A stretch of 64,000 nt of DNA. It comes from Chitinophaga filiformis. Its GTDB lineage: Bacteria > Bacteroidota > Bacteroidia > Chitinophagales > Chitinophagaceae. Position numbers and translations under genes: made by a program. A model generated the notes under the pieces. That model did not search any database. It saw nothing but the letters and a program-made list of their open reading frames with translations, and was not told where the DNA came from. Positions 1 through 64,000 of this stretch are shown here, piece after piece (within the stretch, counting starts at the first letter, position 1; the number at the start of each line of letters is the position of its first letter). The stretch covers positions 1,612,001-1,676,000 of the forward strand of contig NZ_CP095855.1 in NCBI RefSeq assembly GCF_023100805.1. The letters run 5' to 3'.

Positions 1-1635
1 GAAGGAGGTAACACTGCCGCGTTGAGTAAGGAACTGGAGGAGAAGCAGGCACTGCTGACCAGGGTGAAAGAAGAGGAAGTTAAATGGCGGCCTGAGAAAT
101 TTAATCTGCTTTCTGAAAAGGAAAAGAGCATCCATAGAAAGGCATTTACGACGAATGAAAAGGATCCGGATTATCATCAGCTGACGACCCTTCAGTATCA
201 TGATGGTAATACGGAACGCACCATGCAGGTACCTAAGGGAGACATCCTTTACCAGTTCAGGGAGGATGTGAAAAAAGGAGAATTGCCCGCCGTATCCTGG
301 ATCGTAGCGCCGGAAAATTTTTCCGACCACCCGGGAGCCCCCTGGTATGGCGCCTGGTACCTTGCCGAGGTAATGGATATCCTGACACAAAATCCGGAAG
401 TATGGAAGAAAACGATCTTTATACTGGCCTATGATGAAAATGACGGCGACTTCGACCATGTGCCGCCATTTGTACCACCGCATGGGCCTGGCACAGGGCT
501 TGTCTCTGCCGGTATCGATACCAGCGTGGAATATGTAACCCGTGAACAGGAACTGCGAAAGAAAGACATGAAGGAAGAAGATGTGAGAGAGAGCCCTATC
601 GGGCTTGGGTACCGTGTACCATTGATCATTGCTTCGCCATGGAGCCGCGGAGGTCTGGCCTGTTCGGAGGTATTTGACCATACATCGGTACTGCAGTTCC
701 TGGAGCATTACCTCAGCCATAAAACAGGCAAATCCATTGTTGAAAGTAATATCACCGAATGGCGCCGTACGATATGTGGAGATCTGACCTCCGTGTTCCG
801 TCCTTATAACGGGGAGAAAATGCATCTGCCTGTGTTCGGCGATAAAGATACCTTCATTGAAAGCATCCATAAGGCGCAGTTCAAAGAGGTGCCCTCCGGC
901 TTTAAGAAGCTGACAGCCGCAGAGATTGCCGCCATTAACAAGGATACTACAGCACCACATATGGCAAGACAGGAAGATGGTATCCGTCCGGCATGCGCAT
1001 TGCCATATGAAATATATGTTGATGGAAGACCTGGCGGTGACAGGAAATCCTTTGAGATAAAATTCACTGCCGGTACTGACCTGGCGGGCAAAAAGTCTGC
1101 CGGAGTACCATTCAATGTATATGCACCGGGCAAATACCTATCGGCAGATAAAGGTACTTATGAAGCTGTGAGAACATGGGCCTATGCAGTAAAAGCAGGA
1201 GACAGTCTGACAGACAAATGGCCTTTGGAAGCATTTGAGAACGGCCTGTACCATCTGCGGGTATATGGTCCTAACGGTTTCTACAGGGAATTTAAAGGAG
1301 ATGAGAATGATCCATTGGTAGACGTGGTATGTGGATATGAACGAAAGGGCAAAGCATTTACGGGTAATATTTCTCTGCAGTTGAACAATACTGATCATAC
1401 ACACGTATATACTGTAGAGATCACTGATCATGCATATAAAAGCGGTGATCATAAGAAGGTACTGGCGGCAGGTGTAAAATCCTCTATGGTGCTTGATCTC
1501 AGCAAAAGCTACGGTTGGTATGATTTCAGCGTACGTATTTCCGGTAGCAGGACATTTGAAAGAAGATATGCCGGACATGTGGAAAACGGGAAAGTCACAT
1601 TCAGTGACCCTGCGATGGGAAGGGTTAAGTTATAA
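1..1635 (+). CDS. Phosphocholine-specific phospholipase C, 3' part (5' end outside window)
   Basis: The reading frame is open from base 1, so the gene is cut by the window edge; the TTG at 22 is only the first possible start inside it. The visible 545 residues match the C-terminal half of the phosphoesterase-type phospholipase C family, which hydrolyses phosphatidylcholine or sphingomyelin outside the cytoplasm. I see the family block [14 protein letters not shown], then SPWSRGG and [14 protein letters not shown], followed by two beta-rich C-terminal repeats of the DUF756 type (about residues 330-440 and 445-540). The N-terminal signal and first metal ligands lie outside the window. An SDR gene follows after 41 bp on the same strand. 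Family assignment is firm; substrate is inferred. Confidence 0.88.
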
Positions 1636-1643
1636 CGAACCTT

Positions 1644-1651
1644 TACCTTTG
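1644..1651 (+). promoter_or_regulatory. Bacteroidota -7 element TACCTTTG before the SDR gene
   Basis: TACCTTTG followed by C matches TAnnTTTG and lies 25 bp before the SDR start. The -33 partner is weak (TTA at 1624-1626, spacing 17). It suggests that the SDR gene can be transcribed separately from the phospholipase gene. Confidence 0.45.
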
Positions 1652-1676
1652 CAGACGAAACCACAAACACGTAATT

Positions 1677-2393
1677 ATGGAATCAATAAAAGGTAAAAAT
1701 GCACTGGTAACGGGTGCCGGAAAGGGAATAGGTAAAGCGGTGGCGAAACAACTGGCAGCGGAAGGCGTGAATCTCGCCTTGCTGGCACGCACGGAAAAAG
1801 ATCTGCAGGCTGTTGCTGAAGAGTTAAAGGGAACAGGTGTAAAGGTGGTATATGCTGTTGCAGATGTGGCTGACAGACATGCTGTGGAAGCGGCGATAGA
1901 GAAAATGAGTACAGCGCTTGGCAGTATCGATATCCTGATCAACAATGCAGGCATCGGTAAGTTTGCAAAATTCCTGGAACTGGAGCCGGAAGAATGGGAG
2001 CAGGTAATAAAGGTGAACCTGTTTGGCGCCTACTATGTGATACGTGCAGTGCTGCCAGGAATGTTGTCCCGTCAGAGTGGAGATATCGTGAATATATCTT
2101 CTACCGCAGGACAGAAAGGGGCGCCGGTAACCAGCGCTTACAGCGCATCTAAATTCGGCCTTATAGGCATGTCTGATTCGCTGATGCAGGAAGTACGTAA
2201 ATCTAATATAAGAGTAACGACATTAACGCCCAGTACCATTGCAACCGATATGGCGATAGATCTGAAACTGACAGACGGTAATCCTGAAAAGGTGATGCAG
2301 CCGGAAGATTTCGCTGAGCTGATCGTAATGCAGTTGAAACTGAACAGGCGAACATTTGTAAAGGAGGCCGGTTTATGGTCTACCAACCCCTGA
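1677..2393 (+). CDS. SDR-family NAD(P)-dependent oxidoreductase (FabG-like)
   Basis: This 238-residue protein is a classical short-chain dehydrogenase/reductase. It has the nucleotide-binding motif TGAGKGIG at the N-terminus, NNAG after the fourth strand, a catalytic Ser in NISSTAG, and the YSASK pair. Length and order are those of 3-ketoacyl-ACP reductase-like enzymes, but the C-terminus lacks the usual GG..MD ending of FabG and reads [14 protein letters not shown], so a role in fatty acid synthesis is not supported. It is cytosolic with no signal peptide. It starts at ATG 1677 and is followed by a strong bidirectional terminator. The substrate is unknown. Confidence 0.9.
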
Positions 2394-2414
2394 GTAATCT
2401 TATCATATTGTTTC

Positions 2415-2446
2415 AAGGTCCCGCACATGGCGGGACCTTTATTTTT
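2415..2446. terminator. Bidirectional terminator, 10-bp stem
   Basis: AAGGTCCCGC (2415-2424) pairs perfectly with 2430-2439 around a 5-nt loop, followed by TATTTTT. It sits between the convergent SDR and SufE-like genes and can serve both. Confidence 0.85.
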
Positions 2447-2870
2447 ACATGGCTTGTAATAGCTGTATCTGATAGGCAACGGCCTGCGACTTCATCTTAC
2501 GCAATATCAATGGCCACTGTACAGAAAAGAATGGCTGGAAAATACCTGATATTTCATTCATGAAATAAATATCGGCATCAGCAATATCCTTGGGATGATT
2601 GCCGGACAATATCCGGCTGAACATGGCCAGCAGGCCATTACTATCCTTGTCATTGGACCAGGCGGTAAACCACACTTTTTCCTTAATATAGACAGCACGG
2701 ACCCACATGTCAGCAATCCAGCCCTGTACACGATAATGATCGTGCTTATATTTATCTTCTATCACCGGTAGTGACTTGGCAATACTATCTATATAATGCT
2801 GGCGGCTTTCTTCATCTTCCAAAAGGAGTACATCCTCGATCAGTTTATCCTGTGTTTCGTTTATTGACAT
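2445..2870 (-). CDS. SufE-family protein lacking the catalytic cysteine
   Basis: The 141-residue product aligns along its length with SufE, the sulfur acceptor that takes persulfide from the cysteine desulfurase SufS. Matching blocks are the SLP turn, the RVQGWIADMWV segment (SufE: IQGCQSQVWI), GLLAMFSRIL, and HPKDIADADI. The catalytic Cys falls at position 51 in E. coli SufE; here residue 51 is Trp, and the protein contains no cysteine at all. It therefore cannot carry a persulfide by the known mechanism. It may be a regulator or scaffold for a desulfurase, or a degenerate paralogue. It stands alone, starts at ATG 2870, and shares its downstream terminator with the SDR gene. The fold call is good; the function is unknown. 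Confidence 0.75.
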   Translation of the reverse strand: MSINETQDKLIEDVLLLEDEESRQHYIDSIAKSLPVIEDKYKHDHYRVQGWIADMWVRAVYIKEKVWFTAWSNDKDSNGLLAMFSRILSGNHPKDIADADIYFMNEISGIFQPFFSVQWPLILRKMKSQAVAYQIQLLQAM

Positions 2871-3028
2871 AGACTCTCGTTTTAAGGTGACAATATGAAA
2901 TTAAGAATATATGCCGAGGATGACCACTCTAAAACGGAAAATGTTTTTACGGTGACAGTTAATGTACGTATGATCCAAATTCTTAATTCAGGTAAGGATC
3001 CATAATGTTCTTAGGGGTGTAGGCCTCC

Positions 3029-3919
3029 TCACTCTTCCAGCTTTTTCGCGATCTTACTAATCAATTTTAGTCTGTCAATAATCACCAGCAGTACAAATGC
3101 TCCGCACAATACACCCAGGGCAGCAAACACCAGATAAGTGAAATAATGTATTGTCCACTCCAGTGATATTCTTACTCTGTGTATAAGACTGATCTTCTTT
3201 TCTGTTGCGCCTTCATACAATGACAGTTTTACCGTGCAGAACTCATTCTCTGTATCAAAATTGCCCAGTTCTACGCCCAGATCCTGCAGCTTACCTTCTG
3301 TCTCAAGTATCTTGTCGTGCAGCGACACGAGATCTGTAATAGGTCCCGGTTTTGATTTTAATTCATTGAGCGATTCCAGTGTTTTCAACAGGGATGCTTT
3401 TTGCGCATTGAGCTGGCGGTATTCGTTGGTCTTGTCTACTTTGGTGATCTGGGTTGCCCTGATGACACCAATTTTCTGAACGGCCAGGTAAAAGGAATCG
3501 AATGCCTCAGGATTCACGCCGATCATCAGGTGCAATTCCCTGCTGCCTTTCAGGCCCAGGGCCTGCTCATATTGTACAATGGCCTTAAAGGCTTCCGTCT
3601 GTGCAGCAATCTGTTTGCTGTCCTGTTCAAAATGGGAGGACTTTGTTTTAACAGAGGCTGTTTTCTCATATTTCTGACTGGGAGAAACGGCCATGTCAGG
3701 TTGATGCTGTGTGGTAGTGCCTTGAAATTGCATCTTTTCGGAAGCATAGTTTTTCCTGAGATTACTGATGCTCTCAAAGAAATCATTGCTGTAGTCGCCT
3801 GACTGGCGGCCATCGGGGGCTACATAGCCGTAAATGAACCTGAAGATAAACAGTATAAGGAAAACAAGGGCTGCCAAACGTACCAGTCCCCAGATACGGG
3901 CTTTAAAACTTTTCATCAT
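3029..3919 (-). CDS. DUF4349-family membrane-anchored protein
   Basis: The 296-residue product has an N-terminal hydrophobic helix (about residues 10-30), an extracytoplasmic region with the YEKTASVKTKSS strand typical of DUF4349, a coiled-coil-like helix (about 170-220, rich in K/L/E), and a C-terminal transmembrane helix (about 255-282) followed by a basic tail. This two-anchor layout is standard for the family, whose function is unknown. The gene is monocistronic or follows topB, 66 bp downstream of it on the same strand. A start at the tandem ATG at 3916 is equally possible. Confidence 0.7.
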   Translation of the reverse strand: MMKSFKARIWGLVRLAALVFLILFIFRFIYGYVAPDGRQSGDYSNDFFESISNLRKNYASEKMQFQGTTTQHQPDMAVSPSQKYEKTASVKTKSSHFEQDSKQIAAQTEAFKAIVQYEQALGLKGSRELHLMIGVNPEAFDSFYLAVQKIGVIRATQITKVDKTNEYRQLNAQKASLLKTLESLNELKSKPGPITDLVSLHDKILETEGKLQDLGVELGNFDTENEFCTVKLSLYEGATEKKISLIHRVRISLEWTIHYFTYLVFAALGVLCGAFVLLVIIDRLKLISKIAKKLEE

Positions 3920-3985
3920 ATAGGGTATAAGTTATGTATGTAAGTTAAGGTAATTTGGTGATTGCGAAGCAGCCGTTGGTAGCTA

Positions 3986-6121
3986 TTATTGCTCTATTGC
4001 CAGCTCAAAGGCGGTATTGAGGATAAGTTTACCTTCTGTTTCACCTTCTGCGCCTGTCAGTTTCCAGCCTTTTATTTTACCGGTTTTGCCTTTGGTTAAC
4101 AGGTCTGCTATCTGTTTGTCTGTCAGCTTTTTCCCAAACACCTCGAAAGGCACCTTAAATCCGCATACTTTGAAATTAGCACAGCCATAGGCTGTATTAC
4201 CCTTCTTCAGCGGATGCGCTTTACATTTCGGGCACTGCTGTTCTTCTATTACGACAGCCTTTTTAGGCTCTTTGGGTTTGGCCTCTTTCTTAGGCTTTTC
4301 CTCTTTCTCCTTTTCTTTTTCTGCCGGTTGATCAGGAGCTATGGTAATTACCTTATAATTGGCCGTCTTTACCTCTTTGGTCAGATCGATGACCATCTGG
4401 ATCAGTTCCTGTTTGAACGTTTCCATGGTATATTCACCCTTTTCTATGAGGCGCAGCTTACGCTCCCATATACCTGTCAGCTCCGGACTTTTCAGCAGTT
4501 CAGTCTGAATAGTATCGATAAGATCAATGCCGGTTTGTGTGGCATAAATATTTTTCTTCCGCTTCTCTATGTACTTTCTGCGGAAGAGGGTTTCTATAAT
4601 ATTCGCACGTGTGGACGGACGGCCAATACCATTATCTTTCAGCAGTTCGCGCATTTCCTCATCATCTACCTGCTTGCCCGCAGTTTCCATTGCACGCAAC
4701 AGCGTCGCTTCAGTAAACGCTTTCGGTGGGGAAGTTTTACCCTGATGTATCCTGGGCGTGTGTGGCCCGCTTTCTCCTACCACAAATACCGGCAGGATCT
4801 TTTCTTCTTCTTCTCCCTCTTTTTTAGGAGCAACATCATTGGCATATACTTCCTTCCAGCCTGGTTCCAGGATCTGCTTACCTGTCACTTTAAATTCTAC
4901 CTGTCCTACCTTACCGAGTACGGTGGTATTGGATATCTTACACTCGGGATAGAAGGCTGCAATGAAACGCCTTGCCACAAGATCGTAAATACGTTTTTCC
5001 TCCAGTCCGAGGTTGGCCGGATAGACCCCTGTTGGAATGATGGCATGGTGATCTGTTACCTTTTTATCGTCGAAGACAGTCTTCAGTTTGGGAATAGGCT
5101 TTGCAAGAACAGGTGCGGTTAATGCAGCATAAGGCGTCATATCCTGCAAAATGCCCGCAACCTTCGGGTGCAGATCTTCCGAGAGGTAAGTAGTATCTAC
5201 CCTTGGGTAAGTGACCAGCTTTTTCTCGTAAAGGTTCTGGATATATTTCAGGGTATCATCCGCAGAATAAGCATATTTCTTATTGGCCTCTACCTGCAAT
5301 GCCGTGAGGTCAAACAAGCGGGGATTGCCCTCTTTGCCTTCTTTTTTCTCGAAGGAAGTGATCTCAAAAGGATGTTCTTTCAGGTAGGCCAGTCCCTTCT
5401 GCGCTCTGTCCAATACCTTGATACGATCAATGGTAGCGGTGAATTCCGTTTCCCGGTATATGGTCTTTAACTCCCAGTATTCTTCAGATACGAAGGCATT
5501 GATCTCTTTCTGGCGGGCTACGATCATGGCCAGGGTAGGAGTTTGTACCCTTCCAATGGAGAGTACGGTTTTCCCCATCGCAAATTTCTTGGTGAACAGC
5601 CGGGTGGCATTCATGCCCAGCAGCCAGTCACCGATTGCCCTGGCACTGCCGGCAGCATAGAGGTTATTATACTGATCAGCGTCTTTCAGTTTCTGGAAAC
5701 CTTCACGAATGGCTTCTTCTGTCAGGGAGGATATCCATAATCTCTTAACAGGAGCGGTACATTGCGCTTTGAGCAAAACCCAGCGCTGGATAAGTTCCCC
5801 TTCCTGCCCGGCATCCCCGCAGTTGATCACTTCTTCACATTGCTGCACCAGTTGTTCTATAACTTTGAATTGTCTCTCGACACCGCTATTGTTAATAAGC
5901 TTGATACCGAAGCTGGACGGGATAATGGGCAGGTCTTCCAGGCGCCAGAACTTCCATTGTTCTGTATAGTCATGCGGTTCCTTCAGGGTACAGAAATGCC
6001 CGAAGGTCCAGGTTACCTGGTACCCATTGCCTTCATAATATCCTTCCTTACGTTGTTTAGCGCCGATTATCTCTGCGATATCTCTCGCTACGCTTGGCTT
6101 TTCAGCAATGCAAACCTTCAT
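3986..6121 (-). CDS. topB: DNA topoisomerase III (type IA)
   Basis: Type IA topoisomerase of 711 residues that cuts and rejoins single strands to decatenate DNA. The Toprim domain is at the N-terminus (AEKPSVARDIAE at 7-18, then NCGDAGQEGELIQRW near 100-114). The catalytic tyrosine is Tyr305 in LVTYPRVDTTYL. GRPSTRANII lies in the later core domain. After a Lys/Glu/Pro-rich linker the C-terminus carries one four-cysteine zinc-ribbon-like module (CPKC ... C ... C). The frame opens at a TTG (6127), but I chose the ATG six bases further in because it begins directly with the conserved MKVCIAEKPS. The next gene in the same direction lies 45 bp upstream. Confidence 0.95.
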   Translation of the reverse strand: MKVCIAEKPSVARDIAEIIGAKQRKEGYYEGNGYQVTWTFGHFCTLKEPHDYTEQWKFWRLEDLPIIPSSFGIKLINNSGVERQFKVIEQLVQQCEEVINCGDAGQEGELIQRWVLLKAQCTAPVKRLWISSLTEEAIREGFQKLKDADQYNNLYAAGSARAIGDWLLGMNATRLFTKKFAMGKTVLSIGRVQTPTLAMIVARQKEINAFVSEEYWELKTIYRETEFTATIDRIKVLDRAQKGLAYLKEHPFEITSFEKKEGKEGNPRLFDLTALQVEANKKYAYSADDTLKYIQNLYEKKLVTYPRVDTTYLSEDLHPKVAGILQDMTPYAALTAPVLAKPIPKLKTVFDDKKVTDHHAIIPTGVYPANLGLEEKRIYDLVARRFIAAFYPECKISNTTVLGKVGQVEFKVTGKQILEPGWKEVYANDVAPKKEGEEEEKILPVFVVGESGPHTPRIHQGKTSPPKAFTEATLLRAMETAGKQVDDEEMRELLKDNGIGRPSTRANIIETLFRRKYIEKRKKNIYATQTGIDLIDTIQTELLKSPELTGIWERKLRLIEKGEYTMETFKQELIQMVIDLTKEVKTANYKVITIAPDQPAEKEKEKEEKPKKEAKPKEPKKAVVIEEQQCPKCKAHPLKKGNTAYGCANFKVCGFKVPFEVFGKKLTDKQIADLLTKGKTGKIKGWKLTGAEGETEGKLILNTAFELAIEQ

Positions 6122-6166
6122 AGTCAATTGAACAGGGATGCAAATGTCGTATAAATAGACAGAAAG

Positions 6167-7837
6167 CTACTTAACTTCTGCCAGGTATTTATGCACAAAG
6201 CTGATGGCCATAGAACCTTCACCTACTGCCGCGGCTACCCTGTTCATGGCATGGGCGCGTACATCGCCGGCGGCAAAGATGCCGGGACAGCTGGTTTCCA
6301 ACAGGTAAGGATCACGGTTCTGTTTCCAGATCTTATTGAAAGAGTCGTAGTTTTTGAGGTCCCTGCCGGTTTCAATAAACCCTTTATCGTCTTTGATGAT
6401 GTCCAGCTCAATCCAGTCAGTGAATGGTTTAGCGCCTATGAATATATAGAGGGCATCAGCGTTCACCTGCCTGCGCTCTTTGGTTTCAATATTACAGAGG
6501 CAGAGTTGTTGCAGCTTTTCTTCACCCATTGCCTCAGCAATTTCTGTTTTCGGCAATACGGTGATATTTGACGTACCGGCAATCTGTTCTATGAGGTAGG
6601 CAGACATGGTACTGGTCAGGTCCTCTCTGCGGATGATGATATAAATGCTCTTCGCAAATTTAGACAGGTACATGGCGGCCTGGCCGGCGGAATTACCACC
6701 GCCTACAATGTACACTTCTTTATCTTTACAGGCGGCTGCCTCAGTGGTGGCTGCACCGTAGTAAATGCCTGCGCCGGTGAAGTCTGATACACCTTTTGTT
6801 TCCAGCTGGCGATAATCCACACCCGTAGTGATGATCACACTGCGTGTATTGATCTCCGTACCATCTTCCAGCACGATCTTCTTATAACCGTCTTTCTGTT
6901 TTATATCTTTCACTGATTGCGGTGTAATGAATTCCGTGCCCAGCCTGGTAGCCTGTGCAATAGCACGCCGGGTCAGTTCTGCGCCGCTTAGTCCGCTGGG
7001 GAAGCCAAGGTAGTTCTCAATACGCGAGCTCGTACCTGCCTGCCCGCCGGGAGCCCGTTTTTCTATCAGTAATGTTTTTAGTCCTTCAGAAGCACCGTAC
7101 ACGCCTGCCGCCAGTCCCGCCGGACCGGCGCCAATGATCACCACGTCGTAAACATCCAGCTTCACCTGTGGGTTAAGCCCGGCTTTGCGTGCTATGTCCA
7201 GGATCGACGGACAGGAAAGACAACCCCCATCGTCAAAGATCACCACCGGGAGGTCTTTGATGGAAAGGTTGTTGACATTCAACAGCCGTGTAGCTTCTTC
7301 TGAAGCCTGTACATCGAGCCATTGGTAGGGGATGAGGTTGCCTGCCAGGAAGTCCTTGATGGCATGCGACTTTGGTGAAAACTGGTAGCCCAGCACCTTG
7401 ATGCCCTTAAAATCCGGGCGGTATATAGCCTGCCAGTTATCCAGCAGGTCATCGATGATTGGATATAATTTCTCTTCCGGAGGGCTCCAGGGTTTCACCA
7501 GGTAATAGTCCAGTTGTACCGCGTTGATGGCCCGGATAGCCGCATCTGTATCAGAATAGGCTGTCAGCAGCACTCGTCTCGCATCCGGATAGTATTCCAT
7601 CGCTTTTTCCAGGAATTCCACGCCTTCCATTTCAGGCATACGCTGATCTGAAATGAACATGGCCACCGTCTCACCTTTGTTCTTTAACTCCAGTAAAGAT
7701 TCCAGCGCTTCACTAACTACGGTTGTGCTTATTATTTTATAGTTATCGCGGTATTTCTGTTTGAGATCTCTCACAATGGCACGTAAAACTTGTGCATCGT
7801 CATCAATACAGAGAATATATGGCTGATTGTGATTCAT
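6167..7837 (-). CDS. Fused receiver / glutaredoxin-like / thioredoxin reductase-like FAD oxidoreductase
   Basis: A 556-residue fusion. Residues 6-125 are a response-regulator receiver with the acidic DDD pocket, phosphoacceptor Asp64 (FISDQRMP) and Lys115. Residues 143-225 resemble a glutaredoxin-fold domain, but the usual CPxC reads SPKS; a different pair, Cys206-x-x-Cys209 (GGCLSCPS), is present. Residues 229-556 are a TrxR-like flavoprotein with FAD motif GAGPAG and NAD(P) motif GGGNSAG. The redox CATC of thioredoxin reductase reads AATT (362-365). Phosphorylation may thus gate a flavin enzyme that does not use the TrxR disulfide. The kinase partner is probably the next gene upstream. I chose ATG 7837 over the TTG at 7867 because the receiver begins right there. 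Confidence 0.88.
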   Translation of the reverse strand: MNHNQPYILCIDDDAQVLRAIVRDLKQKYRDNYKIISTTVVSEALESLLELKNKGETVAMFISDQRMPEMEGVEFLEKAMEYYPDARRVLLTAYSDTDAAIRAINAVQLDYYLVKPWSPPEEKLYPIIDDLLDNWQAIYRPDFKGIKVLGYQFSPKSHAIKDFLAGNLIPYQWLDVQASEEATRLLNVNNLSIKDLPVVIFDDGGCLSCPSILDIARKAGLNPQVKLDVYDVVIIGAGPAGLAAGVYGASEGLKTLLIEKRAPGGQAGTSSRIENYLGFPSGLSGAELTRRAIAQATRLGTEFITPQSVKDIKQKDGYKKIVLEDGTEINTRSVIITTGVDYRQLETKGVSDFTGAGIYYGAATTEAAACKDKEVYIVGGGNSAGQAAMYLSKFAKSIYIIIRREDLTSTMSAYLIEQIAGTSNITVLPKTEIAEAMGEEKLQQLCLCNIETKERRQVNADALYIFIGAKPFTDWIELDIIKDDKGFIETGRDLKNYDSFNKIWKQNRDPYLLETSCPGIFAAGDVRAHAMNRVAAAVGEGSMAISFVHKYLAEVK

Positions 7838-7891
7838 ATTATTCGTTCTTAGAATGGCATAAGTCAATTCAAAATTAACTTATAAATGCGA

Positions 7892-9298
7892 TTATCCATG
7901 AATGGGGAGCGACACGATAAACCGGGTTTCTCCCGGTTTAGATTCTACACTCAGATAGCCTTTATGCTGGCGGACGATCTGTGATACTATATCCAGTCCA
8001 AGGCCTGTGCCTTTACCCGGGTCTTTTGTCGTAAAGAAGGGATCATATATTTTAGCGATGATACTTTCCGGTATACCGGGGCCATCGTCAGTGATGATAA
8101 CTTTCAGACAATCTTTGTCCCGTTCCGTTTTGATGGTGAGTTTTCCCTTTTTATTCACCTCCATCGCATCCAGCGCGTTATCGATCAGGTTGGTCCATAC
8201 CTGGTTCAGTTCTCCGATCAGTGCACGAAGGGGAGGCAGGCTGGTATCATATTGCTCTACCAGTTCAATGTTCCCTTTGCGTAATTTATACTGCAGGATG
8301 GAAAGCGTATTACGGATGCCATCATGGATATTGGTAAGTTGTTTATCATAGCCCTTATCCATATGGGTGAATGATTTTACGGAGCCTACCAGGTCTGCAA
8401 TGCGTTTGGATGCTTCTTCAATATCGGATACTATTTTTTCTGTAACCAGGTTATTATTGATCCAGTTGAACACAGGTGAAATATCATTGGCTCCCAGGCG
8501 GTGTCTGAACTCGTCGAGCTTTTCCTTGGTAAATCCAAACTCCACGAAGTTCTCTGCCAGTTCCACGCTATTCTCCACATTGAGCTCGTCGAGCCATTCG
8601 GTCAATTCATCTTCCTTCTGGGAACGTTGTACAAGCGTGAGACTGGATCCCTGTGATTTGTGCTGTGAGAGCACCTCAAACATCTTCTCCTTGACAAGAT
8701 CGATCGCTGCTGCGTCCATACGGATCTCCATGATCCGTTTGAAGAACTCCGGCTGTAATTGCAGGTGTTTTTTCATGGAATAGGCGCCCCTTACAACGGC
8801 TGCTGCCGGATTATTCAGTTCATGTGCCAGCCCTGCAGACAATTTACCCAGCGCCATCATCTTTTCACTTTGGCGCAGGAAAGAGGTGTAGTCCCTCACC
8901 CGGTTAGTCATAATATGCACAAGGGCCTGCGTCAGCTCAAAATGATTGCGGATCAGTTCCTGTATTTTCTCAATAGGAAGATTGAGGACTACCGTATCTT
9001 CAATCACTTCTCCTGTTACCTGGTATACTGTTCCCCTGGAAAAAGGAAGATAGCCTACTATTTTGCCAGGTTCTACTATAAGGAGTTCGCGCAGCTCATT
9101 GTTCTGCATCTGGCATATTCTCACCAAACCGGATACAATAAGCTGGGTGCCGAGCATCATGTCATCGACTTTGAACATATAAGTACCGGCGGCATATTCT
9201 TGCCGTTCACTATTATCTATGAACCATTGTAACTGGTTGTCGGGAACGCCCTGAAGTGTCTCAATGGAGCGCATCCATTCAACGGTGATATTAGTCAT
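7892..9298 (-). CDS. Sensor histidine kinase with N-terminal cyclic nucleotide-binding-like domain
   Basis: A 468-residue soluble kinase. Residues 10-130 form a Crp-type effector domain, followed by a HisKA domain with phosphorylated His159 in GLAHELNNPAA, a long helical insert (about 175-300), and a HATPase_c domain (DNALDAM, DDGPGIP, GKGTGLGLDIV). There is no transmembrane segment, so it senses a cytosolic signal. It lies 54 bp upstream of the receiver/flavoprotein fusion in the same direction, and the two very likely form one two-component system. Crp-domain kinases paired with TrxR-like response regulators are a known Bacteroidota arrangement. The start is ATG 9298. Confidence 0.88.
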   Translation of the reverse strand: MTNITVEWMRSIETLQGVPDNQLQWFIDNSERQEYAAGTYMFKVDDMMLGTQLIVSGLVRICQMQNNELRELLIVEPGKIVGYLPFSRGTVYQVTGEVIEDTVVLNLPIEKIQELIRNHFELTQALVHIMTNRVRDYTSFLRQSEKMMALGKLSAGLAHELNNPAAAVVRGAYSMKKHLQLQPEFFKRIMEIRMDAAAIDLVKEKMFEVLSQHKSQGSSLTLVQRSQKEDELTEWLDELNVENSVELAENFVEFGFTKEKLDEFRHRLGANDISPVFNWINNNLVTEKIVSDIEEASKRIADLVGSVKSFTHMDKGYDKQLTNIHDGIRNTLSILQYKLRKGNIELVEQYDTSLPPLRALIGELNQVWTNLIDNALDAMEVNKKGKLTIKTERDKDCLKVIITDDGPGIPESIIAKIYDPFFTTKDPGKGTGLGLDIVSQIVRQHKGYLSVESKPGETRFIVSLPIHG

Positions 9299-9551
9299 GG
9301 AAGGATGATTATTGACCAGAAAGATACTTATAATTCAGCTAGGTTCCCAACTGTGATAGTTGTCGGATTTCTGTTGAAATAGGTCTAAATCATCAGATGG
9401 AGCGTCTTACAAACATGGTTCCTAAAACAGATCGCCCTGAGGGGGCTGGTAATAACATCCAATACGTATTACAAATAATACCTGATCACTATAAATGCTG
9501 TTCCCTGCAACCGGCGGCTGACTGAAATCAACCAGATGGGTGAAAGCATAA

Positions 9552-9586
9552 GGTTTTGCAAGTGGGAACTACCCACCTGCAAAACC
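9552..9586 (-). terminator. 15-bp hairpin downstream of the hydrolase gene
   Basis: The arms 9552-9566 and 9572-9586 pair along 15 bp around a 5-nt loop. The one non-Watson-Crick pair is G-U in the minus transcript but A-C in the plus transcript, which favours the minus strand, ending the gene at 9597. No long U tract follows. The rest of 9299-9596 shows nothing else I can support. Confidence 0.6.
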
Positions 9587-9596
9587 GCTATGAATA

Positions 9597-10601
9597 TTAC
9601 TTCAACGCATTCCTCAGCTCATTCGCTGCATGCCTCAATGCAGACTGCACTGCCGGTACATTTGCGATTGGGTTCAGCAAACCATAGTCATGTATCATGC
9701 CCTGCACACGAACAAGTGTAACCGGTACCCCTGCCTCATCCATTTTCCTTGCATACGCTTCGCCTTCATCCCGCAACACGTCATTCTCTGCTGTTTGCAC
9801 CAGGGTAGGAGGTAAGCCTTTCAGTTCTTCTACGCTCGCCTGTAAAGGAGACGCGTAGATCTCATTACGCTGCGGCCCCTCCGGCATATAATTATCCCAG
9901 AACCAGATCATCATATTCCTTGTCAGGAAACGGGAAGTCGCATACTGGTGATAGGAAACCGTATCGAAACTGGCGTCCGTCACCGGCCAGAAAAGCACCT
10001 GGAATTGGATCTCCGGACCTTTCTTGTTTTTTGCCATCAATACGGTAGCGGCAGTCAGATTACCACCAACGCTGTTGCCTACCACCGCCAGGCGTTTCCC
10101 GTCTATATTCAGCTCTGCGCCATTAGCTGCGATCCATTTGGTGGCAGCATATGCTTCATTGAGCGCTACCGGGTATTTGGCTTCGGGAGAGCGTGTATAT
10201 TCCACAAATACGGCAACAAGCCCTGAATAGACCACCAGGTCCCTGACAAAGCGCTGATGCGTTGGGAAATCTCCCAATACCCAGCCGCCACCATGAATGA
10301 ACATGAAAGCAGGTAGCACGCCGGTCTGTCCTTCGGGACGTACAATGAACAGTTTCACACTAAGCCCATCTTCAGTGATCGTTTTTTCAGTTACTGTTAC
10401 TCCGGAAAGATCTACTTCCACAGATTTTTGCGCTCCTTCCAGTACTTTACGGGCATCGCCAGGCGTCATGGTCTCCATAGGATCACCGCCGGCACTGTTC
10501 AACACATTCAGAAAGGCTTTGATGTGCGTGTCAATAGCCGGGTCAATAGCAGGATCCAGCACTGCAATGGTATCGCCAACAGCAATTAATTGTTCATTCA
10601 T
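9597..10601 (-). CDS. Alpha/beta hydrolase, hormone-sensitive lipase type
   Basis: The 334-residue cytosolic esterase has the HSL-family oxyanion motif HGGGW, the nucleophile elbow GNSVGG, an acidic residue in ENDVLRDEGEAYARK and the catalytic His in GMIHDYG. Family members hydrolyse short-chain acyl esters and aryl esters; the natural substrate cannot be read from sequence. It is transcribed divergently from the radical SAM operon and is followed by a hairpin terminator. No signal peptide is visible. The start is ATG 10601. Confidence 0.9.
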   Translation of the reverse strand: MNEQLIAVGDTIAVLDPAIDPAIDTHIKAFLNVLNSAGGDPMETMTPGDARKVLEGAQKSVEVDLSGVTVTEKTITEDGLSVKLFIVRPEGQTGVLPAFMFIHGGGWVLGDFPTHQRFVRDLVVYSGLVAVFVEYTRSPEAKYPVALNEAYAATKWIAANGAELNIDGKRLAVVGNSVGGNLTAATVLMAKNKKGPEIQFQVLFWPVTDASFDTVSYHQYATSRFLTRNMMIWFWDNYMPEGPQRNEIYASPLQASVEELKGLPPTLVQTAENDVLRDEGEAYARKMDEAGVPVTLVRVQGMIHDYGLLNPIANVPAVQSALRHAANELRNALK

Positions 10602-10888
10602 ATTGTTATCTTTTTATGGATGTTAATAATATGGGTTACCACAAATCTATTATATAGGTATGCCGGCATCAATGGCGGAATGACGGCGTCTGTTGTATAA
10701 TTACGGGAAAAGAAACGGATGAGCAGGCTATGCTGAGGCCCTGCTGAATTTAACTGACATTCCAGATCCAGGAACATTTCACTTGTTCCCTCAGGGGATA
10801 ACTTTTTTTTCTCACGCATAAGGGTATACATTATACATGGTGTTGTTATAGTAAAGACTGCCTGTTAATTACAATTAATGACTGACCT

Positions 10889-11011
10889 ATGGAATATGAA
10901 GAACATCAGAAGCATGAGGTGCTTGCGAAAATGCTGTGTTACCTGGTGCTGCCTTTTCTAAGCCTTATGTTTATTATAATCATAGCTATTCTTATTTATT
11001 CGCTCTCTTAA
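10889..11011 (+). CDS. Small single-pass membrane peptide (40 residues), first gene of the radical SAM operon
   Basis: ATG 10889 opens a 40-codon frame ending with TAA at 11009-11011, nine bases before the ATG of the radical SAM gene. The peptide has a charged head (MEYEEHQKHEV), one cysteine (Cys17) and an unbroken hydrophobic stretch from about residue 16 to 37, typical of a tail-anchored membrane peptide. Codon choice resembles its neighbours. I do not recognise the family. It could anchor the enzyme at the membrane or be a substrate, although no classical RiPP leader/core layout is visible. The tight spacing is the main argument that it is real. Confidence 0.55.
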   Translation: MEYEEHQKHEVLAKMLCYLVLPFLSLMFIIIIAILIYSLS

Positions 11012-11020
11012 GCAACATTC

Positions 11021-12118
11021 ATGTATACCACTGCCGACTATGTGTCACGGGCTACAAGGTTCGTGCGTAACCAGCTACAGCCTGCTTCAAAGAAATTATC
11101 TACCCTTATGATCTATGCTACGGATCTTTGCCAGTCCCGTTGCAAGCATTGCCTGATATGGGCCAAAAGACCGGTTGTACATCTTCCTATGGAAAAGATC
11201 GTGGAGATTATGCAGAGTGATTGTATCAGCAAATCTACCAACATAGGCCTGGAAGGAGGTGAATTCCTCCTGCATCCACAGGCTTTTGACATCTTACAGT
11301 GGTTCAGCAGGTTTCATCCCGCATATGATCTTTTATCGAATTGCCTGGATCCTGCAAAGGTTATTAAAGCCGCAAAAGAATATGCCCCTAAGCGCCTGTT
11401 CATTTCACTGGACGGTAACAGGGAAACGTATCAGTTCATGCGGGGAAAGGATGGCTATGATAAAGTGCTGCGTGTGATCAAAGAGCTGCATCAGGAACAG
11501 GATATTTCCATTATGTTCACGCTGTCACCCTACAACAGTTTTGATGACCTGCGACACGTAATGCAGGTATGCTCGGAGTATGGCACAGATCTGCGTATTG
11601 GTATCTACAACAATATCTCTTACTTCGACACAGTAGAAACAGCGCATACAGATGCTGTTATTGCCAGTGAAGTTCCCGCCGCTACTGCAGCCAGGCTGGA
11701 AATACCTGCTGATATTATTCATAGCCTGCAGGGGTTTGACGAGAACCTTGATTTCCTGCAACTGTATCAATACTGGCAGCAGGGAGAATTGAAAATGCCC
11801 TGTTATTCTATTTTCGACAGCCTTGTAGTACTGCCAAACGGAGATGTGCCCATCTGTCAGAACCTGGACCTGAAGCTGGGGAATGTTTATAACCATACAC
11901 TGGATCATATCTTTAATGATGCTGCTACCAATGCTGTGCAGAAACATCACTGCCATAACTGTAATGGCTGCTGGATCAACTTCCATCGTAAATACGATAT
12001 TACCTTGCTCCGGCAATCAGAACGCTTACTGGGCAACCTGATCACGGAGAAATTGTTTGGGGATTATCAGTGGAATAAACAGAAAGAAAGTTTTAAATCT
12101 GTAATGGCAAAAGTGTAG
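11021..12118 (+). CDS. Radical SAM protein with SPASM-like C-terminus
   Basis: The 365-residue protein has the CX3CX2C 4Fe-4S motif at Cys37, Cys41 and Cys44, followed by GLEGGEFLLHP (the SAM-binding GGE region). The C-terminal part has Cys261, a LPNGDVPIC strand ending at Cys279 and a Cys311/314/317 cluster, as in SPASM domains that hold auxiliary Fe-S clusters. SPASM enzymes modify peptides, proteins or sugars. The next gene begins three bases after its stop codon, and a 40-residue membrane peptide gene precedes it by nine bases, so the three are one operon. Substrate unknown; peptide or carbohydrate modification are both compatible. Confidence 0.85.
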   Translation: MYTTADYVSRATRFVRNQLQPASKKLSTLMIYATDLCQSRCKHCLIWAKRPVVHLPMEKIVEIMQSDCISKSTNIGLEGGEFLLHPQAFDILQWFSRFHPAYDLLSNCLDPAKVIKAAKEYAPKRLFISLDGNRETYQFMRGKDGYDKVLRVIKELHQEQDISIMFTLSPYNSFDDLRHVMQVCSEYGTDLRIGIYNNISYFDTVETAHTDAVIASEVPAATAARLEIPADIIHSLQGFDENLDFLQLYQYWQQGELKMPCYSIFDSLVVLPNGDVPICQNLDLKLGNVYNHTLDHIFNDAATNAVQKHHCHNCNGCWINFHRKYDITLLRQSERLLGNLITEKLFGDYQWNKQKESFKSVMAKV

Positions 12119-12121
12119 AAC

Positions 12122-13168
12122 ATGTTGGAGCTGGTTATTGATACATATAAGCAATGGCGAAGAACGAAGATGTTAGGCGGGCTGTTTAGTGAAGGCCCGT
12201 CCTTCGCTTTTATTGGAGTAGGGCAGCATAGCTTCGACAATTTGTATCCTGTAATATTGAATATGGGCGTCCGTATCAAATACCTTTACTCCCGTCAGCC
12301 AGCGGTCGCAACACAGGCGGCACGTCTTTTCCCGGGATGCACAGGCGTATCAGCTCTTTCTATGATATTAGAAGATCCGTTGATTCAGGGCGTTTTTATC
12401 TGTATGAAGAATGAACACCAGCTCCCGGTGGTAAAGGCTTGCCTTGATGCAGATAAATATGTGTTTGTGGAAAAGCCGGCAGTTGATAGTTATGCTGCCC
12501 TGCAGCAGCTGATGACCCATCCTCACGCTGGTAAATGTATGATCGGGTTCAATAAACGTTTTTGTCCCTTGAACCGGCAACTGAAGAAGAGCATTCTTGA
12601 TGCCTATAGTTATCAGGCCCGTTATATCACGGGAGCTTATCCTGAGGGCGATGCTGTGATGGAGTTATTCTGCCATCCTATCAGCAATGTATTGGAGTTC
12701 TTTGGACCAGTAGAGCAATACACACTGTTACATCATGCGGGTGTAAACGGAGGCATACATCTGCAATTGCTTTTGAAGCACCGGCAGGCAAGCGGCATGT
12801 TGGAACTGTCCAGCTGTTATTCCTGGTCATTATTTACCGATACGCTGCAATGCCTTACTTCGCGAAATGTAATTGAAATAGATTACCCGGGTAATTTCCG
12901 GATCACGCCATTAGGCCGGCAGTTTGCAGGAGTGCCGTTCGACAAGATCTTCAACAACAGGCGGCAGCTGATTGAAACCAATTATACCACTACAACGCCC
13001 GTAGCAGGGAACAATCCTGTTGTACAGTATGGCTACCGTGACGAGATCCATTATTTCGTAAAGCAGGTGCAAGGAGGTAAAATGTTGCACCGTGCAGCGC
13101 CGGCCACCTTTGCCGATACATTCCGTTTGCTGGATGAACTGAAACAGGCAATGGGTCAGAGCCGGTAA
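12122..13168 (+). CDS. Gfo/Idh/MocA-family oxidoreductase in the radical SAM operon
   Basis: The 348-residue protein has a Rossmann N-domain (AFIGVGQHSFDN, with the glycine motif displaced by a 28-residue N-terminal extension) and the family signature VEKPAV. NKRFCP and the later beta-sheet domain complete the fold. Members oxidise or reduce sugar carbons with NAD(P). The ATG lies 3 bp after the radical SAM stop, suggesting translational coupling and a shared pathway. Its last 13 bp overlap the 3' end of the convergent STN-barrel gene. The amino-terminal extension MLELVIDTYKQWRRTK is unusual for the family. Substrate unknown. Confidence 0.85.
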   Translation: MLELVIDTYKQWRRTKMLGGLFSEGPSFAFIGVGQHSFDNLYPVILNMGVRIKYLYSRQPAVATQAARLFPGCTGVSALSMILEDPLIQGVFICMKNEHQLPVVKACLDADKYVFVEKPAVDSYAALQQLMTHPHAGKCMIGFNKRFCPLNRQLKKSILDAYSYQARYITGAYPEGDAVMELFCHPISNVLEFFGPVEQYTLLHHAGVNGGIHLQLLLKHRQASGMLELSSCYSWSLFTDTLQCLTSRNVIEIDYPGNFRITPLGRQFAGVPFDKIFNNRRQLIETNYTTTTPVAGNNPVVQYGYRDEIHYFVKQVQGGKMLHRAAPATFADTFRLLDELKQAMGQSR

Positions 13169-14544
13169 CTGATACCGATCTGAAAACCGATCCATGTCCT
13201 GATATCTTCCATTTTCTCAGGCGGAGATCGATGGAGTGTATAGGGGGCCCTGACAGTGACGTACTCTTTTTCCGGTGTTAATAATATCGCCTGGAGAGTG
13301 GCCGGGTTTAAGGGCCAGGTTGTTAGCTGATATGTACTTCTCAGATGATTGAACACAGGCCCTGCATATACTGACAAGCGGGGTGCTATGCTTTTCTGTG
13401 CAAAAAGACTGATCCTTTGCAGACGGCTGTTTGCATAAAGGATAGGCTTTGTTGTAGTGGTGTCATCATCTATTTGTACAGGCGTTTCTTTGAACAGCTT
13501 ACCGGTTGTGGCTTCCAGCTCTATTAGCCAGCCATTGTTCAAAGGATAACTGATGCCTGCACCATAGCGAAAACCTGATACGGAGAAATCAGTTCCCCAG
13601 GAAAAAACACCATATACCAATGTGATACCGGCCTTTGCCTGCAGGTTAGCGTAAAGCCCTTCATCTGAGGCAAAGCCTGCCTGTACAAATGGCTTGAAAA
13701 GACCCGGCTTCTCATATACATATCGTTCTTTTTCCCGCTTTGCAGATGGCGTTACCTGTGGTAATACCGGCAATGCCGGCTTGATGACAGGAACAGGAGC
13801 GCTTAACGGTATTACGTCAGACAACGAATTGTCAGCAGTTTTGCTGCTGTCTGCAATTGACTTCATATCCTTTCGCGTCAAGATCCTGATCGTATCGGGT
13901 ATGCGCGCCGCTGCCGCATCTGTAGGGAAATTTGTTGTTGCGGCGCCGGACGCAATGCCAGCCTTGATACCTGTTCCTTTATTCGTAGGGGTTGTGACAA
14001 TATCCCGCTGAATATTATTTTTTTCATCGGATGCTTTTCCGGATGGTAAAGGTCTCTCGGGCCTTTTGTTCGCTCTTGTCTGGCCGAGCGTTGGGATGCG
14101 GATCTGTTTTCCTGTTGCACCTGCCGGTTGCCGGTTGGTAATTGCCAGGTGCTTTTGTATTAACAGCTGTGAGGTATGACTGCCTGCAGTCTGCCGGCTG
14201 GCGCCGCGATTGTTATTTATCCGGTGGAAGATGATATGATCCTGGTAGATGGTGTAATCAGCGCCGGTGGCTTCCCTGATCATGGTAAGTAACTGGTGAA
14301 TGGAGTAAGAAGGCTGCCGGAGTTGGAGCTGTTGCCGGGCTAATATTTTTTGCGCGTTAAAGGAAAGGATGAAGCCTGTCTGCGCTGTTATCATATCCCC
14401 CAGGGTAGTAATATTTACTTCCTTTAATGGTACGCGTACTGTTTTGTTTAATGATGGCGGCGTTGTCTGCGCCTTTGCACCGCTCGATATTATGATGCAT
14501 GCCATTACCAGGCATGCCTTTCGAAATAACTCAATTACATTCAT
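13156..14544 (-). CDS. STN-domain outer-membrane beta-barrel protein, third gene of a sigma/FecR operon
   Basis: This 462-residue product has a signal peptide (cleavage likely after GAKA near residue 25), an STN (secretin/TonB short N-terminal) domain at about 30-110, a long Thr/Pro/Ala-rich linker at about 115-280, and a C-terminal region (285-462) of alternating strands ending in GISYRL, typical of a small outer-membrane barrel. In most Bacteroidota operons the gene after sigma-FecR encodes a SusC-type TonB-dependent receptor. Here an STN domain is joined to a short barrel instead. Its start overlaps the end of fecR by 14 bp, indicating coupled translation. The function is inferred as signal reception or cell-surface stress sensing. 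Confidence 0.7.
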   Translation of the reverse strand: MNVIELFRKACLVMACIIISSGAKAQTTPPSLNKTVRVPLKEVNITTLGDMITAQTGFILSFNAQKILARQQLQLRQPSYSIHQLLTMIREATGADYTIYQDHIIFHRINNNRGASRQTAGSHTSQLLIQKHLAITNRQPAGATGKQIRIPTLGQTRANKRPERPLPSGKASDEKNNIQRDIVTTPTNKGTGIKAGIASGAATTNFPTDAAAARIPDTIRILTRKDMKSIADSSKTADNSLSDVIPLSAPVPVIKPALPVLPQVTPSAKREKERYVYEKPGLFKPFVQAGFASDEGLYANLQAKAGITLVYGVFSWGTDFSVSGFRYGAGISYPLNNGWLIELEATTGKLFKETPVQIDDDTTTTKPILYANSRLQRISLFAQKSIAPRLSVYAGPVFNHLRSTYQLTTWPLNPATLQAILLTPEKEYVTVRAPYTLHRSPPEKMEDIRTWIGFQIGISYRL

Positions 14545-15535
14545 TCCCTTGCATATAAATAACAGACCCTTCTATGCGATACTGTATGGACAATGATGCG
14601 GCGATGACCTCCATTACATATTCAATTGGCATATTGGTAAATGAGGTCGTGATCGTACAGTCAGCCAGTTTTTTATTTTCCAGTACGATCTTTATGTTGT
14701 AGGCTTTTTCCAGGGTGTTCACTACTGATTCCATACGGGTAGCCTGGAAACGAAATGTCCTGGTGGCATAGGAATAGTCATTGTTGTCATTCATCTTTGT
14801 TGTGGTGAAGCGATGTGTGGCTACCTGGTACATACCCTGCATGCCACCCTTTACGATGACACTGTCATTACTATCGAAAAATAGTACAGCACCATTGTCC
14901 ACTTGTACTGTAATGCTGTCTTTGTTGCTCCTCACGTTGAATGCCGTGCCAATTACCCTGATATCTGCTGCATCCGTATGTACAATAAAAGGCTTATCTG
15001 CGTTGGGTGCAACAGAAAAATAGGCTTCTCCCTGCAAGTGTACTGTTCTGTCAGGACCATCAAATGAAGCGGGGCGCTCAAGCCGGCTGCCGGGCGTTAA
15101 GACTGCGCTTGAATGATCCGGCAAAGTATCCCGGAGAATATCATGTGAAGCTGTAAGCGCCAGCATAGGAGGGGGGCTCGTTGTTTTCCGGGGAAGGAAG
15201 AATACAAGAAGGGCCGCTCCGAGGGCTAATATGAAGACAGCTGCTACTGCGCGGCGAATGAACAGCGTCCGTAATAAAGGCATTTCGCGATGCGCAGGAG
15301 GAGCCGCCTCATTGATATTGAGCCGGTGTAATTCCCGCTGAAGATCCGGGGCCTTGTATACTCCGTTCTCGCCGGCATGCGACCATAACTGCAGATATTG
15401 TTGCAGCAAACGGTTATTGTCCGGAGTTTGCGCTACCCATTCGTCAACGGCGATAGCCTCTTCCGGGCTTGCCTCTCCGGCCAGGTATTTTACCAGCAAT
15501 GCTTCAGATATCGGTATGTGTTGTTGTTCGCTCAA
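14531..15535 (-). CDS. FecR-family anti-sigma factor
   Basis: A 334-residue protein with a cytoplasmic N-terminal zinc-less anti-sigma region (LVKYLAGEASPEEA, VDEWV), one transmembrane helix (about residues 92-112), a periplasmic FecR domain (LEGEAYFSVAPN-like strand LQGEAYFSV, then IVHTDAADIRVIGTAFNVR), and a C-terminal DUF4974 domain (YNIKIVLENKKL). It should bind the sigma factor encoded 26 bp upstream and release it on a signal from the outer membrane. The following gene overlaps it by 14 bp. Confidence 0.92.
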   Translation of the reverse strand: MSEQQHIPISEALLVKYLAGEASPEEAIAVDEWVAQTPDNNRLLQQYLQLWSHAGENGVYKAPDLQRELHRLNINEAAPPAHREMPLLRTLFIRRAVAAVFILALGAALLVFFLPRKTTSPPPMLALTASHDILRDTLPDHSSAVLTPGSRLERPASFDGPDRTVHLQGEAYFSVAPNADKPFIVHTDAADIRVIGTAFNVRSNKDSITVQVDNGAVLFFDSNDSVIVKGGMQGMYQVATHRFTTTKMNDNNDYSYATRTFRFQATRMESVVNTLEKAYNIKIVLENKKLADCTITTSFTNMPIEYVMEVIAASLSIQYRIEGSVIYMQGNECN

Positions 15536-15561
15536 TAGTAACAGTTATTTCATGCCAGCTT

Positions 15562-16116
15562 TTACAAAAGATGATGTATATGCAATATCAGCACAATTGT
15601 AAGGAGGTAATCGGCCAGTTTTTCCCGCATCAGTTTTAAGGCCTTGCTCATCTGTGCTTCCACTGTTTTAACTGAAATACCCAGTTCTGCGGCTATTTCA
15701 GCATACTTTTTACCTTCTTCCCGGCTTTTCAGGAATATGATCCTGCATTGTGCAGGCAGGGCACCGGTTGCCTGTAAAATGCGTGTTTCAAGTTCCCTGG
15801 CCAGCATTTGTTGTTCTGCGCCCCCCTGCATGAAGTGGTCCCTGTCGCCGGTTTTGTAGGACATATACCTGTCCCTTGCCCCTTCCTTCCGGATGTTGTT
15901 CATGCAGCCGTTATAAACAGAACGATACAGATACCCTTTTATATCTTCTTCAAAGACAAGGGTATCCCGTTTCTCCCATAGCCGGGCAAATACAGTTTGT
16001 ACAACATCATTGGCCTCTTCACTGTTCCTCAGTAATGTATAGGCATACCGGTGCAGCTTTTCATAGCAGGTATGAAAAAGCTGCAGGAACAGTTCAGATT
16101 TATCTCGTTTCTCCAA
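15562..16116 (-). CDS. ECF RNA polymerase sigma factor (FecR-associated)
   Basis: The 184-residue protein has sigma region 2 (YAYTLLRNSEEANDVVQ, VFARLWEKRD) and region 4 (LPAQCRIIFLKSREEGKK, IAAELGISVKTVEAQMSKAL). It belongs to the FecI-like ECF group that drives its own operon and nearby surface genes. The frame has a stop (TAA) only 12 bases before the first possible start, and no ATG exists before region 2 is lost. A TTG start at 16116 is therefore required, which may keep its expression low. The C-terminus carries an extra hydrophobic tail (LLTIVLILHIHHLL), which is unusual for a sigma factor. Confidence 0.9.
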   Translation of the reverse strand: MEKRDKSELFLQLFHTCYEKLHRYAYTLLRNSEEANDVVQTVFARLWEKRDTLVFEEDIKGYLYRSVYNGCMNNIRKEGARDRYMSYKTGDRDHFMQGGAEQQMLARELETRILQATGALPAQCRIIFLKSREEGKKYAEIAAELGISVKTVEAQMSKALKLMREKLADYLLTIVLILHIHHLL

Positions 16117-16227
16117 TACCGTTAATTACCCAATGCTTGTTGGCACAATGATATAATAGTATAACACAATGGGGGCAACATACCCTTATGCGAACTTTAA
16201 AAAAAGTTTTCAGGCCACCTGCTGCTG

Positions 16228-17565
16228 TTAAACCTTAGGCGCCCATCCTTTTTCATACTCTCTTTTCCACAATTTCATGGCTTCGGCGTCATTGAGAATG
16301 TGTCCATTGGAGGGATCTGTATGCAGTACCCTGCCCGTGCGCTGGGCAATATTGCCGAGCAGGGGCAGTAATGTACTACGGTAGGCGACATTTATTTCAG
16401 CATTCAGTTTGGCGTTACCGCGAATGCTTTCCAGGAAATTATTGATATGTATTGCATCATAGAATTCTCCGGCAGGGCTAACCGTGTTAACAGCACTCTG
16501 GTTGGTGTTTGTGGCCTGTTTCACCTCTTTGATGGTCTTGCCTTTTATGTCTACTATCCTGTAGCTGTCGCCTCCACTGTTGTACAGGGTGCCGTTATCT
16601 CCGAAAATGGCGAAACCGCGGTCGCTGCCTTCCAGGTTGAATGAGCTGCAGCTGCGTCCTTCCCAGGAAATGGCCTTGCCGCCTTCGAATTCAAAGTTGA
16701 GGGTCTGGGTATCTGGTGTTTCCCAGTCATCTTTCGGATAGGCATAACGCCCGCCGGCAGAGGTCACTTTGGTAGGGAATTCAAGGTCCATAAACCAGCG
16801 AAGGCAATCCAGTTCGTGGGTGCCGTTGTTACATGTTTCGGAGGTGCCCCAGTGCCAGCGCCAGTGCCAGTTATAGTGAACGATGTTGTCCAGGTAGTCG
16901 CGGCGCGGAGCAGGGCCTTGCCACAGATCCCAGTTCAGAGTATCCGGCACGGCTATTTTTTTACCAATGCCAATAGGCTGGCGGTTATTGGTATACCAGC
17001 TTTTCCCGTAGTATATCTTCCCCAGTACATGCTGTTCTTTCACCTCCTTTATAGCCTGTTGCATATTTGGCCAGGAACGGCGCTGGCTACCCATCTGTAC
17101 CAGGCGATTATATTTCTTTGCCGCTGCTATCAGTAATTCTCCTTCTGCCGGGTTGTGGGCGCAGGGTTTTTCCACATATACGTGCTTACCTGCCGCTGCG
17201 GCCATTATTGCTGCTGGCGCATGCCAATGGTCGGGAGTGGCAACGAACAAAGCATCAAAGTCTTTGCGTTCCAGTAACTGGCGGATGTCTTTAATGACTG
17301 TAGGTTTACGTTCCTGTGCGCCGGCAACCGCCTTTAGTCCTTTGGCAATGGCGCCGTCTTCCACGTCGCAGATATAGCCTATTTCTGCACCAGGGAGCTT
17401 TGCTGCACATTGCGCCAGCCAGTTTCCCCGGGAATTGACACCCATTACACCTAATACCAGCTTATTGCTGGGAGCATTTTTCCCAAATACGGGAAAGTTA
17501 AGAATGGTTAGGCCTGCTCCTACGCCAGCAAGGCCGCCGGTTTTAATAAATTCTCTCCTTTTCAT
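16228..17565 (-). CDS. Tat-exported Gfo/Idh/MocA-family oxidoreductase
   Basis: The 445-residue protein starts with a twin-arginine signal (MKRREFIKTGG followed by a hydrophobic, Gly-rich stretch), so it is exported folded with its bound nucleotide. The mature protein has the family dinucleotide region (VLGVMGVNSRGNW), the signature YVEKPCAHNP, and NGTHELDCLRWF in the C-terminal domain. Exported members act on glycans in the periplasm, for example as NAD-dependent glycosidases or oxidoreductases. It lies upstream of the sigma/FecR operon in the same direction, 111 bp away, and probably has its own promoter. The substrate is not deducible. Confidence 0.88.
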   Translation of the reverse strand: MKRREFIKTGGLAGVGAGLTILNFPVFGKNAPSNKLVLGVMGVNSRGNWLAQCAAKLPGAEIGYICDVEDGAIAKGLKAVAGAQERKPTVIKDIRQLLERKDFDALFVATPDHWHAPAAIMAAAAGKHVYVEKPCAHNPAEGELLIAAAKKYNRLVQMGSQRRSWPNMQQAIKEVKEQHVLGKIYYGKSWYTNNRQPIGIGKKIAVPDTLNWDLWQGPAPRRDYLDNIVHYNWHWRWHWGTSETCNNGTHELDCLRWFMDLEFPTKVTSAGGRYAYPKDDWETPDTQTLNFEFEGGKAISWEGRSCSSFNLEGSDRGFAIFGDNGTLYNSGGDSYRIVDIKGKTIKEVKQATNTNQSAVNTVSPAGEFYDAIHINNFLESIRGNAKLNAEINVAYRSTLLPLLGNIAQRTGRVLHTDPSNGHILNDAEAMKLWKREYEKGWAPKV

Positions 17566-17764
17566 AACGATGTGACCTGTTTATAGTTTAATGTTTTTTG
17601 CAGATGGAAATTTAGAATAGGCCATCTAATGTAAAAAAATAAAAATGGGGTTTATGGAAATTTTGATGAGTGAAAAGACGGAGAATTTTGTGGTGTGCTG
17701 AGACAATAGCGGCCGCGGCATCAGTGGGGAATTAGTGGTAACTTTGATTGTAAACCAGTGGGGT

Positions 17765-18538
17765 ATGCTTAAACGGAAAAGGCAACGGAAATACCTTGTC
17801 AAACGGTGCCTGGAGCTGCGGGACCAGTTACATACGTTTGCCGCATCGGGAAGCCAGGAGGCATTGCATAAACTACGGGTAGAGATCAAAAAGCTAAAGG
17901 CGTTCTCAAAACTGACAAAATTGTATAGGGGAGAAGGAGATGTCACTATTAAAAAAGATATAAAGCAAATATTTCATCGGGCCGGAGTTATCAGAGAAGC
18001 AAGTATTAACCTGCAAATGATAAAGCAGTTCGATATTCATCAACCGGTATTCAATATAAAAGCAACTAATATCATCCAACAGGAAACCGGAAAGTTCCGG
18101 TTAAATAAAACCCATTATGACCATGATATCACCAATATGGTCAAATCATTTCTAAGGTCATTACGCCCTGTTCATAATCGCAGCATCAAACATTGGTTCA
18201 CAAGGCAACTAAGGAAAATAGCGGCTGTTTTTGCTACGGCATCCACCGGTCAGTTTCATGAGGCCCGCAAGAGAATAAAGTATCTCGTATATGTTCACGG
18301 GATACTTCACGGCCGGTTGACCGCCGCCTTGTCGCTGGATATTGACTATCTGATTCAGGTGCAGGATGCTATCGGTAAATGGCATGATACTACAGTGGCT
18401 GTTGAACTGCTGACTGCTTACAAGGCCTCTAATAAAACAAAGATCAGCAGGTTGCGGAAAGAACAGGATAAAGCAGCTAAAGCCGTTCACGCAATTGGTA
18501 ACGGATTTTGGGATAAGGTCCTTAAGCGGGATGGCTGA
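17765..18538 (+). CDS. CHAD-domain protein
   Basis: The 257-residue protein is all-helical with the CHAD signature ALHKLRVEIKKLKAFSKL near the N-terminus and a second half-repeat FHEARKRIKYLVYVHGIL later, each presenting conserved His, Arg and Lys residues. CHAD domains bind polyphosphate and locate to polyphosphate granules. No CYTH/triphosphatase domain is fused here. The frame can be extended to a GTG at 17735, but I chose ATG 17765. It is convergent with the ClC gene. Confidence 0.85.
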   Translation: MLKRKRQRKYLVKRCLELRDQLHTFAASGSQEALHKLRVEIKKLKAFSKLTKLYRGEGDVTIKKDIKQIFHRAGVIREASINLQMIKQFDIHQPVFNIKATNIIQQETGKFRLNKTHYDHDITNMVKSFLRSLRPVHNRSIKHWFTRQLRKIAAVFATASTGQFHEARKRIKYLVYVHGILHGRLTAALSLDIDYLIQVQDAIGKWHDTTVAVELLTAYKASNKTKISRLRKEQDKAAKAVHAIGNGFWDKVLKRDG

Positions 18539-18594
18539 GACAAAAACGGCAACAATACATCTGTACTGCTGCCGTCACTCCTTAGTATGGCTGA

Positions 18595-20487
18595 TTACTT
18601 TGTTCCCCTGGAAAATCTTTTAGCCTGTTCCTGTCTCAACCTTTTCGTTCTGGCCAGGAATTTATAACCGCTTCGCTTTATTGAAATTTCCTGTTGATGT
18701 TCATCGCTATCTTCACGCCGCCTGCGATAAGCAGAAAGTATCAGGTCCTTTGTGATAACGCCCAGTACTTTTTCCCTGTTTTGCCTGGATACCACAGGTA
18801 ACAGGTCCAGTTTATGCTCTTCCATTAAGGTAATGGTGGTGAGTAAAGTGCTGGCGGGATAAACAACCACCGTTTCATATTTCAGGTCAGATATGGCGGT
18901 ATGTCCTTTGAGTACGCCCTGATACAGATCTTTTAGGTTGATAGCTCCCTGTACTTTATCTTCTTTATCGAAAATGATCACGCCATATCCGTTTTGCACT
19001 TTTGCAGCAGGTTCTTCCAATATGTCCTTGATGCCTGCATCCAGTCTTACTGCCGGAACGTTTTTATCCATCACTTCTTCCACATTCAGTTCCCGTAGTA
19101 TATCCGGTTCATATGCATCTGGTGTTTGTACGCCCCGACGGTTTATTTTTTCCGTCATGATGGTGCTTTTCATCATAAAGAAGGAGACAAAGTAAGAGGC
19201 AGTGCAGGCGCCCAGTAATGGGAGTAAGCCATGTGGCTGCAGGGTAGTTTCGAAGGCAAAAACAATAGAAGTGAGCAGGGCCCTTGCCGATCCTGCAAAC
19301 ATGGCGGCCATGCCGATGAGCGCACAGGTAGGCAGGCTAATGTTAACCTGGGGAAACAGTGATGTCACAATAATGCCAAGTCCCAGTCCGGTGGCTCCTC
19401 CGATGGTTAAGAGCGGTGCAAGTGTTCCTCCTGAGGTACCACTGCCTAAAGAGATCGACCAGGAAATGAATTTAAGAAAACAAAGTCCCAGTATAAGCTG
19501 AATGGTGATATTGCCGCTCAGCAATTGAGAAATGTTACTATACCCTACTCCCATTGTATAAGGAGCGAAATAGCCTGTTATACCTACTGCAAGAGAACCT
19601 ATTGCCGGCCACCACATCCAGTGTACGGGCAATTTTTCAAACAGGTCTTCGATAAAATACACGCTTTTGGTTACAAAAGCGGCAATCAGTCCTATAACTG
19701 CACCCATGGCTACATAGCAGATCATCGCCTCTGATCCTGCAGAAGGAATAGCAGGCATGGCAAATACCGGAGCATCGCTGAAAAGCGCATAATGCATAGC
19801 AGCGCCTGTTGCACAGGCCAATGCCACAGGTATAATAGAGCGGGGAGAAAACTCGAATAACAGCAATTCTATAGCCAGCAATACTGCCGCTACCGGTGTA
19901 CCAAAAATGGCGGCCATACCGGCTGTAGCGCCCGCGGTCAACATGATCTTCCGCTCATTGGGTGAAATGTGCATGATCTGTCCGGCGAGGGAGCCAAATG
20001 CACCACCGGTGGAAATGATCGGTCCTTCGGCTCCAAAGGGACCGCCGGTACCTATTGAAATAGCGGCAGAAAGTGGCTTTAACAGTGTAATGATAGGCTT
20101 TATACGGCTTTTATTGGTAAGCACCTGTTCCATGGCTTCCGGTATTCCATGGCCGCGGATGGCTGAAGACCCGATACGTGCCATAATACCCACCACTAAA
20201 CCACCTATCACGGGTATAATGATGACCAGCCAGCCAAGCTGATTGTGGGCAGGGCTGCTTTCTTCAATTGAGAATTTTCCGTAAAACGAAAGATTGGTGA
20301 TAAGACTGATCAATGCGACCAGCGCCTTTGCGATGAACCCTATTACAATAGCGTTTAATATTACCTGGACGCTCAGGTATAAGACCCTTTTTGACACAAG
20401 GGGCCGGTTCCCGTCCTGTTCCCTGTCGATGGTCAGGTCAAGGGACGGTGCTATGGAAATGGATTCATCAATATCTTTACCGTGCAT
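18595..20487 (-). CDS. ClC-family chloride/proton antiporter with C-terminal CBS pair
   Basis: A 630-residue membrane protein. About residues 35-440 form the ClC core, with the chloride-filter motifs RGHGIPE (112-117), GPFGAEGP including gating Glu154, and GSGTSGGTLAP. An acidic residue also occupies the proton-path position in LLLFEFSPRS, which favours a Cl-/H+ antiporter over a channel. Residues 470-590 contain two CBS domains that usually bind adenosine nucleotides, followed by a strongly basic tail. It is transcribed divergently from a Crp-family regulator. A TATTTTTGC promoter -7 element (20513-20505) precedes it, flanked by CATTGC half-sites like those of the adjacent operator. Confidence 0.92.
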   Translation of the reverse strand: MHGKDIDESISIAPSLDLTIDREQDGNRPLVSKRVLYLSVQVILNAIVIGFIAKALVALISLITNLSFYGKFSIEESSPAHNQLGWLVIIIPVIGGLVVGIMARIGSSAIRGHGIPEAMEQVLTNKSRIKPIITLLKPLSAAISIGTGGPFGAEGPIISTGGAFGSLAGQIMHISPNERKIMLTAGATAGMAAIFGTPVAAVLLAIELLLFEFSPRSIIPVALACATGAAMHYALFSDAPVFAMPAIPSAGSEAMICYVAMGAVIGLIAAFVTKSVYFIEDLFEKLPVHWMWWPAIGSLAVGITGYFAPYTMGVGYSNISQLLSGNITIQLILGLCFLKFISWSISLGSGTSGGTLAPLLTIGGATGLGLGIIVTSLFPQVNISLPTCALIGMAAMFAGSARALLTSIVFAFETTLQPHGLLPLLGACTASYFVSFFMMKSTIMTEKINRRGVQTPDAYEPDILRELNVEEVMDKNVPAVRLDAGIKDILEEPAAKVQNGYGVIIFDKEDKVQGAINLKDLYQGVLKGHTAISDLKYETVVVYPASTLLTTITLMEEHKLDLLPVVSRQNREKVLGVITKDLILSAYRRRREDSDEHQQEISIKRSGYKFLARTKRLRQEQAKRFSRGTK

Positions 20488-20559
20488 AAATTGTTATTTT
20501 CATTGCAAAAATATTGCGAAAACAACATTTTATTAAATTTATTTAACAAAATAGTTGAT

Positions 20560-20583
20560 AAAACATTGCCTAAGCAATGTTTT
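20560..20583. promoter_or_regulatory. 24-bp palindrome, probable autoregulatory operator of the Crp-family gene
   Basis: AAAACATTGC (20560-20569) and GCAATGTTTT (20574-20583) are perfect inverted repeats with a 4-bp spacer CTAA. The site overlaps the -33 element and the spacer of the downstream promoter, so binding would block transcription. Its half-site CATTGC recurs at 20501-20506, with ATTGC at 20513-20517, in the divergent ClC promoter. Confidence 0.65.
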
Positions 20584-20593
20584 TGTACCTTTG
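20566..20593 (+). promoter_or_regulatory. Bacteroidota promoter TTG-N17-TACCTTTG for the Crp-family gene
   Basis: TTG at 20566-20568 and TACCTTTG at 20586-20593 with 17-bp spacing match the Bacteroidota housekeeping consensus. Transcription should start near 20598, almost at the chosen ATG (20597), so the message may be leaderless or nearly so. Confidence 0.65.
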
Positions 20594-20596
20594 CTT

Positions 20597-21268
20597 ATGC
20601 ATCAACATACCAATTGCTTTCTTAGAAAATATGCTTTACCGGAATGGGAAGTTGCTATTGACAATAATTCTAAACTGTTGAATTTCAGAAAAGGCCAGGC
20701 CATTTTCCGGGAAGATGAGCCTGTTACAGGATTTTATTTTCTGCATGAAGGAAAGGTCAAAATACACAAGAAGTGGGGCGAGGATAAGGAGCTGATCATC
20801 AAATTGGCAAAAGAAGGAGATGTGCTTGGACACAGGGGAATAGGAGCGGATCAAAACTATCCTGTTTCTGCTACGGCCCTGGAAGATGCATCTGTTTGCC
20901 TTATCTCCACTGAATTCCTTAAAACCACCCTGAGAGTAAATCCTGAACTCACCTATCAGTTAATGCTCTATTATGCCAAAGATCTGCAGGAAGCTGAAAA
21001 AGGTATGCGGAACATGGTGCATATGGATGTAAAGAGCCGCATTGCGGATACTATATTAAAGATCGCGGAAGTGTTTGGCTGCGATAAAGAGGGTGCTATT
21101 AAAGGTACACTCACCAGGCAGGATCTTGCATCGTATGCAGGAACGACATATGAAACAATATTTAAGGTGATGAACGAGTTCACAGCTGATCATATCATTG
21201 CGTTTTCGGGGAAGACGATCATTATTAAAGACAGGCAAAAATTAGCGTCAATTATAAAGCAGGGGTAG
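20597..21268 (+). CDS. Crp/Fnr-family transcriptional regulator (altered recognition helix)
   Basis: The 223-residue protein has an N-terminal cyclic nucleotide-binding fold (FRKGQAIFREDEPVTGFYFL, then GHRGIGADQNYPVSATALED) and a C-terminal winged helix (LTRQDLASYAGTTYETIFKV). It lacks the cysteine cluster of Fnr. In the recognition helix the usual S-R-E-T-x-x-R reads T-Y-E-T-I-F-K, so both base-reading arginines are replaced. This fits the different palindrome (TTGC-N4-GCAA) in its own promoter. The frame extends upstream to 20555, but that part overlaps the promoter, so I chose ATG 20597. The likely targets are itself and the divergent ClC gene. Confidence 0.9.
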   Translation: MHQHTNCFLRKYALPEWEVAIDNNSKLLNFRKGQAIFREDEPVTGFYFLHEGKVKIHKKWGEDKELIIKLAKEGDVLGHRGIGADQNYPVSATALEDASVCLISTEFLKTTLRVNPELTYQLMLYYAKDLQEAEKGMRNMVHMDVKSRIADTILKIAEVFGCDKEGAIKGTLTRQDLASYAGTTYETIFKVMNEFTADHIIAFSGKTIIIKDRQKLASIIKQG

Positions 21269-21336
21269 GATGAGGGCTCAACAAATGAATGGACACAACT
21301 ATCCTGAGAAATGCATTCAAAACTGAATAAAAAGCG

Positions 21337-21366
21337 AAAAGGGCTGCTCTGTGAAACAACCCTTTT
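21337..21366. terminator. Weak bidirectional terminator-like hairpin
   Basis: AAAAGGG (21337-21343) and CCCTTTT (21360-21366) form a 7-bp stem around a 16-nt loop between the convergent Crp-family gene and the secreted unknown. Confidence 0.45.
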
Positions 21367-21418
21367 ATGAAATCCACCGGACAAATATCTCATTGTCGGT
21401 AGGTGATTTTTTCCCGGT

Positions 21419-22018
21419 TTATCCTGCATTGGAAATAAATACCAGTTTCATCTGACCATCTAGCATTTTAAATTCAAGACCTTCAGAGCCGCCTAGTGGT
21501 GTTTTGAGCAGGTCGCCATTCTTGTCATATTTTGGCTCCTCTCCTTCGGCCATATTACTTGATTCGTAATTGATCAGCAGTCGCTGTTCTGCCCTGTAGA
21601 AGTAGACGCTGCATTTGTAATACCATTTATTGTTACCCTGGTATTCTGGTGATTGAACGAATTTTTTTTCGAATACTTCCTTTGTTTTGATCTTTAAGAA
21701 TACAGTAACGAATTTCTTGTGGAAGATCTGGTCAAAGTAAAGCATGAATAGTTTTTCGCTCAAAGGTGTTGCATTACTGGCTAGTTGGTTAATGGCATTC
21801 TGTGTCAGGGAATCATTCGCGTCATTGTTTTCCTGTGCGAGGTACCAAACATTGCTGGCACTGAACGGGAGATCAAAAAACTTTTTGACGGTTTCTTTAT
21901 CACGTTGATAGATTGCGTCGCGTAAAGTGCGGAGCTGTTTGAGCCATATGCTGTCTGGTGTTTGTGCATAGGTCTGCAGCGTGGTGAATAAAAGCGATAG
22001 GATAAGGATGTGTCTCAT
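21419..22018 (-). CDS. Secreted protein of unknown function
   Basis: I do not recognise this 199-residue protein. It has a clear signal peptide (MRHILILSLLFTTLQTYAQ, cleavage after TYA near residue 18). The mature part is mixed alpha/beta, with charged helices (QLRTLRDAIYQRDKETVKKFF), a KWYYKCSVYFYRAEQRLL strand pair and one cysteine. The pattern resembles small periplasmic proteins of the NTF2 or DUF4468 size class, but no motif decides it. The gene is flanked by a terminator-like hairpin downstream and by the second Crp-family gene upstream. Confidence 0.6.
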   Translation of the reverse strand: MRHILILSLLFTTLQTYAQTPDSIWLKQLRTLRDAIYQRDKETVKKFFDLPFSASNVWYLAQENNDANDSLTQNAINQLASNATPLSEKLFMLYFDQIFHKKFVTVFLKIKTKEVFEKKFVQSPEYQGNNKWYYKCSVYFYRAEQRLLINYESSNMAEGEEPKYDKNGDLLKTPLGGSEGLEFKMLDGQMKLVFISNAG

Positions 22019-22154
22019 TATTTAAACTTATAGGGTAAATATTTTTCCATCCTCCAATATGGAGTGATATAGGGCATATAAATTAATGTGTCATGAAGGT
22101 AAACAATTTGAGCATACAGTGGAGAGCGGAAATTTTTTCCGCAGGTTCCAAATA

Positions 22155-22736
22155 CTAATGTGTTTTAGAATATTGGTTACGGATCCGGCTGAGCGTTTCT
22201 CTGGAAACACCAAGATACGAAGCGATCATGTGAAGCGGAACGCGGTTAAAAATATCGGGATAGGATTTCATAAAGTTTAGATATCGTTCCTCAGCTGTAT
22301 CACTAATATTGCTCATGATCCGGTTCTGGCTGACGTCAAAACTTCTGGCCTTTAGTCTGTCTATGAATTCTCTGAACCTGGTAATAGTATTGAGAAGCTG
22401 GTCGAAATCTTTTTTTTCGATCAGCAGCAGATCGCTGTCTTCCAGCGCATCAATATTGTTTCTGGTAGGGGTACCGTTATTATAGCTTTCTGTGTCGCTA
22501 AGCCACCAGTTTTCGACGGCAAACCGCAATATATGCTCTACACCGTCCTCGCTGACCCGGTAATTTCTAAGGCATCCTTTGGCTACGAAACAGTTGTAAT
22601 GACAGATGTCACCTTCTTGCAGTAAATATTGTCTTTTACGAAGACGTTTATTGATTGTCACCGCGCGCACCTGATCCAGCTCTTCATCAGTTAGCCCCGC
22701 CTTTTCCTTTAAATACGCTGCGAAAACTTCGAACAT
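22155..22736 (-). CDS. Crp/Fnr-family transcriptional regulator
   Basis: The 193-residue protein has a cyclic nucleotide-binding-like domain (RKRQYLLQEGDICHYNCFVAKG, VENWWLSDTESY) of the Bacteroidota type without phosphate-cassette Arg-Ala. It is followed by a winged helix with recognition segment YLGVSRETLSRIRNQ, which keeps the S-R-E-T-x-x-R of E. coli Crp. The frame extends to 22850, but that extension runs through a strong terminator (22805-22841), so ATG 22736 is the start. The neighbouring SDR gene upstream has a GTGA-N6-TCAC site in its promoter, which is the natural target. Confidence 0.9.
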   Translation of the reverse strand: MFEVFAAYLKEKAGLTDEELDQVRAVTINKRLRKRQYLLQEGDICHYNCFVAKGCLRNYRVSEDGVEHILRFAVENWWLSDTESYNNGTPTRNNIDALEDSDLLLIEKKDFDQLLNTITRFREFIDRLKARSFDVSQNRIMSNISDTAEERYLNFMKSYPDIFNRVPLHMIASYLGVSRETLSRIRNQYSKTH

Positions 22737-22804
22737 AGAAACGCCATTTTTGACAAAAATATCAAAATTAGAGGCAAACGGGGAAATTGGAGTATCATCG
22801 CCAT

Positions 22805-22841
22805 AAAAAGTCCCGGTAACTTTAAGCAACCGGGACTTTTT
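22805..22841. terminator. Strong terminator after the SDR gene, 13-bp stem
   Basis: AAAAAGTCCCGGT (22805-22817) pairs perfectly with 22829-22841 across an 11-nt loop. The A tract and T tract make it work in either direction. It separates the SDR gene from the Crp-family gene on the minus strand. Confidence 0.88.
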
Positions 22842-22923
22842 CGAAAACATGTTGTGCGACGATCAATCATTTGATCTTAATACTTCAACTATATGCCTGC
22901 GTTAAAGGTTGGACATCGTTTTA

Positions 22924-23718
22924 TTAAAACGCCGATTTGATCACACCGCCATCGGCACGTAAGGCCGCACCGTTAATAGCAGCCGAAAGCGGACTGGCAA
23001 CAAAGGTTACCAAACTGGCGATCTCTTCCGGTTTGATAAAGCGTTTAAGCAGTGAGGTGCCTCTCATGCTGGTAAAAAAAACTTTTTCCATTTCTGTTTC
23101 ACTAATTCCTTGTTGTTCAGCAGTGACTTTAAGGAAATTGGTAATGGCCTCTGTCGAAGTGGGGCCTGGCAGTATAGTGTTTACAGTTACAGCAGTACCC
23201 TGCGTCATTTCGGCCAAACCACGCGACAAAGCCAGTTGGGCTGTTTTAGAAACGCCGTACTGGATCATCTCGGCAGGGATTTGTACGGCTGATTCGCTTG
23301 AGATGAAAATAATACGTCCCCAGTTTCCTTTCAGCATATTTTCAAAATAGGCCCGTGATAAACGTACTCCGCTCAGCACGTTTACATTATAGGTATCTAG
23401 CCATTCCTGGTCCGGAATATCCTTGAATTCTTTTGGCTGGCCAACCCCGAGATTATTGACCAGAATATTAACGTCCGGGTATTGACTTACAATAAGTTCG
23501 ACGCCTTCAGGAGACCCAAGGTCTGCAATTACCTCGAATATGTGGGGGTTACCGGTCTCGGATTTGATCTTCTGAACGGCTGCAGTAACACGTTCCGGGG
23601 ACCTTCCGTTCACTATAACTTTAGCACCTTCGGTTGCCAGAGACTTTGCGATGGCATATCCTATTCCTGTTGTTGAACCGCTGACAAGCGCAGTTTTATC
23701 TTTTAATTTGAGATCCAT
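22924..23718 (-). CDS. SDR-family oxidoreductase, probable target of the adjacent Crp-family regulator
   Basis: The 264-residue SDR has a SGSTTGIG cofactor motif, NNLG, a catalytic Ser (FISSESA) and YGVSK. The C-terminal ADGGVIKSAF block is that of the FabG-like subgroup. The gene ends at a strong terminator just before the Crp-family gene. Upstream, on the same strand, lie a promoter (TTG at 23841-23839, GAACTTTG at 23821-23814, 17-bp spacing) and a GTGA-N6-TCAC palindrome centred about 64 bp before the predicted transcription start. Both suggest activation by a Crp-type protein. Substrate unknown. Confidence 0.9.
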   Translation of the reverse strand: MDLKLKDKTALVSGSTTGIGYAIAKSLATEGAKVIVNGRSPERVTAAVQKIKSETGNPHIFEVIADLGSPEGVELIVSQYPDVNILVNNLGVGQPKEFKDIPDQEWLDTYNVNVLSGVRLSRAYFENMLKGNWGRIIFISSESAVQIPAEMIQYGVSKTAQLALSRGLAEMTQGTAVTVNTILPGPTSTEAITNFLKVTAEQQGISETEMEKVFFTSMRGTSLLKRFIKPEEIASLVTFVASPLSAAINGAALRADGGVIKSAF

Positions 23719-23813
23719 AATCTGTTATTTTAAATATGATAATACTTTTTTGGGAGCACGATCCGCGCGCCATTTACCTGGTTATGCATAATTTTTATTG
23801 CATTTTTCTTCAC

Positions 23814-23841
23814 CAAAGTTCCGTTAACCGGTTACTCTCAA
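23814..23841 (-). promoter_or_regulatory. Promoter of the SDR gene (TTG-N17-GAACTTTG)
   Basis: On the minus strand TTG (23841-23839) and GAACTTTG (23821-23814) are spaced by 17 bp. The first base of the -7 element deviates from TAnnTTTG, as expected for an activator-dependent promoter. The leader would be about 90 nt. Confidence 0.55.
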
Positions 23842-23864
23842 CGAGGATATTTGACATGATTTTT

Positions 23865-23882
23865 GCGTGATAAATGTCACGC
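23865..23882. promoter_or_regulatory. Crp-type operator GCGTGA-N6-TCACGC
   Basis: A perfect 6-6-6 inverted repeat with core GTGA-N6-TCAC, the classic Crp spacing. Its centre is 52.5 bp upstream of the -7 element of the SDR promoter, nearly the same distance as the second site (33830-33845) from its promoter. Confidence 0.7.
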
Positions 23883-24375
23883 TCATGTACCTATATGCTG
23901 ACGGTTTGCCATTTATAGTTTACAATGTTTTTCCCTGATCTGAAGACGCTTATACTGTATTGAAAGGCCGGGTTATGGAAAGGTGGTAGGGGAAGATAAC
24001 TAATCCCGGTCACAATCAGTATAACTGATGAATGTAATGAATGGTATGACGGGAAGTTCAATTTTAGGAAAAGTAACGAGAGTAAAGACGCAAGGCTGGA
24101 TAAAACAAAAAAGGGGACATCATCAGATATTCCCTTTTTATTTGTACAACGGGCCGGACAGGTGTCGAACTATTGGATGGGTGATTTTGTAATGATTCAA
24201 AAAACTTGGCGTTGATTTAACAGGAAAAATTTCGTTTTTGCTTAACAAGAGAATATAAATACCAACGCATTTTCTCTAACATTGTGTCCCTGTACCAGCA
24301 GCCCGATGGTAATAGCATAGCTGGGAAAAGACGTAAAATGAGAACTCACTACTCTTTGATGCTGGGGAAACAATC
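23883..24375. other. Gene-free interval with hairpins; possible small RNA
   Basis: I find no convincing gene here. The interval contains an ATCAGT-ATA-ACTGAT hairpin (24015-24029), partly complementary CCGGG/CCCGG segments near 23969 and 24004, and a terminator-like hairpin at 24108-24139 followed by ATTT. A short plus-strand transcript ending at that hairpin is possible. The stretch near 24156-24212 reads weakly like the end of a serine recombinase in one frame. Confidence 0.35.
24108..24139 (+). terminator. Orphan terminator-like hairpin similar to that of a tRNA-Glu gene
   Basis: AAAAAGGGGACATC pairs with GATATTCCCTTTTT (one mismatch, one G-U) around ATCA. The loop and stem closely resemble the 43006-43037 hairpin downstream of the second tRNA-Glu (minus strand). 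No gene ends here. Confidence 0.5.
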
Positions 24376-24966
24376 TTACATATTCCTTATTGGTGGCGGC
24401 GGCGCGTTTTCGGCCTCTTTTAGGACATTTGTAGTTTTTATATTGTGTACGATTTTTAACTGCTTGATAACGGCAATGTACTTTTTAAGCGCTTTTGGAT
24501 CAGAGATATAGATGATATCGAGGATTTTTGGGGAAACTCTTTCTTTCCCGGCATCATTGCCCTCAAAAACCACTTTTAGCGCAGCTATAGGTTTAATGTT
24601 CCCCTTGCTATCTTCTTCAACGTACACGTTTTCAAACCAGATGCGTCCTTCCTCATTGGGCCTCGTATCTAGTGTAATAACCGGAACACCTTGACTCCAG
24701 TAGTTTTTAGGAAATGCTTTACCGAACCTGATGGCTTCTAGATCCAGACTATCTAAATTGAGGTGGCTATCAGGGCTGAATTTGAGCGACAGATTTTTCT
24801 TAAGTGATAACTCTCCTTTGCACGCGTACAGGACACTGGTTATCTGATTCATAAATAGTAGGGTCCGACGCTCGCCGTTACAGTTTGCTATTTCATACTG
24901 AATTGATTGCGAAAAGAGCTGCACTGCCACAAGTTGCAGAAGGATGATACAGAAAATTTTTTTCAT
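24376..24966 (-). CDS. Secreted protein of unknown function
   Basis: I do not recognise this 196-residue protein. It begins with a signal peptide (MKKIFCIILLQLVAVQLFSQ, cleavage near residue 18-20). The mature region has two early cysteines (NCNGERR and YACKGEL) that may form a disulfide, a beta-rich middle (RIWFENVYVEEDSKGN), and a basic helix near the end (KKYIAVIKQLKIVHN), finishing with a Pro-rich tail. It is alone on the minus strand, next to a mobile-element remnant, and could be cargo or an island gene. Confidence that it is a real gene is moderate to good. Confidence 0.6.
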   Translation of the reverse strand: MKKIFCIILLQLVAVQLFSQSIQYEIANCNGERRTLLFMNQITSVLYACKGELSLKKNLSLKFSPDSHLNLDSLDLEAIRFGKAFPKNYWSQGVPVITLDTRPNEEGRIWFENVYVEEDSKGNIKPIAALKVVFEGNDAGKERVSPKILDIIYISDPKALKKYIAVIKQLKIVHNIKTTNVLKEAENAPPPPIRNM

Positions 24967-25084
24967 ATTGGTTAGGGAATGTTAATATGAAGGCAAGATA
25001 TGGATAATTATGTTTTTAAGCATGCTCCCTAACCGAGAGCCACAATCGAAAGGCGCATTAATTCTTTCGTTCCCAATAGACTGA

Positions 25085-25447
25085 GATTTTATTTTACCTG
25101 GGTCTGCCCACTACCATGATAAAAAGGCAACAAACCTTATTGGAGAACGGAAGGCGGCTTCAGAGGAATTGGGGAAAATGGGAAATGAGGTGTCGAACTT
25201 TGATAAGTGTGTAGATAAGATCATTAACTACGCCTCCAACCTAGCTACCACATGCGATTTAGCCGCCTACGCAGAAAAACAACAACTTCAATTCTTACTC
25301 TTTCCAGAAGGAATGTCCTACAACCGGAAAAACGACCAGTGTCGAACCACGCGCGTAAATGAAGTCTTCCTCTCCATCGCCCAACTAGCCCACGAATTGA
25401 CTCAAAAGAAAAACGGAGATAATACTTTCGTACTATCTCCGTCATCT
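25085..25447 (+). pseudogene. Serine recombinase, C-terminal remnant next to tRNA-Glu
   Basis: A frame with no proper start encodes the tail of a Bacteroidota serine (resolvase/invertase) site-specific recombinase: a coiled-coil-like segment, then KQQLQFLLFPEGMSYNRK and DQCRTTRVNEVF, which are typical of the extreme C-terminus of these large recombinases. The catalytic Ser domain and zinc-finger part are absent; a stop (25082-25084) lies directly upstream. The natural end is probably around KKNGDN (25420), after which the frame runs through the tRNA terminator and into the tRNA. This is a decayed integrative element, abutting the tRNA-Glu gene. Confidence 0.6.
25405..25442 (-). terminator. 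Terminator of the first tRNA-Glu gene
   Basis: Arms 25413-25424 and 25431-25442 form a 12-bp stem (one G-U on the minus strand) around a 6-nt loop. On the minus strand TTTTCTTTT follows directly. It lies 7 bp after the tRNA 3' end. Confidence 0.85.
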
Positions 25448-25448
25448 C

Positions 25449-25523
25449 TGGTACCGCGTACGGGAGTCGAACCCGTCATTCCTCCGTGAAAGGGAGGCGT
25501 CTTAGCCGATTGACCAACGCGGC
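25449..25523 (-). tRNA. tRNA-Glu (anticodon TTC)
   Basis: The minus strand folds as a 75-nt tRNA. The acceptor arm begins GCCGCGT and ends ACGCGGT, with discriminator A and encoded CCA. The anticodon stem-loop reads CCTCC-CTTTCAC-GGAGG, giving anticodon TTC, and the T arm is CGGG-TTCGACT-CCCG. The 1-72 pair is G-U. An identical copy lies at 43045-43119. Confidence 0.93.
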
Positions 25524-25623
25524 CTTTCCCGTTTGGGATTGCAAAGGTAGTGAAATAGTTTATTCCGCAAAATTTTTTTTAAATATTTTCAAAAAGCAGA
25601 GAATACCCCACCTTTGTACTACT

Positions 25624-26010
25624 ATGGGAAAACTAAACATACTTATAGCAGAAAACGATGCAAATGGTAAGGCCCTGATACAGGAATCATTTGCCGATAC
25701 AGGGCTATTTAATGTAGTGGCAGTGGCAGAAGATGGAAAGATCCTGAAAGATATCATGGAGGAATCTGATATCCTGTTCCCTGATGTGATCCTGTCTGCT
25801 GCGGGACATGGCTATGATGTCCTGTATTACATTAAAAGAAGTGATGCTTTCCGGGAAATTCCGGTTGTAACCTACTCTGCCTCCGACAGTGGCAGCGAGG
25901 AAAAGAAGTGCCAGCAAATGGGCGCTTTAAAACACTTCATTAAGCCCGATAACGCTCCCGGCTATCAGAAAATGGCCAAAGAACTGTATGAGCTGTTGCT
26001 CGGCGAATAG
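25624..26010 (+). CDS. Pseudo-receiver domain protein (phosphoacceptor Asp missing)
   Basis: A single 128-residue receiver-fold protein. It keeps the acidic pocket (AENDAN, residues 9-14), the strand-5 lysine (FIKPDN) and a Thr/Ser at the strand-4 switch (VVTYSAS). The position of the phosphorylated aspartate, after PDVILS, is Ala59, so it cannot be phosphorylated in the normal way. Such pseudo-receivers often act by constitutive protein contact. The frame extends back across the tRNA to 25486, but ATG 25624 starts exactly at the receiver. A terminator follows at 26083. No kinase is adjacent. Confidence 0.75.
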   Translation: MGKLNILIAENDANGKALIQESFADTGLFNVVAVAEDGKILKDIMEESDILFPDVILSAAGHGYDVLYYIKRSDAFREIPVVTYSASDSGSEEKKCQQMGALKHFIKPDNAPGYQKMAKELYELLLGE

Positions 26011-26082
26011 ATCGTCCCGCTTACCGCACCACTAACCAACCCTTTCGGGTTGGCCTGCAATATCTTTATATCAATTGCATTA

Positions 26083-26108
26083 GCCATGACGTAAGTCATG
26101 GCTTTTTT
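26083..26108 (+). terminator. Terminator of the pseudo-receiver gene
   Basis: GCCATGAC (26083-26090), loop GTAA, GTCATGGC (26095-26102) and T6. It is a textbook intrinsic terminator. A further 7-bp hairpin (26036-26053) lies upstream of it. Confidence 0.9.
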
Positions 26109-26163
26109 CGTTTGTATCCGGTCTCAAAGCAGGCTACTATCCTTATCGTTTATTTATAATAAC

Positions 26164-26237
26164 CCGTACATAAACCATAGACAATCCATATATAACCCAT
26201 ATACAAGACATATCTCTTAAATATGGGTTATATATGG
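26164..26237. repeat. 11-bp tandem repeats with inverted copy
   Basis: Four to five consecutive 11-bp units resemble CCATATACAAN (CCGTACATAAA, CCATAGACAAT, CCATATATAAC, CCATATACAAG, then a degenerate unit). The segment 26186-26202 is repeated inverted and perfectly (17 bp) at 26221-26237, with an 18-bp spacer. The period equals about one helical turn, so the repeats face the same side of DNA. Confidence 0.65.
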
Positions 26238-26496
26238 GTTATCTCAGGAAATATACTATAGTAGCGTGCTCACAAAACTATACTGAAATGTATATTGTGT
26301 TAGATATTAATTAAGAAGCGAATTGATAATAGCTAATAATGCTATGTGTGAAGAATACGTGGGAATAAATCTTTATATGAGTCGCTTGGAAAACGGCTTG
26401 CCATTAAAATAAAGTAGTGATATACACCTGCGTCCGGGATAGAACAATTGAGAAAGTTATGTAATTTGGCCCCTCCTCAATAACAAATCACTACTT

Positions 26497-27795
26497 ATGA
26501 ATAGGAAGAACCTATTTCTGCTTCTTTTAGCACTGTTTATTTTCCGGGTTCTTTATGGACTGTGCTCGGAATTCTGGTTCCCTGATGAATTACAAATCTA
26601 CCTGATCGGATTAAAATCCTATACCACTGGTACCTGGCCCACCTACGGTCCGGACGTTGTGTACACAAATACACAGATTCCCGGCGCATTACAGGGATTG
26701 CTGGTCAGCGCGGGATTCTATATTGCGAAACTGCCCGAGATGCCGACCCTGATCCTGAATATTTTGTCTTTTGCCAGTCTTTCCCTGCTGGCTTACTATA
26801 TTACCCGCCGGGTAAAGGGCATCCCTGCCTGGATGGTATGGGTGTTATGTATGACCACTCCATGGGCCTTATATTACCCCACCAGGGTGGTGAACCCTTC
26901 CTATACAATGGCGCTGGCTATTCCCTTCTTTATCTGCCTGCTGGAAGTATTGCCTATGAGCAAGGACAAGTTTATTCCTCCTGCACTGGCTTTCTTTGTG
27001 ATGGGCCTCACCACGACGATGATCATGCAGCTGCATCTGTCATGGGTACTGTTATTGCCCTATGCCGGCGTCGCAATGCTGTTTTCTTACCGGCTGGCGG
27101 GAGTAAAAAGTACTTCCGTACGTGTGATGGTGTACCTGGCAGGAATGATAGCAGGGGCGCTGACGCTCATACCGACCTGGCTGCACCCGGATGCCGAAGC
27201 GGGGAAGGTGGCTTCTAATGTCGTATTCAACTGGAGGAACATAGAAAACGTTGTAACCATCCTGACAAGATACTGGTCTTTCGCTTCTTTTGAGGTACCC
27301 TATGTGGTAGGCAATTCGGAAGAAAAATGGCAGCTCATGAAAGAACAGATGTGGGTCGCTCCATTTTTCTTTTTCCTGCTGCTGGTGGGTTTTGCACAGG
27401 TAGGATTGTTCATCCTTTCCTATTTTATCAAAACGGATAATGAGGAGTGGAAGAAAATGAGATGGCTGAACCTGTTCACCTATCTGCTGGTGTTTGCCAG
27501 TTTCTTTTTCTCCATCAAAGGGCCGTCCTCCCATACTTTTTGTATGCTGCTGCCATTACCAATGATCTACTCCTTTTATTGTTATGAGTGGCTGGTATCG
27601 AAAAAAGCCTTTGTCATGAAATTGCTGCGGATCATTATCATCAGTGGCATTTTCTTCCATATCGGCTTGGGGATCTTTAATTTTCAACACAGGTCATTGT
27701 ACAAAGACAGGGCTAAGGTGGTGGAAGCCCTGGACAAAATGGACTATAAAATATTGGGAGAGAGGCGGTCCGACAAGTTAGGGTATGGTTATTAA
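26497..27795 (+). CDS. Multi-pass membrane protein, GT-C (PMT/ArnT-like) glycosyltransferase fold
   Basis: The 432-residue protein has roughly ten transmembrane helices. The first helix is followed by a loop with an acidic pair, WFPDELQIYLIG, and YGPDVVYTN, which matches the catalytic first loop of GT-C transferases such as PMT, ArnT and GT39/GT83. These enzymes move a sugar from a lipid carrier to a lipid, protein or glycan on the outer face of the inner membrane. A short basic cytoplasmic tail ends the protein. It is a single gene between two terminators. The family call rests on topology and the DE loop; no donor or acceptor can be named. Confidence 0.6.
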   Translation: MNRKNLFLLLLALFIFRVLYGLCSEFWFPDELQIYLIGLKSYTTGTWPTYGPDVVYTNTQIPGALQGLLVSAGFYIAKLPEMPTLILNILSFASLSLLAYYITRRVKGIPAWMVWVLCMTTPWALYYPTRVVNPSYTMALAIPFFICLLEVLPMSKDKFIPPALAFFVMGLTTTMIMQLHLSWVLLLPYAGVAMLFSYRLAGVKSTSVRVMVYLAGMIAGALTLIPTWLHPDAEAGKVASNVVFNWRNIENVVTILTRYWSFASFEVPYVVGNSEEKWQLMKEQMWVAPFFFFLLLVGFAQVGLFILSYFIKTDNEEWKKMRWLNLFTYLLVFASFFFSIKGPSSHTFCMLLPLPMIYSFYCYEWLVSKKAFVMKLLRIIIISGIFFHIGLGIFNFQHRSLYKDRAKVVEALDKMDYKILGERRSDKLGYGY

Positions 27796-27829
27796 GCCAG
27801 TTTCTGCCGATCAAACAAAATGTGTGTAT

Positions 27830-27867
27830 AAAAAAAGGAGCGCCCCACCCGGGACGCTCCTTTTTTT
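27830..27867. terminator. Strong bidirectional terminator
   Basis: A7-GGAGCG (27830-27842) pairs with CGCTCC-T7 (27855-27867), with extra CCC/GGG pairing inside the loop. It serves the convergent membrane protein and hydrolase genes. Confidence 0.92.
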
Positions 27868-27881
27868 ATATCGTTTGGCTA

Positions 27882-28724
27882 TTATTTGAATATTACGCCG
27901 AAGAAGTTGCGCATATCGTTCCATGACGCTGTATCAGCAGCGGCATTATAGGCAATCGGCAGGTTGAACTTTTTGCCGTTTGCAGTAGACGCGGGGTTGG
28001 TGAACGCATGAGTGGCGCCGGCATATTCCTTGAAGGTATAAGGAATATTCAGGGAGTCCAGTTGCTTTCTGAAGGTAGCCACGTCCTGAGCCGGTACGAA
28101 CGGATCGGCACCGCCATGACATACCAGGATCTGTGCTTTCGTCAGATCTTTTACAGGAGTAACGCCCTGCAGTCCACCATGGAAACTTACCACTCCATTC
28201 ACAGGGAGGCCCAGTTTTGCACCGTTAAGTACCATGGACCCACCGAAGCAGTAACCGATCGCCGCAATGCGGGTGGTATCTGCCTGGGGATAAGTTTTGG
28301 CTTTTGCCAATGCAGCCTGCAGTCTTCCGAAACCCAGTTGTGGATTGGTATAGAAGGGCATAGCATATGCTTTTGCCTGGTCAGGATTATCGGCATGTTT
28401 GCTGCCGCCATACATGTCAATACCAACAGCGAGGTAGCCCAGTTCAGCAAGCTGTCTGGCCCTGCCTTTTATATAGTCGTCCAATCCCCACCATTCAGGA
28501 ACTATCAGGACGATCGGCTTTTTTGCAGTGGTGTCATCGCTGAAAGCAACGAAACTGTTCATTGTTACACTATCTGCCTGGATAGCAACAGTTTCTTCGG
28601 TAATGGTTGGCTGGGTGGCCGTGCTGTCAGCAGCATGTTCGGAAGCCGCTGGTTGATTATTGCACGCCGTCATGCAGAGCGCTATAACCGCAGGCGCGAT
28701 AATTGTTGTAATGTTAAATTTCAT
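27882..28724 (-). CDS. Dienelactone hydrolase-family lipoprotein
   Basis: The 280-residue protein has a lipoprotein signal (ALCMTAC, lipidated Cys21) and an unstructured linker rich in Ala/Thr/Ser to about residue 45. The alpha/beta hydrolase domain has the family nucleophile Cys in AAIGYCFGGS, an Asp in HGGADPFVPAQD and a His in GATHAFTNPA. Family members open lactone rings or cleave esters. As a lipoprotein it faces the periplasm or outer membrane. It lies alone, with a strong terminator behind it. Confidence 0.9.
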   Translation of the reverse strand: MKFNITTIIAPAVIALCMTACNNQPAASEHAADSTATQPTITEETVAIQADSVTMNSFVAFSDDTTAKKPIVLIVPEWWGLDDYIKGRARQLAELGYLAVGIDMYGGSKHADNPDQAKAYAMPFYTNPQLGFGRLQAALAKAKTYPQADTTRIAAIGYCFGGSMVLNGAKLGLPVNGVVSFHGGLQGVTPVKDLTKAQILVCHGGADPFVPAQDVATFRKQLDSLNIPYTFKEYAGATHAFTNPASTANGKKFNLPIAYNAAADTASWNDMRNFFGVIFK

Positions 28725-28871
28725 GTGCTAGTTATTGAGTTAGTTATATTGAATAACAAAAAAAACAAATAAAGGTAGGCATTATACAGTTTAGGCTGGT
28801 AGCCGTTTATCAAATAATGCACCTTCTGTAAAACGTACTGAAATTACCTTACTATTACCTAATTTCAAGGA

Positions 28872-30479
28872 ATGGATCGTGGATTTAATACAGCCATATC
28901 GAACGCTTTTCTTACTGACGCGGGAATATTACAACTTGATCTCCTGCAGTTATTGCCTATGGCTACCTGTATTTACAACGGCAGCGGCAGAATAATTTTT
29001 TATAATGAAGCTGCTGCCAGGCTATGGGGAAGGAACCCTGAACTGATAAAAGCAAACGATATTTATGATGATGCTGCTCCGTGTTACACAGCAGATGGGA
29101 TATATCTGTCGCACGATACGGCTATGCTTGCTGCATTGATAAAAGAAGGAGCCCCCTGCAATGACTGGCAGGTGGTGCTGGAACGCCCCGATCAATCAAA
29201 GATCTTTCTTAAAGGGAACCTCATTCCCCTGAAAAATAAGCTGGGAGTGACAATCGCTGTTCTTCATTGCTTCCAGGAAGTTACCGGGACCGGCGCCGCT
29301 TTACAGGAAATCGACGAGCATATTGTTCGTTATAAAAAGCTGAATGAAGAGCTGAAAAGGAGCGAAGAGCGGTATCATAAAATGATCGAAGAGGTGGAGG
29401 ATTATGCTATCCTGTTGCTGGACAGATCGGGCATGATCCAGAACTGGAACAAAGGCGCGGAAAAGATCAAGGGATATCAGGAGTCAGAGATTATCGGAAA
29501 GCATTTCAGTATTTTTTATCAGCAGGAAGACAGAGCGAGACAACTGCCCGACAGGTTGATCACAGAAGCAACGCTGACAGGGAAAGCCGTACAGGAAGGC
29601 TGGCGTGTACGAAAAAACGGCACGAGGTTCTGGGGAAGTATTGTGATAACAGCCTTACACGATGCGGAAAACAACGTTATTGGTTTCTCCAAGGTAACGC
29701 GCGACCTGACAGAGAAGAAGCTTGCGGAAGACAAGATCAGGCAGTACGCCAATGAACTTGAGTTTCAGAATAAGGAACTGGAACAGTTTGCCTACGCAGC
29801 GGCACATGACATGAAGGAGCCGCTCAGGAAGATCCAGTTTTACAATAATTATATTTTCGATGTTGCCGGCCCGCAACTGCCGGAGAAAGCCCAGGAATAT
29901 TTGAACCGGTCTATCAGTGCAGCCTCCCGGATGCGTGGGCTCATTGACGATCTGCTGACGTATTCCCAGGCGTCGTCCTTCTCACAGGAAATGGTGGAGA
30001 CAGACCTCAATGCCATTATCGATGAGGTGATATCTTCCCATCATGACACCATTGAGAAAAATGATGTGATCATTGAGGTTGATCGCCTCCCCGTTATGCG
30101 CGTTATTCCCTTCCAGTTCGCCCAACTGTTTGATAATCTGCTGGGAAATGCCCTGAAATACCGTAGTGTGGAACGCCAGCCGCATATCACCATTAGTGTT
30201 GAAAAAATGACAACACTCCCCGAAGGCATAAATGCAGCGTCTTCCGGGGCCTGTTATTACAGGTTTTCGCTGACTGACAATGGCATTGGTTTCCAGTCTG
30301 ACTATACAGACAAATTGTTTGAGCTTTTCCAGCGATTACATAGTCAACCCGGTATTACCGGCTCAGGAATAGGGCTGGCTATCTGCAAGAAGATTGTATT
30401 GAACCACCATGGCGTTATTAAGGCATACGGCAATCCCGGGCAGGGGGCCAGGTTTGATATTTATATTCCCTGCGAATAA
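28872..30479 (+). CDS. PAS-domain sensor histidine kinase
   Basis: The 535-residue soluble kinase has two PAS domains (about 22-140 and 168-285), the second with the usual DYAILLLD and GWRVRKNGTRFW segments. It continues with a HisKA domain, phosphorylated His312 in AYAAAHDMKEPLRK, and HATPase_c (LLGNALKYR, DNGIGF, GSGIGLAICKKI). Its layout is that of bacteriophytochrome-like kinases without a chromophore domain. A single-domain receiver is encoded convergently, its stop only 4 bp away, and is the obvious candidate partner. The start is ATG 28872. Confidence 0.9.
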   Translation: MDRGFNTAISNAFLTDAGILQLDLLQLLPMATCIYNGSGRIIFYNEAAARLWGRNPELIKANDIYDDAAPCYTADGIYLSHDTAMLAALIKEGAPCNDWQVVLERPDQSKIFLKGNLIPLKNKLGVTIAVLHCFQEVTGTGAALQEIDEHIVRYKKLNEELKRSEERYHKMIEEVEDYAILLLDRSGMIQNWNKGAEKIKGYQESEIIGKHFSIFYQQEDRARQLPDRLITEATLTGKAVQEGWRVRKNGTRFWGSIVITALHDAENNVIGFSKVTRDLTEKKLAEDKIRQYANELEFQNKELEQFAYAAAHDMKEPLRKIQFYNNYIFDVAGPQLPEKAQEYLNRSISAASRMRGLIDDLLTYSQASSFSQEMVETDLNAIIDEVISSHHDTIEKNDVIIEVDRLPVMRVIPFQFAQLFDNLLGNALKYRSVERQPHITISVEKMTTLPEGINAASSGACYYRFSLTDNGIGFQSDYTDKLFELFQRLHSQPGITGSGIGLAICKKIVLNHHGVIKAYGNPGQGARFDIYIPCE

Positions 30480-30483
30480 GCGC

Positions 30484-30888
30484 TTAGCTGTTGCCCGCTT
30501 CCAGCATTTGCATGGCGATGCTGTTTAATTCCTCTATTCTGGTAGGCTTCACGAAATACTGAAGCGCGCCTTTCTCCATACAGCTCCTGACATGTTCAGG
30601 CTGGTTGGAAGTGCTCCATACTACTTTAGGGATAGATTGGAGACGAGGGATGTCCTGGATCTTCTCCAGTACCTCTATTGCATTGAAAATCGGCATTTTA
30701 TAGTCAAAAATGAGCAGTTCCGGTAAACAGTTGTCCGGGCAGTTGAGTAGATATTCAACGGCTTGTTGCCCATTCACCACCGAATGAATGTCCGCTGTTG
30801 GGTCAAGTCTTAAAATTGCATCTTTCAGAATTTCCTGGTCTTCAGGATCATCGTCTGCTAAAAAAATAATTTTAGCCTTACTATCCAT
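30484..30888 (-). CDS. Single-domain response regulator (Rcp1-like)
   Basis: The 134-residue receiver has an acidic pocket (ADDDPEDQEI), phosphoacceptor Asp62 in LLIFDYKMP, a switch Ser/Thr in VVWSTSNQ and Lys in YFVKPTR. The DDDPEDQ start and lack of an output domain are typical of Rcp1-type receivers that work with phytochrome-like kinases. It is convergent with such a kinase, separated by 4 bp. Confidence 0.92.
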   Translation of the reverse strand: MDSKAKIIFLADDDPEDQEILKDAILRLDPTADIHSVVNGQQAVEYLLNCPDNCLPELLIFDYKMPIFNAIEVLEKIQDIPRLQSIPKVVWSTSNQPEHVRSCMEKGALQYFVKPTRIEELNSIAMQMLEAGNS

Positions 30889-31064
30889 ATTCTTTGTTAC
30901 AGTTTTACAGTATTTAAATTAACAGATTCTTTTTTAAATAAAGCGTTTTCCTGGCAAGATTGTTTGCCGGAATGCCATGACGGTGAATTCGCTATATCCC
31001 GGCGGGATGTATTCTGTGCTTTTACTACTGGCAGAGTCCGGCGCCACCGGAAATAATTTGAGCC

Positions 31065-31856
31065 TTATGCCGGTTGAGCGGACACCCGTATATAAGTCTT
31101 TTTTGATTTGTAAAGTGTTTCTATGATCTTCCGTGGATTTTTCCATTCAAACAGGTGAATCACCCAAACTGTGAACCTGATCAGTTTTCCCGCAGGCTTT
31201 AACAACCCTGCTGCAAGTTTCCGGATGTTGGTATCCCTGGCCGCAATACATGCGGTATATTCTGCTCCTTTCTTGCCTGATAATTCTTCAGCGAAGCTCC
31301 AGGCGCCATCCCGCGCATTACTGATGCTGAACTGGATCAGGATAGACTGGTCATTGCCGGCATTTAACCCTAAAAGTGACAGGAAGGGAGATATGCGGTT
31401 GATCTCTGAAATGACCTCTCCTGTCAGAGAACCGAGGATGTTATTGATGGCATTGAAATCTTTACGGATAAGCTCAATATCCTGATCGCCTGCAGTTTCA
31501 ACCGCTGCAATGCCCAGGTCCAGGTTAATGTGGGCGTTCATACCCAGCAGGAGTTGTTGCAGTACCAGTACGGAGGCTTTCTTTGTGCCTTCAAAAGCGG
31601 TAAGCCAGGAGCCGCTGGGACGCTGATTGTTTTTGTATTGTGTGACCGCTTCCAGGTAACGGTTGGCAAAGATGACGTCCAGCTTTTCCATGCGTGCGCC
31701 ATCTTCGAATTCATTATTGAGGATGCCTTCCTTAACGCGGACGGTGACTTTGTGGTAGAGGGCTGCGAAGTAGCCAAGCCTGTTGTTTGTGTGTATAGCG
31801 GAGGTGATAATTTCTTCCAGTTGCTCAATGACTTCGTTGATCGTGCGGGCGGCCAT
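31065..31856 (-). CDS. DUF5995-family protein
   Basis: The 263-residue protein carries the family blocks LGYFAALYHKVTVRVKEGI, DGARMEKLDVIFANRYLEA and LLLGMNAHINLDLGIAA; conserved Asp, Asn and His residues suggest a metal-binding or enzymatic helical fold. Function is unknown. The predicted protein is helical and cytosolic and ends with a basic tail. It has no clear operon partner. The gene upstream on the same strand (GH16-like) is separated by a hairpin. Confidence 0.8.
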   Translation of the reverse strand: MAARTINEVIEQLEEIITSAIHTNNRLGYFAALYHKVTVRVKEGILNNEFEDGARMEKLDVIFANRYLEAVTQYKNNQRPSGSWLTAFEGTKKASVLVLQQLLLGMNAHINLDLGIAAVETAGDQDIELIRKDFNAINNILGSLTGEVISEINRISPFLSLLGLNAGNDQSILIQFSISNARDGAWSFAEELSGKKGAEYTACIAARDTNIRKLAAGLLKPAGKLIRFTVWVIHLFEWKNPRKIIETLYKSKKTYIRVSAQPA

Positions 31857-31913
31857 GATAAGTATTTTGGGATAGCAGTAAATGGCCGTAAATGTAAAGT
31901 ATTTTCATAAGAA

Positions 31914-31955
31914 AAGGGTTAACCGGAAGGTAGAAACCTTCCTGGCGTAACCCTC
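31914..31955 (-). terminator. Imperfect hairpin after the GH16-like gene
   Basis: GGGTTA ... TAACCC closes an inner GGAAGGT/ACCTTCC stem. There is no U tract. It lies 23 bp beyond the stop codon of the GH16-like gene on the minus strand. Confidence 0.45.
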
Positions 31956-31977
31956 TCCATTACAAGACTTACAACAC

Positions 31978-32751
31978 TTATCCAGCGATAAATGTGAATG
32001 AGTGTATAATAATTTCAACTTCCTGCTGATTAGATGGTGCATTACCGTTAAACAGCCAGAGGTTCATGTGTACTGGTAAAGATAAGGTGCTTACATTATA
32101 TCCGGATGGCGTTGTCCATGGGAAGAATGAATTGGCTTCATCCAGGTTGTGACCATGATAGCCCTTGTAAGACACTGCGCTGCTGGTGCGTGTGAACTTA
32201 TAGGAACTATAAGTGCCGTTCAGCCCCAGCTCATAGGTCTGTGATACATTACCTGAGCCGGAAGCGGGATACACGGTATAATTGAAGTTATTCCATGCAT
32301 TGTTTCCCCAGCGGGCAAACTCGATGTCTACCTCATGGTGGCCGTCATCACCTGCTTTGTAATTGAACAGGCCCAGTACGATGTTTTTGTCCAGTTTATC
32401 AACAGCGCCTTCTATTTTCCATATATAAGAACCGTACCCGAAATTTTGCAGGGAAGTTACCTCAGCGCATAACCACCTGCCGGTAGCCGCATCTTTCCTG
32501 ATCTTCAGATGCAGGTGCCCTTCGCTGTCTACCCATACATTGCTGGAACTCCAGTAGTTAGGGCCGGGACCAGAAGAGCCCTGGTCTCTTACTTCCCAGG
32601 TATAACCGCTGAAACTAAGGGTAGTGGCAGCCTTACGGGCCCCGCCATCTGCGGTTGCAGTTGTCAATGAGGTATCAGTTTTCGTGGCAGCTTCTTTGCT
32701 GCAGCTTGTAAAAATGGCTAATGCCGCAATAATGATTGTGAGCTTTTGCAT
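31978..32751 (-). CDS. GH16-like glycoside hydrolase lipoprotein
   Basis: The 257-residue protein has a lipoprotein signal (ALAIFTSCSKE, Cys near residue 17) and a beta-sandwich domain from about residue 45. The sequence GHHEVDIEFARWG holds the ExDxE arrangement of the GH16 catalytic strand. The YWSSSNVWVDSEGHLHL and NFGYGSYIWKIEG strands match the concanavalin-like fold of the family. GH16 enzymes cut beta-1,3/1,4-glucans, galactans or xyloglucan. It is exposed at the outer membrane or periplasm. No SusC/SusD pair is adjacent, so substrate context is missing. Confidence 0.75.
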   Translation of the reverse strand: MQKLTIIIAALAIFTSCSKEAATKTDTSLTTATADGGARKAATTLSFSGYTWEVRDQGSSGPGPNYWSSSNVWVDSEGHLHLKIRKDAATGRWLCAEVTSLQNFGYGSYIWKIEGAVDKLDKNIVLGLFNYKAGDDGHHEVDIEFARWGNNAWNNFNYTVYPASGSGNVSQTYELGLNGTYSSYKFTRTSSAVSYKGYHGHNLDEANSFFPWTTPSGYNVSTLSLPVHMNLWLFNGNAPSNQQEVEIIIHSFTFIAG

Positions 32752-33225
32752 AAAATAATGGTTTATTTTAAGGATCTAAAATTTTGGCATGCCAGTATTA
32801 TGACATTTGGAGAAGGGGTATACTTTGATGCAAATGAGAAATTTTTTTATGAAAATAGCAGGCATTCATTTACAATAAGTTATAAGTCCGGGTATCATAA
32901 GGTAATAAACAGGACCGTGTACATGATGGTTTTACACTGATGAATAGTTGCTGTATGTAATTGCGGATGACCGGATGCTATTAGCTTCACCCCGCTATCT
33001 GCCATGCTTAGTTTTGCACGGAAGTGTGTAACCATCCCGGGTACCTGTGTTAAAAATCCAACTGCTGAAGCCCCAATAAACATGATATGTCCTGTATTAA
33101 CCTGGTTACTGTTGCTGCTACCAGCGATACAGCAGACGACCTGCATGCGAATCGGCAAAGGCTGTATCCAATCCATTATTTCGACATGTCTGTATGCACA
33201 ATTATGGAGTAGCAACTGTAAATGC
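32752..33225. other. Gene-free interval, nothing recognised
   Basis: Overlapping short frames exist on both strands (for example 32895-33215 minus and 33004-33237 plus), but neither shows a domain, a clean start or a plausible composition. The part near 32752 must contain the GH16-like promoter; I cannot place it. Confidence 0.5.
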
Positions 33226-33789
33226 CTAGACTTGTAAACGGCTCAATGTCTCTCTTGATACACCGATATATGCAGCAATAAGGGCTTTAGGTACACGCTG
33301 GAACAGGGAGGGATATTGTTCGAGCAATTGCTGGTACCTCGATTGGGCATCATTCTTCAATAGGGCCATTACTCTTTTCTGCATGCTGACAAATCCGGCC
33401 GTGATCTTCAGGCGGCAAAAACGTTCGAACTGGTGTATCTCATCGCATAGTCGTTGCCTGTCGGCGTACGATATGTATAGCAACTCCACATCTTCCAGGC
33501 ACTGGATAATAAAGGACGATTTACCATCGGTATGTAATGCTGTATAATCAGACACCCACCAGTTTTCCATGGAGAATTGCAGGATATGTTCCTTCCCGCT
33601 GTCATCGATCGTGAAGGTTTTCAGTAATCCTTTTAACACGAAATACTCGTGGTTAACAATATCTCCTGGCTGAAGGATGATGGAATGTTTTTTAAATTTC
33701 CTTGGATGATAACAGGAACCTATACGCTCAGCTTCCGCATCGGTCAATTTGACTAACTCCTCAAAGTGTTTTCTAAGCGCAGGATGCAT
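33226..33789 (-). CDS. Crp/Fnr-family transcriptional regulator divergent from a DJ-1/PfpI gene
   Basis: The 187-residue protein has the Bacteroidota-type effector domain (KKHSIILQPGDIVNHEYFVL, MENWWVSDYTA) and a winged helix with recognition segment AAYIGVSRETLSRL, keeping the R-E and R of Crp. The protein stops two residues after that helix (QV), so the usual wing tail is short. The intergenic region contains a perfect TGTGA-N6-TCACA operator placed to activate the divergent gene and to overlap its own promoter (TAAGTTTG at 33816-33809). The start is ATG 33789. Confidence 0.9.
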   Translation of the reverse strand: MHPALRKHFEELVKLTDAEAERIGSCYHPRKFKKHSIILQPGDIVNHEYFVLKGLLKTFTIDDSGKEHILQFSMENWWVSDYTALHTDGKSSFIIQCLEDVELLYISYADRQRLCDEIHQFERFCRLKITAGFVSMQKRVMALLKNDAQSRYQQLLEQYPSLFQRVPKALIAAYIGVSRETLSRLQV

Positions 33790-33829
33790 ACAGATCTGTT
33801 GAATGGATCAAACTTAACAAAAAATATGG

Positions 33830-33845
33830 TGTGATCTACATCACA
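33830..33845. promoter_or_regulatory. Perfect Crp consensus operator
   Basis: TGTGAT-CTAC-ATCACA is a perfect palindrome of the Crp consensus. Its centre (33837.5) is 53.5 bp upstream of the -7 element of the divergent DJ-1/PfpI gene, a class I activator position near -66. It lies about -33 relative to the predicted start of the Crp-family gene, where it would repress. Confidence 0.8.
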
Positions 33846-33866
33846 TCAAATGTGTGAGCCAGGTCC

Positions 33867-33898
33867 TTGGGTGGTGGACCCGCATGAACCTAGCTTTG
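33867..33898 (+). promoter_or_regulatory. Promoter of the exported DJ-1/PfpI gene
   Basis: TAGCTTTG (33891-33898) matches the -7 consensus. TTG at 33867-33869 is a -33 candidate at 21-bp spacing, longer than ideal, as expected for an activated promoter. The transcript would start near 33903, 12 bp before the ATG. Confidence 0.6.
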
Positions 33899-33914
33899 TA
33901 AAAAAAACAAATAT

Positions 33915-34697
33915 ATGAAAACGAAGATCAAATGTGTGGCAGCATTCCTGGGCTTGATAGCATTGGCTTTTTCCAGTATGACGGTAAACGCCCAGAACAA
34001 AAAGTCTAAGAAGGTGCTGATGGTAGTGACCTCTTTTCAAACGGTGAACGCTGATGTAAAAACCGGTCTCTGGATGGAAGAATTTGCTGCTCCTTATTAT
34101 TATCTCGTAGAACATGGAGTGCAGGTAACAGTGGCTTCTCCTAAAGGAGGAAAGACGCCTATTGATTCAGCAAGTATCAGCGAACAGCTGATCGCACCTG
34201 TTTCAAAAAGGGCACTGAATGATCCGGAAGCACAGCGATGGTTGAACAATACTGTTAAACTCAGCACCGTAAAGGCAAAGGATTATGACGCTGTATTCTA
34301 CCCCGGCGGCCATGGACCCACCTGGGACATGCCTGACAATGCAACCTCCATTGCTTTGATCCAGTCATTTGTAGAACAGCAGAAGCCAACTGCTTTTGTT
34401 TGTCATTCTGCTGCCGCCTTGAAAAATGTAAAGACCAAAACCGGGGAATACCTGCTGAAAGGTAAAACTGTTACAGGCTATTCCAACGATGAGGAAACAG
34501 CAGGACAAACAGGCGCAAAAGCCGCTTTCCCGCTGGAAGACATGCTGAGAGAACGTGGTGCCAACTATCAAAAGGCAGCCGAAAAATGGACCTCTTTTAC
34601 CGTGCAGGATGGTTTACTGATCACAGGTGAAAACCCAGCTTCATCGGAGGCTACAGCAGAAAAACTGGTGGCTGCGCTTAATATTAAAATTAAATAA
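33915..34697 (+). CDS. Exported DJ-1/PfpI-family protein (Hsp31/glyoxalase III-like)
   Basis: The 260-residue protein has a signal peptide (cleavage after TVNA near residue 26) and a DJ-1/PfpI domain. The catalytic Cys is in PTAFVCHSAAAL, the acid is in the EEFAAPYYYL segment and a His is in YPGGHGPTWD. Cytosolic relatives convert methylglyoxal to lactate or act as chaperones; an exported version is less usual. A strong Crp-type operator controls it. Function as a stress enzyme is inferred. Confidence 0.9.
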   Translation: MKTKIKCVAAFLGLIALAFSSMTVNAQNKKSKKVLMVVTSFQTVNADVKTGLWMEEFAAPYYYLVEHGVQVTVASPKGGKTPIDSASISEQLIAPVSKRALNDPEAQRWLNNTVKLSTVKAKDYDAVFYPGGHGPTWDMPDNATSIALIQSFVEQQKPTAFVCHSAAALKNVKTKTGEYLLKGKTVTGYSNDEETAGQTGAKAAFPLEDMLRERGANYQKAAEKWTSFTVQDGLLITGENPASSEATAEKLVAALNIKIK

Positions 34698-35023
34698 CCT
34701 GCCTGCCAGTTTTTAAGTATACCGGGCGGCCTGCAGGTAGCCCGGTATACCAGGTCTGACCGTTAACGTGAACAAGTAAATATGAACTTCACTGTTATAA
34801 ATAGATTCGGGAGTATACCCTTTTATTGAGAGAATGATGTAAGTGGTTCCTGAACCGGGGCAGGTATTGCCTGAAGGGCAGCAGCGTATAAATATGCTGG
34901 ACCGGGTTAGGCGAGGATTGAGTATATTCCCGATTAGATTGTGTGTAAACAAAAAGCTGTCATCTATGATAGCTTTTTGTTTTTTATCTTGTATACCATC
35001 AACCCTTCAAAATACCACGTGCT
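34698..35023. other. Gene-free interval with strong hairpins; candidate structured RNA
   Basis: An 11-bp perfect hairpin (34717-34727/34740-34750) follows the DJ-1 gene. A second region, 34805-34987, has a 12-bp closing stem (34807-34818 with 34922-34933, one G-U), several internal hairpins and an intrinsic terminator at 34947-34987. No protein frame there looks real. This would fit a 6S-like or other regulatory RNA of about 180 nt. Confidence 0.4.
34947..34987 (+). terminator. Strong intrinsic terminator before the ricin/propeller gene
   Basis: AAACAAAAAGCT (34947-34958) pairs with 34971-34982, extended inward by TCA/TGA around TCTA, and followed by more T residues. It ends a transcript from upstream, either the DJ-1 message or a separate RNA. 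Confidence 0.85.
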
Positions 35024-36613
35024 ATGAAAATGTTAACTGTATTACTATCCATTTTGATCTGTGCCCATCATCTGGTACAGGCCACCAGTCTTCCTGACTA
35101 CCTTACTGTTACACTCAGAAATGCCAAGAGTAATAAGTACCTGGAAGTTAGCGGTGATCCCCTCCGGAACGAGAAATATAAAGACAGCGTTGCCCTGCAG
35201 CAATGGGAACTCTCGATTTCCCGCGGCGATACGGACCGCTGGCAGAAATGGCATTTGATCTATCAGATCACTGTTAACGGTACCAGGTACTATCATATCC
35301 GTAACCTGCACAGCGGTAAACTGGCCGATGCGAATGGAACCATTGTTCAACAGCTGGCAGCGCTTCCACAAACAAGTGACAGGCAGCTATGGAGATTGGA
35401 AGACAAGGGCAACGGACGATATATGATATTCAATAAAGGCAGCGGACTGGCTTTATCACTGGAAGGAGGAGCGACGGGGAACGGCGTGAAAGTGATTCTC
35501 GACAGACTAAATACTGATGGCAGGCAATCCTGGATGCTCAGCGTAATTGCAAACGATACCTATCGTGATGATGAGGTGGTGCGTTTCTTTAACCGGAATA
35601 ATACCACACAAGGTTCAGCCGCTTTCGATCAGGGAAATAGTATTCCGCTCATCTGGGGCGCTAATAACGGAAAAGTGCTTTGGGTAACGCAGGATGCCTG
35701 GGATGGCGTTCAGCTGCAATCCAATAACATGTTCCGGTGTGGCGATTTCCACAGGTATAGTAATTCCGTGTTGATCCAGCCGGCCAGAGCAGATTGGAAC
35801 CCGGAGCATACGCCGAATATGACCATCAATAGCAGTACTTCCGGTAAGCCCCGGCAGGTGTTCAATATACAGCCAGGTACCTCCTGGAGCTGGGCTGGTC
35901 CGGGCATAGAGATCAATGATAAGGTGTATGTGCATTGCGGGGAAGGACAAGGGTTGGATATTACCGGGCAGTCGCTTTACCAACTAACACAGAGCACAGG
36001 CACTGAATGGAAAGTGGAGCGTAACATGCCGAACGGATTGGATAGCCAGAAGATCATCACTTATTCCTGTGGTATGGTGAAGCCGGGAGATGGATATGTG
36101 TATGTTTTTGGTAAGGAGGGTATCAGCTTCAACTATGCGAGTTATGTGCATGTGGCCAGGTTCCCCGAGGGCAATCCGCTGCTATGGGAGTATTATAATG
36201 GGAGCGGATGGACGGGGCGTCCCAGTCCGGGAAGTACAGCTAGAATTGCGGATGGGAGAGGAACTGTGAGCGTTGCTTACCTGAATGGTAAATATATCCT
36301 GATGACGATGGATCAGGGTTTTGATTGTGACACTGCCAGGAATATTTACATCGCTACTGCCAGTTCCCCGACAGGGCCGTTTTCAGGGGAAACGCTGGTA
36401 TACACTATCAAAGAATATTTTAAAGGACAATATGCACGATACTATACACCTGTTATTCATCCGGAGTTTGACAATGGCAGAAATGAACTGCTGTTGTCTT
36501 ATTGTCTGAACTTTTCGGCGTGTAAGCTGGAATCCTGCGAAGGGGAGTGGCTGGATCCTTATTATTACCGGGTAAAAGGAATAAGGGTACCATATGCAAA
36601 GATCGGCCTTTGA
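35024..36613 (+). CDS. Secreted ricin-type lectin plus beta-propeller protein
   Basis: A 529-residue secreted protein with a signal peptide (about residues 1-20). Residues 25-180 are a ricin-type beta-trefoil: VTLRNAKSNKYLEVSG, YYHIRNLHSGKLADANG, RYMIFNKGSGLALSLEGG, with QxW-like ends (RQLWRLED, RQSWMLSV). Residues 185-529 look like a five-bladed propeller of the DUF4185/GH43-like kind (GNSIPLIWGANNGKVLWVTQ, SCGMVKPGDGYVYVFG, LNGKYILMTMDQG). Together they suggest a secreted glycan-binding protein or glycoside hydrolase; catalytic residues cannot be assigned. The stop codon abuts the stop codon of the next convergent gene with no gap. Confidence 0.7.
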   Translation: MKMLTVLLSILICAHHLVQATSLPDYLTVTLRNAKSNKYLEVSGDPLRNEKYKDSVALQQWELSISRGDTDRWQKWHLIYQITVNGTRYYHIRNLHSGKLADANGTIVQQLAALPQTSDRQLWRLEDKGNGRYMIFNKGSGLALSLEGGATGNGVKVILDRLNTDGRQSWMLSVIANDTYRDDEVVRFFNRNNTTQGSAAFDQGNSIPLIWGANNGKVLWVTQDAWDGVQLQSNNMFRCGDFHRYSNSVLIQPARADWNPEHTPNMTINSSTSGKPRQVFNIQPGTSWSWAGPGIEINDKVYVHCGEGQGLDITGQSLYQLTQSTGTEWKVERNMPNGLDSQKIITYSCGMVKPGDGYVYVFGKEGISFNYASYVHVARFPEGNPLLWEYYNGSGWTGRPSPGSTARIADGRGTVSVAYLNGKYILMTMDQGFDCDTARNIYIATASSPTGPFSGETLVYTIKEYFKGQYARYYTPVIHPEFDNGRNELLLSYCLNFSACKLESCEGEWLDPYYYRVKGIRVPYAKIGL

Positions 36614-37114
36614 TTATCGTCTGCTACCGGATACTGGTTTTGCAGCAATGAAATAGCATATGGCTAAATAAACCGCTGCATAAACAAGGATATATAAGTC
36701 GGAGGCACTGCGATAATAAGACCAACTGGAAGGCAGATAATCCCTGGAGAAGCTGGTAAAAAAGACATATATAGCTTCCCTGAAGAGGCAGAATGTGTAA
36801 ACCGCGATCAGCATCAATGTAAAGAAGACAGATCGCCGCAGCTTGGGGAAAAACGTTAAGAGGCCGGCCGCCAGGTGAAGAGCGCCGATCGGCACTAAAC
36901 TGGTGGTATTAGCGCTATGTGCCGGGGCTTTGCGAAGGTCAATGGCCAGGAATACAAGCATAAGAATACCAGCAAGTGCCACAATAATGTTTGCAGTGGA
37001 CAGGTATCTGGGCCTTATTTTTCTTAAATGCCTGTTAAAGCCGGACATCAGGAGAAAGCACAGGCTGGAGATGCAATAGGCCAGGAGTAGGGTAGCCAGG
37101 ATAGGGATTATCAT
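36614..37114 (-). CDS. Four-helix integral membrane protein, unknown function
   Basis: The 166-residue protein has four hydrophobic helices (about residues 2-24, 40-62, 75-110 and 140-160) with short polar loops, and resembles DoxX-like or DUF-type small membrane proteins in size only. I do not recognise the family. It lies between the ricin/propeller gene (convergent, stop codons touching) and the C70-like protease gene on the same strand. Confidence 0.55.
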   Translation of the reverse strand: MIIPILATLLLAYCISSLCFLLMSGFNRHLRKIRPRYLSTANIIVALAGILMLVFLAIDLRKAPAHSANTTSLVPIGALHLAAGLLTFFPKLRRSVFFTLMLIAVYTFCLFREAIYVFFTSFSRDYLPSSWSYYRSASDLYILVYAAVYLAICYFIAAKPVSGSRR

Positions 37115-37149
37115 ATTCTAAAAATAAGCAAAAGGACTTGATAAAACAT

Positions 37150-37178
37150 AATCGCCAGCCTCTTTCAGGCTGGCGATT
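37150..37178. terminator. Terminator after the C70-like protease gene
   Basis: AATCGCCAGCC (37150-37160) and GGCTGGCGATT (37168-37178) form an 11-bp perfect stem with a 7-nt loop. It lies 8 bp past the protease stop codon on the minus strand. Confidence 0.8.
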
Positions 37179-37185
37179 TTTAATA

Positions 37186-38331
37186 TTAGGCGCCCATAAG
37201 GTCGTCTTGTTTTTCTGTGACAGCTTTCTGTCTGAATACCAACTCTTTGAAACTACCTTCATTGAGTACGGTATCTTCCTGGCCAAAGTGGCGAAGCATG
37301 TAGTAGCGGTCATTCTCCTTATTTTCTGTACGCAACCAGAGTGCTTCAAGGTTGAGCGCCGGGAATTTCAGCACGCTCAGTTCACCTTCTATCTCTTTTT
37401 CCTGTAAGCTGGATTTTATTTTTTCCATGCCATGTTCAATACGATGGAAGTAATTGTCGTCAGTGCTTACTTGTAATACCTCCGGATTTTCTTCCGAGGT
37501 AGCAAGGTCGTAAAGTGCTACCGGCTTTTTCTGATCCAGTTCTATCACACGAAGGGAACTGGGTCTTTCGGGAATGGCAATGTCCCTGTCGATGTCTTTC
37601 AGTCCGATGACATATGCATGATGGGCAAAGCTCAATTCCAGCTCGGCAGCGCTCTTGTCGGCCTTTAGATTAGGACGCTGTAAACGGATCAGCGGGCGAA
37701 CCTCAGGGATTGGCTTGAGTAATTCCGGTTTGAATACGAGGTCTTTGATCCACATAAAGTAAAAGTGTTTTTTCGTGATGTAGCTATGTGTCCAGGAACC
37801 GCTGCCCTGATAGTTGGTGGAAAACTGGCTAACGGTGAGTACGCTCTTGCCATAGATCGGGTCGTCAATATGGAAATACTTCGTGTTTAATATTTTTGAC
37901 ACACCGTAAATGGCCATAAAATGTCCACCACCGCCAGACCAGCCTATGCGGGTACCCACCACAAGGCCGGCATCTATTTGCTCTTTAACGGCTTCCCAGG
38001 TCATTGTACCGCTTCTCAGTTCGACGAAGTTCTTGGTACGTGTCAGCGCCTTGTCGAGGTACCAGGGTACATTACAAGGGCCGGGAACCGGTGATGTACA
38101 GCAGGTCTGTCCGAGTTCGGCAGAGGCGATCTTACATTGTGTCCACGGATTTAGCAGTGCTGAATAGAAGAAGGACACACTTTTGGAGGTCGCCGCCCAG
38201 CACCAGTTGGACTGTGTCTGTGCTTCCATATTAAAGTTAAGCACTGTACTTGAGTAAAAGATGTTCCAGAGGTATAATTCATCTACAAAAGGTTTGTGAA
38301 TTACCTGCTCCTGAAGATTTGTGAAATTCAT
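37186..38331 (-). CDS. Papain-like cysteine protease, C70/AvrRpt2-like, with unknown C-terminal domain
   Basis: The 381-residue protein has a papain-fold domain at about residues 25-200: catalytic Cys in QSNWCWAATSKS, His in GGGGHFMAIYGV and Asp/Asn region YFHIDDPIYG, which is the pattern of Pfam Peptidase_C70/C39_2 (AvrRpt2-like). Two further cysteines (QTCC) are near. The C-terminal half (about 205-381) is mixed alpha/beta and not recognised. There is no obvious signal peptide from ATG 38331. The frame runs up to 38466, but the conserved part begins at the later ATG. Related proteins include secreted effectors and bacteriocin-type proteases. Confidence 0.75.
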   Translation of the reverse strand: MNFTNLQEQVIHKPFVDELYLWNIFYSSTVLNFNMEAQTQSNWCWAATSKSVSFFYSALLNPWTQCKIASAELGQTCCTSPVPGPCNVPWYLDKALTRTKNFVELRSGTMTWEAVKEQIDAGLVVGTRIGWSGGGGHFMAIYGVSKILNTKYFHIDDPIYGKSVLTVSQFSTNYQGSGSWTHSYITKKHFYFMWIKDLVFKPELLKPIPEVRPLIRLQRPNLKADKSAAELELSFAHHAYVIGLKDIDRDIAIPERPSSLRVIELDQKKPVALYDLATSEENPEVLQVSTDDNYFHRIEHGMEKIKSSLQEKEIEGELSVLKFPALNLEALWLRTENKENDRYYMLRHFGQEDTVLNEGSFKELVFRQKAVTEKQDDLMGA

Positions 38332-38730
38332 GATGTATAATGTTTGGGGTTGAAAAATCAGTAGCTCGTTGTGGAATGTGAGAACAAAATTACCTGCTTT
38401 GGTAATTTTTGAAAAGCGTAAAAATACCTGATTTATATAGGTGTTAACCGTACATTCAGCGCACACATCTATGGCGGCTGTGGTTTCACGGTATGGCCGA
38501 CAGTTATCTCAGGCAATAATACTTTCGTTCATATCGACATACCGGGCGGAAGAATTGTCCTGACAAAATTCAGCGGAATTTGGCGGTGAAGCCTGAGCGA
38601 TCCGTTCCTGGGAATCGTTGGATGTGCTACAGGACGCAGATTTAATTAATTGCTGATGGCAGTATTTGTATAAATTTTGTCCTTATTTGCCCTGGTGCCA
38701 GCGTTACTTTTACACAAAATCATATAAAAC

Positions 38731-39495
38731 ATGGGAAAAGATGATACTACTCTCACTGTTGCTGATACAAAGAATGGTGAGCACTACGATCAACCTTTGA
38801 AGGTGGGATTTTTGGTGTATGAAAACCAGGACCAGATCGACTTTACAGGGCCTTTTGAAGTACTATCCCGGATGACGGACATTGAAATATATGTTATTGC
38901 TAAGTCGCTAACCCCCGTGAAAGATATCAAACGATTGACAATAACTCCCGATACAGCAATTGCCAATGCCCCGGAACTTGATCTGTTGGTGGTTTCCGGC
39001 GGGTTTGGACAGCATGATCTAATGCATGATACGGAGGTGTTATCTTTTATCCACAAACACTATCTGTCCGGAAAATATATCATGTCCGTATGTACGGGAG
39101 CGCTTTTGTGCGGTGCTGCCGGAATTTTGGAGGGAGTACGGGCAACGACCCATTGGGCATCATGGGAGTTCTTAAAATATTATGGAGCGATACCGGTGAA
39201 GTCGAGATATGTGGTTGACGGCAAATTGTTAAGTACCGCGGGCGTCACGGCTGGTATTGACGGCGCATTGAAACTGGTATCAATACTCAGAGGTGAGGCG
39301 GAAGCCAAAGAGATCCAGCTGGAATTGGAGTATGCCCCTGATCCTCCTTTCAACAGCGGCACTCCTGAAACAGCGGAGCAAGCGACTATTGAGGCTTATT
39401 ACCGGCGGTATGGGCATATTAAGCAATTGCGTGAAGAAGATGCGATACAATTTGCTGCCGGAGCGGAAAACAATCCTGGGTATAGGATTGGTTAA
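38731..39495 (+). CDS. DJ-1/PfpI-family protein (isonitrile hydratase InhA-like)
   Basis: The 254-residue cytosolic protein has GFLVYENQDQIDFTGPFEVL at the N-terminus, typical of the InhA/GATase1-like group. The nucleophilic Cys is in IMSVCTGALLCGAAGIL and the downstream THWASWEFL block fits the same group. Pseudomonas InhA hydrates isonitriles to N-formamides; homologues may do related reactions. An unusual C-terminal extension (about residues 190-254) rich in Glu and Tyr is present. It is a monocistronic gene. Confidence 0.85.
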   Translation: MGKDDTTLTVADTKNGEHYDQPLKVGFLVYENQDQIDFTGPFEVLSRMTDIEIYVIAKSLTPVKDIKRLTITPDTAIANAPELDLLVVSGGFGQHDLMHDTEVLSFIHKHYLSGKYIMSVCTGALLCGAAGILEGVRATTHWASWEFLKYYGAIPVKSRYVVDGKLLSTAGVTAGIDGALKLVSILRGEAEAKEIQLELEYAPDPPFNSGTPETAEQATIEAYYRRYGHIKQLREEDAIQFAAGAENNPGYRIG

Positions 39496-39704
39496 TTGCT
39501 GGGGCAAAGATCTTACCCGACGCTACATGATATGCTGCTAAAAAAGCTGCTCATAAGGGCACAATCACTGGTATGTACGCCAGACAAACCGAACTATTTT
39601 ATGCAGGATTTCAAAATAACAAGCGGCTGATTAAAATGTATATCGCATTGATATGTAAGCAGTAATGGTGCTTTTTGTGTTGGTTTCCTCTGTATATTGC
39701 ATTT

Positions 39705-40163
39705 ATGTTTGGGCTTGATAAATATCAATATACAGCTGACAAAAGCTTTATGGCTTATCATTTTATTAGTAACGGGCCACAGGGTGCAATACAAAAGATC
39801 GCTAAATTTAATCTGCTCGATGAGCACCTTTACAATTTTGGGTTCGGTGACTTAGATCCTGCAACAGGAGATATTTCCGATACTGCTATAAGCGATAATA
39901 AAGATGTAGATGTTATAATGGGGACACTTGGCTCAATCATTTATGATTTTACCAATTTGTTCCCTAATTCACTTATCTCTGTTCAAGGAACTAACAAGGC
40001 GAGAACCCGGTTATATCAGATGAATATAAATAAACATTGGGAGCGAATTGAACCGGTCTTTGAAGTATACGGATTAGTAGAAGACGATCACTGGGAGCCT
40101 TTCCAAAAAGGAGTAAATTATCAAGCATTTTTAGGATATCAAAAAGGGAGTTTTAGCTTTTGA
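39705..40163 (+). CDS. DUF6934-family protein
   Basis: The 152-residue protein matches the DUF6934 pattern: LDKYQYTADKSFMAYHF at the start, FGFGDLDPATGDISD, then IIYDFTNLFPNSLISVQG and KARTRLYQMNINKHWERI. Function is unknown. I chose ATG 39705 since it fits the family N-terminus; the frame begins at 39675. A 59-residue basic protein follows after 56 bp in the same direction. GC content of this cassette is visibly lower than that of its neighbours, which suggests horizontal acquisition. The paired layout resembles toxin-antitoxin or defence cassettes, but that is inference. Confidence 0.75.
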   Translation: MFGLDKYQYTADKSFMAYHFISNGPQGAIQKIAKFNLLDEHLYNFGFGDLDPATGDISDTAISDNKDVDVIMGTLGSIIYDFTNLFPNSLISVQGTNKARTRLYQMNINKHWERIEPVFEVYGLVEDDHWEPFQKGVNYQAFLGYQKGSFSF

Positions 40164-40219
40164 TCACCAGGCAATTAGATAGGTTTTTAGAAGTAGGTAA
40201 AAATAATTAACTTCGTGTT

Positions 40220-40399
40220 ATGTCAAATAAGTCAAAAAAGAGAGGAATTACTAAGGTCGGTATCAAGCCATTGGTTGCCGTAGATCCTACATTGCCTTCA
40301 TTTGAGGGACATCCTTTTTTTGAGAAAAAGGCCCAGGCTGTAAAAAGACTTCTTAAAAAGGTAGGGCTTCCTTCGCACCTTAATCCCAGGCTCCGTTAA
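40220..40399 (+). CDS. Small basic protein paired with DUF6934
   Basis: ATG 40220 opens a 59-residue frame ending in TAA at 40397-40399. The product is strongly basic (MSNKSKKRGITKVGIKPLVA, then EKKAQAVKRLLKKVGL) and has no membrane segment. I do not recognise it. It follows the DUF6934 gene by 56 bp and a terminator-like hairpin lies 59 bp after the stop, so the two probably share a transcript. Its size and charge would suit a nucleic acid-binding partner or antitoxin. Confidence 0.55.
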   Translation: MSNKSKKRGITKVGIKPLVAVDPTLPSFEGHPFFEKKAQAVKRLLKKVGLPSHLNPRLR

Positions 40400-40458
40400 T
40401 AACAGTCTGCTTGCTGTAGCGAATCGTTATTGTGGGCGTGGTAAATTCATCTGCGTAA

Positions 40459-40492
40459 AAAAAGCCATCCCGTTTAAGTGAGACGGCTTTTT
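40459..40492. terminator. Bidirectional terminator-like hairpin
   Basis: AAAAAGCC (40459-40466) pairs with GGCTTTTT (40485-40492), with CCGT/ACGG pairing possible inside. It serves the DUF6934 cassette and the convergent hydrolase gene. Confidence 0.7.
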
Positions 40493-40554
40493 AATACTTT
40501 GCTTATCGTGCTATCTCCTGCACCAATACGCAGATATTCCCTGCGTATCTGTAT

Positions 40555-41364
40555 CTACGCCACATGTCCCGAAAAGGGCATTGCAGCCTGTTCACTTCTG
40601 CAAAAATCATGAATTAGTTCAGCCACTTTTTCGGGTTGTTGTACCATTATCAGATGCCCTACCCGTGGAATAACCACCATTCTGGAGCCAGGTATTATTG
40701 CTACCAGTTCAGCCTGCAATCGTGAGGGGGAGTCTACAATATCATTTTCGCCGGCAATTATCAGTGTTGGTATATAAATAGATGATAATCCGGCAGACAC
40801 ATCCTCCGTCAATGCTGCGGCAGGCCATCCCAGCCGGGATGCTGTATTGTGCCGTTGCATATCCTCCACTATGGTTTGTCTGACAGTTGGTGTTAAATCC
40901 GGGGCGTTAAATACGTGATCGATTGTCTGATTGATATTATCCAGGCTGGTATATGCATTTTCCATGCCCAGTACCATTTCCGCTGGCAGGATAGTGGAAA
41001 CGGCGGGAGATGGAGCGACCAGGATTAATTTTTTTAGTCCGGCAGGCTTTTTTGCCGCAATTGCCTGGGCAATCTTTCCACCCATTGAATGACCTACTAA
41101 AATGTAATTGTTCAGTTGCAGCTGACTAATGAGACCTGATACGTCATCTGCCAAAGACTGGATATCATATCCGGTTTGTGGTTTGTCTGATTCGCCCCAT
41201 CCGCGCAGATCCATTCGAATACAGCGATAATCTTTCTTTAATAGATCAGAGACTTGTTTCCAGGTCCTTGAAGATCCACCCCAAAAATGAAGGAATATTA
41301 AAGCGGGATGGTTGTTCCCTTCACTTTCTACCAATAGCCGGACATCATTTACTTGATAATACAT
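40555..41364 (-). CDS. Alpha/beta hydrolase
   Basis: The 269-residue cytosolic hydrolase has an oxyanion segment HFWGGSSRTW, the nucleophile elbow GHSMGG, an Asp in IAGENDIVD and the catalytic His in VGHLIMVQQPEKV. It is of the haloperoxidase/esterase (MhpC-like) group. An AraC-type regulator is encoded 79 bp upstream on the same strand and may control it. The substrate is unknown. Confidence 0.9.
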   Translation of the reverse strand: MYYQVNDVRLLVESEGNNHPALIFLHFWGGSSRTWKQVSDLLKKDYRCIRMDLRGWGESDKPQTGYDIQSLADDVSGLISQLQLNNYILVGHSMGGKIAQAIAAKKPAGLKKLILVAPSPAVSTILPAEMVLGMENAYTSLDNINQTIDHVFNAPDLTPTVRQTIVEDMQRHNTASRLGWPAAALTEDVSAGLSSIYIPTLIIAGENDIVDSPSRLQAELVAIIPGSRMVVIPRVGHLIMVQQPEKVAELIHDFCRSEQAAMPFSGHVA

Positions 41365-41443
41365 ATGATCTTAGTTTTTACAGATCAAAGGTCAATTTAA
41401 TGGCTAGGCAGAAAAAGGTGTAAAAGTCCCATTTAGTGGTAAA

Positions 41444-42463
41444 TTATTGCCCGTCAGAAGGGTGATGAAACTTCCGGAATGCAGTAGGGCTTTTCCCCGT
41501 ATGTTTTCTGAAAAACTTGATAAAGTTAGTTGGATCTGTGAAGCCGAGAGAATAGCCAATGCTTTTACCAGCCTCATTATTGTAGATTAATAATCGTTTA
41601 GCTTCCAGCAACAATCTCTCGTTTATTAACTGCTTTGGAGTTTGCCCGGAAAGTCTTTGTGTGACACGGGCGAGCGCTTTCCCTGAAAGATTTAGTTGTT
41701 CAATGTAAAAGGCAACTGACTGCTGCTCCTTAAAGTGTTTCTCCAAAAGATCTTTAAAATTAAAGAAAACTTCAAGGTGGTTGTCTGAAACAGTAGCCTT
41801 ATTCGTAATCAGGCCAGCTTCACGTTCTGCCTGTAATAAAAAGTTTGCAAGGTGATTTCTCAATATCAATGGCTTATAGCTGTCGAGTACTGTTTGCTCT
41901 TGCTGTTCAATCAAATTCCAGAACTCTTTCAAGGTATTTGATTCCTCTAACAGGCAATATTTGTTATTATCATATTGATTGAACAATGAAGTTCTGGTTA
42001 AAAAATTATTGTCACTAACAGTAATAGAAAAGAAGGTATCTGTAAAAAGCAGCACTTTAGCTTTAAAGTGGGTATGCTGATCAAAGAACTGCAACCTGTT
42101 TTTCCCTACAAAAAGAAAGCTGCCGGGCTTAATTGTTATAGGTATAAAATCGATCATGTGTGTTGGAGTGCCTTCAATGAACCATAGCACACAGAAAAAG
42201 GACGCTCTGTGAGGCGAGGTCAGGCTTTGGCTTTCCAGCACATAACGATTGTCGATAGGGATGGTCTCTATACCGATGGGCATAGTATCATCAAATTGAA
42301 GAGGTATGATTTTTCCTGGTTGCATATAATGTGCAACGATACGAAAGTTCAACCTATTAAAGCCAGAACCTTGCCTGAGTGCTTTTGACGATTGAAGAGG
42401 GGCATCACTTGATGTATCGTTTTCCGGTGCAACAGGCCGGACATATGTTCGATCTGGTATCAT
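41444..42463 (-). CDS. AraC-family transcriptional regulator
   Basis: The protein has an N-terminal cupin-like sensing region (SFLFVGKNRLQFFDQH) and a C-terminal double helix-turn-helix (VAFYIEQLNLSGKALARVTQ and IGYSLGFTDPTNFIKFFRKH followed by GKSPTAFRK). It is lower in GC than nearby core genes. The frame is open to a TTG at 42499; ATG 42463 gives 339 residues and ATG 42325 gives 293 residues, which is the usual family length, so the start is uncertain. It probably regulates the hydrolase gene downstream. Confidence 0.88.
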   Translation of the reverse strand: MIPDRTYVRPVAPENDTSSDAPLQSSKALRQGSGFNRLNFRIVAHYMQPGKIIPLQFDDTMPIGIETIPIDNRYVLESQSLTSPHRASFFCVLWFIEGTPTHMIDFIPITIKPGSFLFVGKNRLQFFDQHTHFKAKVLLFTDTFFSITVSDNNFLTRTSLFNQYDNNKYCLLEESNTLKEFWNLIEQQEQTVLDSYKPLILRNHLANFLLQAEREAGLITNKATVSDNHLEVFFNFKDLLEKHFKEQQSVAFYIEQLNLSGKALARVTQRLSGQTPKQLINERLLLEAKRLLIYNNEAGKSIGYSLGFTDPTNFIKFFRKHTGKSPTAFRKFHHPSDGQ

Positions 42464-42565
42464 CTTTGGGTGGTAAGAACAGTTGGCGGAGGGCTGCAAC
42501 TATTTGCCCGCAGAGGTATGGCAGCTTCGAATTGCAGACTTAACATAATTAAAATCTTGTTACTA

Positions 42566-42799
42566 ATGGCAACTTTCATCAAATCATCAATTGAGCAGAC
42601 ATCCGGACGGGTTGTTAATCTTGATCTTGTGACGCATATTAATGCAGGAAACGGCGAAAGCGGAGATTACCAGATACGGTTTTACTTCAGTAAGGAGCAT
42701 TACGAGATCTGGTCCTATGAAGATGAGTCAGCGCGGGACAGGGACTATGACAATGTTCTTTCTGGACGGGTTAAAACATTGAATAGGTTGGATATTTAA
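42566..42799 (+). CDS. Small protein of unknown function
   Basis: The 77-residue protein begins at ATG 42566 (MATFIKSSIEQTSGRVV). It is acidic, without cysteine or membrane segments, and alternates beta-strand patterns (VVNLDLVTHINAG, YQIRFYFSKEHYEIW) with a charged turn (EDESARDRDYD). The family is not recognised. It is divergent from the AraC gene. Confidence 0.5.
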   Translation: MATFIKSSIEQTSGRVVNLDLVTHINAGNGESGDYQIRFYFSKEHYEIWSYEDESARDRDYDNVLSGRVKTLNRLDI

Positions 42800-43005
42800 A
42801 ATCACTCCATTAATTTTCTTCCTGCGTACGTTGAGGTGGGAGCCTTTTCGAGTTCATTTCATGTGTAAAAGGCAGGCAAACAATCCTTTCGTTTCCATGC
42901 TGAGATGCTATCAAATTATGCCACGGCGGCCGGCAAACTGATTTCTTTCCTTTATATCGGAAGGAGGATATGGGATTTTTTTGAAAAGTTAGTATTGTAT
43001 AAATA

Positions 43006-43037
43006 GAAAAGGGAACATCATCCGATGTTCCCTTTTC
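43006..43037. terminator. Perfect 14-bp hairpin, terminator of the second tRNA-Glu
   Basis: GAAAAGGGAACATC (43006-43019) pairs perfectly with GATGTTCCCTTTTC (43024-43037) around ATCC. It lies 7 bp beyond the 3' end of the tRNA gene. A degenerate copy of this hairpin is at 24108-24139. Confidence 0.75.
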
Positions 43038-43044
43038 TTCGTGT

Positions 43045-43119
43045 TGGTACCGCGTACGGGAGTCGAACCCGTCATTCCTCCGTGAAAGGGAGGCGTCTTA
43101 GCCGATTGACCAACGCGGC
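43045..43119 (-). tRNA. tRNA-Glu (anticodon TTC), second copy
   Basis: The 75 nt are identical to the tRNA at 25449-25523, including the encoded CCA and the G-U first pair. The flanks differ. It sits upstream of, and divergent from, gapA. Confidence 0.93.
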
Positions 43120-43287
43120 TAATCCCCCTTTTGACATGATCTCATGTGTTTAGAGGACTGCAAAGGTAATCGCTATTTTGATATTTTCAAAAAAAACTTG
43201 CTTAACCTAAATTTATATTGCTTTATCCCGCTATAGCTTGTAAATTCGCTACTCAATTTTTTTCAATCTCAACAAACTCAGTGTAAA

Positions 43288-44304
43288 ATGGGAACTACTC
43301 TTAAAATCGGTATTAATGGTTTTGGTCGTATCGGCCGCTTAGTATACCGTCAGATCTACAAGATGCCAGGTATAGACGTGGTAGCTATTAATGACCTTAC
43401 AAGTCCCGCTGTATTAGCTCATCTGTTGAAGTACGATTCTGCACAGGGTCGTTTCGATTCAGAAGTTAAACATTCTGATAACGCGATCATCGTTGATGGT
43501 AATGAAGTAAAAATATACGCACAGAGAGACCCTTCACAGATTCCCTGGAAAGAGCATGGTATTGATGTGGTGATTGAATCTACAGGTTTCTTTACAGATA
43601 AAGATAAAGCAGCCGCTCACCTGACTGCCGGCGCTAAGAGAGTAGTGATCTCTGCTCCTGCTACCGGCGATCTGAAAACAGTAGTTTTCAACGTGAACCA
43701 TGATATCCTGGATGGTAGCGAAACTATCATTTCCTGCGCTTCATGTACTACCAACTGTCTGGCGCCAATGGCTAAAGTACTGGATGACAGCTTCGGTATC
43801 GAACTCGGTACTATGACCACCATCCACGCTTACACCAACGACCAGAACACACTGGATGCTCCTCACCCGAAAGGTGACCTGCGCCGTGCACGTGCTGCTG
43901 CCGCTAATATCGTTCCTAACAGCACCGGCGCTGCTAAGGCGATCGGCCTGGTTCTGCCTTCCCTGAAAGGTAAACTGGATGGTAGCGCTCAGCGTGTTCC
44001 AACTATCACCGGCTCCCTGACTGAACTGGTTACCGTTCTGAAGAAAAAAGTAAGTGTTGATGAGATCAACGCAGCAATGAAAGCCGCTTCCAGCGAATCT
44101 TTCGGTTACACTCAGGACGAGATCGTGAGCAGCGATATCATCGGTATCACCTACGGTTCCCTGTTTGATGCTACACAGACCAAGATCGTTGCTGTGGGCG
44201 ACAAACAACTGGTTAAGACCGTATCCTGGTACGATAACGAAATGAGCTATGTATCTCAGCTGGTACGTACTGTTAAGTACTTCGCCGGTCTGATCAGCAA
44301 ATAA
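43288..44304 (+). CDS. gapA: Glyceraldehyde-3-phosphate dehydrogenase, type I
   Basis: The 338-residue glycolytic enzyme converts glyceraldehyde-3-phosphate to 1,3-bisphosphoglycerate. It has the NAD motif NGFGRIGR and the active-site block [17 protein letters not shown]. The usual Asn of SNASCTTN is Cys here, giving an additional Cys three residues before the catalytic one. [13 protein letters not shown] closes the C-terminal domain. The codon use is strongly biased, as for a highly expressed gene. pgk follows 116 bp downstream. Confidence 0.97.
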
Positions 44305-44324
44305 GCTTATTGCTATACTGTAAG

Positions 44325-44375
44325 TGGTGAATGGTAAATGGTGATTCTATACACCATTCACTGTTCACCATTTAT
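44325..44375 (+). promoter_or_regulatory. Imperfect hairpin between gapA and pgk
   Basis: Inverted segments GGTGAAtgg / TTCACC (near 44326 and 44361) and AATGGTG / CACCATT (near 44336 and 44352) can fold into a long interrupted stem. There is no clear T tract of a strong terminator, so it may attenuate or process the gapA-pgk message. Confidence 0.4.
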
Positions 44376-44420
44376 ATTTTATTCTCAGATTTACTTCTCC
44401 ATCTTTTAAAATAATTGCAA

Positions 44421-45617
44421 ATGAGTCAATTCTCCGACTTCAATTTTAACGGCCATAAGGCAGTGGTACGTGTTGATTTTAACGTGCCCCTCAATGATAA
44501 ATACGAGATCACCGACGATACCCGTATGACGGCTGCCGTGCCAACTATCAAGAAAATCCTGAAAGATGGCGGTAGCGTGATCCTCATGTCTCACCTGGGA
44601 CGTCCGAAAGATGGTCCTACCGAGAAGTATTCCCTGAAACACCTGGTTTACCACCTGGTAAAACTGCTGGATGGCGTTACCGTGAAGTTTGCTGAAGACT
44701 GCATCGGTCCCGTAGCAGAATCCGCAGCCGCTAACCTGCAGGCCGGAGAAGTGCTCCTGCTGGAGAACCTGCGTTTCTATAAAGAAGAAGAAAAAGGTGA
44801 TAAAGCCTTTGCAGAAAAACTGTCCAAACTGGGCGATGTCTACGTGAACGATGCCTTCGGTACCGCTCACCGTGCACACGCTTCCACAGCTGTTATCGCT
44901 GAGTTCTATCCTGCTAACAGGCGTATGTTTGGTTTGCTGATGGAAGCAGAAGTAGGTAACGCTGAGAAAGTGCTGAACGGCGCCGGCAAACCTTTTACCG
45001 CTATCCTGGGTGGCGCTAAGGTGAGCGACAAGATCCTGATCATCGAAAACCTGATGGAAAAAGCCAACAACATCATCATCGGTGGCGGTATGGCTTATAC
45101 CTTCCTGAAGGCACAGGGTAAAGAGATCGGTAACTCCCTCTGCGAAAATGATAAGCTGGAACTGGCGCTGGAACTGCTGGCTAAAGCAAAAGCGAAAGGT
45201 GTTCAACTGATCCTGCCTGTGGATTCAGTAGCTGCTGATAAATTTGCTGCTGATGCCAATACCCAGGTGGTAAGCAATGATAACATTCCTGCCGGATGGA
45301 TGGGACTGGACATAGGAGAGAAATCCGTAGCGCTGTTCAGCGAAACGATCCAGCAGTCAAAAACTATCCTGTGGAATGGTCCTATGGGTGTTTTTGAAAT
45401 GCCGGCTTTCCAGAAAGGTACTAAAGCAGTTGCTGATGCTATCGTAACCGCTACTGCACAGGGTGCATTCTCCCTGGTAGGTGGTGGTGATTCCGTAGCT
45501 GCGGTAAACCAGTTTGGCCTGGCTGAAAAAGTAAGTTACGTATCTACCGGTGGTGGCGCTATGCTGGAATTCTTTGAAGGTAAGACCCTTCCAGGTATTG
45601 CTGCTATCAAAGGATAA
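44421..45617 (+). CDS. pgk: Phosphoglycerate kinase
   Basis: The 398-residue glycolytic kinase has the [10 protein letters not shown] substrate-binding block, [18 protein letters not shown] and the nucleotide-binding end [13 protein letters not shown] with [18 protein letters not shown]. It makes ATP from 1,3-bisphosphoglycerate after GAPDH. I chose ATG 44421 over the TTG at 44415. Codon use is biased as in gapA. A strong terminator follows. Confidence 0.97.
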
Positions 45618-45636
45618 TCGTTACATATCATATTGT

Positions 45637-45687
45637 AAAACGCTTGACGCCGTATGCAAATAGCATGCAGCGTTAAGCGTTTTTTTG
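45637..45687 (+). terminator. Strong terminator of pgk
   Basis: AAAACGCTTGACGC (45637-45650) pairs with 45670-45683 with one G-U, and an inner ATGC/GCAT stem. T residues follow to 45686. It overlaps the promoter region of the transporter gene, whose ATG is at 45700. Confidence 0.9.
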
Positions 45688-45699
45688 TATCTTGACTGT

Positions 45700-46962
45700 A
45701 TGAGCAAACTTTACAGGCATCTATACTTCCAGGTAGTCGTTGCAATTATCCTAGGCATACTCGCCGGCGCCCTATTCCCCTCCATCGCTGCTACAGGTAA
45801 ATTAATGAGTGAAGTCTTCATTAACCTCATCAAGATGCTCATCGCACCGATCATCTTCCTGACCATCGTACTGGGCATAGCCCGCATGGGAGACATGAAG
45901 AAAGTAGGTCGTGTAGGAGGGAAGGCAATATTGTATTTTGAGATCATTACCACCCTGGCCATTGCCATAGGCTTGCTCGTAGCAAATGAACTGAAGCCGG
46001 GTGTGGGAAGAGCCTTTGAGAACATCAATACCGCTGCTGTTGCGAAATACCAGCAACAGGCCGAAGAGTTTAAGTGGTCAGAGTTCCTCATGCATATCGT
46101 GCCTTCCAACGTGGTGGATTCTTTTGCAAAGGGAGACATCCTGCAGGTACTGATCTTTGCCGTATTGTTTGGGTATGGCCTTACCAGGATGAATAGCGCC
46201 GGGGCTTCGCTGTTGCTTACTTTCGAGAAATTGTCCGAAGTGTTTTTCAACATCCTGAAATTTATCATGCGACTGGCCCCGCTGGGCGCCTTTGGCGGAA
46301 TGGCCTATACGGTAGGCAGCTTCGGATTGGCGTCTTTGTACCCTATGCTGAAACTGATGGGTTGTGTATACCTTACCATGCTGCTGTTCATAGGCATAGT
46401 ACTGGCTGGTATTGCGCGTATTTACCGTTTCAGCCTCTGGCATTACCTTAAATTTATCCGCAATGAGATACTGATCGTACTGGGCACTTCGTCTTCCGAA
46501 TCCGCATTGCCCGGTCTGATGGCACGGCTGGAACAATTTGGATGCGCCAGGCAGATAGTGGGACTGGTAGTGCCAGCCGGCTATTCCTTCAACCTGGACG
46601 GCACCAGTATTTACCTTTCTATGGCTGTGATATTCCTGGCTCAGGTCTATGGTGTAAATTTGGACATCTGGCAGGAGTTGACGATCATCGGCATATTGAT
46701 GATAACCTCAAAAGGAGCTGCTGGTATTACTGGCAGCGGATTTATTGTACTGGCATCTACCCTTACAGCTATAAAGGTGATCCCCATCGAAGGGCTGGGC
46801 ATTCTGATCGGTGTAGACCGCTTTATGTCTGAGGCGCGGGCTATTACTAACCTTATCGGCAATGGTGTGGCCACCATCGTGATGGCCAAAAGTGAAAATG
46901 CTTTTGATGAAGAGAAATACCGTGCTGCTATTGGTATAGCCGGGGTGCAAAAAACAATTTAA
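45700..46962 (+). CDS. Dicarboxylate/amino acid:cation symporter (DctA/GltP family)
   Basis: The 420-residue membrane protein is a DAACS transporter, taking up C4-dicarboxylates or glutamate/aspartate with protons or sodium. Signature blocks are LGTSSSESALPGLMARLEQ (serine-rich hairpin 1), VVPAGYSFNLDGTSIYLS and a second hairpin with TSKGAAGITGSGF. The sequence KKVGRVGGKAILYFEIITT fits the DctA subgroup. I chose ATG 45700 because the frame upstream begins in the terminator. The sensor kinase gene starts 15 bp downstream, so the two may be cotranscribed. Confidence 0.92.
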   Translation: MSKLYRHLYFQVVVAIILGILAGALFPSIAATGKLMSEVFINLIKMLIAPIIFLTIVLGIARMGDMKKVGRVGGKAILYFEIITTLAIAIGLLVANELKPGVGRAFENINTAAVAKYQQQAEEFKWSEFLMHIVPSNVVDSFAKGDILQVLIFAVLFGYGLTRMNSAGASLLLTFEKLSEVFFNILKFIMRLAPLGAFGGMAYTVGSFGLASLYPMLKLMGCVYLTMLLFIGIVLAGIARIYRFSLWHYLKFIRNEILIVLGTSSSESALPGLMARLEQFGCARQIVGLVVPAGYSFNLDGTSIYLSMAVIFLAQVYGVNLDIWQELTIIGILMITSKGAAGITGSGFIVLASTLTAIKVIPIEGLGILIGVDRFMSEARAITNLIGNGVATIVMAKSENAFDEEKYRAAIGIAGVQKTI

Positions 46963-46977
46963 CGCTTTCACCACTTG

Positions 46978-49900
46978 ATGAAACTGCATTTATCGAAACG
47001 CTTATCTGTCTCAGCCCTGCTGTTATGGCTGATGACATGGTATTGTTCGGTTGTGCAGGCGCAGGGCACTGCTTATACTTTCTCACACCTGGACCGTAAA
47101 GATGGCCTGGCCAGCAATCATGTTTCTGCCATCCTGCAGGACAGTAAAGGCTTTATATGGATCGCCAGCACTGCCTTACAGCGCTATGACGGTATCAACC
47201 TGGTGACCATTGCCAGTTTCGATAAAGTACCGGGCTCTATTTATTATGACGATATCTGTCTGTGTGAAGACAACAAAGGAAGGATCTGGATGGGGGCTCC
47301 GGATAATATCCGGTACTATGACCCTGCTTCATCGGCCGTATCAGTGCTCAAGATCGACATTCCTCCCTCTTTACATGGCAGCCTGAGTTGTAGCCGGATC
47401 ATACAGGACCATGCCGGTGTGATATGGGTCACTACGCAGGAAGGGCTGTTGCAGTATGACGAGGTAAACCGTCATTTTATCAAGCCTGCCAACATTCCTG
47501 AAGCAATACGGGGTGACCTGTACAGTACCATCATAGAAGATGCTGAAGGCAATTTGTGGATCAGTGGACGCAGCGGTATCTATATGTTTGATCCTCCCAG
47601 GAAGAACCTCTACTATCATGCAAATAATCCCCGGCACAATCCTTTGCTCACTATCAGAAGCAGTGTCAAACGCTTTTATATAGACCGCCAGCAACGTATA
47701 TGGGTGGCTGCCAGGGGAGGCGATACGCTCTATCAATATCATCCGGATACAGGTGAGCTGAAAACTTTCTCCTTTTCATTCCCTTCCGGCGATGGAAATA
47801 TGGTGACAGACATCGTGTCTGACAAGGGGATGAATATATGGGTGGCTACCGAAAATGGCGGGATCTACAGGTTTAATGAAAGTACCGGCAAGTTCACTAC
47901 GAACATCCGGGCGAATAATGAAGACGATCAGAGCCTGCACTACGATTTTGAGGTGAATTGTTTCCTGAACGACCGTAATGGCCGCCTTTGGATAGGAACA
48001 GATCTGGGTGTTAACATTTTAAATATGCCGGACAATTCCTTCCGCATTATGGATCATCGTACCGGGTTCAAAGGCACTACTGAGCGTTTGCCCAGGGCAG
48101 AGGTGACAGGCCTGTTCCAGGACAGCAGGGGGAATATATATGCCGGGTACTGGGGGAAGGGTGTCAGTTGGTTAAATCCCTCACTGGAGCTGAGAGGACA
48201 ATTTCTGCACAGTGGCAGAGGCCCCGCTTACCAGCTGCCGGAAGAGCGGAGCCTGGTCTGGAGCTTTGCGGAGATGCCGGACGGAAAAGTACTGGTAGGG
48301 CAGGAAAATGGTCACCTTTCTGTATTTGATCCGGAAAAAGGCATTTTCGTGGATCACTATCAATCGCCGGTCTTTGGAAAGCAAACCCTGATGACGATGT
48401 TGCCGGAAAAAGATACGGCCGTCTGGATAGGATTGTATAAAAGAGGGCTCGTCAAATGGGATACCCGTACCAATGAGTTTATGCGGTATACGGCGCTGCT
48501 GGAATATGTAAAACGGCCTATAACAGTAATGGATATTGCCCGGCAGCACGATTCGCTGTTGTGGATGGCCACCAGCGATGCAGGATTGATCCGGTTTAAT
48601 ATTAAAACCAGGAAGGTAAGCAGTTCTACACTTTTCATGCAGGATAAATTAACTGTGAGTAATATCACCTGCATTGAGTTCCTGGACGACAGCACCCTCA
48701 TTGCAGGAACGGATCATGGCCTCTGGATATATAACACCCTTAGCGGGAAAGGAAGACCCTTAATGATCAATGGCGCCCTTTTCGATGAATGGGTGCTGAA
48801 CCTGCAGGTGATTGGAAATACAGGCGTATGGTTCACTACCCAATATGGTTTTTACCGCTTCAACCGCCAGCAGGGAACTATTGAGACATTTGTGCAGTCG
48901 GGAGATATCATAGACAATAACAGGAAGGTGCGGCGTTCCGTAAGCCAGTTGCGGGATGGCCGGCTGATGGTTGGTGCTTCGGATCATTTTGTCATATTTG
49001 ATCCTGCTGCCCTGGAGGTGGCGCCACCTCCGCCGGATGTGACGATCCTGAGTTTCCGGGCCATGGATAGTGTGATCAATATAGGAGCGGAGGGGGGCCG
49101 GTATTCGCCGCTGACCTTATCGCACCGGCAGAATTTTATCAGTATCGAATTCAAAAGCCTGCAGTATCATCATGAATCGGTCGGGTACCTGTACCAGATG
49201 GAAGGCGTAGACGAAGAATGGGTGAAAGCGGAAGGCTTGCTGGTAGCAAGATATACCAATCTGCCACCCGGCAGTTACCGGTTCAAGGTACGCAGCGTAA
49301 ATCCTGCCGGCACATTTTCAACCGGTATCACTACCCTCACAATCAACATATTGCCGGCTTTCTGGCAAACGGCCTGGTTCCGGGTCTTATGCACACTGCT
49401 CATCATAGTGCTGATCTATATCTATTTTAAACTGCGGGTGAATGCTGTGAAGAAAGAGGCCCGCCGGCGGGCGGTTATCCAGCAGCAAATTGCGCAGCTG
49501 GAAATGAAGGCGCTGCGGGCGCAGATGAACCCCCACTTTATTTTTAATGCCCTGAACTCTATCCAGACCTTTATGATGAAGCGGGAAACAGAGCAGGCAT
49601 TGTCCTATCTGAGCCGTTTTGCGAGGCTGATCAGGAATGTACTGGACAATTCCCAGTTGAACAGCATTCCTATATCAAAAGAACTGAAGATGCTGGAAAA
49701 TTACCTGGAGCTGGAGAAATTACGGTTTGGCGATCAGTTCAGCTATATCATTACGGTAGACGATGCGCTGGACCCTGACTTTACTGATATTCCCACCATG
49801 ATCCTGCAGCCATTTGTGGAGAATGCCATCTGGCATGGCTTGTTACATAAAAAAGAGGATGGCAGGCTGTCTATTACATTCCATCAGCGGGAGGGAAGCC

Positions 49901-50130
49901 TGCTGTGTGTGATAGAAGACAATGGCATTGGCAGGGAGAAAGCTGCTATGCAGCGGCAGCAGGGAAATGAGCATCATTCGCGCGGACTACAGATCACCAG
50001 AGACAGATTGGCCTTGTATAACAGGCGCTTTAACCTGGAAGCCACCTTCGATATAGAGGACCTGTACGATGAGGCGGGGCAACCTGCCGGCACAAGAGTG
50101 TGTGTCTGGTTCCCGCTGACAGAAGTATAA
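46978..50130 (+). CDS. Reg_prop/Y_Y_Y sensor histidine kinase, LytS-type
   Basis: A 1050-residue transmembrane kinase. It has a signal peptide (about 1-29), a periplasmic double seven-bladed propeller built of Reg_prop repeats (about 35-680, e.g. GFIWIASTALQRYD, GRIWMGAPDNIRYYD, NLWISGRSGIYMFD), a Y_Y_Y domain (about 695-800), one transmembrane helix (about 805-825) and a His_kinase plus HATPase part with phosphorylated His853 in QMNPHFIFNALNS. Such kinases sense glycans or small ligands. Their usual partner is a LytTR response regulator, but none is nearby. It follows the transporter gene by 15 bp and may sense its substrate. Confidence 0.9.
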   Translation: MKLHLSKRLSVSALLLWLMTWYCSVVQAQGTAYTFSHLDRKDGLASNHVSAILQDSKGFIWIASTALQRYDGINLVTIASFDKVPGSIYYDDICLCEDNKGRIWMGAPDNIRYYDPASSAVSVLKIDIPPSLHGSLSCSRIIQDHAGVIWVTTQEGLLQYDEVNRHFIKPANIPEAIRGDLYSTIIEDAEGNLWISGRSGIYMFDPPRKNLYYHANNPRHNPLLTIRSSVKRFYIDRQQRIWVAARGGDTLYQYHPDTGELKTFSFSFPSGDGNMVTDIVSDKGMNIWVATENGGIYRFNESTGKFTTNIRANNEDDQSLHYDFEVNCFLNDRNGRLWIGTDLGVNILNMPDNSFRIMDHRTGFKGTTERLPRAEVTGLFQDSRGNIYAGYWGKGVSWLNPSLELRGQFLHSGRGPAYQLPEERSLVWSFAEMPDGKVLVGQENGHLSVFDPEKGIFVDHYQSPVFGKQTLMTMLPEKDTAVWIGLYKRGLVKWDTRTNEFMRYTALLEYVKRPITVMDIARQHDSLLWMATSDAGLIRFNIKTRKVSSSTLFMQDKLTVSNITCIEFLDDSTLIAGTDHGLWIYNTLSGKGRPLMINGALFDEWVLNLQVIGNTGVWFTTQYGFYRFNRQQGTIETFVQSGDIIDNNRKVRRSVSQLRDGRLMVGASDHFVIFDPAALEVAPPPPDVTILSFRAMDSVINIGAEGGRYSPLTLSHRQNFISIEFKSLQYHHESVGYLYQMEGVDEEWVKAEGLLVARYTNLPPGSYRFKVRSVNPAGTFSTGITTLTINILPAFWQTAWFRVLCTLLIIVLIYIYFKLRVNAVKKEARRRAVIQQQIAQLEMKALRAQMNPHFIFNALNSIQTFMMKRETEQALSYLSRFARLIRNVLDNSQLNSIPISKELKMLENYLELEKLRFGDQFSYIITVDDALDPDFTDIPTMILQPFVENAIWHGLLHKKEDGRLSITFHQREGSLLCVIEDNGIGREKAAMQRQQGNEHHSRGLQITRDRLALYNRRFNLEATFDIEDLYDEAGQPAGTRVCVWFPLTEV

Positions 50131-50177
50131 AAGCAAGAGGCTGCCTCGCTCATATGCGGACAGCCTCTTGCTTTTAT
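50123..50177. terminator. 19-bp perfect inverted repeat, bidirectional terminator
   Basis: The left arm (50123-50141) includes the last codon and the TAA of the kinase gene; the right arm (50159-50177) is its perfect complement across a 17-nt loop. It lies between convergent genes and would terminate both. Confidence 0.8.
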
Positions 50178-50193
50178 ACGGTATTGAACGTTG

Positions 50194-50991
50194 TTACCAG
50201 TTTCCACTGGCGCCGCCTCCACCTCCGGAGCCGCCGCCGAAGCCACCAAAGCCTCCGCCACCACCGCCGCCCCAGCCTCCGCCGGAGCTGCCACCACCAC
50301 CGAAACCGCCAAAGCCGCCGAAGCCTCCAAGTCCCCCTACAGGGCCTATCCAGCCACCGGAACCTCTTCTGCTGATGGTAGTGCCGCCACCCCCACCACG
50401 ATTCCTCATGATAAGAATAATGATGATGATAACAAAGATGATCATAAAGAGGGCGTTGCTGCCTTTTCCTTTGCCTCCGCCGCTGCCCGGAGCAGCTTTA
50501 TACTCTCCTGCGGCAGCTGCAATGATCTTGTCAGTTGCTTCGTCTAAGCCCTGGTAATAGTGCTGCTGACGGAAATTAGGTTTAATCGCTTCGTCTATGA
50601 TACGGTTGGCAATAGCGTCGGGCACTACGCCTTCCATGCCATAGCCGGTCTCTATACGTATTTTCCTGTCCTGGATGACAGCCAGTATCAGGATCCCATT
50701 GTCTTTGCCTTTGGTACCGATGCCCCAGTCGCGCAGGATCTTTAAACCCACTTCACTGCTTTCGTAGTCGCCGATGGTGTTCATCGTTACGATCGCGATC
50801 TGGGTGGAGGTACTATCGTAGTAGGCGCGGAGCTTGCGCTCCAGCGTTTCTGCCTCATCGCCTAACAATACGCCTGCCAGGTCGTTTACCAGCCGTGGAG
50901 GATTAGGACGGGGAGGAATATCCTGCCCCTGTACTTTCCATCCGGTGAACAACAGTATAACCAGCCATAACCAGCATATTTTCCTCATCAT
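50194..50991 (-). CDS. TPM-domain protein with glycine-rich tail
   Basis: The 265-residue protein begins with a signal peptide (MMRKICWLWLVILLFTGWK, ending near VQG), followed by a TPM domain (about residues 30-155: NDLAGVLLGDEAETLERKL, GKDNGILILAV, YGMEGVVPDAIANRIIDE). Then come a transmembrane helix (IIFVIIIIILIM) and a 70-residue tail of Gly/Phe/Ser repeats (GGFGGFGG). TPM proteins take part in photosystem repair in plants and in unknown bacterial envelope functions. ATG 50991 gives the signal peptide; the frame also opens at a TTG overlapping the preceding gene. It is the third gene of lemA-TPM-TPM. Confidence 0.85.
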   Translation of the reverse strand: MMRKICWLWLVILLFTGWKVQGQDIPPRPNPPRLVNDLAGVLLGDEAETLERKLRAYYDSTSTQIAIVTMNTIGDYESSEVGLKILRDWGIGTKGKDNGILILAVIQDRKIRIETGYGMEGVVPDAIANRIIDEAIKPNFRQQHYYQGLDEATDKIIAAAAGEYKAAPGSGGGKGKGSNALFMIIFVIIIIILIMRNRGGGGGTTISRRGSGGWIGPVGGLGGFGGFGGFGGGGSSGGGWGGGGGGGFGGFGGGSGGGGGASGNW

Positions 50992-51028
50992 ATAAAATTT
51001 TACAGTGCGGTGGATGATCAGCCGCCGC

Positions 51029-51484
51029 TTATCTTCCAATCACGATGTCGTCGGGTAATTCGTTTTCGTCATCCCCTTCAAAAGGAAAATACTTGCAAAG
51101 CGATTCTCCTATTTCCCGGATACAGGCTTCAATGCCGCCAACGTAGTCATTCTTACGGAAATAACTGATCAGCAGTTCGCCTTCCTTTACCCAGAAGTCG
51201 CCGCCTACTTTCTCATGAATGCCCCGGTCTCCCAGGATGGCAAACTGGCGGTCTTTCATGGCAATGTAGAGGATAACGCCGTTACTGCGTTTAGTCTTAT
51301 CCATGCCCAGCTGCAGAAATACCTCCTGAGCGCGGTCCATGGGATTGACATACTTGCAATGGCTTTCCACGTACAGCCTGATCTCTCCGCTGGTAAGCCT
51401 TTCCGAATCGCGTATAGCCTGTACCAGTTGTTGTTTCTCAGCTTCTGTGAGGAGTTCCTTTTTTTTGAATGGGAATATGCTCAT
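51029..51484 (-). CDS. TPM-domain protein
   Basis: The 151-residue protein is a single TPM domain (SERLTSGEIRLYVESHC, DRAQEVFLQLGM, NGVILYIAMKDRQFAILGD, RGIHEKVG) with an acidic tail. It lacks a signal peptide or anchor, so it is probably cytosolic or membrane-associated. Its start is 12 bp downstream of the lemA stop and the next gene follows closely, so all three are one operon. Confidence 0.85.
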   Translation of the reverse strand: MSIFPFKKKELLTEAEKQQLVQAIRDSERLTSGEIRLYVESHCKYVNPMDRAQEVFLQLGMDKTKRSNGVILYIAMKDRQFAILGDRGIHEKVGGDFWVKEGELLISYFRKNDYVGGIEACIREIGESLCKYFPFEGDDENELPDDIVIGR

Positions 51485-51496
51485 ACAGGATTGCGT

Positions 51497-52087
51497 TTAG
51501 AATTGCACTTTTGGAGCATTCTCTGCGCCTGCCTGTGCCTCGAAATAAGGTCTCTGCCGGAAGCCGCCGAAGCCTGCCACGATATTGTTCGGGAAAGTAC
51601 GGATGGTGCTGTTATATACTCTTGCTGTTTCGTTGAAATCTTTACGGGCAACAGCGATACGGTTTTCAGTACCTTCTATCTGCGCCTGCAGGTCACGGAA
51701 GTTCTGGTTAGCCTGCAGCGTAGGGTAGTTTTCGGTCACCATCAGTAATCTTCCAAGAGCAGTGCTGAGCTGACCCTGTGCCTGCTGGAACTGCTGCATT
51801 TTTTCAGGAGTCAGGTCGTCCGGGTTCACGTTGATGGACGTTGCTTTGGCACGGGCTTCCACTACTTTGGTCAATGTTTCCTGCTCGAAGTTGGCAGCGC
51901 CTTTTACAGTTGCAACAAGATTCGGGATCAGGTCTGACCTGCGCTGGTATTGGCTCTGTACGGTACCCCAGGAGGTTTTTACGGCTTCGTCCAAGCCAAC
52001 GATACTGTTATATTTAGAAACACCACAACCGCCGAGTATCACGATGACAGCTATAATAATTAAGATAACAAGCGTGTTTTTTTTCAT
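51497..52087 (-). CDS. LemA-family protein
   Basis: The 196-residue protein has an N-terminal hydrophobic segment with a lipoprotein-like Cys (VIVILGGCGVSKYN). The four-helix bundle has QYQRRSDLIPNLVATVKGAA, the LemA signature, and LLMVTENYPTLQANQNFRDL. LemA proteins are membrane-anchored with an unknown role; they often occur with TPM proteins, as here (lemA-TPM-TPM). It is divergent from a receiver gene across 427 bp. Confidence 0.9.
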   Translation of the reverse strand: MKKNTLVILIIIAVIVILGGCGVSKYNSIVGLDEAVKTSWGTVQSQYQRRSDLIPNLVATVKGAANFEQETLTKVVEARAKATSINVNPDDLTPEKMQQFQQAQGQLSTALGRLLMVTENYPTLQANQNFRDLQAQIEGTENRIAVARKDFNETARVYNSTIRTFPNNIVAGFGGFRQRPYFEAQAGAENAPKVQF

Positions 52088-52514
52088 GTTGAAAAGGATT
52101 TAAGTTTAATCTATGGTTTGCAGTTTTAAATACAACAGTACTATATCACTTTGGTTTATCGTAACTTAGAATGCAGTTTGGGGGCATCCGGTCAAGACCT
52201 CCATGAAATAAACTGGATAGCAAAAGCAAACATAGTGGCTTTTTTTTAATCTTCAAGGATGTAGGGGTTAAACGATAAAACGGCGTTATTTCACTTTCAC
52301 AGAAAAGATATCGTCATTGTCAAAAAAAACGGCAGCGGTATGTGCGTTTCTCTATAATTTTACTATTATTTCCTGGTAGCAAGGTACGGAACAGCTTGTA
52401 TATGAAGAAGTTATCCATGAACGGGTCAATATAAGCGCTTGTTTTTCAGTGTCTATCCTTCTTTCATTCGTTTGTAACGCGTTTTTTTAATTATTTGAAT
52501 CCAAGGCAGCGTCA
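52088..52514. other. Divergent intergenic region, no gene
   Basis: The 427 bp separate lemA (minus) from the receiver gene (plus) and must hold both promoters. I see no palindrome, repeat or convincing -33/-7 pair, and no small gene. Confidence 0.5.
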
Positions 52515-52979
52515 ATGAGTGCACAACACATCCATATCCTGTATGTTGATGATGAGATACACAATTTAAATGCTTTTAAGGCATCATTCCGTAGGCTCTA
52601 TACAGTGTATACAGCTACTTCGGCAGAGGAGGCGGAAGAGGTGCTGGCCAAGCAGGAAATACACATCATCATTTCCGATCAGCGGATGCCCAAAATGACG
52701 GGAATTGAGTTCTTCGAATCGATTCTCGATAAATATCCGGAACCTATCCGGATGCTGTTAACCGGTTATGCTGATATCAATGCCGTGATAGATGCCATCA
52801 ATAAAGGGCAGGTATACAAATACTTTTCAAAACCCTGGAATGATGATGAGCTGAAGCAGAATATAGATAAGGCATATGAAGTTTACTCCCTCCGGAAAGA
52901 GAATAAAGAGTTAACAGCCAAATTGCTGGATGTGAACGAGAAGCTTGAATTCCTGCTACGGCAGAAACTGATTTCCTGA
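52515..52979 (+). CDS. Response regulator, receiver domain with helical tail
   Basis: The 154-residue protein is a receiver (VDDEIHNLNAFKASF, phosphoacceptor Asp55 in IIISDQRMPKMTG, Thr in LLTGYAD, Lys in YFSKPW) and a C-terminal coiled-coil-like helix (LRKENKELTAKLLDVNEK). It has no DNA-binding or enzyme domain. The receiver resembles those of RpfG/HupR-type regulators. It may form dimers through the tail. No kinase is adjacent. Confidence 0.9.
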   Translation: MSAQHIHILYVDDEIHNLNAFKASFRRLYTVYTATSAEEAEEVLAKQEIHIIISDQRMPKMTGIEFFESILDKYPEPIRMLLTGYADINAVIDAINKGQVYKYFSKPWNDDELKQNIDKAYEVYSLRKENKELTAKLLDVNEKLEFLLRQKLIS

Positions 52980-52991
52980 TTTGTTCTCCGC

Positions 52992-54224
52992 CTATTTTTT
53001 CTGTACGCTAAAGTGAATGGTGCCGTCATAGATCTTGCAGTCAAGGCCTTTTTCCCGGCAGATGCCATTCAGAAAGTCCGCAACGGGTTTATCCTTGTCA
53101 AGATCACCGGAAATAAGCAGAGCAGCGATACCGGGACTTGCAAATGATACCTTCAGGCCAAACCAGCGCTTCATAACGGGACTTATATCTTCCAGCGGTT
53201 TATTCTGAAAACGGAAGATCCCATCTCTCCAGCCGAGGGTAACGTTCTCGTCGAAACGTTTTACCTTAAAGCGTTCACCCGGTTTGTAAATGGCCTCATA
53301 GCCCGGTTTCAGGGTTACATCCAGACTATCGCCTACATCTGTTACCACACTGCCTGTGACAAGGGAGGTTGTGATAATGTTATGATCGTAAGAATTTACG
53401 TTAAACTCCGTGCCCAGCGCGATCACGGATGTGGTGCCCGTATGTACAATAAAGGGGTGCTTCGGATCGTGCGCCACGGTGAAAAATGCTTCTCCCTCCA
53501 GGTACACCTCCCTGGTCCTGCCGGGGAATATGAAGGGAAACCGCAGGGTGGAACTGGCGTTGAGATGTACTTCCGTTCCGTCGGAGAGCTCGATCCTGTA
53601 ATCCGTCCTGGGAGGCACTGTCAGCGTGTTCCATTCTATGGCGCTGCTTTGGTAGATGCTGTCGTGTGTGATCTGTTTGCCGGGTAGCAAATTATTATCG
53701 CCGGTTGCAGTATCTGATGAAGATGCTGAGGGCTCATTACCCGCCAGCGGCGCCGGGTTGGTGCTAACGCGAACGGTGGTATCGGCCGGTAATACAATGG
53801 ATGCCGGGGCAGCTTTTTGTACCGGCGCCGGCGCCTGATGGTATACCATAGATGCATACGCCGGGGCTGTAGTAGGCTGCTGGAAATAGCCCTGTTGGTA
53901 GGCCAGCCAGCAGGCCGCACATGCAACGCCCATAACAAAAGCCGCTGCAACAGCGCTGTTCCGCTTTGCAAACAGGAAAATCCTCGTGTGTAAGGGTTTA
54001 GGGGCAAGGATAGCTGCTACTTTGCACCAGTCATGTTCTACCCGCAGATCGTCAAGAAAAGCATTGTCAGTATACAGTTTAGCTTCTTCCTGTTCATAAT
54101 AGCATTTACGGACCTGTTCATCGGTGTGTATGACCTTTTGCAGCAACGTATCTTCCACTTCACTTAATTCGCCCAGTTGCTTACGCAGGAGTAATGTGTA
54201 TATATACTCTTGGTCGTATTTCAT
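52992..54224 (-). CDS. FecR-family anti-sigma factor
   Basis: The 410-residue protein has a cytoplasmic N-terminal region, one transmembrane helix (about residues 90-110), a long Ala/Pro/Thr-rich periplasmic linker (about 110-190), the FecR domain (PPRTDYRIELSDGTEVHLN, YLEGEAFFTVAHDPKHPF, ALGTEFNVNSYD) and a C-terminal DUF4974 domain. It sits 58 bp downstream of a short sigma protein that lacks region 4. No TonB-dependent receptor or STN protein follows, since the next gene is on the other strand, so the module looks incomplete. Confidence 0.9.
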   Translation of the reverse strand: MKYDQEYIYTLLLRKQLGELSEVEDTLLQKVIHTDEQVRKCYYEQEEAKLYTDNAFLDDLRVEHDWCKVAAILAPKPLHTRIFLFAKRNSAVAAAFVMGVACAACWLAYQQGYFQQPTTAPAYASMVYHQAPAPVQKAAPASIVLPADTTVRVSTNPAPLAGNEPSASSSDTATGDNNLLPGKQITHDSIYQSSAIEWNTLTVPPRTDYRIELSDGTEVHLNASSTLRFPFIFPGRTREVYLEGEAFFTVAHDPKHPFIVHTGTTSVIALGTEFNVNSYDHNIITTSLVTGSVVTDVGDSLDVTLKPGYEAIYKPGERFKVKRFDENVTLGWRDGIFRFQNKPLEDISPVMKRWFGLKVSFASPGIAALLISGDLDKDKPVADFLNGICREKGLDCKIYDGTIHFSVQKK

Positions 54225-54282
54225 TTTGTGCTAAGTGGATTATAAGAGGGTAATATAGATGTTGTGTTCTGATAATAATGGG

Positions 54283-54642
54283 TCATGAGTCAAGCAATAC
54301 TGCCAGTTGCGAGGATAATGCCTGGGGTACAAGAGCAGGTCCCGTCCGGCATGGCGGACAGGTACTCGGCGCTGCTGCCTGTTGTATCCCTTGGCATCGC
54401 TCGTATAATAGCTGATAAAAAAATCCTCCGGGAGAATGGGCTATTTGCCTGTACGTCTTCTTTTTCCATACTTCTATAAATAGTTGCTGCACTACCTCTT
54501 TCGCACGCTCCTGATCGCCCAGCATCTGGCAGGCTTTAAAGCAAAGGGGCTTATAGTATTTCATAAAGAAGTATTGGTAAGCCTCAATTCTGTTATCCTT
54601 CTGGAGGGCAGATAACATTGTGATGTCCTCGCTGATTTGCAT
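54283..54642 (-). CDS. ECF sigma-like protein lacking region 4
   Basis: The 119-residue product shows a normal ECF region 2 (YQYFFMKYYKPLCFKACQML, EVVQQLFIEVWKKK, then FFYQLLYERC). After about residue 85, where region 4 should begin, it reads a Pro/Ala/Cys-rich tail unlike any sigma factor. Only 58 bp remain before fecR, so region 4 cannot be placed by a simple frameshift. It may be a decayed sigma factor or one that can bind core RNA polymerase and anti-sigma protein without recognising -35 DNA. The start is ATG 54642. Confidence 0.65.
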   Translation of the reverse strand: MQISEDITMLSALQKDNRIEAYQYFFMKYYKPLCFKACQMLGDQERAKEVVQQLFIEVWKKKTYRQIAHSPGGFFYQLLYERCQGIQQAAAPSTCPPCRTGPALVPQALSSQLAVLLDS

Positions 54643-54809
54643 ACTGTTTGGGATTGGTGTACCGGTTTTGTGTAGTTAAGTTCGATCAAAAGTTCAACAA
54701 AATTGTTAATGCAGTGTTAACGTATGCAAATTGACCAGCTGAAACAGACAAATCAATATTTCTGACTTTCCCTTAAATTGCACCTTTCTAAAAGTTAATT
54801 TACTGGAAC

Positions 54810-56180
54810 ATGCAAGTTTGGAAAGATTATCAGGTTACACACAAAGATCGTTTCCTCGAAGAACTGCTGGAATTGCTGCGCATCCCTTCTGTTAGTGCTG
54901 ACTCCTCCTTCAGCAAGGATGTTAAAGCCTGTGCGGAAGCTGTGAAACTGCGCCTGGAAGAAGCCGGCGCCGACAAGGTAGAGATTTGCCCTACTGCGGG
55001 TCATCCTATAGTATATGGTGAAAAGATCATAGATCCTGCACTGCCTACAGTACTGGTATACGGGCACTATGACGTACAGCCTGCGGACCCGCTGGAACTC
55101 TGGCACAGTGGTCCCTTTGAACCCGTTATCAAAGACGAAAAGATCTATGCCCGTGGCAGCGCGGACGACAAAGGACAGTTTTACATGCACGTGAAGGCCT
55201 TTGAAACCATGTCCAAAACCAACACCTTACCCTGCAATATCAAATTCATGATCGAAGGAGAGGAGGAAGTTGGATCTGCAAACCTGGGGATCTTCATCAA
55301 AGACAATAAGGAAAGACTGAAAGCTGACGTAGTGCTGATCTCCGACACAGCCATGCTCAGCCTGGAAAACCCGTCACTGGATACCGGCCTGCGTGGCCTC
55401 TCCTATATGGAAGTGGAAGTGACGGGCCCTAACCGTGACCTGCACAGCGGCGTTTATGGCGGCGCGGTAGCCAATCCTGCCACCATCCTGTGTAAGATGA
55501 TCGCTTCCATGCACGACGAAAATAACCACATCACCATACCAGGCTTCTACGACAAAGTACAGGAACTGAGCCAGGAAGAGCGTGCTGCACTGAACGCCGC
55601 TCCTTTCGATGAGGCGGAATATAAAGCCGACCTGGGCGTGGATGACCTGTGGGGTGAAAAAGGATATACCACTATCGAGCGTACCGGCATCCGTCCAACA
55701 CTGGAAGTGAATGGTATCTGGGGTGGTTATACCGGTGAGGGCTCTAAAACAGTACTGCCATCAAAGGCTTCTGCCAAGATCTCCATGCGCCTGGTGCCTA
55801 ACCAGGACTGGAAAGAGATCTCTGCATTGTTCCAGGCACATTTTGAAAAGATCGCTCCGAAAAGCGTAAAAGTAAAGGTAACCACCCATCATGGCGGCAG
55901 CCCTTATGTAACACCGACCGATCACGTAGCATTCAAGGCGGCCAGTGAGGCCATCAGGGCTACCTTCGGTAAAGGCCCTATCCCAATGCGTGGCGGTGGA
56001 AGTATTCCTATCGTAGCACTGTTCGAGAAGGAACTGGGCCTGAAGACCATCCTCATGGGCTTTGGTCTGGACAGCGACAACCTGCACTCTCCAAACGAAA
56101 AGTATGGCCTGGCCAACTTCTATAAAGGAATTGAGACCATTCCGTACTTCCACAAGTATTTCGCAGAAATGAGCAAATAG
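54810..56180 (+). CDS. M20-family dipeptidase
   Basis: The 456-residue cytosolic metallopeptidase has the M20 motifs VYGHYDVQPADP (first metal ligand His and Asp), GSADDKG, MIEGEEEVGSANLG (catalytic Glu and metal Glu) and the C-terminal His in GFGLDSDNLHSPNEKY. The dimerisation domain is in the middle (about 195-350). It hydrolyses dipeptides with two zinc ions (carnosinase/PepV-like). The gene precedes the S4 protein gene by 76 bp, with a hairpin between. Confidence 0.95.
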   Translation: MQVWKDYQVTHKDRFLEELLELLRIPSVSADSSFSKDVKACAEAVKLRLEEAGADKVEICPTAGHPIVYGEKIIDPALPTVLVYGHYDVQPADPLELWHSGPFEPVIKDEKIYARGSADDKGQFYMHVKAFETMSKTNTLPCNIKFMIEGEEEVGSANLGIFIKDNKERLKADVVLISDTAMLSLENPSLDTGLRGLSYMEVEVTGPNRDLHSGVYGGAVANPATILCKMIASMHDENNHITIPGFYDKVQELSQEERAALNAAPFDEAEYKADLGVDDLWGEKGYTTIERTGIRPTLEVNGIWGGYTGEGSKTVLPSKASAKISMRLVPNQDWKEISALFQAHFEKIAPKSVKVKVTTHHGGSPYVTPTDHVAFKAASEAIRATFGKGPIPMRGGGSIPIVALFEKELGLKTILMGFGLDSDNLHSPNEKYGLANFYKGIETIPYFHKYFAEMSK

Positions 56181-56209
56181 CCTGATAACGCTATTTATTG
56201 ATAAATTTG

Positions 56210-56240
56210 AAGGCCGGCTCGTTACTAACGGGCCGGCCTT
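56210..56240 (+). terminator. Hairpin between the dipeptidase and S4 protein genes
   Basis: AAGGCCGG (56210-56217) pairs with CCGGCCTT (56233-56240); the loop has a CGTT/AACG mini-stem. There is no T tract, so termination may be partial. Confidence 0.6.
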
Positions 56241-56256
56241 ATACATATCCAAGAAG

Positions 56257-56655
56257 ATGAAAGAAGTAGAAAAAGTACGTATTGACAAATACCTCTGGTC
56301 TATCAGGATCTTTAAGACCCGTTCCCTGGCCTCCGCAGGCTGTGAATCGGGAAGGGTAAAAATGAATGGCGCGGCGGTAAAAGCTGCCCGGTCTGTGGCC
56401 ATTAACGATGTTTATGAGATCAGGACCGAGGGACGCAAATGGGTGATACAGGTGACCGGCCTGCTGGCGAACCGTGTACAGTACACTGAGGCTATCAAGT
56501 ATTATAATGATATCACTCCCGAAGAAGATAAACATGAACAACGTCAGGCTTCCGTATTCCAGACCGGTAAACGCCCTAGCAAGATCGGCCGCCCCACCAA
56601 GAAGGAGCGTCGCGAGCTGGACGACTTTATGGGAGGAGAAGAAGAAGATTTCTAA
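56257..56655 (+). CDS. hslR: S4-domain RNA-binding protein, Hsp15-like
   Basis: The 132-residue protein has an S4 domain at the N-terminus (VRIDKYLWSIRIFKTRSLA, GRVKMNGAAVKAARSVAINDVYEI), the signature of Hsp15/HslR. Hsp15 binds 50S subunits that carry a stalled peptidyl-tRNA after heat shock and returns them to translation. The C-terminal third is a basic/acidic tail (GRPTKKERRELDDFMGG). The neighbours are dipeptidase and lysA. The start is ATG 56257. Confidence 0.85.
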   Translation: MKEVEKVRIDKYLWSIRIFKTRSLASAGCESGRVKMNGAAVKAARSVAINDVYEIRTEGRKWVIQVTGLLANRVQYTEAIKYYNDITPEEDKHEQRQASVFQTGKRPSKIGRPTKKERRELDDFMGGEEEDF

Positions 56656-56753
56656 AAATCTCCGGTTTCAGTAGTAAATTCGCAGACTTTTCAGGCAGCC
56701 TTTGCAGAAAATCAGCTGTCTGCGTGTGAAAATTTGTAAATCATTATCCATAA

Positions 56754-57974
56754 ATGTCTAAGCAAAGCGATCTTCTCTCAGCCGACTTCCTCGTGAAAGT
56801 GGCAGAAGAATTTGGAACACCGGTATATGTATATCACGCCGAAAAAATAAAGATCCAGTACGAAAAGCTGCAAAACGCTTTCCAAAAAACGGATGCCCGC
56901 TTTTTCTATGCCTGTAAAGCACTTACCAATATCAACATCCTGAAGTATATCAACTCCCTGGGTTGCGGACTGGATACTGTATCCATCCAGGAAGTGCTGC
57001 TGGGCCTGAAAGCCGGGTTTGTGCCTGATAACATCATCTTCACCCCTAACTGTGTGGACCTGGACGAGATCATCGCTGCAAAAGAACTGGGAGTTCATAT
57101 TAACATCGACAATATATCCATCCTGGAGCAGTTCGGTAACCGTTTTGGTGATACTTATCCTATCTGTATCCGCCTCAACCCACACATCATGGCCGGTGGG
57201 AACTATAAGATCTCTACCGGGCACGTGGACAGCAAATTCGGTATCTCCATTCATCAGCTGCGCCATATCGAGCGTATCGTGAAAAGCACCAGGCTGAAAG
57301 TGACCGGCCTGCATATGCACACTGGTTCCGAGATCAAGGATGTGGACGTATTCCTGCGCGGCGTGGAGATCATGTTCGAACAGGCCGTGCATTTCCCCGA
57401 CCTGGAATTCATTGACCTGGGTAGCGGTTTTAAAGTAGCTTATCAGTCCGGCGACCCGGAAACAGATATTAACCTGCTGGGTAAAAAGCTGTCAGAAGCT
57501 TTCAATAAATTCACCAAGACCTATAACCGTCCTTTGCAGGTATGGTTTGAGCCGGGTAAATTCCTGGTGAGCCAGTGCGGTTATTTCATCGTAAAAGCCA
57601 ATGTGATCAAGCAAACAACGGCTACCGTGTTCGTAGGCGTGAATTCAGGTTTCAACCACCTGATCAGGCCAATGTTCTACGACGCTTTCCACCTTATCCG
57701 CAATATTTCCAATCCTAAAGGAACAGAGCGTATCTATACCGTGGTGGGAAACATCTGTGAAACAGATACTTTTGGCTGGGACCGTAAGCTGAATGAAGTA
57801 AAAGAGGGGGATTACCTGGTGTTTTACAATGCCGGCGCCTATGGCTTTGAAATGTCCTCCAATTTCAATTCACGCCTGAAACCGGCTGAAGTACTGGTGA
57901 AAGATGGCAAGGCGCAGCTCATCCGTAAGCGGGATGTACTGGAGGACCTGTTACGTAACCAGATCGAGTTATAA
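56754..57974 (+). CDS. lysA: Diaminopimelate decarboxylase
   Basis: The 406-residue PLP enzyme makes L-lysine from meso-diaminopimelate. PLP lysine is Lys55 in YACKALTN. Further motifs are GLHMHTGSEIKD (phosphate/substrate binding), FIDLGSGFKVAY, EPGKFLVSQCG, and the partner cysteine region GNICETDTFGWDR, as needed for a domain-swapped dimer. The ending YGFEMSSNFNSRLKPAEVLV is typical. It is shorter than E. coli LysA but normal for Bacteroidota. A strong terminator follows. Confidence 0.95.
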   Translation: MSKQSDLLSADFLVKVAEEFGTPVYVYHAEKIKIQYEKLQNAFQKTDARFFYACKALTNINILKYINSLGCGLDTVSIQEVLLGLKAGFVPDNIIFTPNCVDLDEIIAAKELGVHINIDNISILEQFGNRFGDTYPICIRLNPHIMAGGNYKISTGHVDSKFGISIHQLRHIERIVKSTRLKVTGLHMHTGSEIKDVDVFLRGVEIMFEQAVHFPDLEFIDLGSGFKVAYQSGDPETDINLLGKKLSEAFNKFTKTYNRPLQVWFEPGKFLVSQCGYFIVKANVIKQTTATVFVGVNSGFNHLIRPMFYDAFHLIRNISNPKGTERIYTVVGNICETDTFGWDRKLNEVKEGDYLVFYNAGAYGFEMSSNFNSRLKPAEVLVKDGKAQLIRKRDVLEDLLRNQIEL

Positions 57975-58003
57975 TAACTAAATAGTTAATACTTAAACTA
58001 ACT

Positions 58004-58038
58004 AATGCAGATTTGTATAAGCAAATCTGCATTTTTTT
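58004..58038 (+). terminator. Strong terminator of lysA
   Basis: AATGCAGATTTG (58004-58015) pairs perfectly with 58022-58033 around a 6-nt loop, followed by a run of T. This is a textbook intrinsic terminator. Confidence 0.95.
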
Positions 58039-58194
58039 TGAAGTGTTGTAACAAGTTTTAACATAAATTTGTAGGATAATTCACCGCAATCCTGCTTTTA
58101 CCTGCACACTGTCTATTCTGCTAGCCATAAAATAATTTATTGTCACATTCGTCTGTTATAGTATACGATGAGTATTTTTTACACATTATAGTTT

Positions 58195-60531
58195 ATGAAA
58201 GTTTTATCAGCTAACTCCGAAGTGTTCAAGGAAGAGGAAGTAATGATAGACAGCCATATCTCATTTGGACCTTACGTTAAGTTTCTGAAAGAAAAGGCTG
58301 CTAAAACCTCGGATGCGCGTGCTGCTTACTATCAGAAGATAGTTAAACAGTTTGAAGGTAACCCTGCTCTACTAGGCCCCATAGCCGGTGCCGACGACCT
58401 GTCTGCTTACCAGGAATATCTCGATCTGATCATTGCAACCATTTTCCCTGTCACTGTCGACATGGAAAAAGATATATATGGCATAGGCGTTCCACACAAG
58501 TTTGCCATCTTTTACTACTCTGACCTGTTCAAGAAGCTCTTTGCCGCCAATGGCGATAAGCTGGTGGCAGTACCGGAAGGAATCTCCGTCGAGAAGGTAA
58601 AAAGAGACAAACTGGAATGGTTATACAAGCTCTTACTTGAAAAAGTATATGGGTTCCCGATGGATTATCAGAATGAGATCATCCATCATGTGACCCTGCC
58701 CGACAGTAACGGGCTGAAGAAGTATGTTAAATTACATATTGATGCACGTTTCGTAGATGTAAAAGTAAAAGGAGAAATTCCCAACCTGAAGTATGATAAC
58801 ATCTGCCGGCAGCATTTCTCTCTTGAAACTTTACAGGAACTGCTGCCACTGAGCAATTTCGCACTGGAAGGTTTTGTGATCTGGACCATACAGGATGTTA
58901 CAAAAGATGAAGTGCAGAACACCATGAAGAACCTGATCCTTAACATGCACGACGGTAATGAGCAACAGACCTACCGCCGCATGGAAGAGGAACTGGAATC
59001 TTTGATACAGCAGGAGGACGTGAGCGTGCATATCGTTCCCATTCCCAAGATTAATGGCCGGTATGTACTGGAATGTGAGCTCTGTGAAAGTGGCGTCATG
59101 TTGGGTGTGATCAATAATGGCAAACAACAGCAGCAACTGTTTCAGCAATTGCTGGAACACCTGGAGCGTAGTAAAGATCCTTTACTGATCCCGGATGTGA
59201 CAGATGCTACCCTGTTGTCTTACCCTTTCCTGCGCTACCTGCCGCTGAAAGGTATCAGGAGCTACCTGATGGCGCCTGTATGGTATGAAGGTCAGTTACT
59301 GGGGATTGTTGAAATAGCGTCTTCCCAGCCTAATAAGGTCACCGCGGAAACGATCGGCAAAGCATATCCTGGTCATCCGCAGATCATGATGCTGCTGACA
59401 AGAGGCGCCGATATCGTGAATAACCGCATCGTCCAGGTGATAAAGGAGCAGTTCACTGCCCTTCAGCCTTCGGTAGAATGGAAATTTACGGATGCCGCCT
59501 GGCATTACCTGCATACACCGAAAGAAGATCGCAAGGACATCGGCAACATCTCTTTCGAAGATGTCTATCCTTTATACGGTGCTGTTGATATCAGGAACTC
59601 ATCTACAGAACGCAGCAATGCGATCCATGAAGACCTGCGCGAACAGTTGCTGCTGATCAGGGAAACGCTTGATTATATCGGTAATACGATCTACCTGCCA
59701 TTGCTGGAAGAACTGAAGTTCAAGAATGATGAGCTGATCACTGGTATCACCAGCGGCATGTTGTCTGAAGACGAGCTGAAGACGAACAATTACCTGGATG
59801 AAGAGATCGGGCCATTGTTCCATCACCTGCATGACAGTCACCCTGAATTGCAGCCGGTACTGGAACGGTATTTCTCCCTGGTAGATACTTCAGAAGGCCA
59901 TATCCTGCATCACCGCCAGGAGTATGAAGAGAGCCTGGCAAAGATCAACGCGAAGATCAATAAGTACCTCGATAAAGAGAAGGAGAATATTCAGCATTCC
60001 TTCCCCTGCTATTTTGAGAAGTACCGTACCGATGGCGTAGAGTACAATATTTACATCGGACAGGCTATTGCCCAGAACCGTAAGTTCGACCTGTTGTACC
60101 TGCGTAACCTTCGCCTATGGCAGCTTTCTTCCATGGCAGAGATCGCGAAAATGACGAATAAGCTGAAAGATACGCTGAAAGTACCTTTACAGACCACACA
60201 GCTGATACTGGTACACAGCAATCCGATAGATATCAGCTTCCGCCAGGATGAACGCCGCTTTGACGTGGAAGGTGCTTATAATATCCGTTATGAGATCATG
60301 AAGAAACGGATAGATAAAGTGCATATCCGTCAGACGGGTAAGCGCCTGACACAGCCGGGTACTATCTCTATCGTATACGCCTATGCGAAGGAAATGGAAG
60401 AATACCTGAAGTATATCACTTTCCTGCAGAATAAGGGTGTATTGGCGGCTGAAGTGGAAATGCTCGATCTGGAAGACCTGCAGGGAGTAAGCGGTCTGAG
60501 GGCATTACGTGTGAAGGTGAATATGGACTAA
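58195..60531 (+). CDS. Large GAF-domain protein of unknown function
   Basis: The 778-residue protein is soluble and has no signal peptide. A GAF-like domain is visible at about residues 280-415 (PLKGIRSYLMAPVWYEGQLLGIVEIASS). The rest, about 1-270 and 415-778, has long helical and mixed stretches without kinase H-box, HATPase, GGDEF or DNA-binding motifs. The C-terminal part has YNIYIGQAIAQNRKFDLLYLRNLRLWQL and a basic helix (RRFDVEGAYNIRYEIMKKRI). It may be a sensory scaffold in Bacteroidota, where such proteins are annotated only as GAF-containing. It is a single gene between terminators. Confidence 0.75.
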   Translation: MKVLSANSEVFKEEEVMIDSHISFGPYVKFLKEKAAKTSDARAAYYQKIVKQFEGNPALLGPIAGADDLSAYQEYLDLIIATIFPVTVDMEKDIYGIGVPHKFAIFYYSDLFKKLFAANGDKLVAVPEGISVEKVKRDKLEWLYKLLLEKVYGFPMDYQNEIIHHVTLPDSNGLKKYVKLHIDARFVDVKVKGEIPNLKYDNICRQHFSLETLQELLPLSNFALEGFVIWTIQDVTKDEVQNTMKNLILNMHDGNEQQTYRRMEEELESLIQQEDVSVHIVPIPKINGRYVLECELCESGVMLGVINNGKQQQQLFQQLLEHLERSKDPLLIPDVTDATLLSYPFLRYLPLKGIRSYLMAPVWYEGQLLGIVEIASSQPNKVTAETIGKAYPGHPQIMMLLTRGADIVNNRIVQVIKEQFTALQPSVEWKFTDAAWHYLHTPKEDRKDIGNISFEDVYPLYGAVDIRNSSTERSNAIHEDLREQLLLIRETLDYIGNTIYLPLLEELKFKNDELITGITSGMLSEDELKTNNYLDEEIGPLFHHLHDSHPELQPVLERYFSLVDTSEGHILHHRQEYEESLAKINAKINKYLDKEKENIQHSFPCYFEKYRTDGVEYNIYIGQAIAQNRKFDLLYLRNLRLWQLSSMAEIAKMTNKLKDTLKVPLQTTQLILVHSNPIDISFRQDERRFDVEGAYNIRYEIMKKRIDKVHIRQTGKRLTQPGTISIVYAYAKEMEEYLKYITFLQNKGVLAAEVEMLDLEDLQGVSGLRALRVKVNMD

Positions 60532-60556
60532 GGATTGTAGGATTTAATATACGCAA

Positions 60557-60589
60557 AAAGGCCCGCTCCTGTTAGGTGAGCGGGCCTTT
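60557..60589. terminator. Bidirectional terminator, 12-bp stem
   Basis: AAAGGCCCGCTC (60557-60568) pairs with GAGCGGGCCTTT (60578-60589) around a 9-nt loop. It separates the convergent GAF gene and the outer-membrane fusion gene. Confidence 0.88.
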
Positions 60590-60606
60590 GCTATTTTGTC
60601 CGGATA

Positions 60607-63600
60607 TCAGAACCTGAACCCGAAAGTGATATATGGTAGCACGCCTTCGTCAGAACGGCCTACTACTGCTGAAAGCACGACGAGATTAGCAGGGGTGAAA
60701 TATACGCCGCCGCCATAACCATCATGCCATATGGCTGATTTCTGGCTGGGGAACCATACGCGCCCTACATCGTTGAAGGCAAGCAGGCCCACACTGGCAG
60801 GGAAGAGGTAAGAACGGAAATCAAACAGTTTAATACGCAGCTCAACATTGTTGTATACCGCTGCATTGCCTGTAAAACGATAATTACGATAACCCCTGAG
60901 GTTCTGAACACCACCGATGGCCGCTGCCTGAAAGTATTCGTAATCGCCCCAGATCTTATTCGCACCGAAACGGGTTACCAGCACAACACTGGTAGGCACA
61001 TGGAAGTTTGTATAAATGCTCAGGTCTGTTTGCGCCTGCAGATAATTACGTTTGTCTTCATTTAATCCCTGGCTACCATACAGAGAAGTATTCCAGCTGA
61101 TACCTCTTGTTGGTATCAGGGCATTGTTACGGGTATCTATTTTTAATCCCAGGCGCAGACCGGCATAAGACTTTGACCGGTAAACGGACATGGAATCCAG
61201 GCCATTGTGAGGAAAATCCGAAATAATACGTCCTGCTGTTTCGTCTTTGTCAAGGCTGTAGTAAGTGAGTGATGGTCCATAATACAGTTCTACATTCCTT
61301 GATAATTTGGTATTCAGTAAAGGCTCGATGTTGAACAGTGCGAAACGTGTACGATAGTAGCGGATGGTCTTTGACTTATCAAACACTGATTCGTTGCCAA
61401 AGCCGAAAAAGTTGATCGTGTTATTAGGTGCTTTCGCGCTGGCTGTAATGGTGAGGTCAGTATTGCCGATCACATCGGTGAACTCGCCCAGGTAACGGAA
61501 CTGCCATGCATCGGTACCCAGCGAGTGGCCTGCCAGCACGGTATGCCGTGTAGCGAACGGGCGTTTGCGGAAGCCTTGTGTGGTATACTGGAAGCCGGCG
61601 CCCAGTGACAGACCATCATCCGCGTTAAATGCGGCAGATGCCAGCGGCATCAGCTTGTTGTAGTTCAGGCGGAAGAAGGTACGTTCATACCTGATGATGT
61701 CAGGATTGGAAGAAAGGATCCTCCTGTCGTTGCCGTTCATGGCGAAGCTGTCTTTCCTGTTGGCCAGTTCATAGATGCGGATACGCTTGCCGGCATGGCT
61801 GCCGGTACTATCGATGTAAGTATCTATATCCTTACCACCGATGATGCGCACCTTGATAGGCGAGCCGTTATCTCCCTTCACCACATATTTGTCTTCTCCG
61901 CCGAGGCCGAACAGCCTTACTTCACGGGTATCTTTAGGGTCGAATGTACGGTGATAGATCACCTGTTCCAGTTCGCCTTTTTTGTTGATCTTGTTAACTG
62001 TTACGTCCATCAATCCGCCTGGCAGACGTTCAATGGTGAACAACTCATCCTTTTTACTACCGGTCACTTCCACGTGTTTGGACAGGAATCGGTATAATAC
62101 AAGCGCTTCTTTTTCCAGTATATCGCGGCGTGCTCTCAGTGTATTGTAAGTACGCTCTGCCACTTCAGCTTTGATCGTATCCGGGAAGCGGTTTACCGCA
62201 GCCCTGATAGTGGAATCGGTAATACGCTGTACGAAGGCCTTGCTAATATCTTTCCATTGCTGCTCACTCAGTTCGTTCATAAAGGAGCGGTCAAATGGTT
62301 GTGCAGTAGGGTTTTGTCCTTCTACATACCTGATCTTTGGCCGGAAGCCCTGTATATTCGGCAGTGCCCAGCGCCTGGAGGCAATACGGGGAAGCAGGCC
62401 TTCATTTACGAAGAATGCCTGGTCACGGTCGCGGGGGATAGGAAAATATCTTTGCGTCTTCGCTTTTTTTCCATTCTCTCCCGCCCATCTCCATTGGTCA
62501 TCGTGGCGGTCCCAGTCTGCTATCAGCAGGTCCAGCAGGCGTGCATTCAATACGGCGGGCTGATTGATGGTATTATCATTATCCCCCTGCAGCTGTTCCA
62601 GTACCTTGGGTGTATTGAGTGTCTTTCCTTTTACATCCGGTTCTCTTTCTTCAAACAGGTATACATCGTCTCCAAAGGTATTTTCATAAATACCCAGCAC
62701 CGTATCTTTAGGTAAGTATACGAAGGTCGGGTTGGTATGATGTACACCCGCAGCATCTGCCAGTGGCACTACGGCCAGGGGGGCGTATGGATTGGCGGCA
62801 GAGATCTGGTCCTGCACAACATCTTTGGCAACCGTTTCCCGTAAGGCTTCCGGTACTGCTTTGGCCGGGTATTTCTTCAGGGAACGGAGCACCCATTCCT
62901 TGCCATCTTTATCTTCCAGGCGCAGGGAGAGTGTCTGCATGCCTCCTCCGCGTTTCAGGATCTTCAGGCCACCCTTTTCCTTGTTCAGGTCTAAAACCGG
63001 GAAACTGAGCGGGGTGCCCCATACATCACGATAATTCCTTCCCATCAGCCAGTAGTGGAAACCTGTCTTACCGGTATACTGTGAATCTGCCGGCATAACA
63101 ACCGTAGCTGGCAGCTGGCTGGCAGATGGGCTGGCGTTGGCGATAGCGCTGGAACGGACATCCTGCAGGCTGAATAGCTGTTGTGCGTATACGGGGGCAT
63201 CTGTTTTCTCTATTGTGTAGTATTTCACTTCCACCCGGCCGCTTTTGGATATTTCCAGTACGGTATAGCCGTTCTCATTACTGGCAAAGAGCGACTTGCT
63301 GCCTTTCTTTACCCTGTTCTCCTTGGCGCCTGAGCCACTTACAACGTAGAAGTTCTGTTCATCTTTGATGAGCTGGAGGGTATGGTCATGACCTGATACG
63401 AAGATGGCCGGGCCATGTGGTTTGATAGCCGCTTCCACTCCCCGGATCATTGACTGATAGATCGGGTTGGGAATATCTTCCGGCGTCCCGAATACACCGC
63501 GGGTGATGGGGTAGATAGACCCGATCAGCGGTAAAGGGATGTACAGCCCTTTTTTGAGATCAGTGAAGGGGAAGATATGCTGTTTGATGGTATAATAACC

Positions 63601-64000
63601 GCCATGTATGCTATAACTTCTGAAGGGATGGTGTGCTGCGAAGATGATCAGTTTATTCCTGTTACGGCTAACGATGTCGTTCAGTTCAGTAAGCACTTCT
63701 TCCTTTGTCTTGGTGTCGCAGGAAGATTCTGACCCTGGTTTCTGGTAAGGGAACAACCACCATTCAGTATCCATAATGATCAAAGTGGTATTGTTATCCA
63801 GGTGTACCTCTTCCGGGCCGGGACAGCCATCTTTAGGCAGGAAATTGACATTGGGCAGTTGCAGGGAGTCCACGTACAGCTGCTGGTTGATCACTGTCTG
63901 CCATCCATCCGGTTTAGAACGTTTCCAGTCATGGTTACCGGGAATGAAGATGGCCTGTGTATTGGTGTTTCTCACCAGGTTTACCTGGTAGTCGAGTATC
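60607..64000 (-). CDS. Metallophosphoesterase / kinase-like / outer-membrane barrel fusion (5' end outside window)
   Basis: The frame is open to the last base, so the N-terminus (and any signal peptide) lies outside. Numbering from the GTG at 63975: residues 1-250 are a calcineurin-like metallophosphoesterase with PGNHDW, AAHHPFRSYS and SGHDHTLQ metal motifs. Residues 335-640 resemble an atypical kinase of the FAM20C/CotH/PI4K/HipA type: a Lys after LRLEDKDGKEWVLRSLKK, ADWDRHDDQW (Asp489) and IPRDRDQAFF (Asp516). Residues about 780-1122 are an Omp85/D15-like outer-membrane barrel (RYERTFFRLNYNKLMP, IGGVQNLRGYRNYRF, final GFRF). The whole is predicted to be at the outer membrane. The kinase-like call is inference; the rest is firm. 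Confidence 0.8.
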   Translation of the reverse strand, partial: ILDYQVNLVRNTNTQAIFIPGNHDWKRSKPDGWQTVINQQLYVDSLQLPNVNFLPKDGCPGPEEVHLDNNTTLIIMDTEWWLFPYQKPGSESSCDTKTKEEVLTELNDIVSRNRNKLIIFAAHHPFRSYSIHGGYYTIKQHIFPFTDLKKGLYIPLPLIGSIYPITRGVFGTPEDIPNPIYQSMIRGVEAAIKPHGPAIFVSGHDHTLQLIKDEQNFYVVSGSGAKENRVKKGSKSLFASNENGYTVLEISKSGRVEVKYYTIEKTDAPVYAQQLFSLQDVRSSAIANASPSASQLPATVVMPADSQYTGKTGFHYWLMGRNYRDVWGTPLSFPVLDLNKEKGGLKILKRGGGMQTLSLRLEDKDGKEWVLRSLKKYPAKAVPEALRETVAKDVVQDQISAANPYAPLAVVPLADAAGVHHTNPTFVYLPKDTVLGIYENTFGDDVYLFEEREPDVKGKTLNTPKVLEQLQGDNDNTINQPAVLNARLLDLLIADWDRHDDQWRWAGENGKKAKTQRYFPIPRDRDQAFFVNEGLLPRIASRRWALPNIQGFRPKIRYVEGQNPTAQPFDRSFMNELSEQQWKDISKAFVQRITDSTIRAAVNRFPDTIKAEVAERTYNTLRARRDILEKEALVLYRFLSKHVEVTGSKKDELFTIERLPGGLMDVTVNKINKKGELEQVIYHRTFDPKDTREVRLFGLGGEDKYVVKGDNGSPIKVRIIGGKDIDTYIDSTGSHAGKRIRIYELANRKDSFAMNGNDRRILSSNPDIIRYERTFFRLNYNKLMPLASAAFNADDGLSLGAGFQYTTQGFRKRPFATRHTVLAGHSLGTDAWQFRYLGEFTDVIGNTDLTITASAKAPNNTINFFGFGNESVFDKSKTIRYYRTRFALFNIEPLLNTKLSRNVELYYGPSLTYYSLDKDETAGRIISDFPHNGLDSMSVYRSKSYAGLRLGLKIDTRNNALIPTRGISWNTSLYGSQGLNEDKRNYLQAQTDLSIYTNFHVPTSVVLVTRFGANKIWGDYEYFQAAAIGGVQNLRGYRNYRFTGNAAVYNNVELRIKLFDFRSYLFPASVGLLAFNDVGRVWFPSQKSAIWHDGYGGGVYFTPANLVVLSAVVGRSDEGVLPYITFGFRF

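Follow-up and report, generated by a model that had tools for sequence, protein, structure and literature searches.

A predicted kinase-fold domain between a TRAP-like phosphatase and an Omp85 barrel in a Bacteroidota protein family often encoded beside PycTM genes

A bacterial protein that joins a metallophosphoesterase (MPE), a predicted kinase fold and an outer-membrane barrel in one chain is encoded at the end of a 64,000-nt stretch of Chitinophaga filiformis DNA (the window; GCF_023100805.1, NZ_CP095855.1, positions 1,612,001-1,676,000), taken from a genome of 8.26 Mb on a single contig. The 1223 residues of the chain run in the order tartrate-resistant acid phosphatase (TRAP)-like MPE, middle region with the predicted kinase fold, all-beta domain and 16-strand Omp85 barrel. 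Because these parts are joined, and because the gene is usually found beside genes of cyclic-nucleotide signalling, the protein may be an envelope enzyme pair, and we give an even chance to the reading that it is a phosphotransfer pair anchored in the outer membrane, acting in the periplasm and tied to a cyclic-nucleotide module.

The gene lies on the minus strand (60607..64000) as an open reading frame that runs off the window end. The part inside the window encodes residues 94-1223 and the stop codon, with residues 1-93 outside it and the start codon approximately 280 bp past its end; the full gene of 1223 codons plus stop was taken from the genome (L009:2608-6279), and its product has an N-terminus that by eye resembles a signal peptide. 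Residue numbers given here are those of the full-length protein, which are the numbers of the preliminary description plus 101. In a Pfam scan of the whole protein, Metallophos (PF00149) matched residues 33-232 (31.1 bits, cut-off 21.5) and Omp85 (PF01103) residues 966-1185 (39.7 bits, cut-off 24), with no family reported between them, and in a scan of NCBIfam every match fell below its cut-off, the best of them coming from Omp85 and BamA models and falling on the barrel. The preliminary description had read a phosphatase, a kinase-like region and an Omp85 barrel in a single polypeptide, and Pfam and the predicted structure bear this out; the motifs on which it had drawn are all present, namely GNHDW (114-118), GHDH (296-299), VLRSLKKYP (463-471), DWDRHDDQW (588-596) and RDRDQAFF (616-623).

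Structure prediction, which had been named as the check on the kinase-like region, was carried out with AlphaFold2 and gave a bilobal kinase fold (pLDDT 93), and the top structural matches of this model include PI4K-II, CotH, CtkA, HipA and Fam20. At the level of predicted structure the kinase-fold guess is right, and the comparisons that had been made with the motifs of PI4K-II and FAM20C were apt; from the model and its PDB matches, the domain occupies residues 425-733 (62080..63006, minus strand). Type II PI4Ks carry the motifs DRGNDNW and DNGLAF. In these enzymes, CtkA and CotH, whose fold the middle region is predicted to have in common, a DRGNDNW- or DRHxGNW-like loop is followed by a DNGLAF- or PxDxD-like motif, in the same order as in the middle region, with the DRHxGNW-like loop observed in CtkA and 'PYDLD' in CotH; unlike them, the middle region has Arg for Lys and Gln for Asn. 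By sequence, the window's member matched no Pfam family at E <= 1, and 65 members gave weak, scattered matches among the families listed (25 of 41), the best at E 0.0075 for one member; this kinase-like family is absent from Pfam. Assignment of the middle region to CotH (PF08757; probability 11% when profiles were compared, with E 0.0028 for a single comparison) or to HipA (probability 0.2%) was rejected, neither family having a Pfam match in the window's member, and comparison with the CtkA sequence gave no significant link (E 0.29).

Of 395 genomes of the phylum, 141 encode a relative of the middle region (residues 401-760) at a cut-off of E <= 0.001, and its reading frame is therefore not a product of chance. 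Three architectures were found: MPE, kinase-fold domain and barrel together (mostly about 1200-1250 aa), kinase-fold domain and barrel without MPE (about 850-960 aa), and the kinase-fold domain without a barrel (about 420-570 aa, here called short forms). The second of these is common, which counts against the phosphotransfer-pair reading. The gene neighbourhoods described below come from a set of loci (L053-L132) that are the best 80 of 594 confirmed stretches and that, by their record titles, are nearly all from Bacteroidota, with one Chlorobiota MAG. As the search pattern for this set required the DWDRH motif, it is biased toward intact motifs; rows found without that requirement agree with the conservation seen in it. 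Two of its loci (L121 and L123) are identical and were counted once, giving 79 distinct loci, 58 of them with a fused MPE, and for other counts open-ended ORFs, L123, and L237 and L238, which are not full length, were dropped beforehand.

In the predicted active site of the kinase-fold domain, nine positions are invariant in 132/132 full-length relatives (R465, D583, D588, D590, R591, H592, Q595, D617 and D619) and three more nearly so (K469 in 131/132, D490 and E543 each in 129/132). All twelve are kept in 30/32 kinase+barrel forms and 12/16 short forms, D590 and H592 being lost in 3/16 of the latter. A glycine-rich loop, GGGMQ (444-448; 62935..62949, minus strand), was recognised from conservation. 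In the segment R465-K469 (62872..62886, minus strand), the invariant Arg465 appears from the model to replace the beta-3 Lys, a role that K469, four residues on, might take over, and D490 is the conserved acid of the alphaC helix. The catalytic-loop motif DWDRHDDQWRW (588-598; 62485..62517, minus strand) supplies the catalytic Asp, D590, and the metal-binding motif PRDRDQAF (615-622; 62413..62436, minus strand) the DFG-like Asp, D617, both in place in every full-length relative. At the metal-Asn position all 132 have Gln; Asn itself occurs there in a single kinase+barrel form and a single short form. In ordinary kinases, Arg for the beta-3 Lys together with Gln for the metal Asn would be expected to be crippling, which is a point against the phosphotransfer-pair reading. 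The residues singled out earlier fared unevenly among these relatives: Asp489 (D590) and Asp516 (D617), whose loss in homologues had been named as evidence against a kinase, are each kept in 132/132, and of the Lys367/368 pair Lys368 (K469) stands but Lys367 (K468), named in the same check, is present in 23/132; the helix Glu380 (E481), conserved in only 18/132, gives way to D490 as the acid that is kept.

The phosphatase domain has been less strictly preserved. It is a TRAP/purple-acid-phosphatase-like MPE by Pfam PF00149 and profile comparison, covering residues 33-340 (63259..64000, minus strand, with residues below 94 outside the window), and includes the motifs GNHDW (63925-63939) and GHDH (63382-63393), both on the minus strand. 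Built from 16 intact MPE domains, a profile matched six tartrate-resistant/purple acid phosphatase sequences and GAP50 within E 0.01 (best E approximately 1e-15), and the metal-site motifs GD, GDNxY, GNHD, HH and GHxH are all present in the window's protein. However, at least one of nine MPE site residues is lost in 21/132 relatives, from which it follows that the phosphatase is not always needed, and this too counts against the phosphotransfer-pair reading. On the tree of the kinase domain these losses come to 12 changes, of which well-supported branches force 10 or more, whereas the nine invariant kinase-fold positions never change, so that of the two domains the kinase-fold one is under the stronger constraint.

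In eight distinct loci among the best 80 of 594 (L078, L080, L081, L093, L120, L121 = L123, L124 and L131), the gene is followed immediately, on the same strand, by one for His_Phos_1. The spacing lies between -4 and 244 bp, three of the pairs overlapping by 4 bp, and the His_Phos_1 start by eye looks signal-like in 6/8; in all eight the MPE is broken, with 1-4 of 9 site residues kept. His_Phos was found in 15 of the 29 genomes searched, a search that left out L101; two Pontibacter genomes (L057 and L063) have it with no MPE in the locus stretch, and L127 has a broken MPE without it. Over 102 tree rows at the strict threshold, a broken MPE (<=6/9) occurs with His_Phos in 12 and without it in 6, and 84 rows keep >=7/9 and are without His_Phos; G118, with an intact MPE, has a weaker match (28%, E 1.6e-17) that is scored as present at the loose threshold. 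Among the 6/18 rows with a badly broken MPE and no His_Phos in the genome, two (G226 and G356) carry a second copy that is intact. A His-phosphatase as the general replacement of a broken MPE was rejected, since despite the strong raw count the tree yields six independent pairs, of which only one agrees and five do not differ, which corresponds to one or two events. The His_Phos gene beside a broken MPE is a suggestive local event, and hints that the system has a use for a phosphatase.

Between the kinase fold and the barrel, the model places an all-beta domain (residues 735-860; 61699..62076, minus strand). The barrel itself (residues 875-1223; 60610..61656, minus strand), identified by PF01103, the model and matches to TamA and BamA, has the features of the Omp85 superfamily, namely 16 strands, an Omp85 profile match and a (V/L)RG(F/Y) loop motif, here LRGYR at 60886-60900. 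In the Pfam scan no POTRA was reported before the barrel. The architecture had been put forward as novel, and this may hold for the kinase-fold domain, for which no report was found in the open-licence literature, but not for the MPE-Omp85 fusion, which was already known as the Omp85 'Metallo' subfamily, described as a non-POTRA architecture with PF00149 N-terminal to the barrel and read as a metalloprotease (Heinz and Lithgow, 2014; PMC4104836). Judged from that description, these are very likely the same proteins; the words 'kinase', 'phosphatase' and 'phosphoesterase' are absent from the main text of that survey, and the passages of it covered here mention no signalling neighbourhood and no broken MPE forms (PMC4104836). 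In the open-licence literature, no report was found of a kinase-like domain in Omp85 proteins or of a linkage to PycTM, and the main text describing the KINtaro database of 72 kinase-like families contains neither 'Omp85' nor 'outer membrane' (PMC10870513).

According to passages of the report on PlpD, this patatin-Omp85 protein likewise places its enzyme domain ahead of an Omp85 barrel of 16 strands and is an outer-membrane-anchored periplasmic enzyme; it differs from the window's protein in being a lipase, in having POTRA and in having no kinase fold (PMC11116518). On this precedent, the enzyme domains here are likelier to lie on the periplasmic side than at the surface, and the display at the cell surface that was first proposed is unlikely. 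Outside this group, the family has looser parallels. In animals, Fam20C and TRAP (ACP5) of the secretory route offer a functional analogy, an atypical kinase and a TRAP phosphatase both acting outside the cytosol, although as separate eukaryotic proteins rather than one bacterial chain. Osteopontin is a substrate of both, and the Golgi of the Fam20C route is supplied with ATP. A metallophosphoesterase of Riemerella was reportedly found by Niu et al. in 2021 to have phosphatase activity. This protein was not treated as a member of the family because a review table places it among the effectors of type IX secretion (PMC10202324).

The MPE-kinase-barrel gene sits in a recurrent neighbourhood. In this genome, a putative lipoprotein gene of the SdiA-regulated-like type (with a phytase-like match below its cut-off) lies 10 bp upstream on the same strand, followed by divergent HD-PycTM and PPK1 genes, and a 778-aa GAF-domain protein is the convergent neighbour (58195..60531, plus strand), with a relative near the gene in 20/80 loci (best 80 of 594). 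Neighbouring genes in these loci are greedy ORF calls, in clusters named by BLAST to the annotated genes of this genome or by the Pfam match of one member. PycTM (PF18967) was found in 145/395 genomes, 121 of them shared with the 141 kinase-fold genomes (20 with the kinase-fold domain only, 24 with PycTM only), a co-occurrence with a Fisher p of 1e-54 before any correction for relatedness. It lies within 6 kb of the kinase-fold gene in 86/122 genomes and within 20 kb in 98/122, again uncorrected for relatedness, and for MPE-fused places in 70/97 and 81/97, respectively. These distances refer to the 122 of 141 genomes whose kinase-domain places were listed (19 left out); the count started from 129 typed places and PycTM matches above 81.4 bits, without G218, G276 and G354 (no PycTM) or further copies, and 21 places were added later. 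Against the linkage, none of the 10 added MPE-fused places, mostly second copies, has PycTM within 6 kb; second MPE-fused copies are mostly away from it.

Among the 79 distinct loci (best 80 of 594), PycTM is near 40/58 with a fused MPE versus 1/19 with kinase+barrel, so the linkage is a matter of the MPE-fused form; a class III cyclase is likewise near 23/58 versus 0/19. The SdiA-like gene is near 24/58 MPE-fused loci of this set, and in 23 of those 24 it is the immediate upstream gene of the same strand, at a spacing between -11 and 150 bp and with nine pairs overlapping by 4 bp. With PADLOC models, one neighbouring cyclase matched PycC (E 2e-21) and the HD protein of this genome PycTM (E 2e-16), the cyclase and effector of Pycsar. 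Unlike Pycsar, PycTM here is mostly HD-fused and stands in a conserved chromosomal neighbourhood with an outer-membrane protein, an arrangement more suggestive of housekeeping signalling than of a defence island.

If the protein is a phosphotransfer pair, the barrel would be the outer-membrane anchor, linked through the beta domain to two phosphate-handling domains in the periplasm. The kinase-fold domain would be the core of the protein and would transfer a phosphoryl (or nucleotidyl) group to some substrate in the envelope, such as an outer-membrane lipid, glycan or lipoprotein, with the TRAP-like phosphatase removing the group or recycling the product. Together they would form an envelope-state system whose cytoplasmic side may be the neighbouring HD-PycTM and, in many genomes, also a PycC-like cyclase. 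On the established view, and to our knowledge, no ATP is expected in the periplasm, which counts against such a pair and favours its main rival, a pseudokinase that would bind a nucleotide or other ligand as a periplasmic sensor or scaffold and control the phosphatase or barrel without phosphate transfer. The Arg and Gln substitutions throughout the 132 relatives and the loss of D590 in some kinase-only paralogues also point that way; however, the catalytic-loop and DFG-like Asp are kept in every full-length relative, beyond what binding alone would need and beyond the conservation of the MPE, and we regard the pseudokinase as possible, at well under an even chance.

An active site that is odd but invariant would also suit an enzyme that is not a kinase proper, for instance one that performs AMPylation or replaces ATP as donor by polyphosphate or by lipid-linked or extracellular nucleotides, and AMPylation and glutamylation are known for kinase folds according to parts of the KINtaro report (PMC10870513). 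We consider this improbable: PPK1 is near the gene in this genome but in just 10/80 loci (best 80 of 594), a minority on which polyphosphate was rejected as donor, and nothing found here supports a substrate or donor. A type-Vd-like autotransporter, in which the MPE and kinase-fold domains would reach the surface through the barrel, has in its favour the plan of an enzyme N-terminal to an Omp85 barrel, as was first proposed for PlpD, and was considered for the PF00149 group in passages of the 2014 survey (PMC4104836). It would require two folded globular domains to pass the barrel, and the enzyme domain of PlpD was found only in the periplasm, as stated in passages of its report (PMC11116518), which makes export very unlikely. 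Just as little weight is given to phosphate acquisition, with the MPE stripping phosphate from incoming compounds, the barrel as conduit and the kinase-fold domain as a binding module; the TRAP-like MPE and the SdiA-like/phytase-like neighbour would fit, but the MPE residues are the ones lost while the kinase-fold site is retained, and no known phosphate-uptake gene is among the recurrent neighbour clusters scanned or compared.

For the family as a whole, the published label of a metalloprotease subfamily is corrected, and a kinase-like family is added to those held by Pfam. More tentatively, at clearly less than an even chance, this may be the founding member of a widespread system in which an outer-membrane-anchored kinase-fold enzyme writes envelope phosphorylation and a phosphatase of the same chain erases it, in a compartment held to be ATP-free and linked to a conserved PycTM/cyclase second-messenger module that does not serve defence. 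If true, bacterial periplasmic phosphorylation would become directly testable in a kinase fold with an invariant site, mostly fixed to the outer membrane and present in over a third of the sampled genomes of the phylum, and the neighbourhood suggests that proteins of the PycTM/PycC type also serve ordinary chromosomal signalling linked to the outer membrane.

In C. filiformis, the gene for the metallophosphoesterase (MPE)-kinase-barrel protein has a gene for an SdiA-regulated-like putative lipoprotein 10 bp directly upstream (L009:6290-7150; L009 is a stretch of the same genome that reaches past the window end), and such a gene lies upstream at -11 to 150 bp in the loci of 23 relatives among the best 80 of 594. 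This putative lipoprotein is likely a partner of the MPE-kinase-barrel protein. Convergent with the main gene is one on the + strand for a 778-aa GAF-domain protein (window 58195-60531), whose relatives occur near the MPE/kinase-fold gene in 20 of these best 80 loci. Within the MPE domain, C152 and C187 are invariant in all 16 intact domains of alignment A4, the pattern expected if they form a disulphide outside the cytoplasm.

Four relatives' loci (L064, L069, L117 and L119) hold a full MPE-kinase-barrel gene near a kinase-barrel gene of the same orientation, the two separated by a single gene that encodes a GAF-type protein in L064 and L069 and HD-PycTM in L119, and is unnamed in L117. Elsewhere, barrel-less kinase-fold genes, with products of about 520-570 aa, adjoin one another as divergent pairs (L041:3498-6854; L043:3433-6778) or as three genes (L042:2126-7151). 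Some carry DWSRRE in place of the catalytic-loop motif DWDRHE, so the catalytic Asp may have been lost from one member.

Beyond the window end, an HD-PycTM gene (L009:7270-8559) is followed by a PPK1 gene (L009:8562-10649), which starts two bases after the former ends. The presence of an HD-bearing PycTM in a conserved chromosomal locus suggests that PycTM profile matches in Bacteroidota are often something other than phage-defence islands.
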